From: Arcobacter cloacae
Lineage (GTDB): Bacteria > Campylobacterota > Campylobacteria > Campylobacterales > Arcobacteraceae
DNA: 64,000 nucleotides
Direction: 5' to 3'
NCBI RefSeq assembly: GCF_013201935.1
Contig: NZ_CP053833.1
Location: forward strand, 2,356,001-2,420,000
Of the stretch, positions 1 through 64,000 are shown piece after piece (positions within the stretch are counted from its first letter, which is position 1; each line of letters starts with the position of its first letter). The notes beneath the pieces are model-generated. The model saw only the letters and a program-made list of their open reading frames with translations, was not told where the DNA came from and searched no databases. Made by a program: the position numbers and the translations under genes.

Positions 1-216
1 TTATCAGCTAATTATGGAAATATTGAATATAAAGAAGGAACTGATAAAGTAGAAGGAGAAGAAATTTATGCACAATTAACATACAAAATGAGCAAAAACT
101 TATCTACTTATGTTAGATATGGTTTATTAACTATTGATGAAACTTCTGCTGCTGGTGTAAAAAATGAAATTACAGATGGAACAGTTGGAAGATTACAAGT
201 TGAATATACATTCTAA
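1..216 (+). CDS. Outer-membrane beta-barrel (porin-like) protein, C-terminal fragment
   Basis: The reading frame is open from the first base and ends with TAA at 214-216, giving the last 71 residues of a protein that begins outside the window. The residues alternate polar and hydrophobic positions as beta strands do (for example YAQLTYKMSKNLSTYVRYG), and the protein ends ...QVEYTF with a terminal phenylalanine, the classic recognition signal for the BAM outer-membrane assembly machinery. I infer a porin or related barrel; the exact family cannot be told from the tail. A strong hairpin terminator follows. Confidence 0.75.
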   Translation, partial: LSANYGNIEYKEGTDKVEGEEIYAQLTYKMSKNLSTYVRYGLLTIDETSAAGVKNEITDGTVGRLQVEYTF

Positions 217-250
217 TTTTTTTAGAGTATAAAAACTTTTTTCTCACTTC

Positions 251-280
251 AAAGGGTTGGGGTTTCCCAACCCTTTTTTT
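251..280 (+). terminator. Rho-independent terminator of the barrel-protein gene
   Basis: An 11-bp GC-containing stem (251-261 pairing with 266-276, core GGGTTGGG/CCCAACCC) is closed by a four-base loop and followed by a run of T. It lies 35 bases after the stop codon of the outer-membrane protein fragment. Confidence 0.9.
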
Positions 281-326
281 ATTTAGAAACTTAAAACTTT
301 TTTCAATCCCAAAAATAATACATCCA

Positions 327-368
327 AAACAAGTTTCGGATTCCTATTAAAATATTTTATGTTATAAT
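327..368 (+). repeat. Repeat-plus-promoter block, copy A, ahead of the first toxin-antitoxin module
   Basis: The block begins AAACAAGTTTCGGATTCC and ends in a TATAAT -10 box at 363-368. The same block recurs at 812-859 before the second module, identical from CCTATT through TATAAT apart from a 6-base insertion and one substitution. The ATG of the first antitoxin lies 28 bases after the -10 box. It therefore looks like a shared promoter carried on a repeated unit. Confidence 0.75.
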
Positions 369-395
369 TTTGTAGATTTAAAATTAGGAATTATT

Positions 396-593
396 ATGCG
401 TACATTAAATATAAAAATAAAAGATGAATATTTTGATAAATTTGTATCTTTTCTTGAATTATTACCAAAAACAGCTATTAAAATTGAAGAACCAGCTGAA
501 AAAAATAAATTGGATAAGATAAAAAAAGAATTAAAAAATGCAATAGAAGATATAGAAGAGGGGCGTTCTAATATTATAAGAGTTATAAAATGA
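396..593 (+). CDS. Small antitoxin-like protein of a type II toxin-antitoxin module
   Basis: 65 residues, highly charged, starting MRTLNIKIKDEYFDKFVSFL. The N-terminal strand-helix pattern resembles short DNA-binding antitoxins of the ribbon-helix-helix kind, and a lysine/glutamate-rich helical C-terminus (about 35-58) could wrap a toxin. It overlaps the next gene by the four bases ATGA, the usual translational coupling of antitoxin and toxin. Its promoter is the TATAAT box of the repeat block just upstream. The antitoxin role is inferred from size, coupling and the RelE-like neighbour, not from a recognised family motif. Confidence 0.7.
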   Translation: MRTLNIKIKDEYFDKFVSFLELLPKTAIKIEEPAEKNKLDKIKKELKNAIEDIEEGRSNIIRVIK

Positions 594-799
594 AAGAATT
601 ACAAAATCTTATAATAAAGGATACTGATACATTTAATAAAGCAGTTAAAAATAGTGGCAAAAGCTCTGGATATAGACTTATCTCTTATCTTAAACTTATT
701 GAAAATGAACTTTATTTAATGTTTATCTATGATAAAAGTGAAATTGAAAATATCAATGAAAAAGAAATAGATAAATTTATTTTAGAATTATATAAATAA
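590..799 (+). CDS. RelE/HigB-type toxin, short form
   Basis: 69 residues. The segment from NSGKSSGYRLISYLKL to ELYLMFIYDKSEIENI matches the second half of RelE/HigB-family mRNA interferases: a G-K-S-x-G-x-R loop followed by two beta strands ending in a Y-x-K-S/N-E motif. Family members usually have around 90-110 residues, so the N-terminal helical part is missing or replaced by only about 20 residues (MKELQNLIIKDTDTFNKAVK). It could be a natural minimal toxin or a decayed one. It is coupled to the antitoxin by an ATGA overlap. Confidence 0.7.
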   Translation: MKELQNLIIKDTDTFNKAVKNSGKSSGYRLISYLKLIENELYLMFIYDKSEIENINEKEIDKFILELYK

Positions 800-811
800 T
801 CGAATAGTCCG

Positions 812-859
812 AAACAAGTTTCGAATTCCTATTTCTATTAAAATATTTTATGTTATAAT
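812..859 (+). repeat. Repeat-plus-promoter block, copy B, ahead of the second toxin-antitoxin module
   Basis: Second copy of the block at 327-368, with a 6-base insertion before the A/T-rich part. CGAAAC-AA-GTTTCG at its left end (810-823 region) forms a small inverted repeat. It ends in TATAAT at 854-859, placing the expected transcription start near 866. Confidence 0.75.
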
Positions 860-883
860 AAAAAAATGACAAAAAGGGCTTAT

Positions 884-1114
884 ATGGTAAGAGAAATTAT
901 CAAACCTGTTAGTGAAGTATATAATTTACATATTCCAAAAGAATACATAAATAAAAGAGTGGAAATATTGATTCTACCTTTTTCATATAATGAAAACGAT
1001 AAAAATATAGAACAGAATGATGATGTTTTAAAAAAAACTTCAGGTATTTTAAAAAATACAAATATAGACCCTTTAAAATGGCAAGAAGAAATAAGAGATG
1101 AATGGAATAAATAA
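884..1114 (+). CDS. Antitoxin of a VapBC-like module
   Basis: About 76 residues from the chosen start at 884 (82 from an in-frame ATG at 866). I prefer 884 because AAAAAGG at 871-877 is a good ribosome-binding site for it, while 866 lies at the predicted transcription start of the TATAAT box at 854-859. The N-terminus (EIIKPVSEVYNLHIPKEYIN) resembles swapped-hairpin/AbrB-like antitoxins, with I-P-K-E-Y and the strand VEILILPF. The C-terminus (TSGILKNTNIDPLKWQEEIR) is the kind of tail that binds a PIN toxin. It overlaps the toxin gene by 17 bases. Confidence 0.75.
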   Translation: MVREIIKPVSEVYNLHIPKEYINKRVEILILPFSYNENDKNIEQNDDVLKKTSGILKNTNIDPLKWQEEIRDEWNK

Positions 1115-1475
1115 TCAATATTTAATTGATTCTAATATCATAATATATCACTTAAATGGTGAAGAAATTGCAACAAATTTTTTAAGGGAAAATATTTTAA
1201 ATTGTTTTATATCAAGAATAACATTTATTGAAGTATTATCTTTTAATTTTTCAATAAATGAAAAAAATGATGTTATTAATCTATTAAATACATTCACAAT
1301 TATAGATACAAATGAAGATATATCATTGCAATGTTTAAAAAACAGAGAAATAAAAAAGATTAAATTACCCGATAATCTTATAGCATCAACTGCTCAAATC
1401 AACAATCTAATATTAGTTACAAGAAATATAAAAGATTTTGAGAATTTGGATATAAAAGTAGTTAATATTTTTTAA
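1098..1475 (+). CDS. PIN-domain ribonuclease toxin (VapC-like)
   Basis: 125 residues, typical for VapC. The acidic metal-binding residues of the PIN fold are visible: Asp in LIDSNIIIYHL near the N-terminus, Glu in ITFIEVLSF, Asp in KLPDNLIAST, and a final Asn/Asp pair in LVTRNIKDF before the closing strand. VapC toxins cleave tRNA or rRNA when the antitoxin is lost. The start overlaps the antitoxin by 17 bases, so the pair is co-translated. Confidence 0.85.
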   Translation: MNGINNQYLIDSNIIIYHLNGEEIATNFLRENILNCFISRITFIEVLSFNFSINEKNDVINLLNTFTIIDTNEDISLQCLKNREIKKIKLPDNLIASTAQINNLILVTRNIKDFENLDIKVVNIF

Positions 1476-1496
1476 TTATGGATTTTTTCATTCAGG

Positions 1497-1519
1497 AACT
1501 TGAAACAAGTTTCAGATTC
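1497..1519 (+). repeat. Repeat head, copy C, behind the VapBC-like module
   Basis: AAACAAGTTTCAGATTC at 1503-1519 repeats the first 17 bases of the blocks at 327 and 812 with one or two changes. Here it also forms a perfect inverted repeat, AACTTG-AAA-CAAGTT, at 1497-1511. The A/T-rich promoter half is not conserved in this copy. Confidence 0.65.
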
Positions 1520-1554
1520 TTAAAAGTAACTATTACTAAAATTTAACCTTATTA

Positions 1555-1563
1555 TGCTAAAAT
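1555..1563 (+). promoter_or_regulatory. Extended -10 promoter element for the cytochrome c gene
   Basis: TGCTAAAAT at 1555-1563 fits an extended -10 box of the vegetative sigma factor. It lies 28 bases before the TTG start at 1592, with AAAAAAGGA in between. Confidence 0.5.
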
Positions 1564-1591
1564 CTTACAAAATTTAAAAAAGGATTTTATC

Positions 1592-2227
1592 TTGAAAAAA
1601 GCAATTCTTTCAACTATTTTATTATTTGGAACTACATCTATTTTTGCTCAAACTACTATGTGTTTCAAAGAAAATCACTCATCTATGAGCACTATTGAAA
1701 CTACAGCTTTAAACGGTGGGGCATGTGATGGGAAATATTCTATAAATGATATGAAGAAAAAAGGTTGGATTGTTGATGATATCAAAATCTCTCAATCTGC
1801 AAATGGTATGAACTTTATCTATATTTTAAAAACTCCTACATCAGCAACTCCTGTTATTACTGGAAATGTATCAGCAAATAGTGAAGAGATGGAAGCTAGA
1901 ATTTTAGCAAAATTAGAAGAGAAAAAAGTAGCACAAGAAAAAGCAAAAGTTGAAGAAGAGTTAAAAGAAGCAGCTATTGATGCACAAAATCTTTATATTA
2001 ACAAATGTCAATCTTGCCACGGAACAAATGGTGAAACATCAAAATCAGGTTCAAGAGCATTAAAAGATTTAACAGTTGAACAAATGGAAGAATCAATCAA
2101 AGATTACAAACTTGGAAGAATAGACAGAATGAGTGCTACAACAACTGCACCAATTCATACAAATAACCTTGATACAAAAACTATCAAAGGTATTCATCAT
2201 TATTTAAATAATTTAAATAATAAATAA
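1592..2227 (+). CDS. Periplasmic monoheme cytochrome c with an N-terminal extra domain
   Basis: 211 residues from a TTG start preceded by AAAAAAGGA. Residues 1-19 are a signal peptide ending FAQ. A domain at about 20-80 carries two cysteines (C24, C45) that could form a disulfide. A charged coiled-coil linker (about 97-131, alternating K and E) leads to a class I cytochrome domain with heme motif CQSCH at 139-143. A methionine such as that in RIDRMSATTT may be the distal ligand. It is probably a soluble electron carrier or accessory subunit. The neighbouring genes do not say which enzyme it serves. Confidence 0.8.
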   Translation: MKKAILSTILLFGTTSIFAQTTMCFKENHSSMSTIETTALNGGACDGKYSINDMKKKGWIVDDIKISQSANGMNFIYILKTPTSATPVITGNVSANSEEMEARILAKLEEKKVAQEKAKVEEELKEAAIDAQNLYINKCQSCHGTNGETSKSGSRALKDLTVEQMEESIKDYKLGRIDRMSATTTAPIHTNNLDTKTIKGIHHYLNNLNNK

Positions 2228-2232
2228 AAGAA

Positions 2233-2260
2233 TAAGGCTTTGCCTTAGTCTTTCTTTTTT
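2233..2260 (+). terminator. Rho-independent terminator after the cytochrome c gene
   Basis: TAAGGC (2233-2238), a TTT loop and GCCTTA (2242-2247) are followed by a T-rich tail to 2260, directly after the cytochrome stop codon. Confidence 0.75.
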
Positions 2261-2291
2261 AGCTCTAATCACTCTTTATACATAATTAAAG

Positions 2292-2297
2292 TATAAT
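2292..2297 (+). promoter_or_regulatory. -10 box of prfB
   Basis: A consensus TATAAT lies 27 bases before the prfB ATG, with the ribosome-binding site AAAGGA at 2308-2313 between them. Confidence 0.65.
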
Positions 2298-2323
2298 TCC
2301 TCTTTTTAAAGGATTAGAACTAC

Positions 2324-3418
2324 ATGGACGCATACGAATACTCAGAACTATTAAAACTTCTAAATACTAAACTAAACAATATCAAAGGTATACTAAAACC
2401 TGATGATTTAAATAAAAGACTAAAAGAAATCGAAGAAGATGAAGCTTCTCAAGACTTTTGGAATAATGTAGAAAATGCTACAAAAATTGGTATTGAAAAA
2501 AATAGAATTTTAGGTAAATTAGCCAAATTTAATAAAGCAAATGACTCTTTAAAAGGGACAAATGAACTATATGAAATGGCAAATGATGAAAAAGATGAAG
2601 AGACTTTAGAGATGCTTTATGATGAAGCAGAAGAGTTAGAAAAACTTATCAAATCAACTGAAATTTCTGTGATGCTTTCTAATCCTGATGATGCTTCAAA
2701 TGCAATTGTTTCTATTCATCCAGGAGCTGGAGGAACAGAATCACAAGATTGGGCAAGTATTCTTTATAGAATGTATTTAAGATGGGCGGAGAGAAATGAT
2801 TTTAAAGTTGAAATTTTAGATTATCAAGCAGGTGATGAAGCTGGGATAAAAGATGTTTCATTTATCATAAAAGGTGAAAATGCTTATGGTTATATGAAAG
2901 CTGAAAATGGTATTCACAGACTTGTAAGAATCTCTCCATTTGACTCAAACGCAAAAAGACACACATCTTTTTCATCTGTTATGGTAAGTCCTGAAATTGA
3001 TGATAATATTAACATTGTGATTGAAGATAAAGATATTAGAATTGATACATATAGAGCAAGTGGAGCTGGTGGACAACACGTAAATAAAACAGAATCAGCT
3101 ATTAGAATCACTCACATTCCAACTGGAATTGTCGTTCAATGCCAAAATGATAGATCTCAACATAAAAATAAAGATAGTGCATTTAAAATGTTAAAATCAA
3201 GACTTTATGAATTTGAGCTTGAAAAACAACAAGCAACAAAAGATGGTGTTGAAAAGAGTGATAATGGATGGGGACATCAAATTAGATCTTACGTACTACA
3301 ACCATATCAACAAGTAAAAGATAGTAGAAGTAATATTGGTTATTCAAATGTTGATGCTATTTTAGACGGAGATATCACAAAAATCATAGAAGATGTTTTA
3401 ATAGCAACTGCTAAATAG
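2324..3418 (+). CDS. prfB: Peptide chain release factor 2
   Basis: 364 residues, the normal RF2 length. RF2 recognises UGA and UAA stop codons and triggers hydrolysis of peptidyl-tRNA. The recognition tripeptide SPF is in [12 protein letters not shown], and the universal GGQ catalytic loop is in [14 protein letters not shown]. The helical N-terminal domain is present. The frame is continuous from the ATG, so the programmed +1 frameshift that autoregulates prfB in E. coli is absent. It stands alone, with its own promoter, and its stop is five bases from the convergent addB-like gene. Confidence 0.97.
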
Positions 3419-3423
3419 AGTAA

Positions 3424-5793
3424 TTATTCCCTATTACAAATAGTTTTATAACTACAATAAATACAATTTGATTTATCTTCACATTTAGAAAAAGAGATTT
3501 CATCTTTTGAAATCTCTTTTAATTCATCAAACTTTAGACTCAATAAATCAAGTTTTTCATATAGTGCCTCTTCTTTGATTAAAGATGTTTCATTTAAATT
3601 ATAATAATAGGCTTTTATATTATTTGTTTGAAAAAATTGATTCATAGCAATATAATAAAACTCTAGTTGAAAATCATCACTTTTTTCATAATTCTTTAAA
3701 GTATCAACACTTAGAGTTGATGAAGTCTTGTAATCAATAAGTTCATAACTATCCTCATATTTATCAATTCTATCAATTACACCTTTTATCTTAATTCCAT
3801 TAAATAAACACTCAAAGTTTTTTTCTAATGCAACAATTTTTCTATTTTTCAATCGTTCTTTATCTAATATATAAAAATCATAAAGTTTCTTTTTCCAAAT
3901 TTCTAAATCTAAAATCAAAAAAGGATTTGTACTTTTGTATTTTGCAAATAATTGCTCGATTTTTTCAAAATTTAAATCTTCTAAATCATTATCTAAAGTA
4001 TAAAAATCTTCTAAAATCGCATGTATTATTTCACCCAACTCGTAAGCTTTTGGTTTTAAAGATATTGAATGTTCTTTAATTTTTAAAATATACTGTAAAT
4101 AAAACTTTCTTTTACATTGAAGAAATATCTTAAAAGAAGTGGCTGACCATGTAAATTTTGTTAAATCAATTTTTTCTATAATCTCTTGTTCAAAATAGGA
4201 TATTTTATGATTATCATATAAAATATGTTTGTAAAAATTGTCATTTGTATCTGTAATAATTCGTTTTTCAAAAAGTTCATTTGCAAATCTTGAAATCTGA
4301 CTTGTATCAGAATTAACATATGATATAAAAACATTTTTAGATGAATTTACCAATCTTTTATAATAATACTTTTGTAAATTTTCCCTATCAAACTGTGTAG
4401 GTAAGTTTGCTAATTGTTTTAGTTTTGTTGATAAAAATTTATCTTTTATTGAAATTTTTGGAATAAATGATTCATTAAAATCACAAATAATTACAGCATC
4501 AAACTCTAAAGCCCTTGTCTCTAATAAACCCAAAACTGTAATCTTTCCAGAATTTACATCATCTAAAGTTAATTTTACTAATTTTTGTAAAAATATTTTA
4601 TATACATCTTTTAATAAAATATTATTTTGTCTTGAAAAAAGAATAATATTTAACTTATATAAAAGTTCATCATACTTTTGTATAAGTTCTATATTTGACT
4701 CTTTTGATTTTATAAAATCAGTAATAAATGAAAAATTTTCTTTTGATACAACCTTATTCCATAAATATTTTATTTTTTCATCGACAAATTTTTTATCAAT
4801 TTTCAAAAACTCTAAATTTGATACATTTTTTATTTCAGCTTCACTTAAATACAAATATATTGCATTTGCAATTTGATAAAGATTTGTATTTTTTATACTT
4901 TTCCCCATAGCGTAGTTAAAATATTTCTCATCATCAAATAACTCAATATATGAAGCAAAACTTTCATCAGGTAATACTAATGCTATTTTTGAAGGATTTA
5001 TACCCTTATTTATACATATTTGTATAGATGATTTTATATATGCAATTTGATTTAATCTTGAAGAAAATCCCTTTGTTTCTAAAAATTCTAATCTATTTAT
5101 TATAGGTGTTTCTTCTAAAATCTTTTTATTAGTCAAATCTAATTTGTATTTAAAATCTAGTTTTATCTCTAATTTTAAATCTTCAAATACTTCTAATGAT
5201 TTTTGATTATAAGAATTTGAATAAAAAACAATTTTAAAATCTATTAGTTCTGATATTTTTCTAATCATATCAAACTCTATTTTTGTAAAATAACCTTCAA
5301 AATTCAACTCTATTTCATTGAATTTTTTCAAAAAATCTTCATTTATTTTATAATGGTTATTTATGTTTATTCTATCAACATAACTATTTTTTTCCAAAAT
5401 ATTTATATAATTAGTTTTTATTGATTGAAGTATTTGCAAATGCTCTAAATAAAAATCATAAGTATCCACATCTTGTATCTGAGATATTTCAACTTTTTCA
5501 CTAGATAACTCTAAAAAAAATCTATATATATAATCACTTTGTTTTAGAAATTTTGTAAAATTATCAGAAATACCAAGTTTTTTTATATCTATATTTTTTA
5601 TTGCCTCATTTAAAAAAAGAACTCTCTGTTCTTCTTCACAATATTTTAAATTAGATAATGTTATGGATTTTTTGAAAAATTCATCAATAGTTAAAGTAGA
5701 AGGCAAAAGAGTATTTTCACCCTTTTGCTTAGAAATTAGTTCTCTTATTACTCTTGAAGTAGGAAAAACTAAAAGTTTTTTTTTAAATTGCAT
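3424..5793 (-). CDS. addB: AddB-like PD-(D/E)XK nuclease subunit of a recombination exonuclease
   Basis: 789 residues. The C-terminus has the PD-(D/E)XK nuclease core (GVIDRIDK...YELIDYKTSS), followed by a cysteine cluster (CEDKSNCIYCSYKTIC) that with an upstream Cys (KIFLQCKRK) would hold the 4Fe-4S staple of AddB nucleases. The N-terminal half is a degenerate helicase-like region (starts KLLVFPTSRVIREL). AddAB processes double-strand breaks for RecA. AddA is not adjacent, and no partner lies in the window other than a separate UvrD-type helicase. It overlaps the upstream FixH-like gene by 11 bases, so it seems to be the tail of the cbb3 oxidase operon. Confidence 0.85.
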   Translation of the reverse strand: MQFKKKLLVFPTSRVIRELISKQKGENTLLPSTLTIDEFFKKSITLSNLKYCEEEQRVLFLNEAIKNIDIKKLGISDNFTKFLKQSDYIYRFFLELSSEKVEISQIQDVDTYDFYLEHLQILQSIKTNYINILEKNSYVDRININNHYKINEDFLKKFNEIELNFEGYFTKIEFDMIRKISELIDFKIVFYSNSYNQKSLEVFEDLKLEIKLDFKYKLDLTNKKILEETPIINRLEFLETKGFSSRLNQIAYIKSSIQICINKGINPSKIALVLPDESFASYIELFDDEKYFNYAMGKSIKNTNLYQIANAIYLYLSEAEIKNVSNLEFLKIDKKFVDEKIKYLWNKVVSKENFSFITDFIKSKESNIELIQKYDELLYKLNIILFSRQNNILLKDVYKIFLQKLVKLTLDDVNSGKITVLGLLETRALEFDAVIICDFNESFIPKISIKDKFLSTKLKQLANLPTQFDRENLQKYYYKRLVNSSKNVFISYVNSDTSQISRFANELFEKRIITDTNDNFYKHILYDNHKISYFEQEIIEKIDLTKFTWSATSFKIFLQCKRKFYLQYILKIKEHSISLKPKAYELGEIIHAILEDFYTLDNDLEDLNFEKIEQLFAKYKSTNPFLILDLEIWKKKLYDFYILDKERLKNRKIVALEKNFECLFNGIKIKGVIDRIDKYEDSYELIDYKTSSTLSVDTLKNYEKSDDFQLEFYYIAMNQFFQTNNIKAYYYNLNETSLIKEEALYEKLDLLSLKFDELKEISKDEISFSKCEDKSNCIYCSYKTICNRE

Positions 5794-6340
5794 TTGTCTT
5801 AATATAGATATAGCCTACATTTTCATCAACTTTGAAACTTCCTGTAATAAGCCAGTTATTTTCATCTTTTATTTCTATATCTGAACTAAAAGTTCCATCT
5901 GTATTAACAAAATTTTCGTTAGTTAATATAGTATCACTATCAGCAGAAATAGTTTTACTTACAATAATTTCAATTTTAATATCTTTTTTTTCATTAGTTT
6001 GTTTATCAGTAACTATAACTTTTAAACTATTTTGCCCAACTTTTAAGATATTTTTATGTTGTGAATATTTTTCTAAAACTCTTTGTGATAGTTTTATATC
6101 ATCCGTTGTTAATCCAAATTTTACTTCATTAATATAAAATTCAAAATCATATTTAGCTTGAAAAATAGCATTTGATTCCATTATATTATTGTAATTTTCA
6201 TCAACATCTTGATACTTTTGCATAAAACTTCTATCTTCAATAACAGGAACGCTCATTGCACTTTTAACAGTCCATATAATCATTGAAAAAACAAAACTAA
6301 AAATAGCTATAAAAAACAATGGCCAATAATTTCTTTTCAT
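5783..6340 (-). CDS. FixH-like membrane-anchored periplasmic protein
   Basis: 185 residues: one N-terminal membrane helix (about 8-27) followed by a periplasmic beta-rich domain. The pattern of strands (FEFYINEVKFGLTTDD, NSLKVIVTDK, NWLITGSFKV) and the position downstream of ccoNOQP suggest the FixH/YtkA-like family, which assists maturation of cbb3 oxidase and copper handling. The family call is by resemblance and context. There is no ccoG, ccoI or ccoS next to it. The end overlaps addB by 11 bases. Confidence 0.65.
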   Translation of the reverse strand: MKRNYWPLFFIAIFSFVFSMIIWTVKSAMSVPVIEDRSFMQKYQDVDENYNNIMESNAIFQAKYDFEFYINEVKFGLTTDDIKLSQRVLEKYSQHKNILKVGQNSLKVIVTDKQTNEKKDIKIEIIVSKTISADSDTILTNENFVNTDGTFSSDIEIKDENNWLITGSFKVDENVGYIYIKTNAI

Positions 6341-6344
6341 GTTT

Positions 6345-6974
6345 CTACTTTCTTCTTTTTAATATTGCGTAAGTATATGCTAATAATCCTAAAACTATCA
6401 ATGTATACATAGTAACTCGCCAAATAGTACTTGATACTTTTCCACTATTTCCAATACTACTTTCAAGTTTTATATTTTTTGAATCAGCCAAAATATCACC
6501 AATAGCTGCATAACCATTTAGTGTTGCAGCACTTACTTTTGCATATAGTGTATTTTTATCTTTCGAAGCTAATAATGGAACTACATAACCATTTAAAATA
6601 TCATTTTTATCAAGAGTATTTTTTAATTCATCACTAAAAAGTAAATTTACATGAGTTTCATCAACAGCAATAGTTAATAACACATAAGGTTTATTAAGAG
6701 TATTAACAATTTCGTTTTCAATAACTTTTATAGCTTCAATTTTATCTTTTGTATTAATATTTTCACCTAAACCTAAAGTAGATTTTGCATATACATATAT
6801 ATTAACGCCTAATTTAGATTTAACTTCAGCACCTATTTCATTTATTTTGATTTTTGCTCTATCATCTATTAATTTATCATCATTTAGTATGAAATCTTGA
6901 GCTAGTAAGTTTGAGCATAAAAAAAGCAGAAGTGAAAAAATCACTCCTACTTTAAGAAAATTAAATCTTTTCAT
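6345..6974 (-). CDS. TPM-domain protein with signal peptide and C-terminal membrane anchor
   Basis: 209 residues. It has a signal peptide (residues 1-25, ending LLAQ), a domain at about 30-165 resembling TPM folds (DDRAKIKINEIGAEVKSKLGVNIYVY, then NKPYVLLTIAVDE), one membrane helix near the C-terminus (about 185-204) and a basic cytosolic tail KRRK. TPM proteins are linked to membrane protein turnover and to photosystem or respiratory complex repair in other organisms. Placement inside the cbb3 operon suggests a job in oxidase assembly or repair, but this is inferred. Its ATG shares one base with the stop codon of the 30-residue peptide upstream. Confidence 0.65.
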   Translation of the reverse strand: MKRFNFLKVGVIFSLLLFLCSNLLAQDFILNDDKLIDDRAKIKINEIGAEVKSKLGVNIYVYAKSTLGLGENINTKDKIEAIKVIENEIVNTLNKPYVLLTIAVDETHVNLLFSDELKNTLDKNDILNGYVVPLLASKDKNTLYAKVSAATLNGYAAIGDILADSKNIKLESSIGNSGKVSSTIWRVTMYTLIVLGLLAYTYAILKRRK

Positions 6975-7066
6975 TAACCAACAAACACTTTTGTAGAATC
7001 AAAGAAACCATAGTATGCAGTCATTATAGCTGCAACTACAAGTAAAATACCTATAATTTTTTCCAT
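6974..7066 (-). CDS. 30-residue single-helix membrane peptide in the cbb3 oxidase operon
   Basis: A 31-codon frame encodes MEKIIGILLVVAAIMTAYYG plus ten more residues ending VFVG. Almost the whole peptide is one transmembrane helix with a lysine at the N-terminal end. A strong ribosome-binding site, AAGGGG, overlaps the stop codon of the DUF4006-type gene and sits at ideal spacing. The peptide's own stop overlaps the ATG of the TPM gene by one base (TAATG). This double coupling argues for a real gene, probably a small oxidase-associated subunit. No family is recognised. Confidence 0.7.
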   Translation of the reverse strand: MEKIIGILLVVAAIMTAYYGFFDSTKVFVG

Positions 7067-7076
7067 ATTTTACCCC

Positions 7077-7319
7077 TTATTTACCATTACCAACAAGTTG
7101 GTAATGTGTGTGATTATCAGAACTATTCATTTTTAAACCATTTAAATCTTGATTAATTTGGTAAAAATTTGTAGCTTCATTTTGTTGTACTTTTATTCCA
7201 TTATAAGTTAATACTACAAGAATAGTTAATAATAACGCTGTTGCTATTAACATTCCTGTGATACCACTTAATTTAAAAATACCTCTTTCGTTTTCGTTCA
7301 TTTGTGTATTACCAGCCAT
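7077..7319 (-). CDS. DUF4006-type small membrane protein of the cbb3 oxidase cluster
   Basis: 80 residues with a single transmembrane helix at about 21-42 (TGMLIATALLLTILVVLTYNG) and a hydrophilic remainder. A small protein of this type directly after ccoP is a Campylobacterota hallmark (DUF4006 family as I recall it). It starts one base after the ccoP stop and is followed by the 30-residue peptide. It may stabilise the oxidase; no catalytic residues are visible. Confidence 0.75.
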   Translation of the reverse strand: MAGNTQMNENERGIFKLSGITGMLIATALLLTILVVLTYNGIKVQQNEATNFYQINQDLNGLKMNSSDNHTHYQLVGNGK

Positions 7320-7320
7320 A

Positions 7321-8211
7321 TTACTCTCCTAAACTTCTGATGTATGAAGCCAATGCTTTTTCTTGAGTTTCATTAAGTCTTCCACTAAAGCTAGGCATTG
7401 CACCAATGTTTCCTTTTTTACCATCTTTTAATACAGCCATAACTAAAGCATCATCGTATGCTTTAATATTTGGTGCAACAAAAGCTATACCTTCACCATC
7501 AGCACCATGACATCCTGCACAAACAGCATAAGATACAGGTTGTTCACCTTTAAATCCATTTGCTATATATTCAGCAACTTCATTAATTTCTGCTTCTTCA
7601 GTTAACATCATTGGAGGCATTCCACCTGGATATGATGATGCTAAATAGTTAGAACCATTTTTGATAACGTGTACAATTTGGTCTTTAGACATTCTTTTTG
7701 TTAAATCTTGAGCTTTTCCACCAATTCCTTCTCCATCTACACCATGACAAGGTGCACATTGAACTAAGAAAAGTGATTGACCCATAGCTTTTAAAGTCTC
7801 TTCAGATGGATTTTCCCATTTTTTCTCAAATTTAGCATTGTATTCTAAAGTCTCTTCATTCCATTGCCCAACTTGTGAAAATCCATTAATTGGATAACCA
7901 ACTGTAAAGTACCAAAACATCCATAAAATTGCACCAATAAATGCTAATCCCCAACCTGTTGGAATTGGATTTTTGTATTCACCGATACCATCCCATTTCT
8001 CTTCAGCTAATTCCCCACTTGCCGTATCATTTTTCATTTGATTAACATATTTTAACGCAACGAATACAGTAATCGTAATAATAGCTACTGCACCTAACAT
8101 AGTTAAACTGTTAATATAATCATCACCATTAAAAGCATCACCTGCTGCAAAGTAAGTTCCTGCTAATAAAGCGATGATAAGAATTATTCCACCTATAACC
8201 ATAGATTTCAT
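7321..8211 (-). CDS. ccoP: cbb3-type cytochrome c oxidase diheme subunit CcoP (FixP)
   Basis: 296 residues. Two N-terminal membrane helices (about 5-22 and 38-55) and a third at about 88-105 precede two cytochrome c domains with heme motifs CAPCH (152-156) and CAGCH (231-235). CcoP passes electrons from soluble cytochromes to CcoO and the CcoN heme-copper site. Methionine ligands are likely in GGMPPMML and GAMPSFSG. It follows ccoQ with a one-base gap. Confidence 0.97.
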   Translation of the reverse strand: MKSMVIGGIILIIALLAGTYFAAGDAFNGDDYINSLTMLGAVAIITITVFVALKYVNQMKNDTASGELAEEKWDGIGEYKNPIPTGWGLAFIGAILWMFWYFTVGYPINGFSQVGQWNEETLEYNAKFEKKWENPSEETLKAMGQSLFLVQCAPCHGVDGEGIGGKAQDLTKRMSKDQIVHVIKNGSNYLASSYPGGMPPMMLTEEAEINEVAEYIANGFKGEQPVSYAVCAGCHGADGEGIAFVAPNIKAYDDALVMAVLKDGKKGNIGAMPSFSGRLNETQEKALASYIRSLGE

Positions 8212-8212
8212 C

Positions 8213-8437
8213 TTATTTCTCCTTATTATCTATATCTTTATCTTTTTTTCTTTCTTCAAGAGGAGATGAAACACTTGAATCGTCATGTACAAGTTTTGAA
8301 TATTTCTCAAAATCCCTTTCACCTGTTCTTTGTCTTTTATATATAGAATAAGCATAAGAATAAAATATGATAAATACCGCTAAAACCAAAAAGAATTTAG
8401 TATAACCTTGTACCGTGAGTAGTGTTTCATAATCCAT
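8213..8437 (-). CDS. ccoQ: cbb3-type oxidase small subunit CcoQ (FixQ)
   Basis: 74 residues with one membrane helix (about 13-31) followed by the basic segment YKRQRTGERDFEKYSKLV, typical of CcoQ, and a charged C-terminus. CcoQ stabilises the CcoP-CcoNO interaction. It sits in the canonical place between ccoO and ccoP. Confidence 0.92.
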   Translation of the reverse strand: MDYETLLTVQGYTKFFLVLAVFIIFYSYAYSIYKRQRTGERDFEKYSKLVHDDSSVSSPLEERKKDKDIDNKEK

Positions 8438-8446
8438 CTATAACCC

Positions 8447-9112
8447 CTATTTTAAAGAATTTAAATATGCAATTAAAGCAACTATTTCAGGAACTTGACC
8501 ATTCGCAACAGCTTGTTTTACTGATTCATCTTTCATATCAGCAACAATTAATTTTGCTTCTTCTAAAGCAGCAGCTTTAGCTTCTTCCCATGAACCAAGT
8601 TTTGGCATACCTTCTTGATCATATGGCGTAGCAAAAACAGTTTTAACTGTATAAGCTTCAGCATATGCTGTTTCAATATCAGCTATGTTTGTAAAATGGT
8701 GTCTATATGCAGGCATAATACTTCCAGGAACAACCGCTGCTGGATCCCACATATGATTTTCATGCCAATCTGTAGTTCTATAATTTCCAACTCTCATTAA
8801 GTCTGGACCTGTTCTTTTTGATCCCCATAAAAATGGTCTATCATAAGCATACTCACCAGATAATGAATACATACCATATCTATCAGTTTCTGATTTAAAT
8901 GGTCTAATTAATTGAGAGTGACAAGCATTACAAGAATCTTTGATATATACATGTCTACCCGCTAACTCAAGAACACTGTATGGTTTAGTACCAACAGTTG
9001 GTCTACTTTGTTTTGCAAAATCTGGAATAACTTCAACAATACCTGCAAATGCAACAAAAACGAATACTAGTACCGCAAAGAAAAACGGTCTTTGTTCAAA
9101 CCAATGAAACAT
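8447..9112 (-). CDS. ccoO: cbb3-type oxidase monoheme subunit CcoO (FixO)
   Basis: 221 residues: an N-terminal membrane anchor (about 9-29) and a periplasmic cytochrome domain with heme motif CNACH at 61-65 in YIKDSCNACHSQLIRPF, the family signature. RTGPDLMRVGNYR and PGSIMPAYRH supply further conserved CcoO positions, the latter with the likely Met ligand. It follows ccoN with a 14-base gap. Confidence 0.97.
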   Translation of the reverse strand: MFHWFEQRPFFFAVLVFVFVAFAGIVEVIPDFAKQSRPTVGTKPYSVLELAGRHVYIKDSCNACHSQLIRPFKSETDRYGMYSLSGEYAYDRPFLWGSKRTGPDLMRVGNYRTTDWHENHMWDPAAVVPGSIMPAYRHHFTNIADIETAYAEAYTVKTVFATPYDQEGMPKLGSWEEAKAAALEEAKLIVADMKDESVKQAVANGQVPEIVALIAYLNSLK

Positions 9113-9126
9113 AATTTCTCCTTTTC

Positions 9127-10596
9127 TTACGCAGCTACTGGTGTAGCATTTACTGGTTCTTTGTCAAGTACTCTACCACATTTAACTGTTTTATAAATGT
9201 TGTAAGCAAATAAGAAGAATCCAATTAGGTATAATAACCCACCAACTGCTCTAATTGTATAGTATGGATGTAATACAGTAACTGTATCAATAAATGAATA
9301 AACTAATGAACCATACTCATCATAAGCTCTCCACATCATACCTTGAGTAATTCCAGCAATCCACATAGAAGTAAAGTATAAAACAATACCTGTAGTTTGT
9401 AACCAGAATTGTGTATCCATTAATGATTTAGAATATAACTCTCTTTTATACATTCTTGGAACCATATGGAATAATGCTGCCATAATCATAAATACAACCC
9501 ATCCTAAAACACCATCATGTACGTGTCCTGGAATCCAGTCAGTAAAGTGTGCAATAGCATTTACAGATTTAATAGCTTGAATTGGTCCTTCAATAGTTGA
9601 TAACATATAGAAAGTTGAAGCTAATACCATAAATTTAATTAGTGTATTTGTTTGTAATTGATTCCACTCACCTTTCATTGTTAAAAGCATATTAATAGCT
9701 GATCCCCATGATGGTAAAATTAAAACAACTGACATAACAGAACCCATAGTTTGCATCCAATCTGGTACAGTTGAATAAATAAGGTGGTGTCCACCAGCCC
9801 ATAAGTAAACAAACAATAATCCCCAGAATGCTAAGATAGAAAGTTTATAAGAATAAACATTTTGTCCTGATTCTTTTGGTAAGAAATAATAAATCATAGC
9901 AATGATAGGAGTTGTGAAAACGAATGCAACAGCATTGTGACCATACCACCATTGAACTAAAGCATCATTAGTACCTGAATACATAGATACAGAATGAATC
10001 CATGAACCATAACCAGAAACTAATCTTGTTGGAACTTCCATATTATTGAATAAATACAACATTGCAACTGCGATAAATGTAGCAATGAAATACCATAAAG
10101 AAATATAAAGAGTTCTCTCTCTTCTAATTCCTATTAATCCAAAAATTGATATACCCCATAAAACCCACCAAACAACAACTAAGATATCTAATGGCCACTC
10201 TAATTCAGCATACTCTTTTGATGTTGTAATACCCATAAAAAGTGTAACAACAGCTAAAAGAATTGTGATGAAATATAAAACAAAGTGTAACTTAGCAATT
10301 GCCATTAAAAAAGGTGACTCTTTTAATGAAACTTTTAAAACTCTTTGTCCGATATAATACCATGCTGCAAAAATACCACTTAGAGCAAAACCAAAAGCAA
10401 CTGCATTAGTATGCAAAGGTCTTAATCTACTAAATGTACCATACTCCCCAGCTAAATAGTTTAACTGTGGAAACGCCAATTGAAACGCAAGTATAACACC
10501 GATTGTCATACCTATGATACCAAACAAAATTGTTGCAAATGTAAAGGCTTTTGCAACTGAGTAATCGTACTCAATTTGTGCACCGTTTTGCATCAA
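9127..10596 (-). CDS. ccoN: cbb3-type cytochrome c oxidase catalytic subunit CcoN (FixN)
   Basis: 489 residues with about twelve membrane helices. Ligand histidines for the two hemes and CuB are visible in PLHTNAVAFG, YGHNAVAFVFTTP, GGHHLIYSTVPDW and PGHVHDGVLGW. The protein reduces oxygen to water at high affinity and pumps protons in the inner membrane. It is the first gene of the operon, and AGGAGG lies just before the ATG. About 160 bases separate it from smpB, where a TATGAT about 60 bases upstream could be the -10 box. Confidence 0.98.
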   Translation of the reverse strand: MMQNGAQIEYDYSVAKAFTFATILFGIIGMTIGVILAFQLAFPQLNYLAGEYGTFSRLRPLHTNAVAFGFALSGIFAAWYYIGQRVLKVSLKESPFLMAIAKLHFVLYFITILLAVVTLFMGITTSKEYAELEWPLDILVVVWWVLWGISIFGLIGIRRERTLYISLWYFIATFIAVAMLYLFNNMEVPTRLVSGYGSWIHSVSMYSGTNDALVQWWYGHNAVAFVFTTPIIAMIYYFLPKESGQNVYSYKLSILAFWGLLFVYLWAGGHHLIYSTVPDWMQTMGSVMSVVLILPSWGSAINMLLTMKGEWNQLQTNTLIKFMVLASTFYMLSTIEGPIQAIKSVNAIAHFTDWIPGHVHDGVLGWVVFMIMAALFHMVPRMYKRELYSKSLMDTQFWLQTTGIVLYFTSMWIAGITQGMMWRAYDEYGSLVYSFIDTVTVLHPYYTIRAVGGLLYLIGFFLFAYNIYKTVKCGRVLDKEPVNATPVAA

Positions 10597-10757
10597 TCTC
10601 CTCCTACTAATTTTATATACAAGTCACAAAATTGTCACTCATTGCGGTAATCATAGCTAAGAAAAACTTAAAATTAACAAAAGAATTAACGAAAAATTAA
10701 CAAATAAAAGACTATTTTTATTATAATTTTAACTTATAAAACAAGATAAAAAGTATC

Positions 10758-11234
10758 TTATTTGTAAGATTTTAAAGCTTGTTCACTCTCTCTTTTCATC
10801 GTTTTTGCTTTTAAATCTTCTCTTTTATCATGCAGCTTCTTACCTTGAGCAGTTGCAACTTCTACTTTTATCATATTTTTATCATTAAAATATAGTTTTA
10901 AAGCAACAAGTGTCACTCCATCTTTAGTTACTTTTGAATACATTTTATCAATTTGTTTTGAATGTAATAATAATTTTCTTGCTCTTCTTTCATCAGGTCT
11001 GTAAGTACTATGAGTTGTACTTAGATGTGAAATATGAGCATTTAATAAAAAAACTTCACCTTTTATAATTCTTACAAAGGAATCTTTTAGATTGACTCTT
11101 CCTTCTCTTATAGCTTTTACTTCGCTACCTTCAAGCATTATTCCCGCTTCTAAACTATCTAATATAGTAAAATCATGAAACGCTTTTTTATTTTTGAAAA
11201 CTAAATTTTTTTTTGTTTCTTTTTTATTTGCCAT
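10758..11234 (-). CDS. smpB: SsrA-binding protein
   Basis: 158 residues. The family pattern is clear: [29 protein letters not shown] at the start, then [20 protein letters not shown] and a basic tail beginning [19 protein letters not shown]. SmpB delivers tmRNA to stalled ribosomes for trans-translation. The tmRNA gene is not in the window. It overlaps ispE by 11 bases and is last in a leftward run with the helicase, truB and ispE. Confidence 0.97.
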
Positions 11235-12000
11235 TGTTTATCCTAAAAAATGAACTTCCAGTTCCACTAAAATACCAATCTTTTTTTTCATAAGTACCTA
11301 ATTGTGGATATAAACTTAATGCACTTTCATACAAGTCATTTGCTTTTTTTATATCTAACACTTTTAAAATTTCCAAAGAATTCATACTAAGTAATTTTTT
11401 TGATTCCTCTTTTGAAATCTCTTTATAAAAATTATCTCTAAAAATCTTAAAAATTTCTCCTGTATTACATTTTATTTTCGGTGTAATTGTCTCTATATTC
11501 AAAATTTCTTCATCAAACTTTTCAACAATTTCACCTATTCCTGTAACATTTGCACTATCATATTCATATACGAAAAAAGGGACATCTGCACCAATTTTTA
11601 AGGCAATATCACATAATTCATCTTTTAATAAATTTAAATTACAATATTCATTTGCCATTAATAAAAATGTGGCTGCATTAGAACTTCCACCCCCTAATCC
11701 TGCAAACTCTGGAATATTTTTTTCTATATGTATTTCATGATTTAAGAAAAACTCTTCAACTCCATCATAATCTTTTATTAAATTGTATGCTTTATATACA
11801 GTATTTGTTTCCAAATTGCAACTAAAGTTTCCTATAATTGTAAATGCTTTCCTATGCGTTTTAATAAATGACAATTTGTCGTATAAATTATGAACTCGTA
11901 CAAATCTTGAAACGAGTTCATGATAATTTCCCCTTTTACCAGCTATTTTCAAAAATATATTGACTTTTGCATAAGATTTTTTTACCATACTATTTTCCAT
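11224..12000 (-). CDS. ispE: 4-(cytidine 5'-diphospho)-2-C-methyl-D-erythritol kinase
   Basis: 258 residues, GHMP kinase fold. [14 protein letters not shown] is the N-terminal signature and [17 protein letters not shown] is the phosphate-binding loop. The enzyme phosphorylates CDP-methylerythritol in the MEP isoprenoid pathway, whose first enzyme, dxs, lies at 31805-33619. The ATG at 12000 overlaps truB by 11 bases. A second ATG four codons on (11988), just after the truB stop with GGAAAA before it, is an equally good start. Confidence 0.93.
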
Positions 12001-12847
12001 GTCTAGGAACCTTATTTAATAAATATTTAACTTCATTACTCTGTATTTCTATAATTGAAAAAATATCTTCACAAATAATTAGATATTTTCCATCTTTTTT
12101 GTTTTCTAAATAATTAATACTTATTTTGCGTCCTTGATTTAACCACTCTTGTGTTCCAAAATATTTATTTATTGGTAAATCAATATATTCTAAAGGGTCT
12201 AACTCTTTTTCATTTTCATAAAAAAATTTACCTTCATTTAATCTTTCAAGATAAGATAATGTACCAACTACACCTAATTTATCTAGCAAAATTTGAGCAA
12301 TTGATCTTACATAAGTTCCTTCACTAACTGTTACTTCAAATGTGATAAAAGGATGATTATATGAAATTAATCTATTTTTATATATATTCATAACCGTTTC
12401 ATTTAAAACAAAATCTTCATTATTTCTAGCTAATTCATAAGCTCTTTTACCATCGATTTTTTTTGCACTAAATTTTGGTGGTAAATATTTTATTTCACCT
12501 TTTAAAGAATCTAGATTATTTTTTATATCATCATATTTCAAATTATTTATTAATTCTATAGATGTAATATTTTCAATATCAAAAGATAAAGACTCAACAC
12601 CCAACCAAATAACAGCTTTATAAGTTTTTGGTGTTTTTGAAATATACTTAAAAAGTTTTGCATATTGTCCAAAAGCAACAATTAAACACCCTTTTGCAAA
12701 AGGGTCAAGTGTACCACTAAATCCAGCTTTTTTATTTTTGTATTTTCTTTTTATTCTATTTAAATAGTGATTTGAACTTACAAATATAGGCTTATTTACA
12801 ACTAACAATTTATTAATTTGTTCTTTATCATAATATCTTACTTGCAA
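11990..12847 (-). CDS. truB: tRNA pseudouridine(55) synthase
   Basis: 285 residues. The catalytic motif KKAGFSGTLDPFAKGCLIVAF contains the nucleophilic aspartate. PKTYKAVIWLG and EGTYVRSIAQILLDKLG are further TruB signatures. It makes the universal U55 pseudouridine of the tRNA T-loop. In Campylobacter I recall csrA between truB and ispE; here the two overlap by 11 bases, so no csrA is present at this locus. Confidence 0.95.
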   Translation of the reverse strand: MQVRYYDKEQINKLLVVNKPIFVSSNHYLNRIKRKYKNKKAGFSGTLDPFAKGCLIVAFGQYAKLFKYISKTPKTYKAVIWLGVESLSFDIENITSIELINNLKYDDIKNNLDSLKGEIKYLPPKFSAKKIDGKRAYELARNNEDFVLNETVMNIYKNRLISYNHPFITFEVTVSEGTYVRSIAQILLDKLGVVGTLSYLERLNEGKFFYENEKELDPLEYIDLPINKYFGTQEWLNQGRKISINYLENKKDGKYLIICEDIFSIIEIQSNEVKYLLNKVPRHGK

Positions 12848-12858
12848 AATCTATCCAA

Positions 12859-14913
12859 TTATATTTTTTCAACAAATGAAGATAAGATATCTCTATGAGT
12901 TCCACCAAAATTAATAGTCAATTTATAATCTTTACCAGCATTTACAGCTTTTTCGATTCTTCCCATACCAAAAATTTTATGTGAAACTAAATCACCTTTT
13001 TTAAATCCTGATTGTTTTTCAATTGTCAAGCTACCTTTAATAAGTCCACTCTCTGTTAAAAATCTACTTTTAATTAAAGATGTTCTTTTACCTTTATAAA
13101 ATCTTGAATGCACAAAAGATAACGTAAGATTATCCATAGCTCTTGTAAGTGCCACATAACCTAATCTTCTTTCTTCTTCTAAATCACTTCCATCTCCTGT
13201 TAATGGGAAAAAACCTTCTTCCATTCCAACAATAAACAATTTTTTAAACTCTAAGCCCTTTGAAGCATGAATACTCATCATAGATACAGCTTCTCCACTA
13301 TAATCATCATTTTCACTTTCAAGTGCGATTTCATTTAAAAAATCTTTTAAATCTAAATGTGGATTTTGAATGAAATAGTCTCGAATATATCCATAAAACT
13401 CATCAATATTTGCTTGTCTTTCAAATCCATCTGGAAGATTATCATAAGAGGCTCTATAATCAAAAGTCTCTTCAAAACTATCTAAAAACTTCATTTTAGA
13501 TTCACTTAACAACTCTTTTAAATCTAAAACGGAAGCTTCAAAAACTTTTAAAGTTCTTGCATTTTTTTTACCAACTATTGAACTTATTTCATCAGGTTCT
13601 AACTGCTGTATTAAATCAAAAATTGATTTTCCTGTTTCAATGGATTTAGCTTCAAGTTTATCAATTGTAGTTTTTCCTAAACCTCGTTTTGGTTTATTTA
13701 TAATTCTTTTTACTGAAAAATTATCATTTGAATTTGTCAATAATCTAAAATATGCAATTAAATCTTTAATCTCACTTCTTTCATAAAATTTCATTCCACC
13801 AACAAGTTTATAATTAAGTCCTGCTTTATTAAATCCCTCTTCTAGTGATCTTGAAAGTGCATTTACTCTAAATAAAATTGCTATATTTTTAGGATTTTCT
13901 CCTGAGTTTATAAGTGATTTAATATCTTCAATTATTTTTCTTGTTTCTTCATTTTCATCATGTGATTCATAAACCCTTATAGCATCACCCTTAACTCTAG
14001 TTCCTACTAATTTTTTACCTAATCTATCTCTATTATGTTCAATTAACTGATTAGCATGATTTAATATTGTATCTGTTGATCTATAATTTTCTTCAAGTTT
14101 TACAACTATAGTATTTTCAAAATGCTCTGAAAAATTTAATATATTTTTTATAGTTGCACCACGCCATCCATAAATTGATTGGTCATCATCACCTACAACA
14201 CAAAGATTGTTATGACTTGAACATAAAAGCCTAAGTAATCTATATTGAAGTTCATTTGTATCTTGATACTCATCTACCATGATATATTGATATTTTTGAC
14301 TAATTTGTTTAGCTAAATTTTCATTATTTTTAAGTATCTTATATGGAAGAAGAAGTAAATCATCAAAATCTACTAAGTTGTTTTTTTCTAAATAATTTTC
14401 ATAATCTTCATATATTTGAGCAATTTGCTCATAAAGTTTTAATTGAGCATTTTTTTTTGCTTCACTTGGAGTTAATAATGAATTTTTATATTTTGAAATT
14501 TCTGAAACCAATAAAGCTGCTGGAATCTCTTTTTCCATTGATTTTAAGACTCTTTTTTTATCATCAGTATCAATAATAATAAAATTGTTTTTTCTATTAA
14601 GCTCATCCATATGAAATTTTAAAAAAAGTAACCCAAACTTGTGAAAAGTACATAATAAAGGTGGTCTATTAATTATAGATGAATCAAACATATTAAAAGC
14701 TCTTTCTCTCATCTCGCTAGCAGCTTTATTTGTAAAAGTCAGTGTTAATATTGATGCTGGATCTATTCCTATAGAGATTAAATAAGCTAATCTTGTTGTT
14801 ATAGTTTTAGTTTTTCCAGAACCAGCACCAGCTAAAATAAGTAAAGGTCCATCAATATGTTGCGCAGCTATTTTCTGTGATTCATTTAATGATGATAATA
14901 AATTTTCAGACAT
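12859..14913 (-). CDS. UvrD/PcrA/Rep-type superfamily 1 DNA helicase
   Basis: 684 residues. Motif I is at about 28-35 (AGAGSGKT), with further motifs in LTFTNKAASEMRER, FDDLL, MVDEYQDTNELQYRLL, VVGDDDQSIYGWRGA, MSIHASKGLEFKKLF and YVALTRAMDNL. It is a 3'-5' DNA helicase acting in repair and replication restart. The C-terminal extension (FKKGDLVSHKIFGMGRIE...) is the PcrA/UvrD RNA-polymerase-binding type of tail, which favours PcrA/UvrD over Rep. It heads the leftward truB-ispE-smpB run, 11 bases before truB. Confidence 0.93.
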   Translation of the reverse strand: MSENLLSSLNESQKIAAQHIDGPLLILAGAGSGKTKTITTRLAYLISIGIDPASILTLTFTNKAASEMRERAFNMFDSSIINRPPLLCTFHKFGLLFLKFHMDELNRKNNFIIIDTDDKKRVLKSMEKEIPAALLVSEISKYKNSLLTPSEAKKNAQLKLYEQIAQIYEDYENYLEKNNLVDFDDLLLLPYKILKNNENLAKQISQKYQYIMVDEYQDTNELQYRLLRLLCSSHNNLCVVGDDDQSIYGWRGATIKNILNFSEHFENTIVVKLEENYRSTDTILNHANQLIEHNRDRLGKKLVGTRVKGDAIRVYESHDENEETRKIIEDIKSLINSGENPKNIAILFRVNALSRSLEEGFNKAGLNYKLVGGMKFYERSEIKDLIAYFRLLTNSNDNFSVKRIINKPKRGLGKTTIDKLEAKSIETGKSIFDLIQQLEPDEISSIVGKKNARTLKVFEASVLDLKELLSESKMKFLDSFEETFDYRASYDNLPDGFERQANIDEFYGYIRDYFIQNPHLDLKDFLNEIALESENDDYSGEAVSMMSIHASKGLEFKKLFIVGMEEGFFPLTGDGSDLEEERRLGYVALTRAMDNLTLSFVHSRFYKGKRTSLIKSRFLTESGLIKGSLTIEKQSGFKKGDLVSHKIFGMGRIEKAVNAGKDYKLTINFGGTHRDILSSFVEKI

Positions 14914-15029
14914 TTTTTCTCCAATTATTATTTATTATATCATATATTTTATAAAATCATTATTCCTCTTAATTATTCTATATATAAATAAATGTTATCA
15001 TAATCATAATTTATTTTATGGAGACAATA

Positions 15030-15926
15030 ATGCTCACTGATTTTGCAAAACTAGAGACTTTTCTTACTGTTGTAAGGGAAAAATCTTTTTCTAAAGCTTC
15101 CGCAAAACTTGGTATTTCTCAACCTGCTGTTACTCAACAAATGAAGTTTATTGAAGATTATTTAGATGTTCAAATTGTAGATAGAAAGAAAAATGGTATT
15201 AAACTTACAAAAGAAGGTCAAATACTACATGGCATTGCATTAAAAATTGAGAAATGTGTTGCTAACGCAGAAAAAGAGTTACTAAAGATTATGAATAAAA
15301 ATGTTACCTTTGTATTTGGTGCATCATTTATTATAGGAAACTATATTTTACCTAGATTTTTAAACAACTTAAAAGAGAATATTCATAACGATGTATCAAT
15401 AAATGTTTCAGTTTCACATGAGGCTATTGAGGATTTATTAGATAAAAAGATTGATATAGCATTAGTTGAAAACTATGTTGCAAACGATGATATAATCTAC
15501 AGAGAATGGATGGAAGATGAAATTGTAATTTTTTCGAATCAAAAATTACCAGCAAAAGCAAAAGCCGAAGATTTATTATCTTATAAATGGGTTTGTAGAA
15601 ATCCTGAATCAAATACTAGATTGTTATTTAAAGAAAATCTTGAAAAAGCAAATTATCCTGATTGTGATACTTTTAATGTAACAAGTGAAGTAACAAGTGC
15701 TACAACAATAGTTCAAACTGTTTTACATTCAGATAAAAACTCAACACCAACTGTTTCAATTGTATCAAGAAATGCTATAGAATCATTACTAAAAGCAGGT
15801 GCTTTACATGAATCTAGAATAGGTAATCAAAAAATGATAAGAAAACTTTATATTGCATATAGAAAAGATAGAAAACATGATGCATTTATAGAAAATGTTG
15901 TTGATTATCTTCTAAAAATGAAATAG
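15030..15926 (+). CDS. LysR-type transcriptional regulator
   Basis: 298 residues from the start at 15030, chosen because GGAG at 15020-15023 is a ribosome-binding site six bases before it; an in-frame ATG at 15018 would overlap that site. The winged helix-turn-helix is clear (FLTVVREKSFSKASAKLGISQPAVTQQMKFIEDYL), followed by an effector-binding domain (about 90-298). It is divergent from the helicase gene with a 116-base AT-rich gap. Its target is unknown, and neither neighbour is an obvious regulon member. Confidence 0.9.
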   Translation: MLTDFAKLETFLTVVREKSFSKASAKLGISQPAVTQQMKFIEDYLDVQIVDRKKNGIKLTKEGQILHGIALKIEKCVANAEKELLKIMNKNVTFVFGASFIIGNYILPRFLNNLKENIHNDVSINVSVSHEAIEDLLDKKIDIALVENYVANDDIIYREWMEDEIVIFSNQKLPAKAKAEDLLSYKWVCRNPESNTRLLFKENLEKANYPDCDTFNVTSEVTSATTIVQTVLHSDKNSTPTVSIVSRNAIESLLKAGALHESRIGNQKMIRKLYIAYRKDRKHDAFIENVVDYLLKMK

Positions 15927-15950
15927 TTTTAGGTATTCCTAAAACTATTT
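15921..15950. terminator. Bidirectional terminator between the LysR gene and the radical SAM gene
   Basis: A perfect 13-bp stem (15921-15933 with 15938-15950) and a four-base loop lie between two convergent genes. The stem includes the LysR stop codon at 15924-15926 and touches the stop of the leftward gene at 15949. The A- and T-rich stem bases provide U-rich tails in both directions. Confidence 0.7.
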
Positions 15951-16911
15951 AATAGTCAAATCCCTCTTTTTGCAAAGCTAATCTAATATTTTTCATCTGC
16001 GTATGCTTATCTCTACACCAATTAGGAGATAATAAAGTATCATCATCAATTCCTGCTGTAATTCTTTGAACAGAAATATTTGAAGGTAAATTAACTATTG
16101 ATTTTACAACCGTATCAATATAAAGTTCTTCACTAATAGGAGTAAATTTTCCTTTTTTAAAATCATTAGTTAAAAGAGTATTTTTTACCACATAAAGAGG
16201 ATGAAATTTTATTGAATCAACTTTTAAATCAATTGTTTGTCTAAATGTTTCAAGCATCATTTCTTGATTTTCACCTGGTAAACCATATATTAAATGCCCA
16301 CATACATTCAGACCTTTTTCTTTAGTTCTTTGAATCCAATATTTCATATTAGAAACATTATCGCCTCGATTGATTTTTGTTAGTGTTTCATCAAAAAAAG
16401 ACTGTATTCCATATTCAACCCAAATCTCTTTAGTTTTAGATTTTTCTACTAAAAAATCTAAAATTTCATCTGTAACGCAATCAGTTCTTGTTCCAATACT
16501 CAAACCTAAAACATTATCAAAACTCAATGCTTTTTCATAAAGTGCTTTTAATGTATCAAATGGAGCATAAGTATTTGTAAAAGACTGAAAATAAACTATA
16601 AATTTTTTTGCGCCAAATTTATTTTCTAATCTCTTTTTTGTAGCTAAAAATTGTAATTCAAGTTGCTTTAATTGATTCTCTAAATAAGGATTATTATTTA
16701 TTTTTGGATTTAATTTAAATTTTGTTTTTTTTTCTTGTAAATTTGGACTGAAAGAATCATTTTCACAAAAAGAACAGCCACCACGAGCTACTGTTCCATC
16801 AATATTTGGACAAGTAAATCCAGATATTGACACAGGAACTTTATAAACTTTTTGACCAAACTTATTTTTTAAATATCTTCCGATAGTTAATACATTTTTT
16901 AATTCACTCAT
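15949..16911 (-). CDS. Radical SAM protein of the YhcC/TIGR01212 type
   Basis: 320 residues. The cluster-binding cysteines are in FTCPNIDGTVARGGCSFCEND (C34, C46, C49), and the TIM-barrel features LSIGTRTDC and CGHLIYGLPGE follow. The family is widely conserved, related to the Elp3-like radical SAM group, and its reaction is not firmly known to me. The start overlaps the purF stop by one base, so it is cotranscribed with purF. Confidence 0.88.
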   Translation of the reverse strand: MSELKNVLTIGRYLKNKFGQKVYKVPVSISGFTCPNIDGTVARGGCSFCENDSFSPNLQEKKTKFKLNPKINNNPYLENQLKQLELQFLATKKRLENKFGAKKFIVYFQSFTNTYAPFDTLKALYEKALSFDNVLGLSIGTRTDCVTDEILDFLVEKSKTKEIWVEYGIQSFFDETLTKINRGDNVSNMKYWIQRTKEKGLNVCGHLIYGLPGENQEMMLETFRQTIDLKVDSIKFHPLYVVKNTLLTNDFKKGKFTPISEELYIDTVVKSIVNLPSNISVQRITAGIDDDTLLSPNWCRDKHTQMKNIRLALQKEGFDY

Positions 16912-18260
16912 TATGCTTTTACGAAATAATCCCCGTTAAAACTCTCTAAAGCATAATTTCTATCATTTCCAATTGCATTTACTAAATCTTCAACACTTAA
17001 ATACTCTAAAGAATCCGCTTCTATGTATTTACAAACTTCATCTTTATCCATATTATTAGAAATTAATTCTTCTTTATGTGGTGTATCTATTCCATAATAA
17101 CAAGGGAATTTTATTTCTGGACTTGCAACTCTAAAATGAACCTCTTTCGCTCCTGCTTCTTTTAAAATCTTTACAATTCTTTTTGAAGTAGTTCCCCTTA
17201 CTATTGAATCATCAATAACAAGTAAAGATTTCCCTTCAATTAAAGATTTCATAGGACTTAGTTTCATTCTTACTTTTAAATCTCTCATCTCTTGAGTTGG
17301 TTCGATAAATGTTCTTCCAACATAGTGATTTCTAATAATTCCATATTCAAAAGGGATTCCACTTTGAGCAGCATATCCTAAAGCTGCTGGAACTCCTGAA
17401 TCTGGAACAGGAATAACCATATCAACTTTTAAATCTTTACCTTCATCATTAATTGCTAAAGCTCTACCCATATTTTCTCTTGTTCTATACACATTTTTAC
17501 CATCAATAACTGAATCAGGTCTTGCAAAATATACATATTCAAAAGCACATGGTCTAAATTCACTTTCAAAAAGTTGGATTGATTCAGGTTCTTGTAAATC
17601 TTCATCAAAAATCAACATTTCACCTGGTTTTACATCTCTAATAAAATCAGCTCCAACTAAATCAAAAGCACAAGTTTCACTTGCAACTATATATCCACCA
17701 CTTTTTAATTTCCCTAAAGATAATGGTCTAATTCCATATCTATCTCTTATAACAAACTGCTTACTTCTACTTTGAACAATAAAACAATATGCACCAATAG
17801 TTCTGTTTAATGCTTCTTTAATTCTATCTCTTAATCTATCTTTTGTATTTTTTGCAATTAGATGAATTAAATTTTCAGTATCCATTCCTGTTTGGAAAAT
17901 TGCACCTTTATCAATTAGTTCTTGTCTAACTTCATCTTTATTGATTAGATTTCCATTATGAACTATTGAAATTTCTCCAAGTTTATATTTAGCATATACA
18001 GGCTGAGCATCTAAAATAGAGTCTCCACCAGCTGTTGAATATCTATTATGACCTATTGCCATATTTCCTTTTAGATAACTTAATGCCTCTTCAGTAAATA
18101 CTTCAGATACTAATCCTCTATCTTTTTTTGTATAAATTTTTCCATCACAAGAAGATGAAATACCTGTTGCCTCTTGACCTCTATGTTGCATTGCAAACAA
18201 AGCAATTGAAGCTAATCTTGCTGCATTATCATTACCGTAAATTCCAACTATTGCGCACAT
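16911..18260 (-). CDS. purF: Amidophosphoribosyltransferase
   Basis: 449 residues. Cys2 (after Met processing, MCAIVGIYG) is the glutaminase nucleophile. The N-terminal glutamine amidotransferase domain runs to about 230 (GHNRYSTAGG, IVHNGNLIN), and the phosphoribosyltransferase domain carries the PRPP loop LLVIDDSIVRGTTSKRIV. It catalyses the first committed step of purine synthesis. dapB lies 12 bases upstream and the radical SAM gene directly downstream. purC, purS and purQ lie elsewhere, at 46163-48115. Confidence 0.97.
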   Translation of the reverse strand: MCAIVGIYGNDNAARLASIALFAMQHRGQEATGISSSCDGKIYTKKDRGLVSEVFTEEALSYLKGNMAIGHNRYSTAGGDSILDAQPVYAKYKLGEISIVHNGNLINKDEVRQELIDKGAIFQTGMDTENLIHLIAKNTKDRLRDRIKEALNRTIGAYCFIVQSRSKQFVIRDRYGIRPLSLGKLKSGGYIVASETCAFDLVGADFIRDVKPGEMLIFDEDLQEPESIQLFESEFRPCAFEYVYFARPDSVIDGKNVYRTRENMGRALAINDEGKDLKVDMVIPVPDSGVPAALGYAAQSGIPFEYGIIRNHYVGRTFIEPTQEMRDLKVRMKLSPMKSLIEGKSLLVIDDSIVRGTTSKRIVKILKEAGAKEVHFRVASPEIKFPCYYGIDTPHKEELISNNMDKDEVCKYIEADSLEYLSVEDLVNAIGNDRNYALESFNGDYFVKA

Positions 18261-18272
18261 ATTTATTATTCC

Positions 18273-19046
18273 TTATAGACCTAAAGCGTCATTGATTGAG
18301 TATAGTTTTGCTTCTTTTCCAATTATCCATTTTGCAACTTTTATTGCACCCTTTGAAAAAGTGTTTCTAGCTGTTGCTGTGTGATTTAACTCTAAAAATT
18401 CACCATCGTTGTATAAACCAACTGTGTGACGTCCAACAATATCACCACCTCTTAAAGCCATAACCGCAATCTCATCTTTAGTTCTAGCACCAATTTGTCC
18501 ATCACGTCCTGAAATTCTAACTTCATCTAAATCTAAATTTCTAGCATTTGCTGCATGCTCAGCTAGTGTTAAAGCAGTACCTGATGGAGAATCAACTTTG
18601 TATCTATGATGTTGCTCAACTATTTCAATATCAAAATCTCTTAAAGTTTTAGATGCAAGTGCTACAAGTTTGTTTAAAACTGCAACTCCTAAACTCATAT
18701 TTGTTGCATATAAAATAGGTACAATTTTACTAGCTTCAAGCAATAAATTTTGTTGATGCTTGTTAAATCCAGTAGTTGCAATTACAAGAGGTTTATTACC
18801 ACCATTTTCTATAACTTCAGTAAGAAGTGCTTCTGTTGCTGCTGGTGCTGAAAAATCAATAATAACATCTGATGATTCAAACAATACTTTCATATCATTT
18901 GTTACAACTGTATCAGCAGGTAAATTTTTTACTAATTTATCATAAACATGAACTGCACCAACTCTAGCTTCTGAATCATTAGCTAAATCATCAATCAATA
19001 ATGAACCAACTCTTCCTGTACTACCTAAAATACCTATTTTAATCAT
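18273..19046 (-). CDS. dapB: 4-hydroxy-tetrahydrodipicolinate reductase
   Basis: 257 residues. The N-terminal [11 protein letters not shown] binds NAD(P)[17 protein letters not shown] is the DapB substrate signature, and [16 protein letters not shown] is a C-terminal match. It acts in lysine and diaminopimelate synthesis; lysA, the last step, is at 35836-37044. It sits between trxB and purF in a leftward run. Confidence 0.96.
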
Positions 19047-19060
19047 TTTTAAACTATTCC

Positions 19061-19990
19061 TTATCCTAAATATTCAATAATATTAACAGCGGCTGTTGCA
19101 CCATCACCAGCTGCACAAACAACTTGCTTTGGAGCATCAATTCTAATATCACCAGCTGCATATAAACCTGGAACTGATGTTCTCATTCTTAAATCAACAA
19201 TAACTTCACCTGATTCATTTACATCACATAAAAAAGTTCCATCAGCTTGTTTTAATGGAGCATTTAATACATCTCTTCCTACAAAAACAAAAACTCCTGG
19301 AGTTGGTAAATCTCTGATTTCTCCTGTATCTTTATGTTTTACTTTTAATCCTGTAACACCCATAGCATCACCAAAAACTTCTTCTACTATTACATTCGTA
19401 ACTTCTTCAATGTTTTCTGTGTGTTTCATATGCTCAATTGTAGATGGTGCAGCTCTATAAGTATCTCTTCTATGAACTAAATAAACTTTTTTACATAATT
19501 TTGCTAAATAAACGGCTTCTTCAATAGCAGAATCTCCACCACCTATTACAGCTACTTCTTTTCCTTTATAAAAAAATCCATCACAAGTAGCACAAGTTGA
19601 AATTCCTCTACCAAAAAATTCATTTTCACCTTTAAATCCAGCACGTCTTGGAACTGAACCAGTTGCTATTAAAACTGCTCTTGCTTCATACTCTTTTTTA
19701 TCTGATGTTACTAATTTAAAAATATCACCTGTTTTTGTAACATTATCAACTTGAGCCATTTCATGTTTTAATCCGAATCTTTGGCACTGCTCTGGCCAAT
19801 TAGCCATTAAATCCATACCTGAAACAACTTCTGCTTGTCCTGGATAATTTTCTATTTCTGATGAACCTGTAATTTGTCCTCCTGGCATTCCCATTTCAAA
19901 CATAACAACATTTTTAAGTCCACCTCTAGTTGCGTATAATCCAGCTGTTAATCCAGCTGGTCCTCCACCAATAATTGCTAAATCTAACAT
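19061..19990 (-). CDS. trxB: Thioredoxin reductase
   Basis: 309 residues. The FAD site [13 protein letters not shown] opens the protein, the redox pair CATC is at 133-136, the NADPH-binding loop is [13 protein letters not shown], and GLYAAGDIR is the C-terminal FAD motif. It reduces thioredoxin with NADPH. trxA is the next gene upstream but has its own terminator, so the two are probably separate transcripts. The 160-base leader holds a small inverted repeat, TTCATAA-TATT-TTATGAA, at 20022-20039. Confidence 0.96.
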
Positions 19991-20153
19991 ATTAAATCCT
20001 TATTTTTATTTAATTGTTTAGTTCATAATATTTTATGAATAATATGATACTAAAATATTTGTAAGTTATAGGTTAATGAACTTCAAATACTAAGGAAAAA
20101 TTTTATCATTTAATAATTTATATCTATCTTAAAATACAAATTATATCAAACAA

Positions 20154-20187
20154 AAAAAGGGAGGGGTAAAACCCCTCCCTTTTTATT
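20154..20187 (-). terminator. Strong terminator after trxA
   Basis: A near-perfect stem (AAAGGGAGGGGT pairing with ACCCCTCCCTTT, AAA loop) is flanked by A on the left and T on the right, so it can work in both directions. It lies just after the leftward trxA stop codon at 20202. Confidence 0.92.
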
Positions 20188-20201
20188 TTAATTTAAATTT
20201 C

Positions 20202-20519
20202 TTATAATAAAGAGTTAATTTTATCAGTAAATGCTTGTTTTGAAGAAGCACCAACCATTGTATCTACAACTTCTCCATTTTTAACAAATAAAATTGTAGG
20301 AATTGATCTAATTCCATATTTTACAGCTAAATCTTGCTCTTCATCAGTATTAACTTTACAAATCTTTGCTTTTCCATCAAAATCTGCAGCTAATTCTTCA
20401 ATAACTGGAGCAATCATTCTACAAGGTCCACACCATGGAGCCCAGAAATCTACCATTGAAACACCCTCTTTTGTTGTTTCTTCAAAGTTTGCTGCTGTTA
20501 ATTCAATATATTTTCCCAT
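20202..20519 (-). CDS. trxA: Thioredoxin 1
   Basis: 105 residues, standard thioredoxin length. The active site WCGPC is at 29-33 in VDFWAPWCGPCRMIAPV, and the cis-proline loop is in GIRSIPTILFVKNG. It is a general disulfide reductase recharged by TrxB next door. It is monocistronic, with a strong terminator behind it. Confidence 0.97.
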   Translation of the reverse strand: MGKYIELTAANFEETTKEGVSMVDFWAPWCGPCRMIAPVIEELAADFDGKAKICKVNTDEEQDLAVKYGIRSIPTILFVKNGEVVDTMVGASSKQAFTDKINSLL

Positions 20520-20671
20520 TTTTTATCCTTCATTATTAAATTTTAATATCATTTCGTGTTTGTATATAAATCAAATATAGTTAAACAAAATTATTATAAC
20601 TTGACAAAACTTAAATTTAGTTTTACATTTATTTAAAGTTTTTACTAATCAAGGCTAAATATTTTTTTGGC

Positions 20672-20677
20672 TAAAAT
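20672..20677 (+). promoter_or_regulatory. -10 box of alaS
   Basis: TAAAAT at 20672-20677, preceded by TGG, gives an extended -10 element about 30 bases before the likely alaS start. Confidence 0.45.
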
Positions 20678-20695
20678 AAGAGAATTTAATTTAAA

Positions 20696-23263
20696 ATGGA
20701 TAATTTTATGGATATCAGAAAAGAATATTTAGAGTTTTTTAAAAGTAAAGGACATGAAGTTATATCTTCTATGCCACTAGTTCCAGATGATCCTACATTA
20801 ATGTTTACAAATGCAGGAATGGTTCAGTTTAAAGATATTTTCACAGGTTCAATCCCAAGACCTGAAAATCCAAGAGCAACTTCTTGTCAATTATGTGTAA
20901 GAGCAGGTGGTAAACACAATGATTTAGAAAATGTTGGATATACAGCAAGACATCATACTTTATTTGAAATGTTAGGTAATTTCTCATTTGGAGATTATTT
21001 TAAAGAAGATGCTATCTCTTATGCTTGGGAATTCGTAACAGTTAATCTAGCACTTCCTATTGAAAAACTATGGGTTACAGTTCATGAAAATGATGATGAA
21101 GCGTTTAATATTTGGTCAAAATATATTAATCCAGAAAGAATTATGAGATTTGGGGATAAAGATAATTTCTGGGCTATGGGAGACACAGGTGCTTGTGGAC
21201 CTTGTAGTGAAATTTTTTATGACCAAGGAGAGGAACACTTTAACTCACCTGAAGATAAAATGGGTGGAGATGGTGATAGATTCTTAGAAATTTGGAACTT
21301 AGTATTTATGCAATACGAAAGAACTTCTGATGGGAAATTAAATCCTCTTCCAAAACCATCAATTGATACTGGAATGGGACTTGAAAGAGTTATTGCAATT
21401 AAAGAAGGCGTTTTAAATAACTTTGATTCATCAAATTTCAAACCAATTATTGAAAAAATTGAAGAATTAGCTAATAAAAAAGCAACAAAAGAAAATATTG
21501 GTTCTTACAGAGTAATAGCAGATCATTTAAGAGCTACATCATTTATGCTATCTCAAGGTATTTTATTTGGAAATGAAGGAAGACCTTATGTTTTAAGAAG
21601 AATTCTTAGACGTGCTGTTAGACATGGTTATTTAATAGGATTTAGAAAACCTTTTATGGCTCAACTTCTTGATACGCTTATAAATATTATGGGTAATCAC
21701 TATATTGAACTTGTTGAAAATAAAAATTTCATAAAAGAACAACTTACACTTGAAGAAGATAGATTTTTCAAAACTATTGATTTAGGAATGTCTTTATTTA
21801 ACGAAGAACTAGCTAATACAAAAGATATTTTCTCAGGAGAAATAGCTTTCAAATTATATGATACTTTTGGATTCCCATTGGATTTAACAGAAGATATGTT
21901 AAGGGATAAAAATTTAAAAGTTGATTTAGAAAAATTTGATGAGTTAATGAATAACCAAAAAGCTATGGCAAAAGCAGCTTGGAAAGGAAGTGGAGATTCT
22001 TCTAATGAAGGTGATTTTAAACAATTAATTGAAAAATATGGGATAAACCAATTTGTTGGATATGATAATACAGCTTATAAATCAAAAATTGTTGCTTTAT
22101 TAGATGAAAAATTCAAAGAAGTAAAAACTTTAGAAAAAGGTTCTGTTGGTTGGGTTATGTTAGATAAAACTCCATTCTATGCTACAAGTGGTGGACAAAA
22201 TGGAGATATTGGAGCACTAGAAGATGGTAAGCATATAGCTATCATTGAAGAGACTTCAAAATTTCATGGTTTAAATTTGTCAAAAGTAAAAGTAGAGAAT
22301 TCTACTTTATCACAAAATGAGAACGTTGATGCAATTGTTGTAAATAGATATGAAGTTGCAAAACATCACAGTGCAACTCATTTACTTCAAAGTGCCTTAA
22401 AAATGGTTTTAGGAGAGAGTGTTTCTCAAGCCGGTTCTTTAAATGATGCCTCAAGATTGAGATTTGACTTTACTTATCCTAAAGCTATGACAACTGAACA
22501 AATAGAAGAAGTTGAAGATTTAGTAAATACTATGATTGCAAGAAGTATCGCTGGAAACGTAGAAGAATTACCAATTGAAGAAGCTAAAAATAAAGGTGCT
22601 ATTGCTATGTTTGGTGAAAAATATGGTGATACTGTAAGAGTTGTAAGTTTTTCTGATGTTTCTGTTGAATTTTGTGGAGGAACTCACGTAAAAAATACAT
22701 CTGATATTGGAAGTTTTTATATCATAAAAGAATCAGGTGTTAGTGCTGGAGTTAGAAGAATAGAAGCTGTTTGTGGAGCTTCTGCTATAAAATATACAAA
22801 AGAAATTATTTCTAAAATGAATGAAATTCAAGCAGAAGTTAAAAATAATGATGTAATAGCTGGAATTAAAAAGCTAAAAGATCAAATAAAAGATTTAAAA
22901 AAAGAGCTTGAAACTGCACAAAGTCAAACATCAACTCCAATAAATGAAGAGTTAATTGGTGATACGAAAGTCGTAGTTTCAGTAGTTGAAAATGGTGATT
23001 TAAAGAAAATAGTTGATGATATGAAAAATGCAACTGAAAAACTTGCAATCTTACTTTTACAAGCAAAAGATGACAAAGTTATGATAGTTGCAGGAAGTAA
23101 AAATACAAATATCAAAGCTGGCGATTGGATTAAAAATATTGCACCTATAGTAGGTGGTGGCGGTGGTGGAAGACCTGACTTCGCTACTGCTGGTGGTAAA
23201 GACATAACAAAAATAGAAGAAGCAAGAATAAAAGCATTAGATTATGCAAAAGAAAATTTATAA
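20696..23263 (+). CDS. alaS: Alanine-tRNA ligase
   Basis: 855 residues. The class II catalytic core ([24 protein letters not shown], then [18 protein letters not shown]) is followed by the editing domain, with zinc-type motifs [12 protein letters not shown] and [18 protein letters not shown], and a glycine-rich C-Ala end ([15 protein letters not shown]). The family usually starts MDIRKEYL, which corresponds to the second in-frame ATG at 20708. Four extra residues precede it if the first ATG is used. Confidence 0.97.
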
Positions 23264-23273
23264 GGATTAAAAT

Positions 23274-23753
23274 TTGAATGAATTTTTTAATAATTTTTCA
23301 ACTTTAATTATTTTTCTACATGTATTATCAGCAATAATTTGGATTGGAGGAATGATTGTAATTAGATTTGCAGTTCATTACTCTATGCAAAATATTGAAG
23401 AACCAAAAATAAAGTTAGGAAGAACTCTAGAAAATTTAAAAAGATTTTTTTCTATGGTTATTCCTTCTATTATAGTTCTTTTAATCACAGCTATTATTAT
23501 GATATTAGCATTAGGTTTTAAAGGAACTGTTCTTTATAAATTTATAATAGCTAAAGAGATTATATGGACTATTATGACTATTATATTTATAGTTATTTAT
23601 ATGAAAAGAAATAAAGCGCAAAAAGCTTTTGATAATGGTGATTTTGCAACTGCAAAAAATCAACTTACTCCTTTAGCAAAATATCTGATTCCTATAAATA
23701 TTGTTTTAGGACTTATTGCAGTAATTTTAGGAATTACTTTAAGAGGATTATAA
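23274..23753 (+). CDS. Four-helix membrane protein resembling the CopD family
   Basis: 159 residues from a TTG start with AAGGA upstream. There are four membrane helices (about 8-30, 58-80, 87-109, 137-157). The first helix contains IIFLHVLSAIIWIGGM, the H...W-x-G-G pattern of CopD/DUF-type membrane proteins in which the histidine may bind heme or copper. It follows alaS by 10 bases and is probably cotranscribed. Function is not known, and the copper link is only a family resemblance. Confidence 0.7.
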   Translation: MNEFFNNFSTLIIFLHVLSAIIWIGGMIVIRFAVHYSMQNIEEPKIKLGRTLENLKRFFSMVIPSIIVLLITAIIMILALGFKGTVLYKFIIAKEIIWTIMTIIFIVIYMKRNKAQKAFDNGDFATAKNQLTPLAKYLIPINIVLGLIAVILGITLRGL

Positions 23754-23760
23754 TCCTCTT
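23741..23760. terminator. Palindromic terminator between convergent genes
   Basis: AAGAGGATTA/TAATCCTCTT is a perfect palindrome that includes the stop codon of the rightward gene and precedes the stop of the leftward gene at 23769. The U-tracts are weak. Confidence 0.5.
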
Positions 23761-23768
23761 AAATAAAA

Positions 23769-24491
23769 TCAATCAGATAAATAGTACTCAACAGTTGAAA
23801 CTATTCTTACATTTTTAATATATTCGGTATTTTTATCCCTACTTGTGATTACAAATTGACCTTGTGAAGCTTTTTTAATTTTTCCAAGTTTACTTTTTGA
23901 ATCTTCTGCAAATTTAAGAGCTACACTTCTTGCATTATTAGTTGCTTCTTCTATCATAGAAGGTTTAATATCATTTAATTTAGTATAAATGTACTCTATC
24001 TTAGAATCATAATCATCTATTTTAAATAATATACCTTTTTTTGATAATTCAAATAGTTTCCCAGTAATTTCTCTAACCTTTATCACATTAGATGAATAAA
24101 TGTTTATTGTTCTATTTGCTAAATATCTAACTTGAACTTCTTGATTTGAGTATTCATTTGCCATTTTATCGATTATAGCAGGAGAGTTTATAGTAATTTC
24201 ATCCTTATTTATGCCATTTATTTCTAAAAATCTCAAGATTTCATTTGTATCATTTTCAACTTTCTTATTTAACTCATCTAAACTATTATCTATAACACTA
24301 AATCTTATAGGCCATAAAACAATATCTGCTTCCACTTCTTTTTCAGATAGACCTTTTACAATAACTGTTCTATCAAACTCTTTATATTTAATCACACTTG
24401 CAGAGATTAAATACCCTAAAATAGATAATCCTAAAAAGATAAAAAAACCTAAAACAAAAGAAGATTTGGTATCTAATTTTTCCATATTCAA
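23769..24491 (-). CDS. SIMPL-domain (DUF541) membrane-anchored protein
   Basis: 240 residues. One N-terminal membrane helix (about 12-32) is followed by a SIMPL-type domain (VIVKGLSEKEVEADIVLWPIRF, repeated helix-strand units, and TNNARSVALKFAEDSKSKLG near the C-terminus). The family is periplasmic, and its biochemical role is poorly defined. The start overlaps the stop of the MFS transporter by four bases, so it closes a three-gene operon. Confidence 0.82.
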   Translation of the reverse strand: MNMEKLDTKSSFVLGFFIFLGLSILGYLISASVIKYKEFDRTVIVKGLSEKEVEADIVLWPIRFSVIDNSLDELNKKVENDTNEILRFLEINGINKDEITINSPAIIDKMANEYSNQEVQVRYLANRTINIYSSNVIKVREITGKLFELSKKGILFKIDDYDSKIEYIYTKLNDIKPSMIEEATNNARSVALKFAEDSKSKLGKIKKASQGQFVITSRDKNTEYIKNVRIVSTVEYYLSD

Positions 24492-25630
24492 ACCTTTAAA
24501 AATAAATTTCTATTTCTATAGATAAAAAATATTACAATAAATAATATAAAAACAAACCCGTAAAGCATAACATCCCAACCAAAATGCTCATATATTATAG
24601 AAGGGAAAAATGAACCTGCAGCTCCACCTAAATAATAAAAAGTTAAATACATCCCTGAAGTTAACGACTTTTGTGAAGATTTCATAGAATTTGCAAGTCC
24701 TGTACTTACAGTATGTACAGTAAACATACCAATACAAAATAAAAATAACAACAAAAATAGATAAATTATATTTTCATTTGTTAAAAATATGGTAATAAAT
24801 AAGAAAAAAGCTATAAATATAAAAATAGTATTTATTTCACCTTTAAAATAATTAACAATTTTTTTAGAACCTAAAGAGACTATTATTCCCATTCCATAAC
24901 CTAAATATAATAAAGATATTTGAAACTCTGAAAAAGATTCTGAAATCTCTTTTACCCTAAAAGGTAATACATTTAAAACACCTGCAAAAACAAAAAACAT
25001 ACAAAACATTATAAAATAAATTAAAACAAATCTTTCATCTTTTAAAATAAATGTAATATCTTTAATTTTAGGTTTAACCATGTTTGCTTCACCTTCATAA
25101 TCTAATTTATTAATAAAAAATAAAGATATTAAGATTGCAACAGACAATGAATAAAAAACATACTCATAAGAAAAATTTGTAGCTATAAATCCTGAGAATA
25201 TTCTTCCAACTAATCCTCCAAATACAGTTGCCGCAACATAAATAGACATATTAAATTTTATATTTTTTTTATCAATATTCGCAAGAATACTCATAAGTGA
25301 AGTTAAAATTGCTGGGATTACCAAAGCCTCACAAATTCTAAGAAATAAAAATGCTTCATAAGATTTAGCTAATCCTAAAAATATATTTGTAATTAGTAAA
25401 ACAAATGATGCACGTATTAGCATCTTCTTTGCACAAACTTTTTCTAAAATATAACCATATATTATTGGAGAAATTGCTAAAAACAACATGATAACTGCAG
25501 TAAATTGCGATGCTTGAATAATTGATATATCAAACTCTTTTGCTAATAAAGGCTGTAATGGTTGAGTTGCATACATTACTGATAGCACAATAATAATACA
25601 ATATATAATAATTAATAAATTACCTCTCAA
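24488..25630 (-). CDS. Major facilitator superfamily transporter
   Basis: 380 residues with about twelve predicted helices. It has the early QPLQPLLAKEFDIS segment and the cytosolic loop YGYILEKVCAKKMLIRAS between helices 2 and 3 that corresponds to the MFS motif A region. The start codon is TTG, overlapping the upstream lipoprotein gene by 11 bases. The resemblance is to the YnfM/AraJ-like drug or sugar efflux group, but the substrate cannot be told. Confidence 0.85.
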   Translation of the reverse strand: MRGNLLIIIYCIIIVLSVMYATQPLQPLLAKEFDISIIQASQFTAVIMLFLAISPIIYGYILEKVCAKKMLIRASFVLLITNIFLGLAKSYEAFLFLRICEALVIPAILTSLMSILANIDKKNIKFNMSIYVAATVFGGLVGRIFSGFIATNFSYEYVFYSLSVAILISLFFINKLDYEGEANMVKPKIKDITFILKDERFVLIYFIMFCMFFVFAGVLNVLPFRVKEISESFSEFQISLLYLGYGMGIIVSLGSKKIVNYFKGEINTIFIFIAFFLFITIFLTNENIIYLFLLLFLFCIGMFTVHTVSTGLANSMKSSQKSLTSGMYLTFYYLGGAAGSFFPSIIYEHFGWDVMLYGFVFILFIVIFFIYRNRNLFLKV

Positions 25631-26186
25631 AACGTTCCTTTTGTCTTGAAAAATATGAATTTAGAATATTCATTCTAACTAAGCTATTTTTATAATTACT
25701 AAAAAACCTAGGTTTATTTAAATATAAATTTATGTAGTTTCCATCAAATTGTTTAATTAATTTATTTGAATAAATCCCATTATAATCAATAATAAAATAA
25801 TCTTCATAAACTGTATATATATAAATGATGTTCATAAAGTATTTTTCATCAACTAAATAAGTACTAAATTCATAATTTTTAAAATCTTTTCTTTCTATTA
25901 ATTTGAAAGAATCTATTTTCAATGTAGATTTAAATAAATCAACAAAAAAACCTCTTGATAATCCATTCCATTTACAACTACTATCTAAATTAATATATTC
26001 AATAAATAATTGTCCAAATTCTTTTGTCATTGAACTACCAATATAACTAAAATTTGTACAAGAATCAAAAGTATTACTTTTTTCATCTAAAACTAATTCT
26101 AATTTATTATCTAAATTTAAGTTTTTAGTTGAATTACATCCAATTATTAAAAAAATTAACATAAAAAAAATTGTTTGCCTAATCAT
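25620..26186 (-). CDS. Predicted lipoprotein of unknown function
   Basis: 188 residues. A lipoprotein signal peptide ends at FLIIGC (Cys17), which would be lipidated. The mature part has no motif I recognise; it is rich in Tyr, Phe and Asn, and may be beta-rich. It is the first gene of an operon with the MFS transporter (11-base overlap) and the SIMPL protein, and is divergent from the NlpC/P60 lipoproteins across a 122-base gap. Confidence 0.7.
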   Translation of the reverse strand: MIRQTIFFMLIFLIIGCNSTKNLNLDNKLELVLDEKSNTFDSCTNFSYIGSSMTKEFGQLFIEYINLDSSCKWNGLSRGFFVDLFKSTLKIDSFKLIERKDFKNYEFSTYLVDEKYFMNIIYIYTVYEDYFIIDYNGIYSNKLIKQFDGNYINLYLNKPRFFSNYKNSLVRMNILNSYFSRQKERFER

Positions 26187-26308
26187 ATTTTTTTCCCAAA
26201 AATTAATAGCTTATTATATACCTTTTAAATTAAAACTTGACATATCTTTATTTTTTTTATATCATTGGGCAACTATTTTAAAAAACTAATCGAAAAAAGG
26301 GCATATAA

Positions 26309-26902
26309 ATGAATTTTAAAAATATATTTACAATGTTTATCTTTACAACCCTATTTTTTACTGGTTGCTCTTATAAAAGTAGTGAAGAAGTAGTTGATAT
26401 GTCCTCTTATAATAAAAATAAAAATTTAGAACATACTCCTTATAAAAATATTCAAAAAAATACAAAAATTGCAAAAACTCAAAAAAGTGACTTTTTTAAA
26501 AAATATACTAATCAAAACTATACTTCAAAAAAACAAGTGTTAAATAATGAACTATTCGATTTTTACTCTCAATGGGAAGGTGTTAGGTACAAATTGGGTG
26601 GAAGCAATAAAAGTGGAATTGATTGTTCTGGATTTATACAAAAAGCATTCAAAGAAAAGTTTGATTTAGAGATGCCAAGAACTACAGTTTCTCAATCTAA
26701 GATTGGAAAAGAAATAGATAAAAATGAGTTAGAAGTTGGAGATTTAGTATTTTTCAAAACAGGAAGAACTAATCACGTTGGAATTTATATAGATAATGGT
26801 AAATTCATGCACGCCTCTACAAAAATTGGAGTTACTATATCTGACTTACAAAACGAATACTTTAAAAAAAGCTATTGGAAAGCACAAAGAGTTATAGATT
26901 AA
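26309..26902 (+). CDS. NlpC/P60 family lipoprotein, probable peptidoglycan endopeptidase (copy 1)
   Basis: 197 residues. A lipoprotein signal ends FFTGCS (lipidated Cys20). After a linker of about 60 polar residues comes the NlpC/P60 domain, with the catalytic cysteine in SGIDCSGFIQKAF, histidine in NHVGIYIDNG and a second polar residue region in FMHASTKIG. Such enzymes cut the D-Glu-mDAP bond in stem peptides and act in the periplasm. The next gene is a paralog 19 bases downstream. Confidence 0.9.
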   Translation: MNFKNIFTMFIFTTLFFTGCSYKSSEEVVDMSSYNKNKNLEHTPYKNIQKNTKIAKTQKSDFFKKYTNQNYTSKKQVLNNELFDFYSQWEGVRYKLGGSNKSGIDCSGFIQKAFKEKFDLEMPRTTVSQSKIGKEIDKNELEVGDLVFFKTGRTNHVGIYIDNGKFMHASTKIGVTISDLQNEYFKKSYWKAQRVID

Positions 26903-26920
26903 TACTAAAAGGAGACTAAA

Positions 26921-27574
26921 TTGATTAAAAAGATATTTTTTATACCTACTGCAGTATTATTATTTTCTGCTTGTTCACATAATAATCAATCTATAGAAAA
27001 ACAAATAGCTAAAAATGATTCTTCAAATAAAAAACAAATTATACTTTCATATGATGAATATAAAAAACAATATGACAGTAAAAATCAAAAGGTTATTAAT
27101 AAACCTTTTAATACAAATTCTTATTTATTAAGTAAACAGTATGAAAGTACTTTATCAAGCTCTAATAAACAAGAAAACGATACTTCAACTTTAAGTTCCC
27201 AACTTCCAAAAAAGACACAAGTTTTTGCTGATTTTTATAATGAATGGAAAAATGTAAAATATAAAATGGGTGGAAATTCTAAAAGTGGTATAGACTGTTC
27301 TGCTTTTACGCAAAAAATATATAAAGAAAAATTTGATATTACTCTTCCAAGAACTACAGTTACACAAGTGAATGTTGGTACTGAAGTTAAAAAATCTGAA
27401 TTAATCCCTGGGGATTTAGTTTTTTTCAAAACAAGTAAAACAGATAAACATGTTGGTGTTTATGTTGGAGATAATAAATTCTTACACGCTTCAATAAAAG
27501 GAATACAATATACAAGTATGGATAAACCTTTTTACAAAAAGAATTATTGGACTTCAAGAAGGATTATGAATTAA
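26921..27574 (+). CDS. NlpC/P60 family lipoprotein, probable peptidoglycan endopeptidase (copy 2)
   Basis: 217 residues from a TTG start with AAGGAG at good spacing. The lipoprotein signal ends FSACSH. The C-terminal domain parallels copy 1 closely: SGIDCSAFTQKIYKEKFD with the catalytic Cys, KHVGVYVGDN with His, FLHASIKG, and a final KNYWTSRRI. The N-terminal linkers differ and are longer here. The pair looks like a tandem duplication, probably cotranscribed, that has diverged in the spacer region. Confidence 0.9.
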   Translation: MIKKIFFIPTAVLLFSACSHNNQSIEKQIAKNDSSNKKQIILSYDEYKKQYDSKNQKVINKPFNTNSYLLSKQYESTLSSSNKQENDTSTLSSQLPKKTQVFADFYNEWKNVKYKMGGNSKSGIDCSAFTQKIYKEKFDITLPRTTVTQVNVGTEVKKSELIPGDLVFFKTSKTDKHVGVYVGDNKFLHASIKGIQYTSMDKPFYKKNYWTSRRIMN

Positions 27575-27601
27575 TCTTCCTCTTTCTTTGATTAAAATAA
27601 A

Positions 27602-27662
27602 GTAGATGTATAGTTTGTGTTTAGGAAGCAGAAAGGATACAAATGAATGTTTATACATCTAC
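27602..27662 (+). other. Inverted repeat with a possible 14-codon reading frame
   Basis: GTAGATGTATA (27602-27612) is perfectly complementary to TATACATCTAC (27652-27662), with 39 bases between. Inside lies AAAGGA six bases before an ATG at 27643 that opens a 14-codon frame (MNVYTSTFISKIIK) ending at 27687. It could be an untranslated structured RNA, a tiny leader peptide or chance in AT-rich DNA. No known family applies. Confidence 0.35.
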
Positions 27663-27710
27663 GTTTATTTCAAAAATTATAAAATAATTATATGATAATT
27701 ATATGATTTT

Positions 27711-29000
27711 TTATAAATTTAAATAATTTGATAGAATATATAAGCAAAAAACACAAATCACATACATTTTTATAGCATATGATATATTTATCATAAAAAT
27801 CTCTTTTGCACTACAATTATATCTTGCTACTATTGTAAGATTTAATCCAGAAAATGGTGAAGTAGAAACGGTTGTTGACCAAGCCATCAAAAAAGTTAAT
27901 GCTAAAAGGGTATGGTTTACACTACTTAAATAATCTCCAATTATTGAAATAGTAATTATTGGATGAATCCCTACAAACGATAAAATTATAAAAACTAAAA
28001 GAAGTAAAGAAGCTATTTTCCAATCAAAATTTGTAAATGGTAAATTAAAATCTAAACCTATTAAAATAGAGCCAATGATTATTCCAAACATTCCTGCAAC
28101 TAAAAAAAGTGAGATTTCACTCTTCATCTTTGGTAACTCATCAATAATATGAACTATTAAAAATCTAAAAGAGTTTTTTATGCCTTTTTTAATAGGTAAG
28201 ATAAATAAAGTCATAATTATAGAAAATAGTGAAATTAAAATGATTACTTTTATATCTGGAAAATAACTATTTGTGATTAAAACTAATAAAGCTAATAAAA
28301 ATGGTAAAAAAAGTGAATTAAAAGATAATGGATAGCCATAAAAATTATCTATATCATAAGAGCTGTTTTTTATTACATCATAATAAGTTATTATAAAAGC
28401 TATAAAGGCAAGAACTAATCCATTAATTATTATTACAGAACTATTTAATTTAGGAGCATAAGTAATAGCTGCAGCAAAAGCAACAAAAAAAGGTGACCAG
28501 TAAGCATCACTTGAAAAAGCTCTTGTTAAAAGAATAATTTGAGATTTACTTAATGGTGCTTTTTTATACATTTTATCTGCTACTAATATTAAAGATGAAA
28601 GATTAATTACAGAACCAAAAAGATGGACACTAAGATAAGTTTTTATAAAAGAATTTTTACCTTTTGGTAAACTAGAAGTTTTATCTTTCTTTGGCATTGC
28701 AATTAATCTTAAAAAACCAACTCCGATTAAAAGTGTTAATAAATATTGATTTACTGTAAATATTTTAATGAAATTTATTTCAAAATTATTAACTAAAACA
28801 ATTATATATGCTAAAAAACTAAATAATAAAAGTATAATAATTAAGATTTTATTTTTGAGTGTAGAAAAGAGAAATAAAAATGCAATCCAAGCGAAAATTC
28901 CAGCAAGAATAATCATATTATTTTGAAAAAAATATGCATATATAGTTACTAAAAAAGATAAAAATATTAAAATCCCTGAAATTTTAGATAGTATAATCAT
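27711..29000 (-). CDS. Polytopic membrane transporter-like protein of unknown substrate
   Basis: 429 residues, about twelve hydrophobic helices, ending SNYLNL. Loops near the middle (RAFSSDAYWSPFFVAFAAA) and near the C-terminus (MAWSTTVSTSPFSGLNLTIVARY) look like the two half-membrane hairpins of ion-transporter-superfamily carriers, where Ser/Thr/Pro-rich tips bind anions. I cannot name a family. The gene ends three bases before the DMT transporter gene begins its own 3' end and is cotranscribed with it. Confidence 0.65.
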   Translation of the reverse strand: MIILSKISGILIFLSFLVTIYAYFFQNNMIILAGIFAWIAFLFLFSTLKNKILIIILLLFSFLAYIIVLVNNFEINFIKIFTVNQYLLTLLIGVGFLRLIAMPKKDKTSSLPKGKNSFIKTYLSVHLFGSVINLSSLILVADKMYKKAPLSKSQIILLTRAFSSDAYWSPFFVAFAAAITYAPKLNSSVIIINGLVLAFIAFIITYYDVIKNSSYDIDNFYGYPLSFNSLFLPFLLALLVLITNSYFPDIKVIILISLFSIIMTLFILPIKKGIKNSFRFLIVHIIDELPKMKSEISLFLVAGMFGIIIGSILIGLDFNLPFTNFDWKIASLLLLVFIILSFVGIHPIITISIIGDYLSSVNHTLLALTFLMAWSTTVSTSPFSGLNLTIVARYNCSAKEIFMINISYAIKMYVICVFCLYILSNYLNL

Positions 29001-29003
29001 TTA

Positions 29004-29891
29004 TTAATTTTCATTCCTTTTAAAAAAAATTGACAAATAAATTCCTAATGCAATAAATATCGTTCCTATTAAATGATACCCTTGTACTTTCTCTTTTAAA
29101 AATATATACGCTAATATTGCTCCAAAAATTGGCATTAAATGTGCAAATTGCCCAGCTTTATTTGCTCCTATTTCTATTGTTGCTTTATTCCAAAAATAAA
29201 ATGAAAGTATTGATGGAAAAATTACAATATAAGCTAAAGAGTATAAAACCTCTTTATTTTCTAAAAATGAAAACTCTAAACTATAACCTTGATATATAAA
29301 TACTAAATACAAAATAAATGTTCCTATTAATGTAGTTATAGAAAAAAACTCCAAAGAATTTAACTCTTTTGGTTTATACTTTAATAATACTGAATATAAA
29401 GCCCAATCTATACATGCAGCTATTATCCATAAATCTCCAACAGTAAAATGCAAATCTAATATATGATTTAGTTCACCTTTTAAAATTAGATAAATAACTC
29501 CAATTGTTGATAAAAAAACTCCAAAAAGCTGCAATTTATTAATTGAACTTTTGAAAATTATTACAGAAAAAATTATGATAAATATTGGTGTGCTAGAATT
29601 TATCAATAAAGCATTTGTTGCTGTAGTTGTTTGTAAACCATAATATAAAAATGTATTAAATCCAGCAATTCCTAATCCACCTAAAACAAATAAAATCACA
29701 TACTCTTTTTTTAATACAATTAATAAATTTCTATAATGAATTAAAATAAAAGGTAACAAGATTAGAAGTACAAAAAACCATCTATAAAAAGATAATTCGA
29801 TTGGGCTAATATCATTTGAAATTAATCTTCCAAAAACAAAATTTCCAGACCAAAAAAGTACGCATAAAACTAAAAGAATATAATATTTCAT
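29004..29891 (-). CDS. EamA/DMT-family transporter
   Basis: 295 residues with ten predicted helices in two EamA repeats: the first includes FWSGNFVFGRLISNDISPIELSFYRW, the second begins near VGDLWIIAACIDWALYSVLLK. Members export metabolites or amino acids, and the substrate is unknown. It is followed at once by the 429-residue membrane protein. Confidence 0.9.
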   Translation of the reverse strand: MKYYILLVLCVLFWSGNFVFGRLISNDISPIELSFYRWFFVLLILLPFILIHYRNLLIVLKKEYVILFVLGGLGIAGFNTFLYYGLQTTTATNALLINSSTPIFIIIFSVIIFKSSINKLQLFGVFLSTIGVIYLILKGELNHILDLHFTVGDLWIIAACIDWALYSVLLKYKPKELNSLEFFSITTLIGTFILYLVFIYQGYSLEFSFLENKEVLYSLAYIVIFPSILSFYFWNKATIEIGANKAGQFAHLMPIFGAILAYIFLKEKVQGYHLIGTIFIALGIYLSIFFKRNEN

Positions 29892-30017
29892 AAATAACTT
29901 TCAAACTTTTTCGTATTATACAAAAAAGAGATAATATGAAACTTTTTTTATAATTTATGCGATTTTTATGCGATTAAAATATCCATTTATCTATAATTAC
30001 ACAAAAAAAGGATTATT

Positions 30018-30563
30018 TTGTTAAGACTTGGTTCAAACTCACCAACTCGTGCATTAATTTTAAAAAATTTTGGTATTGATTTTATTCAAAATGGTGGAGA
30101 TTTTGATGAAGATTCAATAAAAACTACTAATCCTAAATCATTTTGTTATGAAGCTACAAAAGGTAAATTTAATGAACTTTATAACAAATATGGAATTGAG
30201 GATATGCCTTTATTAGTAGCTGATAGTGTTGTAACTTGTGAAGGAAAACTTCTAAGAAAAGCAAAAGATTTAAATGATGCAAAAACTATGCTTGAACTTC
30301 AAAGTGAAAATATAACTTCTGTTATAACTTGCATGATTTATAAATCAAAAGTTAAAGAAATTATAGATATTTCTGTAACTACTTATGAGTTTAAAAAATT
30401 TGATAAAAATCATATGGATGAATATTTAAGTTCTGGTGAATGTTTTGGAAAAGCTGGAGCTATAATGGTTGAAGGTTTTTGTAAACCATATATTAAAAAA
30501 GTTGTAGGTTATGAAAGTACCGCTATGGGGTTATGTGCTGAAAAATTAAAAATGTTTATATAA
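30018..30563 (+). CDS. maf: Maf-like nucleotide pyrophosphatase
   Basis: 181 residues from a TTG start preceded by AAAAAAAGGA. The N-terminal LRLGSNSPTRALILKNFGIDF corresponds to the S-x-S-P-x-R signature of the Maf family, and PLLVADSVVTCEGK carries the catalytic aspartate region. Maf proteins hydrolyse noncanonical or modified nucleoside triphosphates and have been tied to septum inhibition. The gene is monocistronic with a convergent terminator. Confidence 0.88.
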   Translation: MLRLGSNSPTRALILKNFGIDFIQNGGDFDEDSIKTTNPKSFCYEATKGKFNELYNKYGIEDMPLLVADSVVTCEGKLLRKAKDLNDAKTMLELQSENITSVITCMIYKSKVKEIIDISVTTYEFKKFDKNHMDEYLSSGECFGKAGAIMVEGFCKPYIKKVVGYESTAMGLCAEKLKMFI

Positions 30564-30588
30564 TTTAAGAGGAATAAATCCTCTTAAA
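30564..30588. terminator. Bidirectional terminator between maf and the cytochrome c peroxidase gene
   Basis: A perfect 10-bp stem (30564-30573 with 30579-30588) and a five-base loop lie directly after the maf stop codon and three bases before the end of the leftward gene. U-rich ends exist in both directions. Confidence 0.75.
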
Positions 30589-30590
30589 TA

Positions 30591-31616
30591 TTAATCAAAA
30601 GATGGTTTTTCAGTCTCTATTGTAGATTCTGGTAATTGTGGGTAAATAATTTCAGGTTTTGTTCCTTTTAATGCTTTTAAGAACGTAACTATCTCTGCTG
30701 CATCAGCATCTGAAATTTGAATTCCTAATTGAACAGAACCCATTTCCTTAACTGCTTCATTTAATGACCAAATTTGCCCATTGTGGAAATATGGAGCTGT
30801 TTCAGTAATATTTCTTAGAGTTGGAGTTTTAACCATACCATTAGCATCACCTTTAAAGTCACCAACATTTGTAAATTTATATTGAGCTGCTACTTGGAAT
30901 GGTTGCATAGTTCCACCTAATGCTATTCCATTATGACAAGATGTACAACCTTTATCAATAAATTTATTTAAACCTTTTTTCTCTTCATCACTTAAAGCTT
31001 TTTCATTTCCATTTAAATAATCATCAAATCTTGATGGAGTTACTAATGTTTTTTCAAAAGTTGCTATAGTTGCAGTGATTTTTTCAAAATCTATTTTTAC
31101 ATCTTTTCCATAAGCACCTTTAAACTCTTCAACATATGCAGGAATTGAGTTTATTCTTTGCTCAACTAATGGAGCTGGTGCTGCCATTTCAGGACCTGCT
31201 TGAACTGGACCTTGTGCTTGATCAGCTAAATGTGGACTTCTTCCATCCCAAAATTGAGCTTTAAAAAATACTGAATTATAAACTGTTGGTGAATTTAAAT
31301 GATGAGGATTTGCTGTCCAACCATGACCAATAGCAGCAGGAACACCATCTGCTCCACCTAAAGCTAAATTGTGACATGTATTACATGAAATAAGATTACT
31401 TCTTGAAAGTCTTGGATCAAAATATAACTTTTTACCTAATTCAACTTTTGCGTCTGTAATAGGATCATTTTTATCATCTATTAATTTCATTATTTCTGCT
31501 TTTGTTGCAGGAATTGCCTCTAAACCACTATTTTTTGCTTTTGTTAACAATGAACTATCTGCAAATAATGAACTTGCTCCTAAAAGACATACAGCTAAAG
31601 ATGCGACTAATTTCAT
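30591..31616 (-). CDS. Diheme cytochrome c peroxidase
   Basis: 341 residues. A signal peptide at 1-19 ends SLFADS. Two heme motifs, CNTCH (78-82) and CTSCH (224-228), lie in LISCNTCHNLALGG and KGCTSCHNGIALGG, and QFWDGRSPHLADQA is a family signature. The enzyme reduces periplasmic hydrogen peroxide with electrons from soluble cytochrome c. It is monocistronic, with GAAGGAG before the start codon. Confidence 0.95.
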   Translation of the reverse strand: MKLVASLAVCLLGASSLFADSSLLTKAKNSGLEAIPATKAEIMKLIDDKNDPITDAKVELGKKLYFDPRLSRSNLISCNTCHNLALGGADGVPAAIGHGWTANPHHLNSPTVYNSVFFKAQFWDGRSPHLADQAQGPVQAGPEMAAPAPLVEQRINSIPAYVEEFKGAYGKDVKIDFEKITATIATFEKTLVTPSRFDDYLNGNEKALSDEEKKGLNKFIDKGCTSCHNGIALGGTMQPFQVAAQYKFTNVGDFKGDANGMVKTPTLRNITETAPYFHNGQIWSLNEAVKEMGSVQLGIQISDADAAEIVTFLKALKGTKPEIIYPQLPESTIETEKPSFD

Positions 31617-31761
31617 ATTATCTCCTTCTAATTAAATAATATTAACTATAGGATAAAGTTTATTAAATGAAAATTAATTTTATGCTTTTTTTGAATTTTT
31701 ATTATAAATTTTTCTTATAATACAAGACAAAAAAACTCCTATTTAAAGGGTTTTTTGTAGA

Positions 31762-31790
31762 AAAAACAAGATATTTTTTATCTTGTTTTT
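31762..31790 (-). terminator. Terminator after dxs
   Basis: AAAAACAAGA (31762-31771) pairs with TCTTGTTTTT (31781-31790). Reading leftward, the hairpin ends in a T-rich tail and lies 15 bases beyond the dxs stop codon. Confidence 0.8.
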
Positions 31791-31804
31791 CAAAGAAAAT
31801 AAAA

Positions 31805-33619
31805 TTATTTTATCTTTTTTATTAATTGTTCTGGAAGAATTTGAAGATGTTTTTCAACATCTTTTGTATCACCATGTTCTATAAAAGAATCTTCATATTC
31901 AAAAGATATTATTTCTATATTGAATATCTTTTCTTCATTTAAAACTTCTAAAATAGCACTAGAAACTCCACCTTGCTTTTGTGAATCACTAAATATGTAC
32001 CAAGTATCATACTTTTTAGATAAATTTATCAACATTTCTTTATCAATTGGCTTTACGAATCTTAAATCTAAAATTGTGATATCATCTTCATGTAAAATTT
32101 CTGTATCAATAGCTCTTGTAACACCAGCACCATAACCAATAAATAGTTTATTGCTTGTTCCTTCTTTTAAAAGTTCAGCTTTTCCTAATTCAAATTGAGT
32201 TGAAGGATAACTTAACTGTTTAAAAGCTCCTCTTGGATATCTAATTGCACTTGGACTATTTAGTGTATAAGCAAATTCTAAACCTAATTCTAAAGTTTTA
32301 TCATCACGTGGAGCAAATAAAATCATATTTGGAATAAATCTTAAATATGAAATATCAAAAGCTCCTTGATGTGTTTCTCCATCGTTTCCAACAATTCCTG
32401 CTCTGTCCATCGCAAAAACAACTGGTAGATTCATCAAACAGACATCATGAATTATTTGATCAAATCCTCTTTGTAAAAAAGTTGAATAAATAGTAATATA
32501 TGGTTTAAATCCCTCTTTTGCCATAGCAGCCATTGAAGTAACAGCATGTTGTTCAGCAATTGCAACATCCCAAAATCTATTTGGATATTTATCAATTAAT
32601 TTATTTATTCCCGTACCACTTGGCATCGCTGCTGTTACACCTACAATATTTTCATATTTCTGAGCTAATTCACACAAAGCATCAGCAAAAACAGCAGTTG
32701 CTGCTTTTGGTGCCTCTTTTTTTACAAAAGCTCCATCTTCAACATTAAAAGGACCTACTCCATGCCAGTGTTCATGTTGTCCTTCAGCTATTTTATAACC
32801 CTTTCCTTTTACAGTTCTTGCATGAACAATTACTGGTTTTCCCATGGCTTTAGCAATCTGTAATGTATCAATAATTTCAGCTATATCATGCCCATCAATA
32901 GGACCTATATAATCTATTCCCATCTCTTCAAATAAAATACCAGGAGTTATAAGTTTCATAGCTTCTTCCATTCTTTTTGCTATGTATGTTGTTCCTTCTG
33001 GCATATTTTTTTTAATAAATTTATCAACTTTTGCTTTAAAGCCTTGATAATATTTTCCTGCAAGTAATTTTGAAAGATATTTAGAGATAGCACCTATTGG
33101 CTTTGCAATAGACATTTCATTATCATTTAAAATAATAACAACAGGAAGTTTTAAATCACCCAGCTCATTTAATGCTTCATAAACCATCCCAGCTGTCATT
33201 GAGCCATCTCCAATCATAACGATTGGAACTCTGTTCTCTTTTTTTAATTCTATAGCTTTTGCGGCACCTACTGCTAATGAAATTGATGTTGAGCTATGAC
33301 CTGCAACAAAATAATCAGCAGGACTCTCTTTTGGTTTGGTAAAACCACTAAGTCCTCCAAATTGTCTTACTGTTTCAAACTCTTCCCATCTTCCCGTTAG
33401 AAGTTTATGAGGATAACATTGATGAGAAACATCGAATATAAAAGGATCACTATAAGCATCAAATACATAATGCATTCCAAGAGTTAACTCAACAGCTCCA
33501 AGGGTAGAAGAAAAGTGTCCACCCTTCCTTGATACCACATCAATAATCCTATCTCTTATCTCTTGTGATAGTGTTTCTAACTCTTTTAATGATTTATCTT
33601 TTATATCCATTTTTTTCAA
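31805..33619 (-). CDS. dxs: 1-deoxy-D-xylulose-5-phosphate synthase
   Basis: 604 residues. The thiamine diphosphate site begins at VMIGDGSMTAGMVYEALNELG and continues in DNEMSI. The transketolase core includes FDVSHQCYPHKLLTGR, GPIDGHD and AIAEQHAVTSMAAMA, and the C-terminal domain contains RYPRG. It makes DXP from pyruvate and glyceraldehyde-3-phosphate, starting the MEP isoprenoid pathway. It follows hisC by three bases. Confidence 0.97.
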   Translation of the reverse strand: MKKMDIKDKSLKELETLSQEIRDRIIDVVSRKGGHFSSTLGAVELTLGMHYVFDAYSDPFIFDVSHQCYPHKLLTGRWEEFETVRQFGGLSGFTKPKESPADYFVAGHSSTSISLAVGAAKAIELKKENRVPIVMIGDGSMTAGMVYEALNELGDLKLPVVIILNDNEMSIAKPIGAISKYLSKLLAGKYYQGFKAKVDKFIKKNMPEGTTYIAKRMEEAMKLITPGILFEEMGIDYIGPIDGHDIAEIIDTLQIAKAMGKPVIVHARTVKGKGYKIAEGQHEHWHGVGPFNVEDGAFVKKEAPKAATAVFADALCELAQKYENIVGVTAAMPSGTGINKLIDKYPNRFWDVAIAEQHAVTSMAAMAKEGFKPYITIYSTFLQRGFDQIIHDVCLMNLPVVFAMDRAGIVGNDGETHQGAFDISYLRFIPNMILFAPRDDKTLELGLEFAYTLNSPSAIRYPRGAFKQLSYPSTQFELGKAELLKEGTSNKLFIGYGAGVTRAIDTEILHEDDITILDLRFVKPIDKEMLINLSKKYDTWYIFSDSQKQGGVSSAILEVLNEEKIFNIEIISFEYEDSFIEHGDTKDVEKHLQILPEQLIKKIK

Positions 33620-33622
33620 ACT

Positions 33623-34729
33623 TTATTTTAAATTTTCTAATACTTCATCTAATTGTTCAAATACTTTTGTATTTTGCTCATTTCTTCCAATTGTAATTCT
33701 GATTGCATTTTGTCCATATCCAGTTAAATCTCTTACAATTACACCTTTTTCAAGAAGTTTTTGAGCAACTGTTTTTGATACAAATTTGTCACCAAACTTA
33801 ATAGTAATAAAATTTGTATAAGATGGAATATACTCAAATCCTCTTTTTTGTGCATATTCTTCATATCTTTCCATCTCTTCAAAGTTTTTAGCAATACAAA
33901 TATTTACAAACTCTTCATCTTTTAATGCTTCAATAGCTGCTGCTAAAGTTAAAGTTGTTATATTAAAAGGAGCTCTTAGTTTATATAATGTGTTGATAAT
34001 TTCAGGTTGAGCAATACCATATCCAACTCTCATTCCTCCAAGAGCATAAGCTTTTGAAAAAGTTCCTAAATATATAGCATTTGGGAAATTTGATATTAAA
34101 TCTTTTGCAACAATTCTTTTTTTCTCATCTTTAAAAGAAGCATACTCTTGATAAGCCCCATCAACAACAACTAAAGTCTCTTTATCAACTGTTTCTAAAA
34201 ATGCATAAACATCATCTTTATCTAAGCATTCACCTAAAGGATTGTTTGGTAAACATAAAAAGATTACATCTGCACCATGTTCTTTATAAAGTTTTGAAAA
34301 TTGCTCTAAATTGTGTTGGTCATCTTCAGTTTTAATGATTTTTGCACCTGTTTGTTTTCCATAAATTTCATACATTGCAAATGTTGTTTTTGCCATTAAA
34401 ATCTTTGAATCTTTTTCACATTTTGCATGTACACAATATTCTAAAATCTGGTCACTTCCAGAACCAATTATCACATGTTTATTTGTTACATCAAATTTTT
34501 TTGCTAATGCTTCTTTTAATTCATACATTGAATCATCAGGATAAACAAACATATTTTTAGCTAGTTCTTGAATTTTTTCAACAACTTTTGGACTTGTTCC
34601 ATATGGATTTTCATTTGAAGCCAATTTTATAACATCATTTGGATTTACTCCATACTCTCTTACAACCAATTCAATTGGTTTTCCAGCTTCATAAGTTGTA
34701 ACATTTTCTAATACTTGATTAAATTGCAT
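33623..34729 (-). CDS. hisC: Histidinol-phosphate aminotransferase
   Basis: 368 residues, PLP fold type I. Signatures include [16 protein letters not shown] at the N-terminus, IIGSGSDQI, the PLP lysine in [18 protein letters not shown] and the C-terminal [16 protein letters not shown]. It acts in histidine synthesis and probably also in aromatic amino acid transamination, consistent with pheA next door. In C. jejuni I recall fliF-fliG-fliH between hisC and dxs; they are absent here. Confidence 0.95.
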
Positions 34730-34746
34730 CTACTTTTCCTATTATA

Positions 34747-35826
34747 TTAAATATCGTTAATCTCTTTTACATAAGAACCTAAAACTTTAACACTATTTGT
34801 GTGTTTCTGTAGGACTTTTTTAACATTTTCATCATCTTTATGACCATCAAAGTCAATAAAAAATATTGAATTTCCTTCAACAATATGAGATTTTATTTTA
34901 GTAAGATTAATTCCTGCTTCATTAAAATCTGTTAAAAATTCAACTAAAACCCCTTGTCTATCTGGGAATTTTACCAATATTGAAGTCTTATCATTTCCAC
35001 TTGGTGCATTTTCAAAATCACTAATTATAAAAAATCTTGTTTTATTGTTATCTTTATCTTCTATATTTTCAAATAAAATTGGAAGATTATTAAGTTTTGC
35101 TCCAACATGTGGACAAATGGCTGCACTTCCCTCTTCATTTGCTGCTATTTTTGCAGCTTTTGTAGTTGATTCTATTGGAATAAGTTCGGCTTCATCTAAA
35201 CCAAAATTTGTTAAAAATCTTCTACATTGTTCAAAGGCGATATCTTTTGAATAAATTCTTTTTATATCACTTACTTTATCACATTTCGTAGCAAGGGTGT
35301 GATGAATATCAAGAACAACTTCTGCGATAATTTTCAAGTCATAAGTGCTTAAACAGTTGATTGTATCTGTTACAATTCCATTTGATGAATTCTCAATTGG
35401 AACGACACCAAATTTCACTTTTTTTGTATTTACTTCTCTAAAAACACCTTTTATAGAACTAATTGCAATATATGAACTCATCGCTCCAAATCTAGCTTCT
35501 GCAGCTTGATGAGTAAAACTTCCTTCAGGTCCTAAATAACCAATATTTTCAGGTAGTTCTAAATTTCTTGAAATAGCAAATATTTCTAAAAACAAAGCTT
35601 CAATTGCACTTCTATTTAATAAACCATTTTTTTGTTTATTGATTTCTTCTAATCTATCAATAATCGCTTTTTCTCTTTCAGGTCTATAAATTGCTCCTCC
35701 ACTTTTTGCTTTTAATGCACCGACCTTGTGAACAATTTTCATCCTTTGATTTATTAAATCTAAAAGTTCATTATCTATTGAATCTAATTGATTTCTAAGT
35801 TCTAATAATCCATCTTCATTATTCAT
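34747..35826 (-). CDS. pheA: Chorismate mutase / prephenate dehydratase
   Basis: 359 residues in three parts. The AroQ chorismate mutase domain is at 1-90 (LDSIDNELLDLINQRMKIV, IYRPEREKAII). The prephenate dehydratase domain is at about 95-270 (GYLGPEGSFTHQAAEARFG, VPIENSSNG, TRFFIISD). The ACT regulatory domain is at about 275-355 (SILVKFPDRQGVL, then KIKSHIV). It makes phenylpyruvate, the phenylalanine precursor, and is probably feedback-inhibited through the ACT domain. Confidence 0.96.
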   Translation of the reverse strand: MNNEDGLLELRNQLDSIDNELLDLINQRMKIVHKVGALKAKSGGAIYRPEREKAIIDRLEEINKQKNGLLNRSAIEALFLEIFAISRNLELPENIGYLGPEGSFTHQAAEARFGAMSSYIAISSIKGVFREVNTKKVKFGVVPIENSSNGIVTDTINCLSTYDLKIIAEVVLDIHHTLATKCDKVSDIKRIYSKDIAFEQCRRFLTNFGLDEAELIPIESTTKAAKIAANEEGSAAICPHVGAKLNNLPILFENIEDKDNNKTRFFIISDFENAPSGNDKTSILVKFPDRQGVLVEFLTDFNEAGINLTKIKSHIVEGNSIFFIDFDGHKDDENVKKVLQKHTNSVKVLGSYVKEINDI

Positions 35827-35835
35827 AAATAAACC

Positions 35836-37044
35836 TTATTTTATAAACTCTTCTTCTAAAGCAATAATATCTTCAAAAGTCTCTCTTCTTCTAATTAATC
35901 TATCTTGACCATTTTCAATAGCAATTTCTGCAACTTTACCTCTTGTGTTATAGTTACTTGCCATTGTAAATCCATAAGCTCCAGCACTATAAATAGCAAC
36001 TAAATCATTATGTTCAGTTTTTGGTAATTCGATATTTTTTGCAAAAAAATCTCCACTTTCACAAACAGGACCTACAAGATTACAATCACAAAACTCTTTA
36101 TTATCATTTAAAACTTCAATTCTATGATAAGCATTATATAAAGATGGTCTGATTAAATCATTCATAGCCCCATCAACAATAACAAATCTTTTATTTCCAT
36201 TTACTTTTTCATATAAAACTTTTGTTACAAATGTTCCTGCATTTCCAACCATAAATCTTCCTGGTTCACAAACAACAGTTATGTCCAATCCAAACATTGT
36301 TTCTAAAACAGATTGTGCATATTCATTTGTATCTATCAAAGTTTCATCTTTATAAACAATACCTAATCCTCCACCAACATCCATAAATGATAAATCAATT
36401 TTTATTGCTTTTAAATTTCTTACTAAATCAGCAATAATTTTTACTGACTCTTTAATAGGTTCCAATTGAGTTAATTGAGAACCAATATGACAATGAATTC
36501 CAACTGGGTCTAAATTTTCACTATTTTTGCATTGAATATACATTCTTTTTGCTGTATCTATATCAACTCCAAACTTGTTTTCATGTAAGCCTGTTGATAT
36601 ATACGGATGAGTTTGTGGGTCAATATTTGGATTTACTCTTATTGATATTCTTGCAGTTTTTCCTAACTCTTTTGCAATTGCTTCAACTCTATTTAATTCA
36701 GCAGCACTCTCTACATTTATCATCAAAATATCAAATTCTAAAGCTTGTTTAATCTCTTCATCAATTTTTCCAACACCTGAAAATATAATTTTATATGGAG
36801 GAATACCAACTTTTAAAGCTCGTTTAACTTCTCCAATACTTACACAATCAGCACCTGCACCAAGTTGTGCTAAATGTTTAATAACACTTAAATTTGAATT
36901 CGCTTTAACAGCATAAGCAATCAAAGATTTTCTTGCTCTAAATGCACCTTTTAACTCTTCATATTGATTTGTAATGTGGTCAAAATCATAAACATAATAA
37001 GGTGTTTGATATTTATTTGCTAACTCTTTAAAATTTATATTCAT
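35836..37044 (-). CDS. lysA: Diaminopimelate decarboxylase
   Basis: 402 residues, alanine-racemase-fold PLP enzyme. YAVKANSNLSVIKHL holds the PLP lysine. HCHIGSQLTQLEP, SFMDVGGGLGI, CEPGRFMVGNAG and CESGDFFAKNIELP are family motifs. It makes lysine from meso-diaminopimelate. It is the first gene of the leftward lysA-pheA-hisC-dxs run, each gene 3-17 bases apart, so cotranscription is likely. Confidence 0.97.
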   Translation of the reverse strand: MNINFKELANKYQTPYYVYDFDHITNQYEELKGAFRARKSLIAYAVKANSNLSVIKHLAQLGAGADCVSIGEVKRALKVGIPPYKIIFSGVGKIDEEIKQALEFDILMINVESAAELNRVEAIAKELGKTARISIRVNPNIDPQTHPYISTGLHENKFGVDIDTAKRMYIQCKNSENLDPVGIHCHIGSQLTQLEPIKESVKIIADLVRNLKAIKIDLSFMDVGGGLGIVYKDETLIDTNEYAQSVLETMFGLDITVVCEPGRFMVGNAGTFVTKVLYEKVNGNKRFVIVDGAMNDLIRPSLYNAYHRIEVLNDNKEFCDCNLVGPVCESGDFFAKNIELPKTEHNDLVAIYSAGAYGFTMASNYNTRGKVAEIAIENGQDRLIRRRETFEDIIALEEEFIK

Positions 37045-37127
37045 TATTGTAATTATCCTATATTTAAAATCTTAATTTAAAATTTCATTAAATTTAAAAG
37101 TAAAATCTTTATTCTTCTTATTCTGAT

Positions 37128-38798
<1,671 letters not shown>

Positions 38799-38799
<1 letters not shown>

Positions 38800-40001
38800 T
38801 AGTTATCTTCCTCTATAACTAATGCTTTTACACCAGGTAATACTTTTCCTTCAATTAACTCTAAAGAAGCTCCACCACCTGTAGAAATAAATGTCATATC
38901 TTCTTCATCACCTGTAATTCTAACTAGATCAGCAGTATCTCCACCACCAACTACTGTTGTTGCATAAGAGCTTGCAACAGCATGAGAAACTTTTGTACTT
39001 CCTTTTGCAAATCTATCCATTTCATAAACACCCATTGGTCCATTCCATAAAATAGTATTTGCATCTGCTAAAGCTTCATTGAATAATAAAGCTGATGCAG
39101 GTCCAATATCTAATCCCATCCAACTTTTTGGCATCTCTTGAACTGTAACAATTTTTGCATTTGCTTCTGCATCAAAAGCTTCAGCAGCAACTATATCAAC
39201 AGGTAAATATAATTTAACTCCTAACTCTTTTGCTTCTTCCATAATTTTAATAGCTTCTGGAATTAAATCCTCTTCAACCAAAGATTTTCCAATTTCATAA
39301 CCTAAAGCTTTTAAAAATGTAAATGCCATTCCTCCACCAATAATTATTTTATCAACTTTTGGTACAAGATTATAAAGAGCTTCTAATTTTCCAGATACCT
39401 TTGAACCACCAACTATTGCAATAAAAGGTCTTTTTGGATTATGTATTATATGATGAAAAAATTTAATCTCTTTTGCCATCAAAAATCCAGCTGCTTTATG
39501 CTGTAAATCAAAATGTTTAGAAATACCTTCTACAGAGGCATGAGCTCTATGCGAAACTCCAAAAGCATCATTGATATAAACTTCAGCCATTGAAGCTAAT
39601 TTTGCACATAACTCTTCATCATTTTTAGTTTCACCAGCTTCAAATCTCATATTTTCTAAAAGTAAAATTTCACCAGCTTTCAAATCTTTTGCCATTTTTA
39701 ATGTTTCATCACAAACTACATTTGGAGCCATTTTAATATCTTGTTTTAAAAGAATATGTAATCTTTTTGCAATAGGAGCTAAAGAATATTTTTCTTCAAA
39801 TCCACCTTTTGGTCTTCCAAAATGAGAAGCTAATATAACAGAACAATCATTATCAATACAATATCTAATAGTATTTAAAGCACTTCTAATTCTTCTATCA
39901 TCAGTAATATTATTGTATTCATCCATTGGAACATTAAAATCACATCTTATAAATACTTTTTTTCCAACTATATCAATATTTTTAATCTCTTGTAGTTTCA
40001 A
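38799..40001 (-). CDS. pgk: Phosphoglycerate kinase
   Basis: 400 residues. [28 protein letters not shown] is the family N-terminus, SHFGRPKGG and [12 protein letters not shown] follow in the N-domain, and the ATP-binding C-domain has [24 protein letters not shown] and [13 protein letters not shown]. It makes ATP from 1,3-bisphosphoglycerate. It lies 20 bases after gapA in the same operon. Confidence 0.98.
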
Positions 40002-40021
40002 ACTATCTTCCTTGTTTTAAA

Positions 40022-41017
40022 TTATTTAGTTGCAATATGGATACCCATTTCCACAAGTCTTGTAGAATATCCCCATTCATTGTCATACCAAGATAGAACT
40101 TTTACCATATTTCCTTCAATTACTTGAATAGTATCTAATGGAACAACCGTTGATAATGTTTCACCATTAAAATCAGAACTTACCCTATACTCTTCATCAA
40201 TTCCTAAAATTCCTTTTAAACTACCTTCTGCAAAAGTTTTAAATGCAGTAATCACTTCTTCTTTAGTTACATCTTTTTTAAGTGTTACAGTTAAATCAAC
40301 TAAAGATACATTTGGAGTTGGAACTCTAATTGCTTGACCATTTAATTTACCTTTTAAATGTGGCATTACTAAACCAATAGCTTTAGCAGCACCTGTGCTT
40401 GATGGAGTTAAATTTGTAGCGCCTGCTCTTCCTTTTCTTGGATCTTTTTTATCTTTTGCATCTAAAATTGGTTGAGAGCTTGTGTATGAGTGAATTGTAG
40501 TCATTAAACCTTTTTCAATTCCAAAAGCCTCATCAAGAACTCTAGCAACTGGTGCTAAACCATTTGTAGTACAAGAAGCATTTGAAACTATTGGCTGACC
40601 AGAGTAAGTATGCTCATTTGCACCAATTACAAATGTTGGAGTATCATCTTTTGCAGGTGCAGAAATAACAACTTTTTTAACCCCATTATCAATATAAGCT
40701 TGACAACTTTCTTGACTTAAAAATGCACCTGTGCACTCTAAAACAACATCAGCACCACAAGATGCAAAATCAATTTTAGATGGATCTCTTTCGCTTATTA
40801 ATTTAGCTTTATCTTTTCCAATATAGATATAACCATTTTCCACTTTTACATCAAGTTTAGATCCATGAACTGTATCGTATTTTAAATTATATTGAATCAT
40901 CTCTTCGCTACCACTAGCATTTACAGCAACTAATTCTACATCGTTTCTGTCAGCTATAATTCTAGCTACACATCTTCCTATTCTTCCTAAACCATTAATT
41001 GCAACTTTAACAGCCAT
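40022..41017 (-). CDS. gapA: Glyceraldehyde-3-phosphate dehydrogenase
   Basis: 331 residues. The NAD fold starts VKVAINGLGRIGRCVARI, the catalytic cysteine is in SNASCTTNGLAPVARV, and the C-terminus has WYDNEWGYSTRLVEM. It is the first gene of the gapA-pgk-tpiA-fabI operon, read leftward from a short region shared with the divergent nadD gene. Confidence 0.98.
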   Translation of the reverse strand: MAVKVAINGLGRIGRCVARIIADRNDVELVAVNASGSEEMIQYNLKYDTVHGSKLDVKVENGYIYIGKDKAKLISERDPSKIDFASCGADVVLECTGAFLSQESCQAYIDNGVKKVVISAPAKDDTPTFVIGANEHTYSGQPIVSNASCTTNGLAPVARVLDEAFGIEKGLMTTIHSYTSSQPILDAKDKKDPRKGRAGATNLTPSSTGAAKAIGLVMPHLKGKLNGQAIRVPTPNVSLVDLTVTLKKDVTKEEVITAFKTFAEGSLKGILGIDEEYRVSSDFNGETLSTVVPLDTIQVIEGNMVKVLSWYDNEWGYSTRLVEMGIHIATK

Positions 41018-41068
41018 AATATTCCCTTTGTATAAATCTAAATTGTAGATATTTTATCGAAAAATTGC

Positions 41069-41074
41069 TATAAT
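41069..41074 (+). promoter_or_regulatory. Extended -10 box of nadD-rsfS
   Basis: TGCTATAAT at 41066-41074 is a consensus extended -10 element, 34 bases before the GTG start of nadD. Confidence 0.65.
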
Positions 41075-41107
41075 ATTATTTAAGTATATTACAAAGGTTT
41101 TAAATAG

Positions 41108-41656
41108 GTGCGAATAGCAATATTTGGTGGTAGTTTCGACCCAGTACATATTGGTCACAAAGCTATTGTAAAAACAGCTTTAGATGAGTTAGATATTGAT
41201 AAATTAATTGTTGTTCCTACATATTTAAATCCCTTTAAAAGTAGTTTTTACTTAGACCCTCAAACTAGATTTAAGTTTTTAAAAAAGGTTTTTAATAACT
41301 TTAAAAAAGTTGATATTTGTGATTATGAAATTAATAAAGAGAAATTAAGTTACAGTTTTGATACAGTTAATTATCTAAAAAAGTTCTATTCTCCAACTAA
41401 AATATATTTCATTTTAGGTGAAGATAACTTAGAAAATTTAGATAAATGGTATAAAATTGAAGAATTAAAAACTTTAGTGGAATTTGTAATTGTAATAAGA
41501 GATGGTTTTAAGTCTAAAAAAACTGAAGAGTTTAAGATTTTGGATGTAAATATAGATATTAGTTCAACTTTATTAAGAGAGAACATGAATATAGACTATA
41601 TTCCAATAGAGATTAAAAATGATATATTAAATATTAAAAAAGGTAAAAGTTTTTGA
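41108..41656 (+). CDS. nadD: Nicotinate-nucleotide adenylyltransferase
   Basis: 182 residues from a GTG start. IAIFGGSFDPVHIGHKAIVKTA is the nucleotidyltransferase signature with its HxGH motif, and ISSTLLRENMN corresponds to the ISST-x-x-R motif. It adenylylates nicotinate mononucleotide in NAD synthesis. Its stop overlaps the TTG start of rsfS. The nadD-rsfS pairing is common in bacteria. Confidence 0.95.
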   Translation: MRIAIFGGSFDPVHIGHKAIVKTALDELDIDKLIVVPTYLNPFKSSFYLDPQTRFKFLKKVFNNFKKVDICDYEINKEKLSYSFDTVNYLKKFYSPTKIYFILGEDNLENLDKWYKIEELKTLVEFVIVIRDGFKSKKTEEFKILDVNIDISSTLLRENMNIDYIPIEIKNDILNIKKGKSF

Positions 41657-41979
41657 ATACAAGATTAGAAAACATAAAAAAAATTCTAGATGAAAAAAAA
41701 GCGGAAAATATAGAAATTATTGATTTAACATCAAAAGACTATATAGTTGATTATGTTGTAATTGCTACAACATTAAATCCAAAGCATGGTTTTGCACTAT
41801 TAAATTACTTAAAAACAGATCTTAAACCTCAAGGTGAAGAATTTTTAAGAGTAGATGAAGATGATGAGTGGACAATTATTGATTTAGGTGATATTTTTAT
41901 TCATTTAATGAGTGAAAAGTATAGAATCAAGTACTCTTTAGAAGATTTTTTATCTACGATAGGTACTAAGGAAGTATAA
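41653..41979 (+). CDS. rsfS: Ribosomal silencing factor RsfS
   Basis: 108 residues, TTG start overlapping the nadD stop by four bases. IIDLTSKDYIVDYVVIATTLNPKH and DEDDEWTIIDLGDIFIHLMSEKYR are the RsfS/YbeB/Iojap signatures. The protein binds L14 (uL14) and keeps 50S and 30S subunits apart under starvation. Confidence 0.95.
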   Translation: MNTRLENIKKILDEKKAENIEIIDLTSKDYIVDYVVIATTLNPKHGFALLNYLKTDLKPQGEEFLRVDEDDEWTIIDLGDIFIHLMSEKYRIKYSLEDFLSTIGTKEV

Positions 41980-41983
41980 AGAA

Positions 41984-42000
41984 AGGAGAGTTACTCTCCT
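41984..42000. terminator. Short hairpin between rsfS and the 39-residue peptide gene
   Basis: AGGAGAG-TTA-CTCTCCT, a 7-bp stem whose loop is the stop codon of the leftward peptide gene. It separates convergent genes, but the U-tracts are poor, so termination strength is uncertain. Confidence 0.4.
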
Positions 42001-42110
42001 CCTCTTAAAATTTTATTGTAATTGGATGCTGCATCTCTTGCACCACCCATATTTCCAGTATAGATTGCATAAGCTACAATAATAACAAAAATACCTATTA
42101 CCCACTTCAT
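41991..42110 (-). CDS. 39-residue single-helix membrane peptide coupled to argS
   Basis: A 40-codon frame encoding MKWVIGIFVIIVAYAIYTGN and a polar tail ending ILRGGE. Residues 3-17 form one membrane helix. The ATG overlaps the argS stop by one base (TAATG), and AAGGAG precedes it at correct spacing, which supports real translation. The tail contains GGARDAASNYNKIL. I recognise no family. It resembles the 30-residue cbb3-cluster peptide only in size and topology. Confidence 0.65.
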   Translation of the reverse strand: MKWVIGIFVIIVAYAIYTGNMGGARDAASNYNKILRGGE

Positions 42111-43699
42111 TACATTATCTCCTTAGCCTTTATTCCTAATAATGATAATCCTGTGTTAATACTCAATGCAGCAATACTTAATACCTTTAAATACACATTT
42201 TGTTCATCACTACCAATTATTTTATGCTCATTATAAAATTTATGCACTGATGATGCTAAAGAGTACAAATACTCAGTGATTTTTTGCATATCTCTTTTTG
42301 TAAAAGCTTCACTTAATATTGATTCTAATAAAAGTGATTCATATACCAAATTCAATCCATCTTGATTAAGATTTAAAAAACTTGTATCTATAATATCTTC
42401 AAATGTGATTCCTGATTTAACGAACAATTGATTAATTCTAGCATGCGCATAATTTATATAAAAAATTGGATTCGAAGAATCTTGATTTTTTAACATATCA
42501 ATATCAAACTCTAAATGAGTATCACTTTTTCTTGTTAAAAAAATAAATCTTAAAGCATCAGAACCAATTTCTTCAGTTATCTCCGACATCAAAATCACAT
42601 TCCCTGCTCTTTTACTCATTTTATAAGGTTCTCCACCTTTTAAGAGTTGAACCATTTGTGATAATATAACTTCAAGTTTTGATGAATCATTTCCTAAAAA
42701 CTCTATTGCTGCTTTTACTCTTGGAATATATCCATGGTGATCAGCACCCCAAATATTTATATATTTATCAAAAGGTCTATCAAATTTATTTTTATGATAT
42801 ATTATATCACCTGCTAAATAAGTAGGAATACCGTTATCTCTTACAACAACCCTATCTGAATCATCTCCATATTGTGTAGATTTTAAGTAAATTTTATCGT
42901 CTTTTTCATATAGTGATCCATTTTTTTCTAAGATCTCTTTTGTTGAATCCCACGAAGAGTATAAAGATTTTTCTGAAACAAAATTATCAAATTCTATTCC
43001 TAAATCTTTTAAATCTTTTATAATAATTTCCATAACTAAATCTTTCGCAAAAAGAGCAATATCTTTATACTTTGATTCATCATAAATTATTTCTTTCCCA
43101 AATTTCTTGATTACTATATTTGCTATATCAATTAAGTATTCGCCTCTATAATAAGTATCAGGATATAAAACATCTTCTTTGAATATAAAATCTTTTGCAG
43201 CTAATGAAACCGATAATCCCAATAAATCCATTTGTGCGCCAGCATCATTGATATAATACTCTGTTGTAATATCATAACCCAAATATTTACCAACTCTTGC
43301 TAAAGAATCACCAGCTATTGCACCTCTTGCATGACCAATATGTAATGGACCTGTTGGATTTGCTGATACATATTCTAACAATATCTTTTCAGATTTTGCT
43401 TCTTGTTTCGCAAAATTATCTCTGTTTAATAAAGCATCATTTACTAACTTTTCTAAAAATTTAGAAGAGAGCTTAAAATTCACAAAACCTTTTACTGCTT
43501 CAACTTTTTCAAAAATTTCACTTTCAGAGAATCTTGAAGCCAGTTCATCAGCAATAACCATAGGCGATTTTTTCAACTCTTTTGCTAAAGAAAAAGCAAC
43601 AGGTGTTGCATAGTGACCAAAAGATATGTCTTTTGGTTTTTCAAGTACAACGCTTGTATCCAATATTTTTTCTATATATTCTTTTACTAAATTTTGCAA
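42110..43699 (-). CDS. argS: Arginine-tRNA ligase
   Basis: 529 residues, class I synthetase. The HIGH motif is in GPLHIGHARGAIAGD and the KMSKS-like motif in YKMSKRAGNVILM. The N-terminal Add-1 domain and the C-terminal anticodon-binding domain (EHKIIG...) are present. It charges tRNA-Arg. It lies between tatA (10 bases upstream) and the 39-residue peptide gene. Confidence 0.97.
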   Translation of the reverse strand: MQNLVKEYIEKILDTSVVLEKPKDISFGHYATPVAFSLAKELKKSPMVIADELASRFSESEIFEKVEAVKGFVNFKLSSKFLEKLVNDALLNRDNFAKQEAKSEKILLEYVSANPTGPLHIGHARGAIAGDSLARVGKYLGYDITTEYYINDAGAQMDLLGLSVSLAAKDFIFKEDVLYPDTYYRGEYLIDIANIVIKKFGKEIIYDESKYKDIALFAKDLVMEIIIKDLKDLGIEFDNFVSEKSLYSSWDSTKEILEKNGSLYEKDDKIYLKSTQYGDDSDRVVVRDNGIPTYLAGDIIYHKNKFDRPFDKYINIWGADHHGYIPRVKAAIEFLGNDSSKLEVILSQMVQLLKGGEPYKMSKRAGNVILMSEITEEIGSDALRFIFLTRKSDTHLEFDIDMLKNQDSSNPIFYINYAHARINQLFVKSGITFEDIIDTSFLNLNQDGLNLVYESLLLESILSEAFTKRDMQKITEYLYSLASSVHKFYNEHKIIGSDEQNVYLKVLSIAALSINTGLSLLGIKAKEIM

Positions 43700-43708
43700 T
43701 ATTATCTC

Positions 43709-43942
43709 TTATGCTTGTTTTGTTTCGTTTTTATCATCAGAAGATTTAACTTCAGTTTTTTTGTCTAATTCATCTACTTTTTTAGAATCTGCTAAATCAT
43801 CGTCGTCATCTTTAACAGCTTTTTTAAAATTTTTAATCCCTGAACCTAAACCTTTTGCAAGTTCTGGTATCTTTTTACCACCAAATAAAAGTAAAACAAC
43901 CAATGCAATTAATAACCACTCCATACCACCTGGCATACTCAT
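43709..43942 (-). CDS. tatA: Sec-independent protein translocase subunit TatA
   Basis: 77 residues. A short N-terminal membrane helix (about 8-21) is followed by the [24 protein letters not shown] amphipathic helix and a highly charged tail starting [10 protein letters not shown]. TatA forms the pore for folded twin-arginine substrates. tatB and tatC are not in the window. It is followed closely by argS. Confidence 0.96.
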
Positions 43943-44009
43943 GACTTATCCTTCATATATTTATTTTAATTTTATTATAACTATATAATGCTTAAAAAAT
44001 TTTGTTTAC

Positions 44010-44396
44010 TTATCTTATAAAATATTGAACCAATCTATAACCACTTCCAGCAGCCAAGATGGTTCCAACTAAGTTAAAAAAGATATTAGTTATAGCTAAA
44101 TATATTGATGTACCAAATAATAAATAAGTTTCAATTGCAAAAGTAGAATAAGTAGTTAAAGCTCCTAAAAATCCTGTTGTAAGAAATGCTTTTGTGTTTA
44201 CTGAAACTGTATAATGAGAAAAATAAGCAAACAATATACCTATGATAAATGAACCTATTAAATTTACTAATAATATTCCTAAAGGAAATTCTAATGGTAT
44301 ATATTTATTTGTAAAATGAACAGCATAAGCTCTAGCAATAGACCCTAGAAAACCTCCTAATCCTATTGCTAAAATTGTTTGCCAACTAAGAAACAT
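44010..44396 (-). CDS. crcB: Fluoride ion exporter CrcB/Fluc
   Basis: 128 residues, four membrane helices. GLGGFLGSIARAYAVHF, PLGILLVNLIGSFIIGILF and TTGFLGALTTYSTFAIET are the Fluc signatures, with the conserved Asn, Phe box and Thr-Tyr-Ser-Thr-Phe segment. It forms a dual-topology dimer that lets fluoride out of the cell. It overlaps plsC by 11 bases. No fluoride riboswitch is evident upstream, because it sits inside an operon. Confidence 0.95.
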   Translation of the reverse strand: MFLSWQTILAIGLGGFLGSIARAYAVHFTNKYIPLEFPLGILLVNLIGSFIIGILFAYFSHYTVSVNTKAFLTTGFLGALTTYSTFAIETYLLFGTSIYLAITNIFFNLVGTILAAGSGYRLVQYFIR

Positions 44397-45072
44397 AGTT
44401 TTTACACTCTTTATTAAAAACTTCTTTCATTTTAACTTCAGTATCTTCAAACCATGTAGTATCTTTAGATGCTTGAATAGGCTCTAAAAAAGTAACTTTT
44501 ACAACACCTGGTGTTGCTTTTAAACTTTTTGAATCAACAATATTTCTTGTATTAAACAATATAACTGGTTGTACTTTAAGATTATATTTATTTGCAATCA
44601 TTTTAGCACCAGGCTTAAAACTGCCCATTTTAGTACCATCACTTCTAGTTCCTTCAGGAAACATAGCAATTGGTCTTCCTTTATCAAGCCTATCTTTTGC
44701 TTCTTTTAATAAATGAATAATCCCCGCTTTATTCTCTCTATCAACACTAATCATTCGTGGAGCTTTTATAATATGTCCAAAGAAAAATAGATCAGCTATC
44801 TCTTTTTTTGCAACCCAAGCTAAGTCTCTTGAATGAATATATTCAACGACAATAATGTCAAGTAAAGACTGATGATTCATAATTAACATATCACATGATT
44901 CATCTAACTTTCCTTCTATTTCAAGCTTGATTCCTAAAACATACATTTGAAATTTCATCCAAACTTTTATTACTTTATGAGTATGATTTTTAAACATATA
45001 CATGAACATAACTGTAATAGCTACAGTAATTGAAAACTGTATAAAAAGTATAATTCCTCTAATTCGTGCCAA
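44386..45072 (-). CDS. plsC: 1-acyl-sn-glycerol-3-phosphate acyltransferase
   Basis: 228 residues. The acyltransferase box is NHQSLLD (a variant of NH-x4-D), with further motifs RMISVDREN and MFPEGTRSDG. One membrane helix is at the N-terminus (about 6-24). It makes phosphatidic acid for phospholipids. It overlaps the SH3-protein gene by 14 bases and crcB by 11, matching the arrangement I recall near Cj0515-Cj0517 in Campylobacter. Confidence 0.93.
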   Translation of the reverse strand: MARIRGIILFIQFSITVAITVMFMYMFKNHTHKVIKVWMKFQMYVLGIKLEIEGKLDESCDMLIMNHQSLLDIIVVEYIHSRDLAWVAKKEIADLFFFGHIIKAPRMISVDRENKAGIIHLLKEAKDRLDKGRPIAMFPEGTRSDGTKMGSFKPGAKMIANKYNLKVQPVILFNTRNIVDSKSLKATPGVVKVTFLEPIQASKDTTWFEDTEVKMKEVFNKECKNYVS

Positions 45073-46129
45073 AACTCTCTTCCTTTATCCAACCTATAAA
45101 TCCATTTTCTAAACCTAGAATTTTAATAAATCCATTTTTCTTTTCTAAAATTTCAACTTTCTGATCATTTTCTATTTTAAAAAATATTGTTGAATTTTTT
45201 GTAGGTAATATATAAACAAATGAATCTTTTTTCACTACACCTTTTGCATTTGGCAAATTATAAAATAAAGCTATCATAAATGAAATAATAGTAAAGAATA
45301 TCAAAATCTTTTTTCTTTTCCAAAGTGTTAATAAGAATAACATTCCAAATAAAACTAATGCAGCAATTTTCTTATATTTTTCAAATGTTGAATCATTTGG
45401 ATTCAAATCCGTTTGTGTACTAACAAGTTCATTTTGTAAAATCAATGGGACTTTTATATCTTTGAAACTCTTTGTGGCTGAATTATAGTATGTAAAAATA
45501 AGATTTTTTTGATATATTGGTGTTACAAAATAATATACTAAATTTTGTGTAGCATCTAATTCTTTGATTGCTGAAACACCTTGTTCTGCAATATTCTTTA
45601 ATTTAAAATCTTCTAAATTTGAATTTATTCCATCAATATCAATTATTGTAAGAGCTTCATTATTGTTATATTGTTTTGTTTTGTAAGCTTTTAATAAAAT
45701 CTTATCAGCAATAACATTTGAGTATCTTTCATCACCTTTTCCTATATCAGAATATCTAATAGGCGTTGTAGATAATTGGCTTGTATCTATTATACTGTTT
45801 CCATTTAATAACTTAACTTCAATATCAGGTAATCTAAAATTGCTGTTTTTAACTTTAAAATAAAAAGTATTTTCATAAACATCATAAGAAATTTTTTTCC
45901 ATTGACTATTTGGATTTAATATAGCAATATTAGAATGATTAAAAAATGATGTAGTTAAATTATCAAAATTAGTAGTTGTAATTAGTGCTTTAACAGTAAC
46001 TTCAAATTTTTGATTTTTATAAACGTTTGTTGGGATTTTTTTATATGATAAATAAAGATTCTTTGCAGCAAATAAATTTAATGATAAAAAAATATTAAAA
46101 AGTAATATTGTTATAAATGTTTTTTTCAT
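45059..46129 (-). CDS. Membrane protein with periplasmic beta-rich domain and C-terminal SH3-like domain
   Basis: 356 residues. A signal peptide (1-21, ending LFAA) is followed by a long beta-rich periplasmic region (about 25-240) that resembles the start of oxygen-tolerance BatD-like proteins (LSYKKIPTNVYKNQKFEVTVKA), two membrane helices at about 255-273 and 278-293, and a C-terminal bacterial SH3-like domain (KKDSFVYILPTKNSTIF...GLENGFIGWIKEESFG). It sits in a conserved pur-plsC-crcB block. Function is not known; the SH3 part suggests a cell-wall or protein ligand. Confidence 0.7.
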   Translation of the reverse strand: MKKTFITILLFNIFLSLNLFAAKNLYLSYKKIPTNVYKNQKFEVTVKALITTTNFDNLTTSFFNHSNIAILNPNSQWKKISYDVYENTFYFKVKNSNFRLPDIEVKLLNGNSIIDTSQLSTTPIRYSDIGKGDERYSNVIADKILLKAYKTKQYNNNEALTIIDIDGINSNLEDFKLKNIAEQGVSAIKELDATQNLVYYFVTPIYQKNLIFTYYNSATKSFKDIKVPLILQNELVSTQTDLNPNDSTFEKYKKIAALVLFGMLFLLTLWKRKKILIFFTIISFMIALFYNLPNAKGVVKKDSFVYILPTKNSTIFFKIENDQKVEILEKKNGFIKILGLENGFIGWIKEESFGTN

Positions 46130-46142
46130 CTTATTTTTTTAC

Positions 46143-46166
46143 ATAAAGAGATTAAAATCTCTTTAT
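46143..46166. terminator. Perfect hairpin after purQ
   Basis: ATAAAGAGATT (46143-46153) pairs with AATCTCTTTAT (46156-46166) around a two-base loop and includes the purQ stop codon at 46163. No U-tract follows it leftward, so it may be a transcript-stabilising or partial terminator between purQ and the SH3-protein gene. Confidence 0.45.
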
Positions 46167-46834
46167 TGTAAAAAACCCTTTAACATATTAATACCATCTG
46201 TTGAACCTAATAGCTCTTCAATAGCACGTTCTGGATGAGGCATAAGTCCAAAAACATTTTTTTCTTTATTACAAATTCCAGCAATATTAGAAACTGAACC
46301 ATTCATATTCACTAAGTTTCCATCTTTATCACAATATTTTAAAAGAATTTGTCCATTTGCTTCTAATTCTTTTAAACCTTCATTATCTATGTAATAATTG
46401 CCATCATGATGTGCAACAGGAATATTTAAAACTTCATCTTTTTTAGTTAATCCTAAAAATAAATTATCATTATTAATTACTTTTAAAGTATGAAATTTAG
46501 AGATAAAATGTAAAGAATCATTTCTTTTCATAGCACCAGGTAATAATCCAGCTTCTAATAAAATTTGAAATCCATTACAAATACCTAAAACTTTTCCACC
46601 TTTAGATGCGTATTCTTTCACCGATTCCATAATATTTGCAAATCTAGCAATTGCTCCACTTCGTAAATAATCCCCATAAGAAAATCCACCAGGAATTACA
46701 ACTAAATCTGTATCTGCAGGTATTTCTTTATTTTTATGCCAAATAATTTCTACATCACATCCTAATTGCTCAAAAGCATATTTTGTATCATATTCGCAAT
46801 TCGTTCCAGGAAATTGTAAAACTGAAATTTTCAT
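46163..46834 (-). CDS. purQ: Phosphoribosylformylglycinamidine synthase subunit PurQ
   Basis: 223 residues, class I glutamine amidotransferase. The nucleophile elbow is VLGICNGFQILLEAGLLPG with the catalytic Cys, and MPHPERAIEELLG holds His and Glu. VLQFPGTNCEYDTKYAF is the PurQ N-terminus. It supplies ammonia to PurL. purS precedes it with a one-base gap. purL is not in the window. Confidence 0.97.
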   Translation of the reverse strand: MKISVLQFPGTNCEYDTKYAFEQLGCDVEIIWHKNKEIPADTDLVVIPGGFSYGDYLRSGAIARFANIMESVKEYASKGGKVLGICNGFQILLEAGLLPGAMKRNDSLHFISKFHTLKVINNDNLFLGLTKKDEVLNIPVAHHDGNYYIDNEGLKELEANGQILLKYCDKDGNLVNMNGSVSNIAGICNKEKNVFGLMPHPERAIEELLGSTDGINMLKGFLQ

Positions 46835-46835
46835 A

Positions 46836-47081
46836 TTAACCTACTATTTCAATATTATAATCTTCAATAACTGTATTAGCTAAAAGTTTTTCACACATTT
46901 TAGTCACTTCAGTTCTTGCTTCTTCCTCATTTGAAGAGTTTAATTCAATAATAATTTGTTTACCAATTCTTACATTTTTTACAATCTCTTTAAAACCTAA
47001 AGTATCTAAAGCATGATGAGTTGCTTTACCTTGATCATCAAGAACACCTTGTTTTAAACCTACATTTACAATTGCTTTCAT
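46836..47081 (-). CDS. purS: Phosphoribosylformylglycinamidine synthase subunit PurS
   Basis: 81 residues, normal for PurS. VGLKQGVLDDQGKATHHALDTLGF and VRIGKQIIIELN are the family signature. It bridges PurQ and PurL in the FGAM synthase complex. It lies between purC and purQ. Confidence 0.96.
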   Translation of the reverse strand: MKAIVNVGLKQGVLDDQGKATHHALDTLGFKEIVKNVRIGKQIIIELNSSNEEEARTEVTKMCEKLLANTVIEDYNIEIVG

Positions 47082-47167
47082 TTGTCACCTTCAATTTATA
47101 TTTTTTGGATTATATCTAAAAATCCCTTATACATATTTAGTATAAAATAGCATTAATAAGTTCTATA

Positions 47168-48115
47168 TTAATTCAATCTTTCAAGAATTGTTGTATAACC
47201 ACTTAAAATTTTATCTTTAATCTCTTGTGGAACATTAACTTCTAATTTTTCACCAGATTTTAAACTTTTTGCTTGTTCTTTCCAATTTTGAGCTTTTCCA
47301 AAATCTCTTAATATTTGCTTATCCATAGATATATAATTCTGAGCATCAAAATCCTCTTTAGAGATAAATCTTGAACTTTCAGGAGTTAAAACTTCATCAC
47401 CTAAAACCCATTCTCCTTTTGAATTTACAAATACTTCAAGTTTTGTATCAACAACTATGATTCCATTATTGTATGCAAATTGAGTAAATTGTTTGAATAA
47501 ATTTTCTAAACTAGAGATAATTTCAGGGAATAACTCTCTTACTTTTTGAGAATTTAAAGGAATATCTTTCACACCCTTTGTTGTTGGTGTAAATAATGGA
47601 TTTTCAAATTTTGACCATTCTTTTAAATCTTTTGGTAAATTTAATCCATAAGGATCATTTCCATTTTGTGTTGCTTCAAATAATGAACCTGTTAAATAAT
47701 TCCTAAAAATCAATTCAAATTGAACCAATTCCCCATCAATTTCAGCTTCTAATGGTTTACATAATTCCATCATTTGACATCTAGGAGAAACTTTTAAATT
47801 ATCTATGGTTTCATCTAAAATAGCAGTTTTAATACCTAAATTCTTAGCAAATTTAGCACCATTATTTGAAATTGCAGTTTGAGAAACACCTTTTCCCTCA
47901 ATTTCTAAATTCAATGGTATATCAAACACTGAACATCTATCACTTCTTACTAAAAGTACTTTTGCTTCATCTCCTGGGCAAGTATATAAATCGGCATTTT
48001 TACCAATATAAAACAAGTTGTAGCCCAAATTTTCAAGCTCGTCTATACCTTTTAAAGATGTAGTTTTTTTTGATTCTGGCCATAATCCAAGTGCTATAAT
48101 ATCGCTAATTTTCAT
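47168..48115 (-). CDS. purC: SAICAR synthetase, long form
   Basis: 315 residues, noticeably longer than the roughly 235-residue PurC common in many bacteria. NADLYTCPGDEAKVLLVRSDRCSVFD is the nucleotide-binding start, RNYLTGSLFEATQNG and IVVDTKLEVFVNSKGEWVLGDEVLTPESSRF are the substrate and metal signatures. It joins aspartate to CAIR in purine synthesis. It follows ctpA by 11 bases. Confidence 0.93.
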   Translation of the reverse strand: MKISDIIALGLWPESKKTTSLKGIDELENLGYNLFYIGKNADLYTCPGDEAKVLLVRSDRCSVFDIPLNLEIEGKGVSQTAISNNGAKFAKNLGIKTAILDETIDNLKVSPRCQMMELCKPLEAEIDGELVQFELIFRNYLTGSLFEATQNGNDPYGLNLPKDLKEWSKFENPLFTPTTKGVKDIPLNSQKVRELFPEIISSLENLFKQFTQFAYNNGIIVVDTKLEVFVNSKGEWVLGDEVLTPESSRFISKEDFDAQNYISMDKQILRDFGKAQNWKEQAKSLKSGEKLEVNVPQEIKDKILSGYTTILERLN

Positions 48116-48126
48116 ACAATTTCCTA

Positions 48127-49422
48127 TTATTTATTCATAATTATTAAACTTTTCAAGATTGCTAATGAAGTATTCAATTGATTATCTTCCAACAAGTCTT
48201 CACCTGTAATTACTTTTTTTGTCTCATCATCTAGTATTTTTTCTTCTTTTTTTACATCATCTACTTTTTCAAGTTCTCCTTCAAGATGTTTTTTTAAGTC
48301 AGCTTCTTTTATCTTAAATTTATCATCTTCATTTTGAGTAACTTTTCCAGCATGAACAATAACATCAGGTGTCACACCTATTGCTTGAATAGTTCTTCCA
48401 CTTGGTAAATAATATTTTGCAATTGTAAGCTTAATATTTTCACTTCTATCATTTTCTATTGGTAATACAGCTTGAACTGAACCTTTACCGAATGTTTTTT
48501 CACCTATAACAATTGCTCTTTTATGGTCTTGTAACGAACCACTTACAATTTCAGAAGCTGATGCTGAACCTTCATTTACAAGAACAACTAAAGGTAGTTT
48601 TGATTTAGTATTAAAAGCTGAAGCTTCAAATTTTTCTTCATCTTCAGCAGTTCTACCTTTTTGAGAAACTATAACACCCTTATCCACAAATAAATCTACA
48701 ACACCTATTGCTTGATTTAGTAATCCTCCTGGATTATTTCTTAAATCTAAAATAAATCCTTTTGCATTTTTATTTTCATTTATTATTTTTTCTAAATCTT
48801 CAGTAACTTTTGTATCAAAACTTGAAACTCTTAAATATATTACATCTTCATTTTCAATAGTTTTAGAAAATACTGATTGAATTTTTATAATATCTCTTTT
48901 CATTTTTATTTCAAGAGGTTTTAACTCACCTTTTCTAACAACAGTAATTGTAATATCAGTTTTTGGTTCACCTCTCATTAAATTAACAGCTTCATCTAAT
49001 GTCATACCAATAGTTGATGTCTCATTTATCTTTAAAATAATATCTCCTGATTTTACACCTGCTTTAAATGCTGGAGTATCATCTATTGGAGATATAACTG
49101 TTAGTGCACCATCTCTCATACCAACTGTTATTCCAAGTCCTCCAAACTCACCTTTTGTTTGAATATTCATCTCTTTTGAAGCTTTTTTATCAAGATAACT
49201 CGAATGAGCATCTAACTCTTGCATTAGACCTTTCAATGCTTTATCAACTATTTCTTGTAATTTTATGTCATCAACATAATACTTTTCAACTGTACCAATA
49301 ACTTTTGTTAATTTAGACAAAGATTCAAATCTTGTCTGTTCTGGTTGAGCAATTTCTTCTTTTGAAAATGCAGACTGTGATAAAAATAACGCTATGGTTG
49401 AAGTCAATAATAATCTATTCAT
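48127..49422 (-). CDS. ctpA: C-terminal processing peptidase (S41 family)
   Basis: 431 residues from the chosen start at 49422, which gives a clean signal peptide (MNRLLLTSTIALFLSQSAFS). An upstream in-frame start at 49464 adds 14 residues that would spoil it. The PDZ domain (FGGLGITVGMRDGALTVISPIDDTPAF and so on) is at about 85-165, and the catalytic Ser-Lys dyad is in VLVNEGSASASEIVSGSLQDHKRAIVIGEKTFGKGSVQ. It is a periplasmic protease. The C-terminal tail is charged and probably helical. Confidence 0.94.
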   Translation of the reverse strand: MNRLLLTSTIALFLSQSAFSKEEIAQPEQTRFESLSKLTKVIGTVEKYYVDDIKLQEIVDKALKGLMQELDAHSSYLDKKASKEMNIQTKGEFGGLGITVGMRDGALTVISPIDDTPAFKAGVKSGDIILKINETSTIGMTLDEAVNLMRGEPKTDITITVVRKGELKPLEIKMKRDIIKIQSVFSKTIENEDVIYLRVSSFDTKVTEDLEKIINENKNAKGFILDLRNNPGGLLNQAIGVVDLFVDKGVIVSQKGRTAEDEEKFEASAFNTKSKLPLVVLVNEGSASASEIVSGSLQDHKRAIVIGEKTFGKGSVQAVLPIENDRSENIKLTIAKYYLPSGRTIQAIGVTPDVIVHAGKVTQNEDDKFKIKEADLKKHLEGELEKVDDVKKEEKILDDETKKVITGEDLLEDNQLNTSLAILKSLIIMNK

Positions 49423-49535
49423 ATCTTTAATAACCTTTGAAATTTGTAGAAAAAAATTATACAAAAAAGTTTATAAAAGTAAGATTTTATTAAAAATTTT
49501 GTAACATATCAATTAGTTTAGTAAAAGGTCATAAA

Positions 49536-50114
49536 ATGAGTATAAAAGAAAATGTTGATTATGTTAAAAATGAACTAACAAGTGAAGAAAAATTTCTTGA
49601 AAACTTTGTAAAAGGGGAAAGATTTTTTAAAAAATATAAAATTGCAATTTTTGCGTTTATTGCAATTATTGTAATAGGTTCAATTTCTTACGTGATTAAA
49701 AAAAACATTGATGAGACAAATAAATTTGAAGCAAATATAGCTCTTAATAATTTTTTAAAAACAGGTGATGAAAAATCACTTTTAGAAATCAAAGAGAAAG
49801 ATAAAAAACTTTATGAAGTTGCACTTTTTATTCAAAGTAAGAAAGATTTTAAACCAGCTGAAATCAATCTTCCTTTCTTAAAGGAATTATCTAAATATCA
49901 AATGGCTTTAGCAAACAATAACATAGATGAATTAAATAATCTAGCACTACAAAATGATTTTTTATTAAAAGAGTTTGCAATTTTTAATAAAGCTCTTATT
50001 TTGACAAAAGAAGGAAAATTTGAAGAAGCAAGAACAGCTTTACAACAAATTTCAGAAACTTCAAAAGCTTCTGAACTTGCTAATTTATTAAAACACTATT
50101 TACTTACTAAATAA
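49536..50114 (+). CDS. YfgM-like membrane protein with a periplasmic TPR-type domain
   Basis: 192 residues. The N-terminus is cytosolic and charged, and one membrane helix is at about 35-54 (IAIFAFIAIIVIGSISYVIK). The remainder is helical with TPR-like repeats (KTGDEKSLLEIKEKDKKLYEVALF, LKEFAIFNKALILTKEGKFEEARTAL). Topology and size match YfgM of E. coli, which is encoded beside bamB and works with it. Here a BamB-like gene lies nine bases downstream. Confidence 0.7.
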   Translation: MSIKENVDYVKNELTSEEKFLENFVKGERFFKKYKIAIFAFIAIIVIGSISYVIKKNIDETNKFEANIALNNFLKTGDEKSLLEIKEKDKKLYEVALFIQSKKDFKPAEINLPFLKELSKYQMALANNNIDELNNLALQNDFLLKEFAIFNKALILTKEGKFEEARTALQQISETSKASELANLLKHYLLTK

Positions 50115-50123
50115 GGAAAAAAC

Positions 50124-51107
50124 ATGAAGTATATATTAATTTCGTTATCAGCTCTATTTTTATTTGCTGGTTGTTCTGGTAAAAAATATTATGAACCAGA
50201 AAAAACTAGTAGTAATATTGAACTAAATAAAGAATCTTTAGGTTCAAATATAAAATCAATAAATAAAATTGGTGCAACATTAAATGATCATAGAGTAATC
50301 ACAAAAGAAGGTATTTCAAGTTTTGAACTTCCTAAGGGATTTGAATTTATAAATCTTACAAATGATGGAAAGATAATTGCAACAAATTATATTGACAAGA
50401 TTTTGATTGGTAATGAAGAAAAAGTTGTAAAAGATGTTGTAGTTGCAGCATCAGTAAAAGATAACAAATTAGCACTTATTTATTCTAATAATACAATTGA
50501 ATTAATTGATATGAATACAAATAAAACTCTATTTAAAGAGTATTCAACTCTATCTTTAGCCAATGACACAAGAATAACAAATCCATATTTTATGGGTAAT
50601 TTAATTCTGTTTCCTACTTTAAACGGTAAGGTTATTATTGTATCTGCTTTAAATAATGAATCTGTAAAAAATATTGCAGTTGATCCTGATAATGAATTTA
50701 ATAATATTATTTCACTAAATGTAATTGAATCAACTCAAACTTTGATTGTTGCAAGTCCTAATAAAATTGTTTCAATTTCACCAAAAGAGATTTTATCTAA
50801 ATCATACGATTTAAGAGATATTATAGTTAGGGATAAAGATGTTTATATTGCTACTATAGATGGTCAAGTTATTAAGCTTACAGCCAATTTAGAAGAGGTT
50901 TCTAAGAAAAAATATAAATATGCAAAAATTCATGCTCTAGCTTTTAGTGATTCATTATATGCAATTGAATCGCAAGGTTACTTAATAAATATAAGTGATG
51001 ATTTCAATTCAGATACGGTTTATAAATTTAGTTTTGATAATGAAGAAAGAATGATTGCAATAGGGAATAGAGTATATTTTGGTTCAAAATATATAACTCT
51101 TCCATAA
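50124..51107 (+). CDS. BamB-like beta-propeller lipoprotein
   Basis: 327 residues. The lipoprotein signal ends LFAGCS (lipidated Cys18). The mature protein is a run of short beta strands with PQQ-propeller-like repeats (GKIIATNYIDKILIGN, LIFPTLNGKVIIVSAL, DVYIATIDGQVIKLTA, YAIESQGYLINISDD). It resembles BamB of the outer-membrane assembly complex. The family call is by repeat pattern and pairing with the YfgM-like gene. Confidence 0.7.
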   Translation: MKYILISLSALFLFAGCSGKKYYEPEKTSSNIELNKESLGSNIKSINKIGATLNDHRVITKEGISSFELPKGFEFINLTNDGKIIATNYIDKILIGNEEKVVKDVVVAASVKDNKLALIYSNNTIELIDMNTNKTLFKEYSTLSLANDTRITNPYFMGNLILFPTLNGKVIIVSALNNESVKNIAVDPDNEFNNIISLNVIESTQTLIVASPNKIVSISPKEILSKSYDLRDIIVRDKDVYIATIDGQVIKLTANLEEVSKKKYKYAKIHALAFSDSLYAIESQGYLINISDDFNSDTVYKFSFDNEERMIAIGNRVYFGSKYITLP

Positions 51108-51111
51108 AAAA

Positions 51112-51133
51112 AGTAAGTCTTTTAAGACTTACT
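51112..51133 (-). terminator. Terminator after truD
   Basis: AGTAAGTCTT (51112-51121) pairs with AAGACTTACT (51124-51133). Reading leftward the stem ends in seven T, so it best serves truD, whose stop is at 51147. It also follows the convergent BamB-like gene. Confidence 0.85.
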
Positions 51134-51146
51134 AAATAACTAGAGA

Positions 51147-52145
51147 TTAAGAAAAATTTCTATTTGCTAAATACTCAACCAAAACAGTTGCATAAGAGCC
51201 TTTTGGTAAAATAAAATCTAAAGTACAAATATTTTTTGAAGCATCATATTTACAAGTTATATTTTTAGGATATACAATAGCTTCTCTTCTATAACCTTTT
51301 TCTTGAATATAAACATCATCATATTTACTTTCAATCTTAAGAGCCTCTCCCATTGCCTTAAAAACTTTTCTTCCTGGTAAAAGTCCTGTTGGAGTAATTT
51401 TCTGAGCTTTAAAATCATTCAAAATATTTTGAGTTATTGCTTTTGGTGTAAATATTTTATTTTTTTCTAAATCTAAAAAAATATCTCCATCAAGTAATGC
51501 AAACTCTTCTTTTGAAATAGCAAGTCTTTCAACAAGCCAAGCATTAAAAAAACTACTTTGATATGCTGAAATTAACATCTTAGATAATTTCTTATCTTTA
51601 ACTATCTCTTCACCATAAACTACAGCTTTAGCTTTTTCAAAATTTTCAACAACTTCTTTTCCAAATCTTTGATAACCAAAGTAATTTGGAATTCCATTTT
51701 TTAAGATAATTTTAATAATCTTTTGAATGTGATTAACATCTGGAATTTCTACATTGTGTAGATTTATTTTAAATCTATTTCCCTCTAAATCACCGATGTT
51801 TAATTTCTCATTATGTAAAAAAGTTTCTAAAATTTCTATTTTTTTATTTCTAAAAAGTTTAATCTCTTTTGAATATTTTTTTGGAATACTTATATACTGA
51901 GTTGTAGTAGCTCTTTTATCTTTTAAACCAGCATACCCTATCTCATTTGAGTAAACACCCAAGAACTTCGCTAATCTATCGATTAACTCCCAAGTGTCAC
52001 AATTGGTTTTTCTAATTTTTAATATAAGAAAGCTTCCATTTAAAGAGAATTTTATAGGTTGTTCTTCAACAATAAAATCCTCTTCATTTTGAACAAATTT
52101 AAAATTTAAAATTTTGTCATTTAATGGATAAACTCTTTTTATCAA
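51147..52145 (-). CDS. truD: tRNA pseudouridine(13) synthase TruD
   Basis: 332 residues. EIGYAGLKDKRATTTQYISIPKK contains the catalytic aspartate of TruD, and GIPNYFGYQRFGKEVVENFEKA is a second signature; AYQSSFFNAWLVERL is the third. It makes pseudouridine at tRNA position 13. The ATG overlaps the end of the DksA-like gene by four bases. Confidence 0.95.
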   Translation of the reverse strand: MIKRVYPLNDKILNFKFVQNEEDFIVEEQPIKFSLNGSFLILKIRKTNCDTWELIDRLAKFLGVYSNEIGYAGLKDKRATTTQYISIPKKYSKEIKLFRNKKIEILETFLHNEKLNIGDLEGNRFKINLHNVEIPDVNHIQKIIKIILKNGIPNYFGYQRFGKEVVENFEKAKAVVYGEEIVKDKKLSKMLISAYQSSFFNAWLVERLAISKEEFALLDGDIFLDLEKNKIFTPKAITQNILNDFKAQKITPTGLLPGRKVFKAMGEALKIESKYDDVYIQEKGYRREAIVYPKNITCKYDASKNICTLDFILPKGSYATVLVEYLANRNFS

Positions 52146-52513
52146 TTTTTTGCTCTTTTCACAAATTCATGCTCATATACTGTTCTGCACTCTGTACAAA
52201 ATTTTGCAAATGGTTTTGCTTTTAATCTTCCTAAAGGAATTACAACTCCACACATATCGCAAATACCATAAGTTCCAGCTGCTATTTTTTTAAGCGATTC
52301 TTCTATTTGATTTAATTCATCTAATTGATGATTTGCAATCATACCTTCAGTAAATGAATCACTCACAAGTTCTGCATAATCTAAATCATCATTTATATCT
52401 TGCTCTTTTAATTGGTCAATATTAGCTCTGCTATTATTTATATTATTTAAAATACTAACTTTTCTCTCAAGTAAAATTTGTTTTAGTTCATCAATTTGAC
52501 TTTTATTTGGCAT
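52142..52513 (-). CDS. dksA: DksA/TraR-type RNA polymerase-binding zinc-finger protein
   Basis: 123 residues. The four zinc cysteines are C85, C88, C106 and C109, in GICDMCGVVIPLGRLKAKPFAKFCTEC. The coiled-coil tip motif D-x-x-D-x-A appears in INDDLDYAEL at residues 42-47, as in true DksA. It modulates RNA polymerase with ppGpp in the stringent response. It lies upstream of truD with a four-base overlap. Confidence 0.92.
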   Translation of the reverse strand: MPNKSQIDELKQILLERKVSILNNINNSRANIDQLKEQDINDDLDYAELVSDSFTEGMIANHQLDELNQIEESLKKIAAGTYGICDMCGVVIPLGRLKAKPFAKFCTECRTVYEHEFVKRAKN

Positions 52514-52674
52514 ACTCTCTCCTTAAATATTCGCGCAATTATATACTTTTTATCTTATATAACATATTAAGCCTCTTATAAGCTTCGATTTTATGGGAGT
52601 ATTCTCACTAAATAATAATATTTTAAATCACTAAAATATCAGTTTTTTAACTATTAATTAACATAAAATAGATA

Positions 52675-52680
52675 CAATAT
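52675..52680 (+). promoter_or_regulatory. Candidate -10 box for the 52704-55752 operon
   Basis: TACAAT at 52675-52680, within AGATACAATATT, lies 29 bases before the apparent ATT start at 52704. The 190 bases between it and the DksA-like gene are otherwise AT-rich without visible genes. Confidence 0.4.
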
Positions 52681-52703
52681 TTTTTATTCAAAAGGAGTTT
52701 AAT

Positions 52704-52955
52704 ATTACAGCACTATCTAAAAAATTTATAGTTTTAATTTTTTTATTAATTTCTATTTTTTTATATCTTTTTTTAATTTATTCAAATAACGACAGAAACA
52801 ATAATTCAAAAATCAGTGCAATTACAAAACTACCAAATATATCTTTTTCAAACAATTTATTCGAACCTAGAATAAAAGAGTATAAAGATGATTCTACAAA
52901 ATTATATTTTGTACCTTTTCAAATCTCTTATTTGGATTTTACTTATGAAAAATAG
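52704..52955 (+). CDS. Small membrane-anchored protein with an apparent ATT start codon
   Basis: A perfect ribosome-binding site, AAAGGAG (52691-52697), sits six bases before ATT at 52704. The frame then runs 83 codons to TAG at 52953-52955, with no in-frame ATG or GTG after the ATT and only a late TTG. It encodes a helix of about 20 hydrophobic residues (FIVLIFLLISIFLYLFLIYS) and a periplasmic tail with ISFSNNLFEPRIKEYKDD and VPFQISYLDFTYEK. Its stop overlaps the permease start by 11 bases. It is thus the first gene of the ABC-type operon, perhaps its periplasmic adaptor. I recognise no family. Confidence 0.7.
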   Translation: MTALSKKFIVLIFLLISIFLYLFLIYSNNDRNNNSKISAITKLPNISFSNNLFEPRIKEYKDDSTKLYFVPFQISYLDFTYEK

Positions 52956-54123
52956 TGTATTTCTAAATTTTTTATTTTTACTATTAATTAAACATAAGTC
53001 AAAACATATTGCGATTTTCATTATTTCAATAATCATTGTTTTTTTATCAGCTTCTGTTTTATTTTTATCAAGTAGTTTAAAAAAAGAGATTTTTCAAACT
53101 TTAGAAAATCAAAATGATTTTATTATTCAAAAAATAAATAATGGAAAAGTTATTGATATTCCAACTTCATGGATTGAAGATTTTTCTTTAATAAATGGTA
53201 TTTCAAAAATCGAGCAAAGAGTTTATGGTTCTTACTATTTTATGCCAGAAAATGTTTATTTTACTATTGTTGGGGTTGATTTATTTGAAGAACATACCAA
53301 TAAAAATATAAAAGAACTTCTTAATATTTTAAATATCTCTGATTTTTTAGAACAAGATTCTATGTTAATTGGAAATGGTGTAAAAAAACTTTTTGATAAA
53401 TATCACTATTTTGATTCTTATGATTTTAAATTATTTAATAAAGATATAAAAAATGTAAAAATATTTAAAGATTTACCAAAAGAGATGAATTTAGTTGCAA
53501 ATGATTTAATAATTATGGACATAACTCTTGCAAAAGAGATTTTAAATATAAAACAGAACGAATCTTCAGATATAGTGTTAAATGTGCCAAATGATTTAGA
53601 AAAACAAAATATAAAAGAACAATTATTATTAAAACACTCAAATATAAGAATTTTAGAAAAAGAAGATTTGAAAAAAATGTATGAAAATATGTTTAACTAC
53701 AAAGGTGGAATTTTTCTAATTCTTTTTATTGTTGTACTATTTACTTTTGTATTGATTTTATATCAAAGATATTCAATGATTAGTTCAAATGATAAAAGAG
53801 AAATTGGTATTTTAAAAGCTGTTGGTTGGAGTATTAAAGATATTATTAAACTAAAAATTATGGAAAATTTTTTAGTTGCTTTCATAGCATTTTTAGTAGG
53901 AATTATTATTTCATATATCTTTGTTTTTATTTTAAATGCACCTTTATTAAGAAATATATTCATAGGTTTTTCAAATATACAAAATGATTTTACAATCTTT
54001 ACGAATATTGAAATTAGCACTTTAATCACACTATTTCTATTTTTTATGATTCCTTTCTTAAGTGCTGTGTTAATTCCTGTTTGGAAAATTGCTATTATTG
54101 ATTCTACAAAGAGTATGAAATGA
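52945..54123 (+). CDS. FtsX/MacB-type ABC transporter permease
   Basis: 392 residues from the ATG at 52945; an in-frame ATG at 52888 would add 19 residues that lie over the small upstream gene. There is one N-terminal helix (about 20-42), a periplasmic domain of about 200 residues, and three helices in the C-terminal part. The cytosolic loop SSNDKREIGILKAVGWSIKDIIKLKIMENFLVAF is the FtsX coupling helix. Such permeases extract lipoproteins or lipids or transmit force across the membrane. Its stop overlaps the ATPase start (ATGA). Confidence 0.88.
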   Translation: MKNSVFLNFLFLLLIKHKSKHIAIFIISIIIVFLSASVLFLSSSLKKEIFQTLENQNDFIIQKINNGKVIDIPTSWIEDFSLINGISKIEQRVYGSYYFMPENVYFTIVGVDLFEEHTNKNIKELLNILNISDFLEQDSMLIGNGVKKLFDKYHYFDSYDFKLFNKDIKNVKIFKDLPKEMNLVANDLIIMDITLAKEILNIKQNESSDIVLNVPNDLEKQNIKEQLLLKHSNIRILEKEDLKKMYENMFNYKGGIFLILFIVVLFTFVLILYQRYSMISSNDKREIGILKAVGWSIKDIIKLKIMENFLVAFIAFLVGIIISYIFVFILNAPLLRNIFIGFSNIQNDFTIFTNIEISTLITLFLFFMIPFLSAVLIPVWKIAIIDSTKSMK

Positions 54124-54791
54124 TAAAAATAAAAAATTTAAATAAACTATTTTATGAAAACAGTAAAAAAGAGTTTTATGCACTAAAAGATATAAATTTA
54201 GAGATTCAAACTTCTTCTTTTGTTGTCCTAAAAGGAGTTAGTGGAAGTGGGAAATCTACTTTACTTTCATTAATTGCAACAATGGATAAACCAACAAGTG
54301 GAGAGATTATAATAGATAATGAAAGTGTTGCAAAACTTCCTGATTTACACAGCTCTAACTTTAGAGCTAAAAAAATAGGTTTTATTTTCCAATCATATAA
54401 TCTATTTAACGAATTAAGTGTAAAAGATAATATTTCCATTCCACTTATTCCCCTAGGATACTCTCAAAAACAAATAGATGAAAAAGTTTTAAAAAGTTTA
54501 GAAATTGCAAATATTTCCCACAAAAAAGAGGAATTAGTATTAAATCTTTCAGGTGGAGAAAAACAAAGATGCGCAATAGCAAGAGCTTTAGTGAATGATT
54601 CAAATATTATTCTTTGTGATGAGCCAACTGCAAATTTAGATTATGATAACTCTATTAGATTTATAGAAACCCTAAAAGAATTAAAAAAACTTAATAAAAC
54701 TATTATTGTAGCCACGCACGACCCTATTTTTGATAATCTTGATTTTGTTGATAAAATTATAAATATAAAAAATGGAATAATTTGTGAATAA
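54120..54791 (+). CDS. LolD/MacB-type ABC transporter ATPase
   Basis: 223 residues. Walker A is GVSGSGKSTLLSLIATMDKPTSG, the Q-loop is IFQSYNLFNELSVKDNI, the signature is LNLSGGEKQRCAIARAL, Walker B is NIILCDEPTANLD, and the H-loop is IIVATHD. It pairs with the FtsX-type permease. It overlaps the eight-helix membrane protein gene by eight bases. Confidence 0.94.
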   Translation: MIKIKNLNKLFYENSKKEFYALKDINLEIQTSSFVVLKGVSGSGKSTLLSLIATMDKPTSGEIIIDNESVAKLPDLHSSNFRAKKIGFIFQSYNLFNELSVKDNISIPLIPLGYSQKQIDEKVLKSLEIANISHKKEELVLNLSGGEKQRCAIARALVNDSNIILCDEPTANLDYDNSIRFIETLKELKKLNKTIIVATHDPIFDNLDFVDKIINIKNGIICE

Positions 54792-55752
54792 TATACTTTT
54801 TTCAAACGAAGTAATTATATTTTTGTTTGTTCAAATAATTCTATTTATTTTATTGGCTATTGCATTTTATTTTTCGATTTCTATTATAAAAAATTGGGAT
54901 TTTACTAAAACAACAAATAAACAATACAAACTTGAAAAAACTTCATATCTTGTAATTTTAATAATTAGTTTTACGTTAATTGTAAAAATCTTTTTATTTC
55001 CATATTTTGCTTATAGTTTAGATAATTTATCAAATATTGTTCCAGGTGCTATGTGTGCTGCTGGAATTGTAGGGGCAAATGAATTCGGACAAATAAATCT
55101 TTTTCTAAAAATTTTAATTCTATTTTTTATTGGTATTTGGCTAATTATAAATTCCCTTGATTTAAAAGAAAAAACCTATCCATACACAAAGAAAAAATAT
55201 CTTTTATACGTTTTTATTTTCATATTATCAATTCTTGAGTTATTCCTAGATTTCTCATTTTTAAATAATATATCTTTAAAAGAGCCTGTTATGTGCTGTT
55301 CTGTGATATTTGGTGTAAATAATACAGAAACAAAAATTCCTTTTGATTTATCTATAAATACATTATTGATAGTTTTTTATCTTTTATATTTATTGACTAT
55401 TTTTTTAAATCTTCAAAAATTATCTTTTTTAAATCTTATTACTAACTTTATGTTTTTATATATAGGATATTATGCGGTAACTTACTTCTTTTCAACTTAT
55501 ATATATCAACTTCCTACTCATCAATGTCCTTTTTGTATGCTACAAAAAGAGTATTTTTTCATTGGATATCTTATTTGGGGAAGTTTATTTTTAGGAACTT
55601 TTTTTGGTATTTCAAGCTATATTCTAAAAATATCAATAAACAAAGATTTATTATATACCTATAAATACTCTTTTATCTTTAACTTGATTTTTGTTTTTTT
55701 ATGCTCTTTTTATGTGATTAGATACTATTTTGTAAATGGAGTATTTCTATAA
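54784..55752 (+). CDS. Eight-helix membrane protein with three periplasmic cysteine motifs
   Basis: 322 residues from a GTG start. Eight helices are predicted (about 9-34, 54-79, 105-124, 139-160, 190-211, 217-243, 257-282, 295-316). The loops at 80-104, 161-189 and 244-256 carry MCAAG (Cys91), MCCSV (Cys171, Cys172) and CPFC (Cys248, Cys251). The lysine-rich loops lie on the other side, so by the positive-inside rule all three face the periplasm. The first two resemble one another (P-x2-M-C-x3-I-x-G-x-N), and CPFC looks like a thioredoxin or DsbB-type redox centre. I infer a metal- or thiol-handling role with the ABC proteins. No family is recognised. Confidence 0.75.
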   Translation: MNNILFSNEVIIFLFVQIILFILLAIAFYFSISIIKNWDFTKTTNKQYKLEKTSYLVILIISFTLIVKIFLFPYFAYSLDNLSNIVPGAMCAAGIVGANEFGQINLFLKILILFFIGIWLIINSLDLKEKTYPYTKKKYLLYVFIFILSILELFLDFSFLNNISLKEPVMCCSVIFGVNNTETKIPFDLSINTLLIVFYLLYLLTIFLNLQKLSFLNLITNFMFLYIGYYAVTYFFSTYIYQLPTHQCPFCMLQKEYFFIGYLIWGSLFLGTFFGISSYILKISINKDLLYTYKYSFIFNLIFVFLCSFYVIRYYFVNGVFL

Positions 55753-55754
55753 TA

Positions 55755-55782
55755 ACCGTGTTAATATTTTTATTAACACGGT
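55755..55782. terminator. Perfect 12-bp hairpin between convergent genes
   Basis: ACCGTGTTAATA pairs with TATTAACACGGT around a TTTT loop. It lies just after the stop of the eight-helix membrane protein and 16 bases from the end of the leftward lipoprotein. No run of T follows in either direction, so it may terminate weakly or act as an RNA-stabilising stem. Confidence 0.55.
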
Positions 55783-55797
55783 AAAATAAAGTTTAAA

Positions 55798-56064
55798 TTA
55801 TTTAGTTTCTTCTTTAACTTCTTCTGCTTTAGTTTCTTCTGTAGCAGGAGTAGTCTCTTCTACTTTATTCTCTTCTGTTTTTTCTTCTACAACAGGAGCA
55901 TTCTCTTCAACTTTTGATTCTTCTTTTGTTGCCTCAGTTACTGGTGTTTCATCTTTTTTAACTTCTTGTGTAGCTTCTGTTTGAGTAACTGGTGCTTTTT
56001 TCTCTTCTGTACATCCTGTTAATAATGCTAATGCAACAGCTGTTCCTAATAAAATCTTTTTCAT
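55798..56064 (-). CDS. Acidic low-complexity lipoprotein
   Basis: 88 residues. The lipoprotein signal ends LLTGCT (lipidated Cys18). The mature part is almost entirely E, K, T, V, A and P in irregular repeats (TEATKEESKVEEN, VEEKTEENKVEETTP and the like), so it is probably disordered. It may be an abundant surface or periplasmic spacer. AAAGGAC precedes the start codon. No family is recognised beyond the lipobox. Confidence 0.7.
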   Translation of the reverse strand: MKKILLGTAVALALLTGCTEEKKAPVTQTEATQEVKKDETPVTEATKEESKVEENAPVVEEKTEENKVEETTPATEETKAEEVKEETK

Positions 56065-56194
56065 TTTTACGTCCTTTTTATTTTTTTGTTCATTTAAAAC
56101 AAGTGTGGAATATTACCAAATTAATAGTGTATTAATTGTGAATTTTTTTGATTTTTTTAAATTTTTACTTTTAGGGAATTTAAGTTTTAAAAAG

Positions 56195-56270
56195 TGGAGG
56201 AGGTAGTCGGACTCGAACCAACGCATGTCGGATTTGCAATCCGAGGCATTACCAGCTTTGCTATACCTCC
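56195..56270 (-). tRNA. tRNA-Cys (anticodon GCA)
   Basis: Read leftward, the seven-base acceptor stem GGAGGTA pairs with TACCTCC before T and an encoded CCA. The anticodon stem TCGGA/TCCGA encloses the loop TTGCAAA, giving anticodon GCA. The T-loop GTTCGAGTC is standard. Confidence 0.95.
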
Positions 56271-56338
56271 AACAGAAATGTATAGTCTAAGATAAACCAT
56301 TTAAAAAATAGAATGTTAGATGATTTAATAGATTAAAA

Positions 56339-56427
56339 TGGCAGAGAGCAAGGGATTCGAACCCTCGGAGGCTTTCACCTCGCCGGTTTTCAAAACCGGT
56401 ACAATCGACCAACTCTGTCAACTCTCT
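56339..56427 (-). tRNA. tRNA-Ser (anticodon TGA)
   Basis: About 89 nucleotides with the long variable arm of a class II tRNA (CGAGGTGAAAGCCTC). The anticodon stem CCGGT/ACCGG holds the loop TTTGAAA, giving anticodon TGA. The acceptor stem AGAGAGT pairs with GCTCTCT (one G-T wobble), then G and an encoded CCA. Confidence 0.93.
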
Positions 56428-56436
56428 ACACATATA

Positions 56437-56523
56437 TGGTGCGAATGGTGAGAATCGAACTCACACTCCGAAACCGGAACGGGATTTTAAGTCCCGCGCG
56501 TCTACCTATTCCGCCACACTCGC
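56437..56523 (-). tRNA. tRNA-Leu (anticodon TAA)
   Basis: About 87 nucleotides, class II. The anticodon stem CGGGA/TCCCG holds the loop CTTAAAA, giving anticodon TAA. The acceptor stem GCGAGTG pairs with CATTCGC, then A and an encoded CCA. It is the first of three tRNA genes read leftward (Leu, Ser, Cys). Confidence 0.94.
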
Positions 56524-56672
56524 ACATTTTTAGTAAGTCAATTTTAAGTTGTTCTACTTAAATTGGACTGGAATTATAATAGGTTTTTTTTTATTTGTCA
56601 AGACATTTTCTAATAAAATTCTAAATTTATAAAAAAATCTATATTTTAATAAAAATTGAACAGCAATAAATG

Positions 56673-56691
56673 TATAATTTAAAGATATAAT
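56673..56691 (+). promoter_or_regulatory. Two overlapping -10 boxes ahead of ilvD
   Basis: TATAAT occurs at 56673-56678 and at 56686-56691, 26 and 38 bases before the TTG start at 56716. Either could drive ilvD. AAAGGA at 56704-56709 is the ribosome-binding site. Confidence 0.55.
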
Positions 56692-56715
56692 TTATGCATA
56701 TTTAAAGGATTAAAA

Positions 56716-58404
56716 TTGAGAAGTGATGAAGTAAAAAAAGGGTTTGATAGAACTCCTCATAGGTCATTATTAAGAGCAACTGGTTTAAAAGATGAAGATT
56801 TTGATAAACCATTTATTGGAGTTGCAAACTCTTTTATTGAGTTAATTCCTGGGCACTTTTTTTTAGATAAAGTATCAGCTATCATAAAAGAAGAGATAAA
56901 AGCAAATGGTTGTGTACCATTTGAATTCAATACAATTGGTGTTGATGATGGAATTGCGATGGGACATGATGGAATGTTATTTTCACTTCCTTCAAGAGAA
57001 TTGATTGCAAACTCTATTGAAACTGTTATGAATGCACATAAACTAGATGCGATGATTGCCATTCCAAACTGTGATAAAATCGTTCCAGGTATGATTATGG
57101 GAGCTTTAAGAGTAAATGTTCCAACTGTATTTGTATCAGGTGGACCTATGGAAAAAGGTTACACAAAAGATGGAACACCTATTGATTTAGCAACTGCATT
57201 TGAAGCTGTTGGGAAACATGAAGCTGGTGAAATGAGCGATGAAGAGCTAAAAGATATTGAGTGTAATGCATGTCCAAGTGGTGGGTCATGTTCAGGTATG
57301 TTTACAGCCAATTCTATGAACACACTTATGGAAGCAATGGGAATTGCACTTCCTGGAAATGGAACAATTTTAGCTTTAACTCCTGAAAGAGAAGAATTAT
57401 ATAGAAAAGCTGCTAGAAGAATTTGTGAAATTGCATTAGATGAAAAGCAAAGAGAAAAATATAAATTAAAAAATATTTTAAATGAAAATGCAGTTAGAAA
57501 TGCTTTTGCTGTTGATATGGCTATGGGTGGAAGTTCAAATACTGTATTACATATGTTAGCAATTGCTAAAGAAGCAGGTGTTAATTTTGAATTAAAAGAT
57601 ATTAATGCTATTTCAAAAAGAGTTTCACATATAGCAAAAATTTCTCCATCTTTATCTACTGTTCACATGGAAGATATTAATAAAGCTGGTGGAGTAAATG
57701 CTGTTATGAAAGAGATGACAAAAAGAGGTGATGATATTTTAATTGATAACCTTACAATCTCTGGAGAAACAACTTTAGAAAAAATCAAAGATTCTTATAT
57801 AAAAGATACAAATATTATTCACACTATTGATAATCCATATTCACAAGTTGGTGGATTAGCAATTTTATATGGTAACTTAGCAGAACAAGGTGCTGTTATT
57901 AAAACTGCTGGAATTACTGGAAGTAGAGTTTTCACTGGTAAAGCTGTTTGTTTTGATGGACAACCTGAGGCTATTAAAGGTATTGTTTCTGGAAAAGTAA
58001 AAGCTGGTGATGTTGTAGTTATCAGATATGAAGGACCAAAGGGAGGTCCAGGAATGCAAGAAATGTTGGCACCAACTTCTTTAATCATGGGAATGGGACT
58101 TGGAGATAAAGTAGCACTTATTACAGATGGAAGATTTAGTGGAGCTACAAGAGGAGCTTCTATTGGTCACGTAAGTCCTGAAGCAGCTGAGGGTGGAATG
58201 ATTGGTTTATTAAAAGATGGTGATGAAATTCATATCGATGTTGACCAATATATCTTATCTGTAAATTTATCTGATGAAGAAATAGCAAAAAGAAAAGCTG
58301 AATTTAAACCACTTAAGAAACCACTTAATTCTTCTTGGTTAGGTCAATATAGAGCACTTGTAACAAATGCAAGTAGTGGTGCTGTTTTAAAAACAGATTT
58401 ATAA
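56716..58404 (+). CDS. ilvD: Dihydroxy-acid dehydratase
   Basis: 562 residues from a TTG start. The iron-sulfur cysteines are in NCDKIVPG, and [20 protein letters not shown] supplies another signature. [19 protein letters not shown] and [20 protein letters not shown] are C-terminal motifs. It makes the 2-keto acid precursors of isoleucine and valine. It stands alone between the tRNA genes and htrA. Confidence 0.97.
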
Positions 58405-58407
58405 TGA

Positions 58408-58433
58408 TTAAATAGGGATTTTCCCCTATTTAA
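58408..58433 (+). terminator. Terminator after ilvD
   Basis: TTAAATAGGG (58408-58417) pairs with CCCTATTTAA (58424-58433). The following sequence is T-rich but interrupted by A. Confidence 0.65.
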
Positions 58434-58481
58434 TTAACTATTTATTAACTTTTTATTGGAAAATAGTTTACTCTTATACTT

Positions 58482-58498
58482 TATAATGTCGGTATAAT
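58482..58498 (+). promoter_or_regulatory. Tandem -10 boxes ahead of htrA
   Basis: TATAAT occurs at 58482-58487 and at 58493-58498, both on the + strand and 22-37 bases before the GTG start of htrA. AAAAAGGA (58505-58512) is the ribosome-binding site. Confidence 0.55.
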
Positions 58499-58519
58499 AA
58501 ATTCAAAAAGGATATAAAA

Positions 58520-59941
58520 GTGAAGAAAAAACTTTTACTAATTTCTACGCTAATTGCAACTCAATTGTTTGCAAAAACTATAGATTTTGAAATGATGGAA
58601 AAAAATCCAACAAGAATAGCTCCAAATTCAACTAATGAGATTTTGTCTTTCAATAGCAGTGTAAAAGATTCTGTAAACTCTATTGTTAATATTTCTGCTA
58701 AAAGACATGTGGATACGGGCTTAGATACTTTACCTTTACAAATGTTTAACGATCCATTTTTCAAAAGATTTTTTGGTGATCAATTTGGAAATCAATTCAA
58801 ACAAAATAGAGTTCAAAGATCTTTAGGTTCAGGTGTAGTCGTTTCAAAAGATGGTTACATCGTTACAAATAATCATGTAGTTGAAAATGCTGAAGAGATA
58901 ACTGTAACAATAGGTGATGATACAACAGAATATAATGCAAAACTTATCGGGCGAGATGCAGATAGTGATATTGCTGTAATAAAGATTGATTCTGATGTGA
59001 AATTAACTCCTATTAAACTTGGGGATTCAAATAGTTTGATGGTTGGTGATGTTATTTTTGCTATTGGAAATCCATTTGGAGTTGGGAGTACAGTAACTCA
59101 AGGAATTATTTCAGCTTTAAATAAAAATAAAGTTGGAATAAATAGATATGAAAACTATATTCAAACTGATGCTTCTATAAATCCTGGAAATTCTGGTGGT
59201 GCGTTGGTTGATAGCCGTGGAGCTTTAATTGGAATTAATACAGCTATTATTTCAAAAAGTGGTGGTAATAATGGGATTGGATTTGCAATTCCTGTTGCGA
59301 TGGTTAAAGATGTTGTTGAAAAACTTGTAGCAGATGGAAAAGTAACAAGAGGTTATTTAGGTGTTGCTATTGGTGAATTAGATAATGACTTATCAAAAGT
59401 TTACAAAAGAAAAGAAGGTGCTTTAGTTTTAGATATATCACCTGAAACTCCTGCAGCTAAAGGTGGTTTAAAAAGAGGAGATTTAATCTATTCTATAAAT
59501 GATAAAGCTATAAAAGATAGAAATTCTTTACAAAATACAATCGCATCATTTCCACCTGATGAAAAAATCAAATTAGGTGTTGAAAGAGATGGTAAAGATA
59601 TCTCTGTGGATATAGTCTTAGGAGATAGATCAAGTTTAGTTCAAATTCAGTCTGATAACAATACTTTCCTTGGTGGTTTAAAACTAAGTGTAATTGACTC
59701 TCAATTACAAAAACAATTTAGATTACCAGCTGATTCAAGTGGAATACTAATTTCAGATGTAGAGCCAAAGTCAAATGCTGAAAAAGTTGGTTTCCAAGCT
59801 GGTGATATTATAGTTCAAATTGAAGATGTAGAGATTAAAAACTTTACAAATATAGAAACAGCTTTAAAAAAGTATAATAAGAAATATAAAAGAGTTTATG
59901 TAAATAGATATGGTCAAACTATTCTATTTGTAATTCAATAA
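58520..59941 (+). CDS. htrA: Periplasmic serine protease/chaperone HtrA (DegP family)
   Basis: 473 residues from a GTG start. The signal peptide ends at about residue 18 (TQLFAK). The trypsin-like domain holds the triad His119 (TNNHVV), Asp150 (DADSDIAVI) and Ser225 (NPGNSGGALV). Two PDZ domains follow (from about 265 and 370). HtrA degrades or refolds misfolded periplasmic proteins. The two-component pair downstream probably responds to related stress, as in the C. jejuni htrA-racR-racS order I recall. Confidence 0.96.
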   Translation: MKKKLLLISTLIATQLFAKTIDFEMMEKNPTRIAPNSTNEILSFNSSVKDSVNSIVNISAKRHVDTGLDTLPLQMFNDPFFKRFFGDQFGNQFKQNRVQRSLGSGVVVSKDGYIVTNNHVVENAEEITVTIGDDTTEYNAKLIGRDADSDIAVIKIDSDVKLTPIKLGDSNSLMVGDVIFAIGNPFGVGSTVTQGIISALNKNKVGINRYENYIQTDASINPGNSGGALVDSRGALIGINTAIISKSGGNNGIGFAIPVAMVKDVVEKLVADGKVTRGYLGVAIGELDNDLSKVYKRKEGALVLDISPETPAAKGGLKRGDLIYSINDKAIKDRNSLQNTIASFPPDEKIKLGVERDGKDISVDIVLGDRSSLVQIQSDNNTFLGGLKLSVIDSQLQKQFRLPADSSGILISDVEPKSNAEKVGFQAGDIIVQIEDVEIKNFTNIETALKKYNKKYKRVYVNRYGQTILFVIQ

Positions 59942-59953
59942 AAAGGATTTCCC

Positions 59954-60631
59954 ATTATTAAAGTACTTATGATTGAAGATGATTTAGAATTAGCTCAAAT
60001 CATCACTGATTATTTAAAATCATTTGATATCGAAGTTATTAACACAGATAGTCCATATAATGGACTATCTATGCTTAATGTACATAAAGATTATCAACTA
60101 ATAATTTTGGATTTAACCCTTCCTGAAATTGATGGTTTAGAACTTATTCCAAAAATAAGAGAAAAATCTAATATTCCAATTATTATAAGTTCAGCAAGAG
60201 ATGATATTTTGGACAAAGTTATGGGATTAGAAAGAGGTGCAGATGACTATCTTCCAAAGCCATATAATCCAAGAGAACTTCAAGCAAGAATCAAAACTAT
60301 ACTAAAAAGAGTTGATCTACAAAATGAGCCTAAAAAAACTGAACAAAATTCACTTTTTGAAGTGAGAGAAGATGATATGCAAATACTTTTCAAAGGTGTT
60401 GCTTTAACTCTTACTTTAGCTGAATATGATATTTTAAAACTACTAATTCAAAGAAATCATGGTGTTGTTGCAAGGGAAGATTTTATTTACGCAAGTGATA
60501 ATATAGAAGATGAATCTTCACTTAAAAATATTGATGTAATTATTTCAAGAATTAGAACTAAACTATCAAAAATTGATGATACTCAAACTTATATTAAATC
60601 AGTAAGAGGTATTGGATATCAGTTAATATGA
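59954..60631 (+). CDS. OmpR-family response regulator with an apparent ATT start (RacR/ArsR-like)
   Basis: The first ATG, at 59969, would remove the conserved first strand. Extending to ATT at 59954 gives IIKVLMIEDD, restoring the usual K-V-L-x-I-E-D-D start and placing the phosphorylated aspartate at residue 53 (LIILDLTLPEIDG), as in PhoB. AAAGGA (59942-59947) lies six bases before that ATT; no ATG, GTG or TTG fits. The receiver domain is followed by a winged-helix DNA-binding domain (about 130-225). The ATG of the kinase gene overlaps its stop by four bases. Confidence 0.9.
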   Translation: MIKVLMIEDDLELAQIITDYLKSFDIEVINTDSPYNGLSMLNVHKDYQLIILDLTLPEIDGLELIPKIREKSNIPIIISSARDDILDKVMGLERGADDYLPKPYNPRELQARIKTILKRVDLQNEPKKTEQNSLFEVREDDMQILFKGVALTLTLAEYDILKLLIQRNHGVVAREDFIYASDNIEDESSLKNIDVIISRIRTKLSKIDDTQTYIKSVRGIGYQLI

Positions 60632-61851
60632 TAAAAAATATCTCTATTTCTACTTTTGTAAATATCATATTTACATTAGCTTTTATCTCTATTTTTATAA
60701 CTTTTGCAATGTTTATCAATTATGATAAACAAAAACATGAACTTTCACTTCAAAATAGATATGAATTGATTGCTGAAAATTTTTTGAGTACCTTTCAAAA
60801 CCATCCAACTTTTGAAACTTTACTTGCTTTATATAAAAAATTTCAAGTTATACCTATTGAAGAGAGAGAAAAAAAACTTGAAATAATAAAAAATGCCCAA
60901 GAATTAACAATAACACAAAATTTTTTAGGAACATATAGAGTTTATAAATATAATGACGTTTACTATATTTATGTACAACAATTTGGCTATAACGTTATGT
61001 TAAAAGACTCTACAAATCACAACTATAGTATGGCTTTTATTGTCATTGGATTTACAATATCATTATTTACTTTTTTGTTTTTATATGAAATTTTAAAAAG
61101 GAAATTACATCCACTAAAAGTACTAAATAAACAACTTATAGCATTTTCAAATGGAAATAAAGATATAAAACTAAACTATACAAGTAACGATGAAATAGGA
61201 ACTATTGCAAAAAGTTTTAATGAAGCTATAAATATTATAAATAATCAATCAAAATCAAAAGATTTATTTATGCGAAATATGATGCATGAATTAAAAACTC
61301 CTATTACAAAAGCTATGTTTATTGCTGAAACTTTAAATGATGATAACAAAAGAGAGTCTTTACAAAGAGCGTTTAAAAGAATGGACGATATCATCAAAGA
61401 ATTAGCAACGGTTGAAAAACTAACTTCTAAAAATACTATGATTTTTAAAGAAGAGAGCTCTTTTTTCAAAATATACACAAAAACTTTAGATTTAATGATG
61501 GTAAATCCTGAGAATATCGCTGCTAAAATTAAGGATTTTAAATTTGAAGTTGATACTTATATGATGTCTATTGCTTTAAAAAATCTTATAGATAATGCTA
61601 TAAAATTCTCACCAAATAAAAAAGCAATTATAAATGCTTCAAAAGAGAAAATAGAAATTAGTTCTTTAGGAGAGCCTTTAAGTCATGAACTTTCTTATTA
61701 TACAGAGGCCTTTTCACAAGAAGAAAAAAGAAGTGATGGTTTTGGATTAGGACTTTATATCGTAAAAACTGTTGTAAACTTGCATGGATTTAAACTAGAA
61801 TATAAATATGAAGGTGGAAGAAATTACTTCATCATAAATATGGTGAAATAA
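60628..61851 (+). CDS. Sensor histidine kinase, RacS/ArsS-like
   Basis: 407 residues. Two membrane helices (about 9-30 and 135-153) flank a periplasmic sensor of about 100 residues, followed by a HAMP-like segment. The phosphorylated His220 is in MMHELKTPITKAM, the N box in LIDNAIKFSP and the G box in FGLGLYIVKTVV. It should phosphorylate the response regulator encoded just upstream. The resemblance to Helicobacter ArsS and Campylobacter RacS is by domain layout and gene order. Confidence 0.9.
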   Translation: MIKNISISTFVNIIFTLAFISIFITFAMFINYDKQKHELSLQNRYELIAENFLSTFQNHPTFETLLALYKKFQVIPIEEREKKLEIIKNAQELTITQNFLGTYRVYKYNDVYYIYVQQFGYNVMLKDSTNHNYSMAFIVIGFTISLFTFLFLYEILKRKLHPLKVLNKQLIAFSNGNKDIKLNYTSNDEIGTIAKSFNEAINIINNQSKSKDLFMRNMMHELKTPITKAMFIAETLNDDNKRESLQRAFKRMDDIIKELATVEKLTSKNTMIFKEESSFFKIYTKTLDLMMVNPENIAAKIKDFKFEVDTYMMSIALKNLIDNAIKFSPNKKAIINASKEKIEISSLGEPLSHELSYYTEAFSQEEKRSDGFGLGLYIVKTVVNLHGFKLEYKYEGGRNYFIINMVK

Positions 61852-61864
61852 CTCTTCTTTGAAT

Positions 61865-62287
61865 CTAAGACCTTACGTCTTTCATAACTTCAAACCAATT
61901 TGTATTGAAGTTCTTTTTTATATATTTAACCCTATGGGGCACTATACAGAGCGAACAATTTTGATGAATATAATCTTCACCAATATACTGACTTCCATCC
62001 CTTGAATTTATATTACAAACAGAATATAGAGTCTTTCCATCTGCTGTTTTTTCAAATCCTTCATCTTTAAATCTAAAATTTGGACAAGCACACAAATAAC
62101 AATTTAAATCTTCCATATCGTGGCATTTTTTATTATCTTTATAAAGTGGACAAAAATCTGGTTCATTTTTTACCATATTTTCAAATTTAAAATACTCAAT
62201 AATCTCATCTTTTGATTTATTTGTTAATTTTTTCATTACATTTGCGTGTAGTTCTCCTTGTTTTAAAAACCACTCCTCATAAGTCAT
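61865..62287 (-). CDS. Cysteine-rich small-domain protein beside the cobalamin gene
   Basis: 140 residues with nine cysteines. The clusters DFCPLYKDNKKCHDMEDLNCYLCACPNFRF and QNCSLCIVPHRVKYI look like the cysteine-rich small domain (PF04071-type) found with cobalamin synthesis genes, probably binding zinc or a cluster. It follows cobD/cbiB and overlaps its end by four bases. Its reaction is not known. Confidence 0.7.
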   Translation of the reverse strand: MTYEEWFLKQGELHANVMKKLTNKSKDEIIEYFKFENMVKNEPDFCPLYKDNKKCHDMEDLNCYLCACPNFRFKDEGFEKTADGKTLYSVCNINSRDGSQYIGEDYIHQNCSLCIVPHRVKYIKKNFNTNWFEVMKDVRS

Positions 62288-63243
62288 ACTAAAACTCCTA
62301 AAATTAATACAATAATTATAAATATATCTAAACGATTTCTAAGCCCTAAAGCTTTTAAAACATCGCTATTTTCTATATTTTCTTTTCCATCTCCAAAAAA
62401 AGGTTTATTTTTTATCTTTCCAAAATAAGAAGTTGGACCGCCTAGTTTAACATTTATAGCTAGTGCAAAAGCTGATATTGGATAACCTGCATTTATGCTT
62501 TCATGTTTTTTTCCATATTTTCTAAACTCTAAAAATGCTTTTTTACTAAAAAATAGTAAAGCTATTAAAATAGCTGTAATTCTTGAAGGAATAAAATTTG
62601 CAACATCGTCAAGTCTAGCAGAGAATTTACCAAATCTTTCATATTTTTCATTTCTATATCCAACCATAGAATCAAGGGTATTTATAGCTTTATAAATAAA
62701 CGCTCCAACTATTCCAAAACATAAAAGATAAAAAAGTGGTGCAATTACTCCATCACTTAGGTTTTCAGCATAAGTTTCAATAGCGGCTTTATTTATTTGA
62801 CTATCATTTAAATCTGATGTATCACGACTAACTAACATAGAAATTTTTAGTTTTTTTTCTTCTAAACTTTCACTTGTTACAACCTCTTTTACACTATCAT
62901 AAAGCATTTTAGAAGCCATTGTAAATGATGCTAAAAATCCTTGAACAAAAATATTATCAAACAAAGATAAAAAATATGAGATTATAAAAACTATAAATAA
63001 AAGAGAAATTGTTAAAATAAAACCTCTAAAAACAGAATCCTTATAAAACTTCTTTTGAAACCAAGAGATATAATTTCCCATCAAAATAATCGGATGTTTA
63101 AAAAACTTAACTTCCTCATACTCTTTAAAAATCCTATCTAAAATATATGCTATCAAAGCTACTTCATAAAACATTGAACTTACAAATTTCCTATCTTTAA
63201 ATTTTTTATTAGTGATATAATGAATCAATTGAAATAGTATCAT
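62284..63243 (-). CDS. cobD: Adenosylcobinamide-phosphate synthase
   Basis: 319 residues, several membrane helices. YAENLSDGVIAPLFYLLCFGIVGAFIYKAINTLDSMVGYRNEKYERFGKFSARLDD-type residues (positions about 165-215) are the CbiB/CobD signature, joined by AGYPISAFALAINVKLGG. The enzyme joins aminopropanol phosphate to cobyric acid in cobalamin synthesis. Family members usually start near MFYEVALIAYILDRIF, which is residue 24 here (ATG at 63174). The longer start at 63243 has no better ribosome-binding site. Confidence 0.9.
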   Translation of the reverse strand: MILFQLIHYITNKKFKDRKFVSSMFYEVALIAYILDRIFKEYEEVKFFKHPIILMGNYISWFQKKFYKDSVFRGFILTISLLFIVFIISYFLSLFDNIFVQGFLASFTMASKMLYDSVKEVVTSESLEEKKLKISMLVSRDTSDLNDSQINKAAIETYAENLSDGVIAPLFYLLCFGIVGAFIYKAINTLDSMVGYRNEKYERFGKFSARLDDVANFIPSRITAILIALLFFSKKAFLEFRKYGKKHESINAGYPISAFALAINVKLGGPTSYFGKIKNKPFFGDGKENIENSDVLKALGLRNRLDIFIIIVLILGVLV

Positions 63244-63265
63244 TACTTTATTAAAAGGAGTTCAA

Positions 63266-64000
63266 GTGAAAGTACTACTAACAGGCTCTACTGGATATAT
63301 TGGAAGGAGATTAAAACAAATACTTTTAAATGATGAAAATATAGAATTAAAACTTCTTGTTCGAAATAAAAAAAGTGTAACTACTTTAGATAAAAACGTT
63401 ACTATCATACAAGGGGATACTTTTGATAAAGAGAGTTTGAAAGAAGCCTTAAAAGATGTAGAAGTTGCTTATTATTTGATTCACTCTTTAAGTAATGAAA
63501 ACTATAAAGACCTAGATAAAATCTCTGCTCAAAACTTTCTAGATGTCGCAAATGAGTGTGGAGTAAAAAGAATCATTTATCTTGGTGGTCTTGGAGTTAA
63601 AAATGAAAATACAAGTGAACATTTATTAAGTCGAATCGAAACGGGAGAAATATTAAGCTCAAATAAAAATGTTCAAACTATTTGGTTTAGAGCTGGTGTA
63701 ATAATAGGTTCTGGAAGTGCAAGTTTTGAAATTATTAGAAATTTAACTGAAAAACTTCCAATTATGACAACTCCAAAATGGGTAGATACAAAAGCTCAAC
63801 CAATCGCTGTAAGTGATGTTTTATCATATTTACACAATGGTTTATATTTGGAAAAAAAAGAAAATTTGATTGTTGATATTGGAAGTGAACAACTAAGTTA
63901 TAAAAATATGATGTTAAAAACTGCAAAGGTTTTGGGTTTAAAAAGATATTTGATTACCTTACCATTTATGAGTATAAATCTCTCTTCTTATTGGCTAAAT
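63266..64000 (+). CDS. NAD(P)-binding epimerase/dehydrogenase-like protein, 5' part
   Basis: The GTG start at 63266 has AAAAGGAG upstream, and the frame is open to the end of the window (245 codons). VLLTGSTGYIGRRLKQILL is a Rossmann NAD(P)-binding loop, followed by DVEVAYYLIHSL and RIIYLGGLGVKNE, typical of atypical short-chain dehydrogenases (YbjT-like, often with a C-terminal DUF2867 domain). The substrate is unknown, and the C-terminus lies outside the window. Confidence 0.85.
   Translation, partial: MKVLLTGSTGYIGRRLKQILLNDENIELKLLVRNKKSVTTLDKNVTIIQGDTFDKESLKEALKDVEVAYYLIHSLSNENYKDLDKISAQNFLDVANECGVKRIIYLGGLGVKNENTSEHLLSRIETGEILSSNKNVQTIWFRAGVIIGSGSASFEIIRNLTEKLPIMTTPKWVDTKAQPIAVSDVLSYLHNGLYLEKKENLIVDIGSEQLSYKNMMLKTAKVLGLKRYLITLPFMSINLSSYWLN

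Follow-up and report, generated by a model that had tools for sequence, protein, structure and literature searches.

A predicted near-cognate start codon paired with a strong Shine-Dalgarno sequence opens an FtsX-like ABC transporter operon in Arcobacter cloacae and its relatives

INTRODUCTION

To our knowledge, very few bacterial genes retain start codons other than ATG, GTG and TTG. A stretch of Arcobacter cloacae DNA (64 kb; contig NZ_CP053833.1, positions 2,356,001 to 2,420,000; hereafter the window) raises the question whether another such gene lies directly upstream of an ABC transporter permease, and what would keep its start codon non-canonical. The original prediction, made from the sequence alone, was that a hidden gene starting with ATT opens this operon. 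Here, we describe the evidence that the frame is a gene, the position and conservation of its start, and the likely consequences for the operon that follows.

RESULTS

A small conserved gene precedes the permease

The operon consists of the following genes.

52704–52955, + strand: gene 1, an 83-aa single-helix membrane protein with a conserved N-terminus, (I)TTLSK, and C-terminus, DF(V/I)YE (evidence: homologs, dN/dS, predicted structure)
52945–54123, + strand: gene 2, FtsX-like (MacB/LolC-type) ABC permease (PF02687, E=6.8e-13)
54120–54791, + strand: gene 3, ABC transporter ATPase (LolD/FtsE-like; PF00005, E=5.3e-34)
54784–55752, + strand: gene 4, 322-aa multi-helix membrane protein with invariant MCAA, MCCS and CPFC motifs

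The frame of gene 1 opens with the codons ATT ACA GCA CTA TCT AAA and closes with a TAG at 52953–52955, 83 codons after the onset of ATT. As had been predicted, it is devoid of ATG and GTG, and its single TTG is codon 77 of 83. We fetched the orthologous loci using the downstream FtsX-like permease as the query, and found a small frame directly upstream of the orthologous permease across Campylobacterales. A contig scan gave eight close loci, those of an Aliarcobacter sp. and Arcobacter caeni among these. The ITTLSK N-terminus is kept in the close relatives, and the homologs generally share a single hydrophobic stretch and a C-terminal sequence of the F(V/I)Y type. The original prediction had left the decision to homologs and substitution patterns, and both came out in its favour: similar peptides are widespread and constrained, with dN/dS values of 0.11–0.53 in 13 closely related species pairs, computed without the portion that overlaps the permease. 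The proposed membrane helix was also recovered, as AlphaFold gave one confident helix at residues 6–27, the remainder of the protein being of low confidence. No Pfam or NCBIfam family matched gene 1 above the cut-off.

We also scanned the whole 64 kb for SD-led frames starting with ATT, ATC, ATA, ACG or CTG. Gene 1 was the sole long frame that far exceeded its canonical alternative (83 codons versus 7). Because it is the only such long frame in the window and is conserved across dozens of species, it is not a chance occurrence; judged from these sequence comparisons, gene 1 is a real gene under purifying selection, and one that is missed by ordinary gene finders. The scan also returned a 42-codon SD-led ATT frame at 62596–62724 that has no canonical start at all, which may be due to chance.

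Overlapping junctions and neighbours of the operon

The stop of gene 1 overlaps the permease ATG at 52945 by 11 bases, exactly as predicted, and an overlap of 8 or 11 nt between the two genes is present in each of the 51 relatives with a near-cognate start (described below). The mechanical longest ORF would place the permease start at 52888; we rejected this start, as the ATG at 52945 is conserved and is an ATG in 51/51 relatives. The permease stop and the ATPase start form an ATGA overlap, which is the same in eight relatives, and gene 4 overlaps gene 3 by 8 nt. The Shine-Dalgarno sequence (SD) of the permease is weak, with a mean duplex energy of -3.65 versus -7.48 for gene 1, and a residual SD of GGA type precedes the permease in many species.

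Both the permease and the ATPase domains score above the Pfam cut-offs (PF02687 and PF00005), which defines the locus as an FtsX-like ABC transporter operon. The two proteins fall below the NCBIfam equivalog cut-offs for lolCE (21/362 bits), LolD (182/308) and MacB (20 and 152/966). For gene 4, neither a Pfam or NCBIfam match nor a significant fold match was found. A gene with a NosL-type motif precedes the small gene in several related genera (in one locus, L033:327-1037, it matches PF05573 with E=5.6e-30), and this neighbourhood hints at copper handling. The operon of the window has no NosL gene upstream; a DksA/TraR-like gene on the opposite strand faces it. Three loci (L066, L067 and L070; genera g12 and g19) carry an additional permease copy that is divergent and is accompanied by a shorter, ATG-started small protein, which is 61 aa long in L066 and L067.

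The start codon is near-cognate in two families

The elements around the start of gene 1 are listed below.

52646–52662, + strand: direct repeat TTTAAC-N5-TTAAC with an 11-bp period, lying immediately before the -10 element and conserved in most of the same-family upstream regions
52671–52678, + strand: probable -10 element GATACAAT, ending 25 nt before the start codon (evidence: TANAAT conservation)
52691–52697, + strand: Shine-Dalgarno sequence AAAGGAG, six bases (TTTAAT) before the ATT, a conserved spacing
52704–52706, + strand: ATT, the predicted start codon and a near-cognate of AUG (evidence: the codon-1 column in 38 same-family genomes)

We aligned gene 1 from 38 genomes of the same family that have a near-cognate start. 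In codon 1, the first base was A in 38/38 and the second was T in 38/38, while the third was T in 21, C in 13, A in 4 and G in none, so that the codon is never ATG; the codons preceding it are variable. Three of the genomes with ATA belong to genus g2 (L027, L034, L035); these calls rest on the SD spacing and the three aligned species, and in L034 an in-frame TTG directly adjoins the SD. When the family was searched with a DNA pattern that left the third base free, 22 sites were returned, one per genome; each carried ATT or ATC, and ATG did not occur. From a second family (f7) come 13 genomes, seven with ATC or ATT at codon 1 and six with ACG. The latter form one clade, in which ACG is invariant (6/6) and the neighbouring positions vary. 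Altogether, 51 genomes have near-cognate starts (23 ATT, 18 ATC, 4 ATA and 6 ACG), the calls in L033 and L121 being ambiguous between two adjacent near-cognate codons.

The rows compared also include 40 homologs with canonical starts. ATG or TTG is found in more distant relatives and in genus g12 of the window's own family, and the outgroup homologs have ATG at about the same place; in many f6 outgroups, an Ile codon comes directly after the ATG or TTG (MIKP, MIRP, (L)ITK). These canonical start codons, too, are predictions, made by visual inspection of the frame. The hidden ATT-started gene that had been proposed is therefore borne out by constrained homologs and by ATT, ATC or ATA in 38/38 same-family rows. 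The accompanying suggestion that homologs might start with ATG, TTG or ATT understated the case, as a non-canonical start is kept in two families, ACG included.

The upstream frame points to the same codon. An in-frame stop abuts the ATC in L020, L100 and L101, most of the other rows have one no more than a few codons away, and between this stop and codon 1 an in-frame ATG, GTG or TTG is absent in almost all rows. In L018 and L097, the frame has no ATG, GTG or TTG anywhere. In nearly all Aliarcobacter/Arcobacter rows, a TANAAT motif ends 23–27 nt ahead of codon 1, with a few exceptions (g2, L021) in which none stands at this spacing. As the -10 element of the window ends 25 nt before codon 1, a leader of about 15–20 nt is predicted, and within a leader of this length no upstream AUG was seen in the Aliarcobacter clade. 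A transcribed upstream AUG is therefore unlikely in this clade. An upstream canonical start for gene 1 was thus ruled out by the adjacent stops and the promoter position. On comparison across the relatives, the translation start is assigned to the ATT at 52704. The direct repeat next to the -10 element is a possible response-regulator box, and it resembles an OmpR-type site.

Codon 1 also differs in composition from the Ile codons of the permease, ATC being enriched and ATA depleted, where the relatedness of the rows makes simple p-values overstate the difference. On the permease tree, the near-cognate state requires five changes. Within the near-cognate class about 11 codon changes were counted and none to ATG, a result that is statistically weak and on which we do not rely; given so few codon changes, the absence of ATG could conceivably have arisen by drift alone.

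The strong SD accompanies the near-cognate codon

The original prediction also placed AAAGGAG six bases before the ATT, and this is what is found at 52691–52697, followed by TTTAAT. AGGAG or AAGGA occurs at exactly this spacing of 6 nt in 47/50 scored near-cognate rows, and within the ACG clade AGGAG lies 6 nt before the ACG in four of the six genomes. A strong SD is present in 49/51 near-cognate rows versus 4/40 canonical rows, a difference for which simple p-values are overstated by the phylogenetic relatedness of the rows. L041 and L129 were excluded from the spacing score, and their starts were set by hand for the strong-SD count. Mean anti-SD duplex energies, calculated with L041 excluded and with the corrected start of L129, were -7.48 kcal/mol for near-cognate gene 1 and -3.6 for the canonical rows. 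As the ATG/TTG relatives are mostly without an SD, the codon and the SD change together: the permease tree provides only three well-supported independent contrasts, and the two change jointly in 2.7 of the 3 on average. There is essentially no RNA structure at the start of gene 1 (MFE -0.8 kcal/mol).

DISCUSSION

We consider it likely that gene 1 is a real gene with an ATT start and a strong SD, that the weak codon paces the operon at a low level, and that selection has kept this pairing. The ATT at 52704 would be read by initiator fMet-tRNA, AUU being one mismatch away from AUG. The strong AGGAG six bases upstream would bring the ribosome to this codon, and the weakness of the codon, against which IF3 would discriminate, would cap the initiation rate of gene 1. 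Because genes 2–4 each overlap the preceding gene, this one rate could pace the entire small-protein/permease/ATPase/membrane-protein operon at a low level. The permease overlap in 51/51 relatives and the weak permease SD make the operon probably paced by the near-cognate start; given the residual GGA-type SD, translational coupling of the permease to gene 1 may be partial. Selection would maintain the combination of a strong SD and a near-cognate codon, with the codon drifting among ATT, ATC, ATA and ACG and not to ATG; in relatives carrying ATG, the SD is usually weak or absent.

With somewhat less assurance, we favour the view that the conserved unit is a near-cognate start together with a strong SD and no particular codon, AUU, AUC, AUA and ACG interchanging over two families, and that this unit is a throttle of the coupled ABC transporter operon, the AUG relatives being without the SD. 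The ACG start would then be the first clade-conserved one in bacteria known to us.

Other explanations have to be weighed against the selected low set-point. The same gene with the same ATT start could be actively regulated, its output rising when IF3 is low or fidelity is relaxed, in the manner of infC or sigR. AUU, AUC, AUA and ACG are all single-mismatch codons outside AUG/GUG/UUG, the class that is repressed by IF3 (PMC5472188); initiation at the AUA of Staphylococcus aureus ccpN is also medium-dependent (PMC13009471). However, nothing in the sequence ties the operon to IF3, infC of the window's genome appears to start with TTG, and the SD trade-off with the ATG relatives suits a fixed set-point equally well. 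We regard such regulation as unlikely. A neutral relic without any regulatory benefit, in which a strong SD made up for the loss of ATG and the overexpression that ATG would now cause bars the way back, appears less likely still. It would account for the absence of ATG and the presence of the SD in nearly all near-cognate rows, and the f6 outgroups, in which Ile follows the ATG or TTG, look as if the start had shifted one codon downstream. The persistence over two families and many speciations is harder to reconcile with a relic, as are the preferences at codon 1, which are unlike those of internal Ile codons.

It is very improbable that translation starts elsewhere, at an internal TTG or ATG, at an upstream start or by frameshifting from another frame, the ATT being an ordinary conserved Ile codon. 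In some species, a TTG or ATG does occur internally within the first 25 codons, and in L129 of the ACG clade the upstream frame is open and has an ATG. Against these stand the stops adjoining the codon upstream, the frames of L018 and L097 without any canonical codon, the good SD spacing to the ATT codon only, and a promoter too near for an upstream AUG.

The pairing of a weak codon with a strong SD, kept by selection as a low set-point, is thus the reading that we prefer. Dozens of natural replicates are available for gene 1, covering four near-cognate codons and accompanied by matched ATG relatives, so that the set-point, the IF3 sensor and the frozen accident can be tested directly against each other. 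Start rules can hide genes of this type and also mis-start the next gene, at 52888 instead of 52945 in this case.

A literature search turned up no report of non-AUG initiation in Arcobacter, and the main text of a profiling paper on Campylobacter jejuni (PMC11955535) makes no mention of AUU or NosL. The kind of start is already known from infC, pcnB, sigR, cvfC1 and ccpN. In Escherichia coli infC and pcnB (cited in PMC13009471 and PMC5472188), AUU initiation limits translation, as we propose for gene 1; infC, however, is autoregulated by its own product, whereas the gene 1 product is a predicted membrane protein beside a transporter. The infC of the window's genome (L079, G000:C1:180537-181034) has an apparent TTG start, not ATT, with GGGAG 6 nt upstream. 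Streptomyces sigR resembles gene 1 in having a non-canonical start with an extensive RBS, in being the first gene of a pair and in its partial downstream coupling (PMC5472188). It differs in that its codon is GTC instead of AUH/ACG, that it sets a sigma/anti-sigma ratio, and that repression of the GTC start by IF3 has been demonstrated (PMC5472188). Further parallels are S. aureus cvfC1 (AUU) and ccpN (AUA), which have a conserved near-cognate start and a strong SD like gene 1 (PMC13009471), cvfC1 being likewise a small protein that opens an operon; in poor medium, AUU/AUA starts with strong SDs in this organism reached about 10% of the level obtained with AUG (PMC13009471). These are unrelated proteins of Firmicutes, with one codon reported for each, whereas gene 1 interchanges four, and unlike them gene 1 has ATG relatives that are mostly without an SD. 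As far as we could find, gene 1 itself is new, and so are the drift of its start among four near-cognate codons, one of them ACG, and the trade-off between codon and SD.
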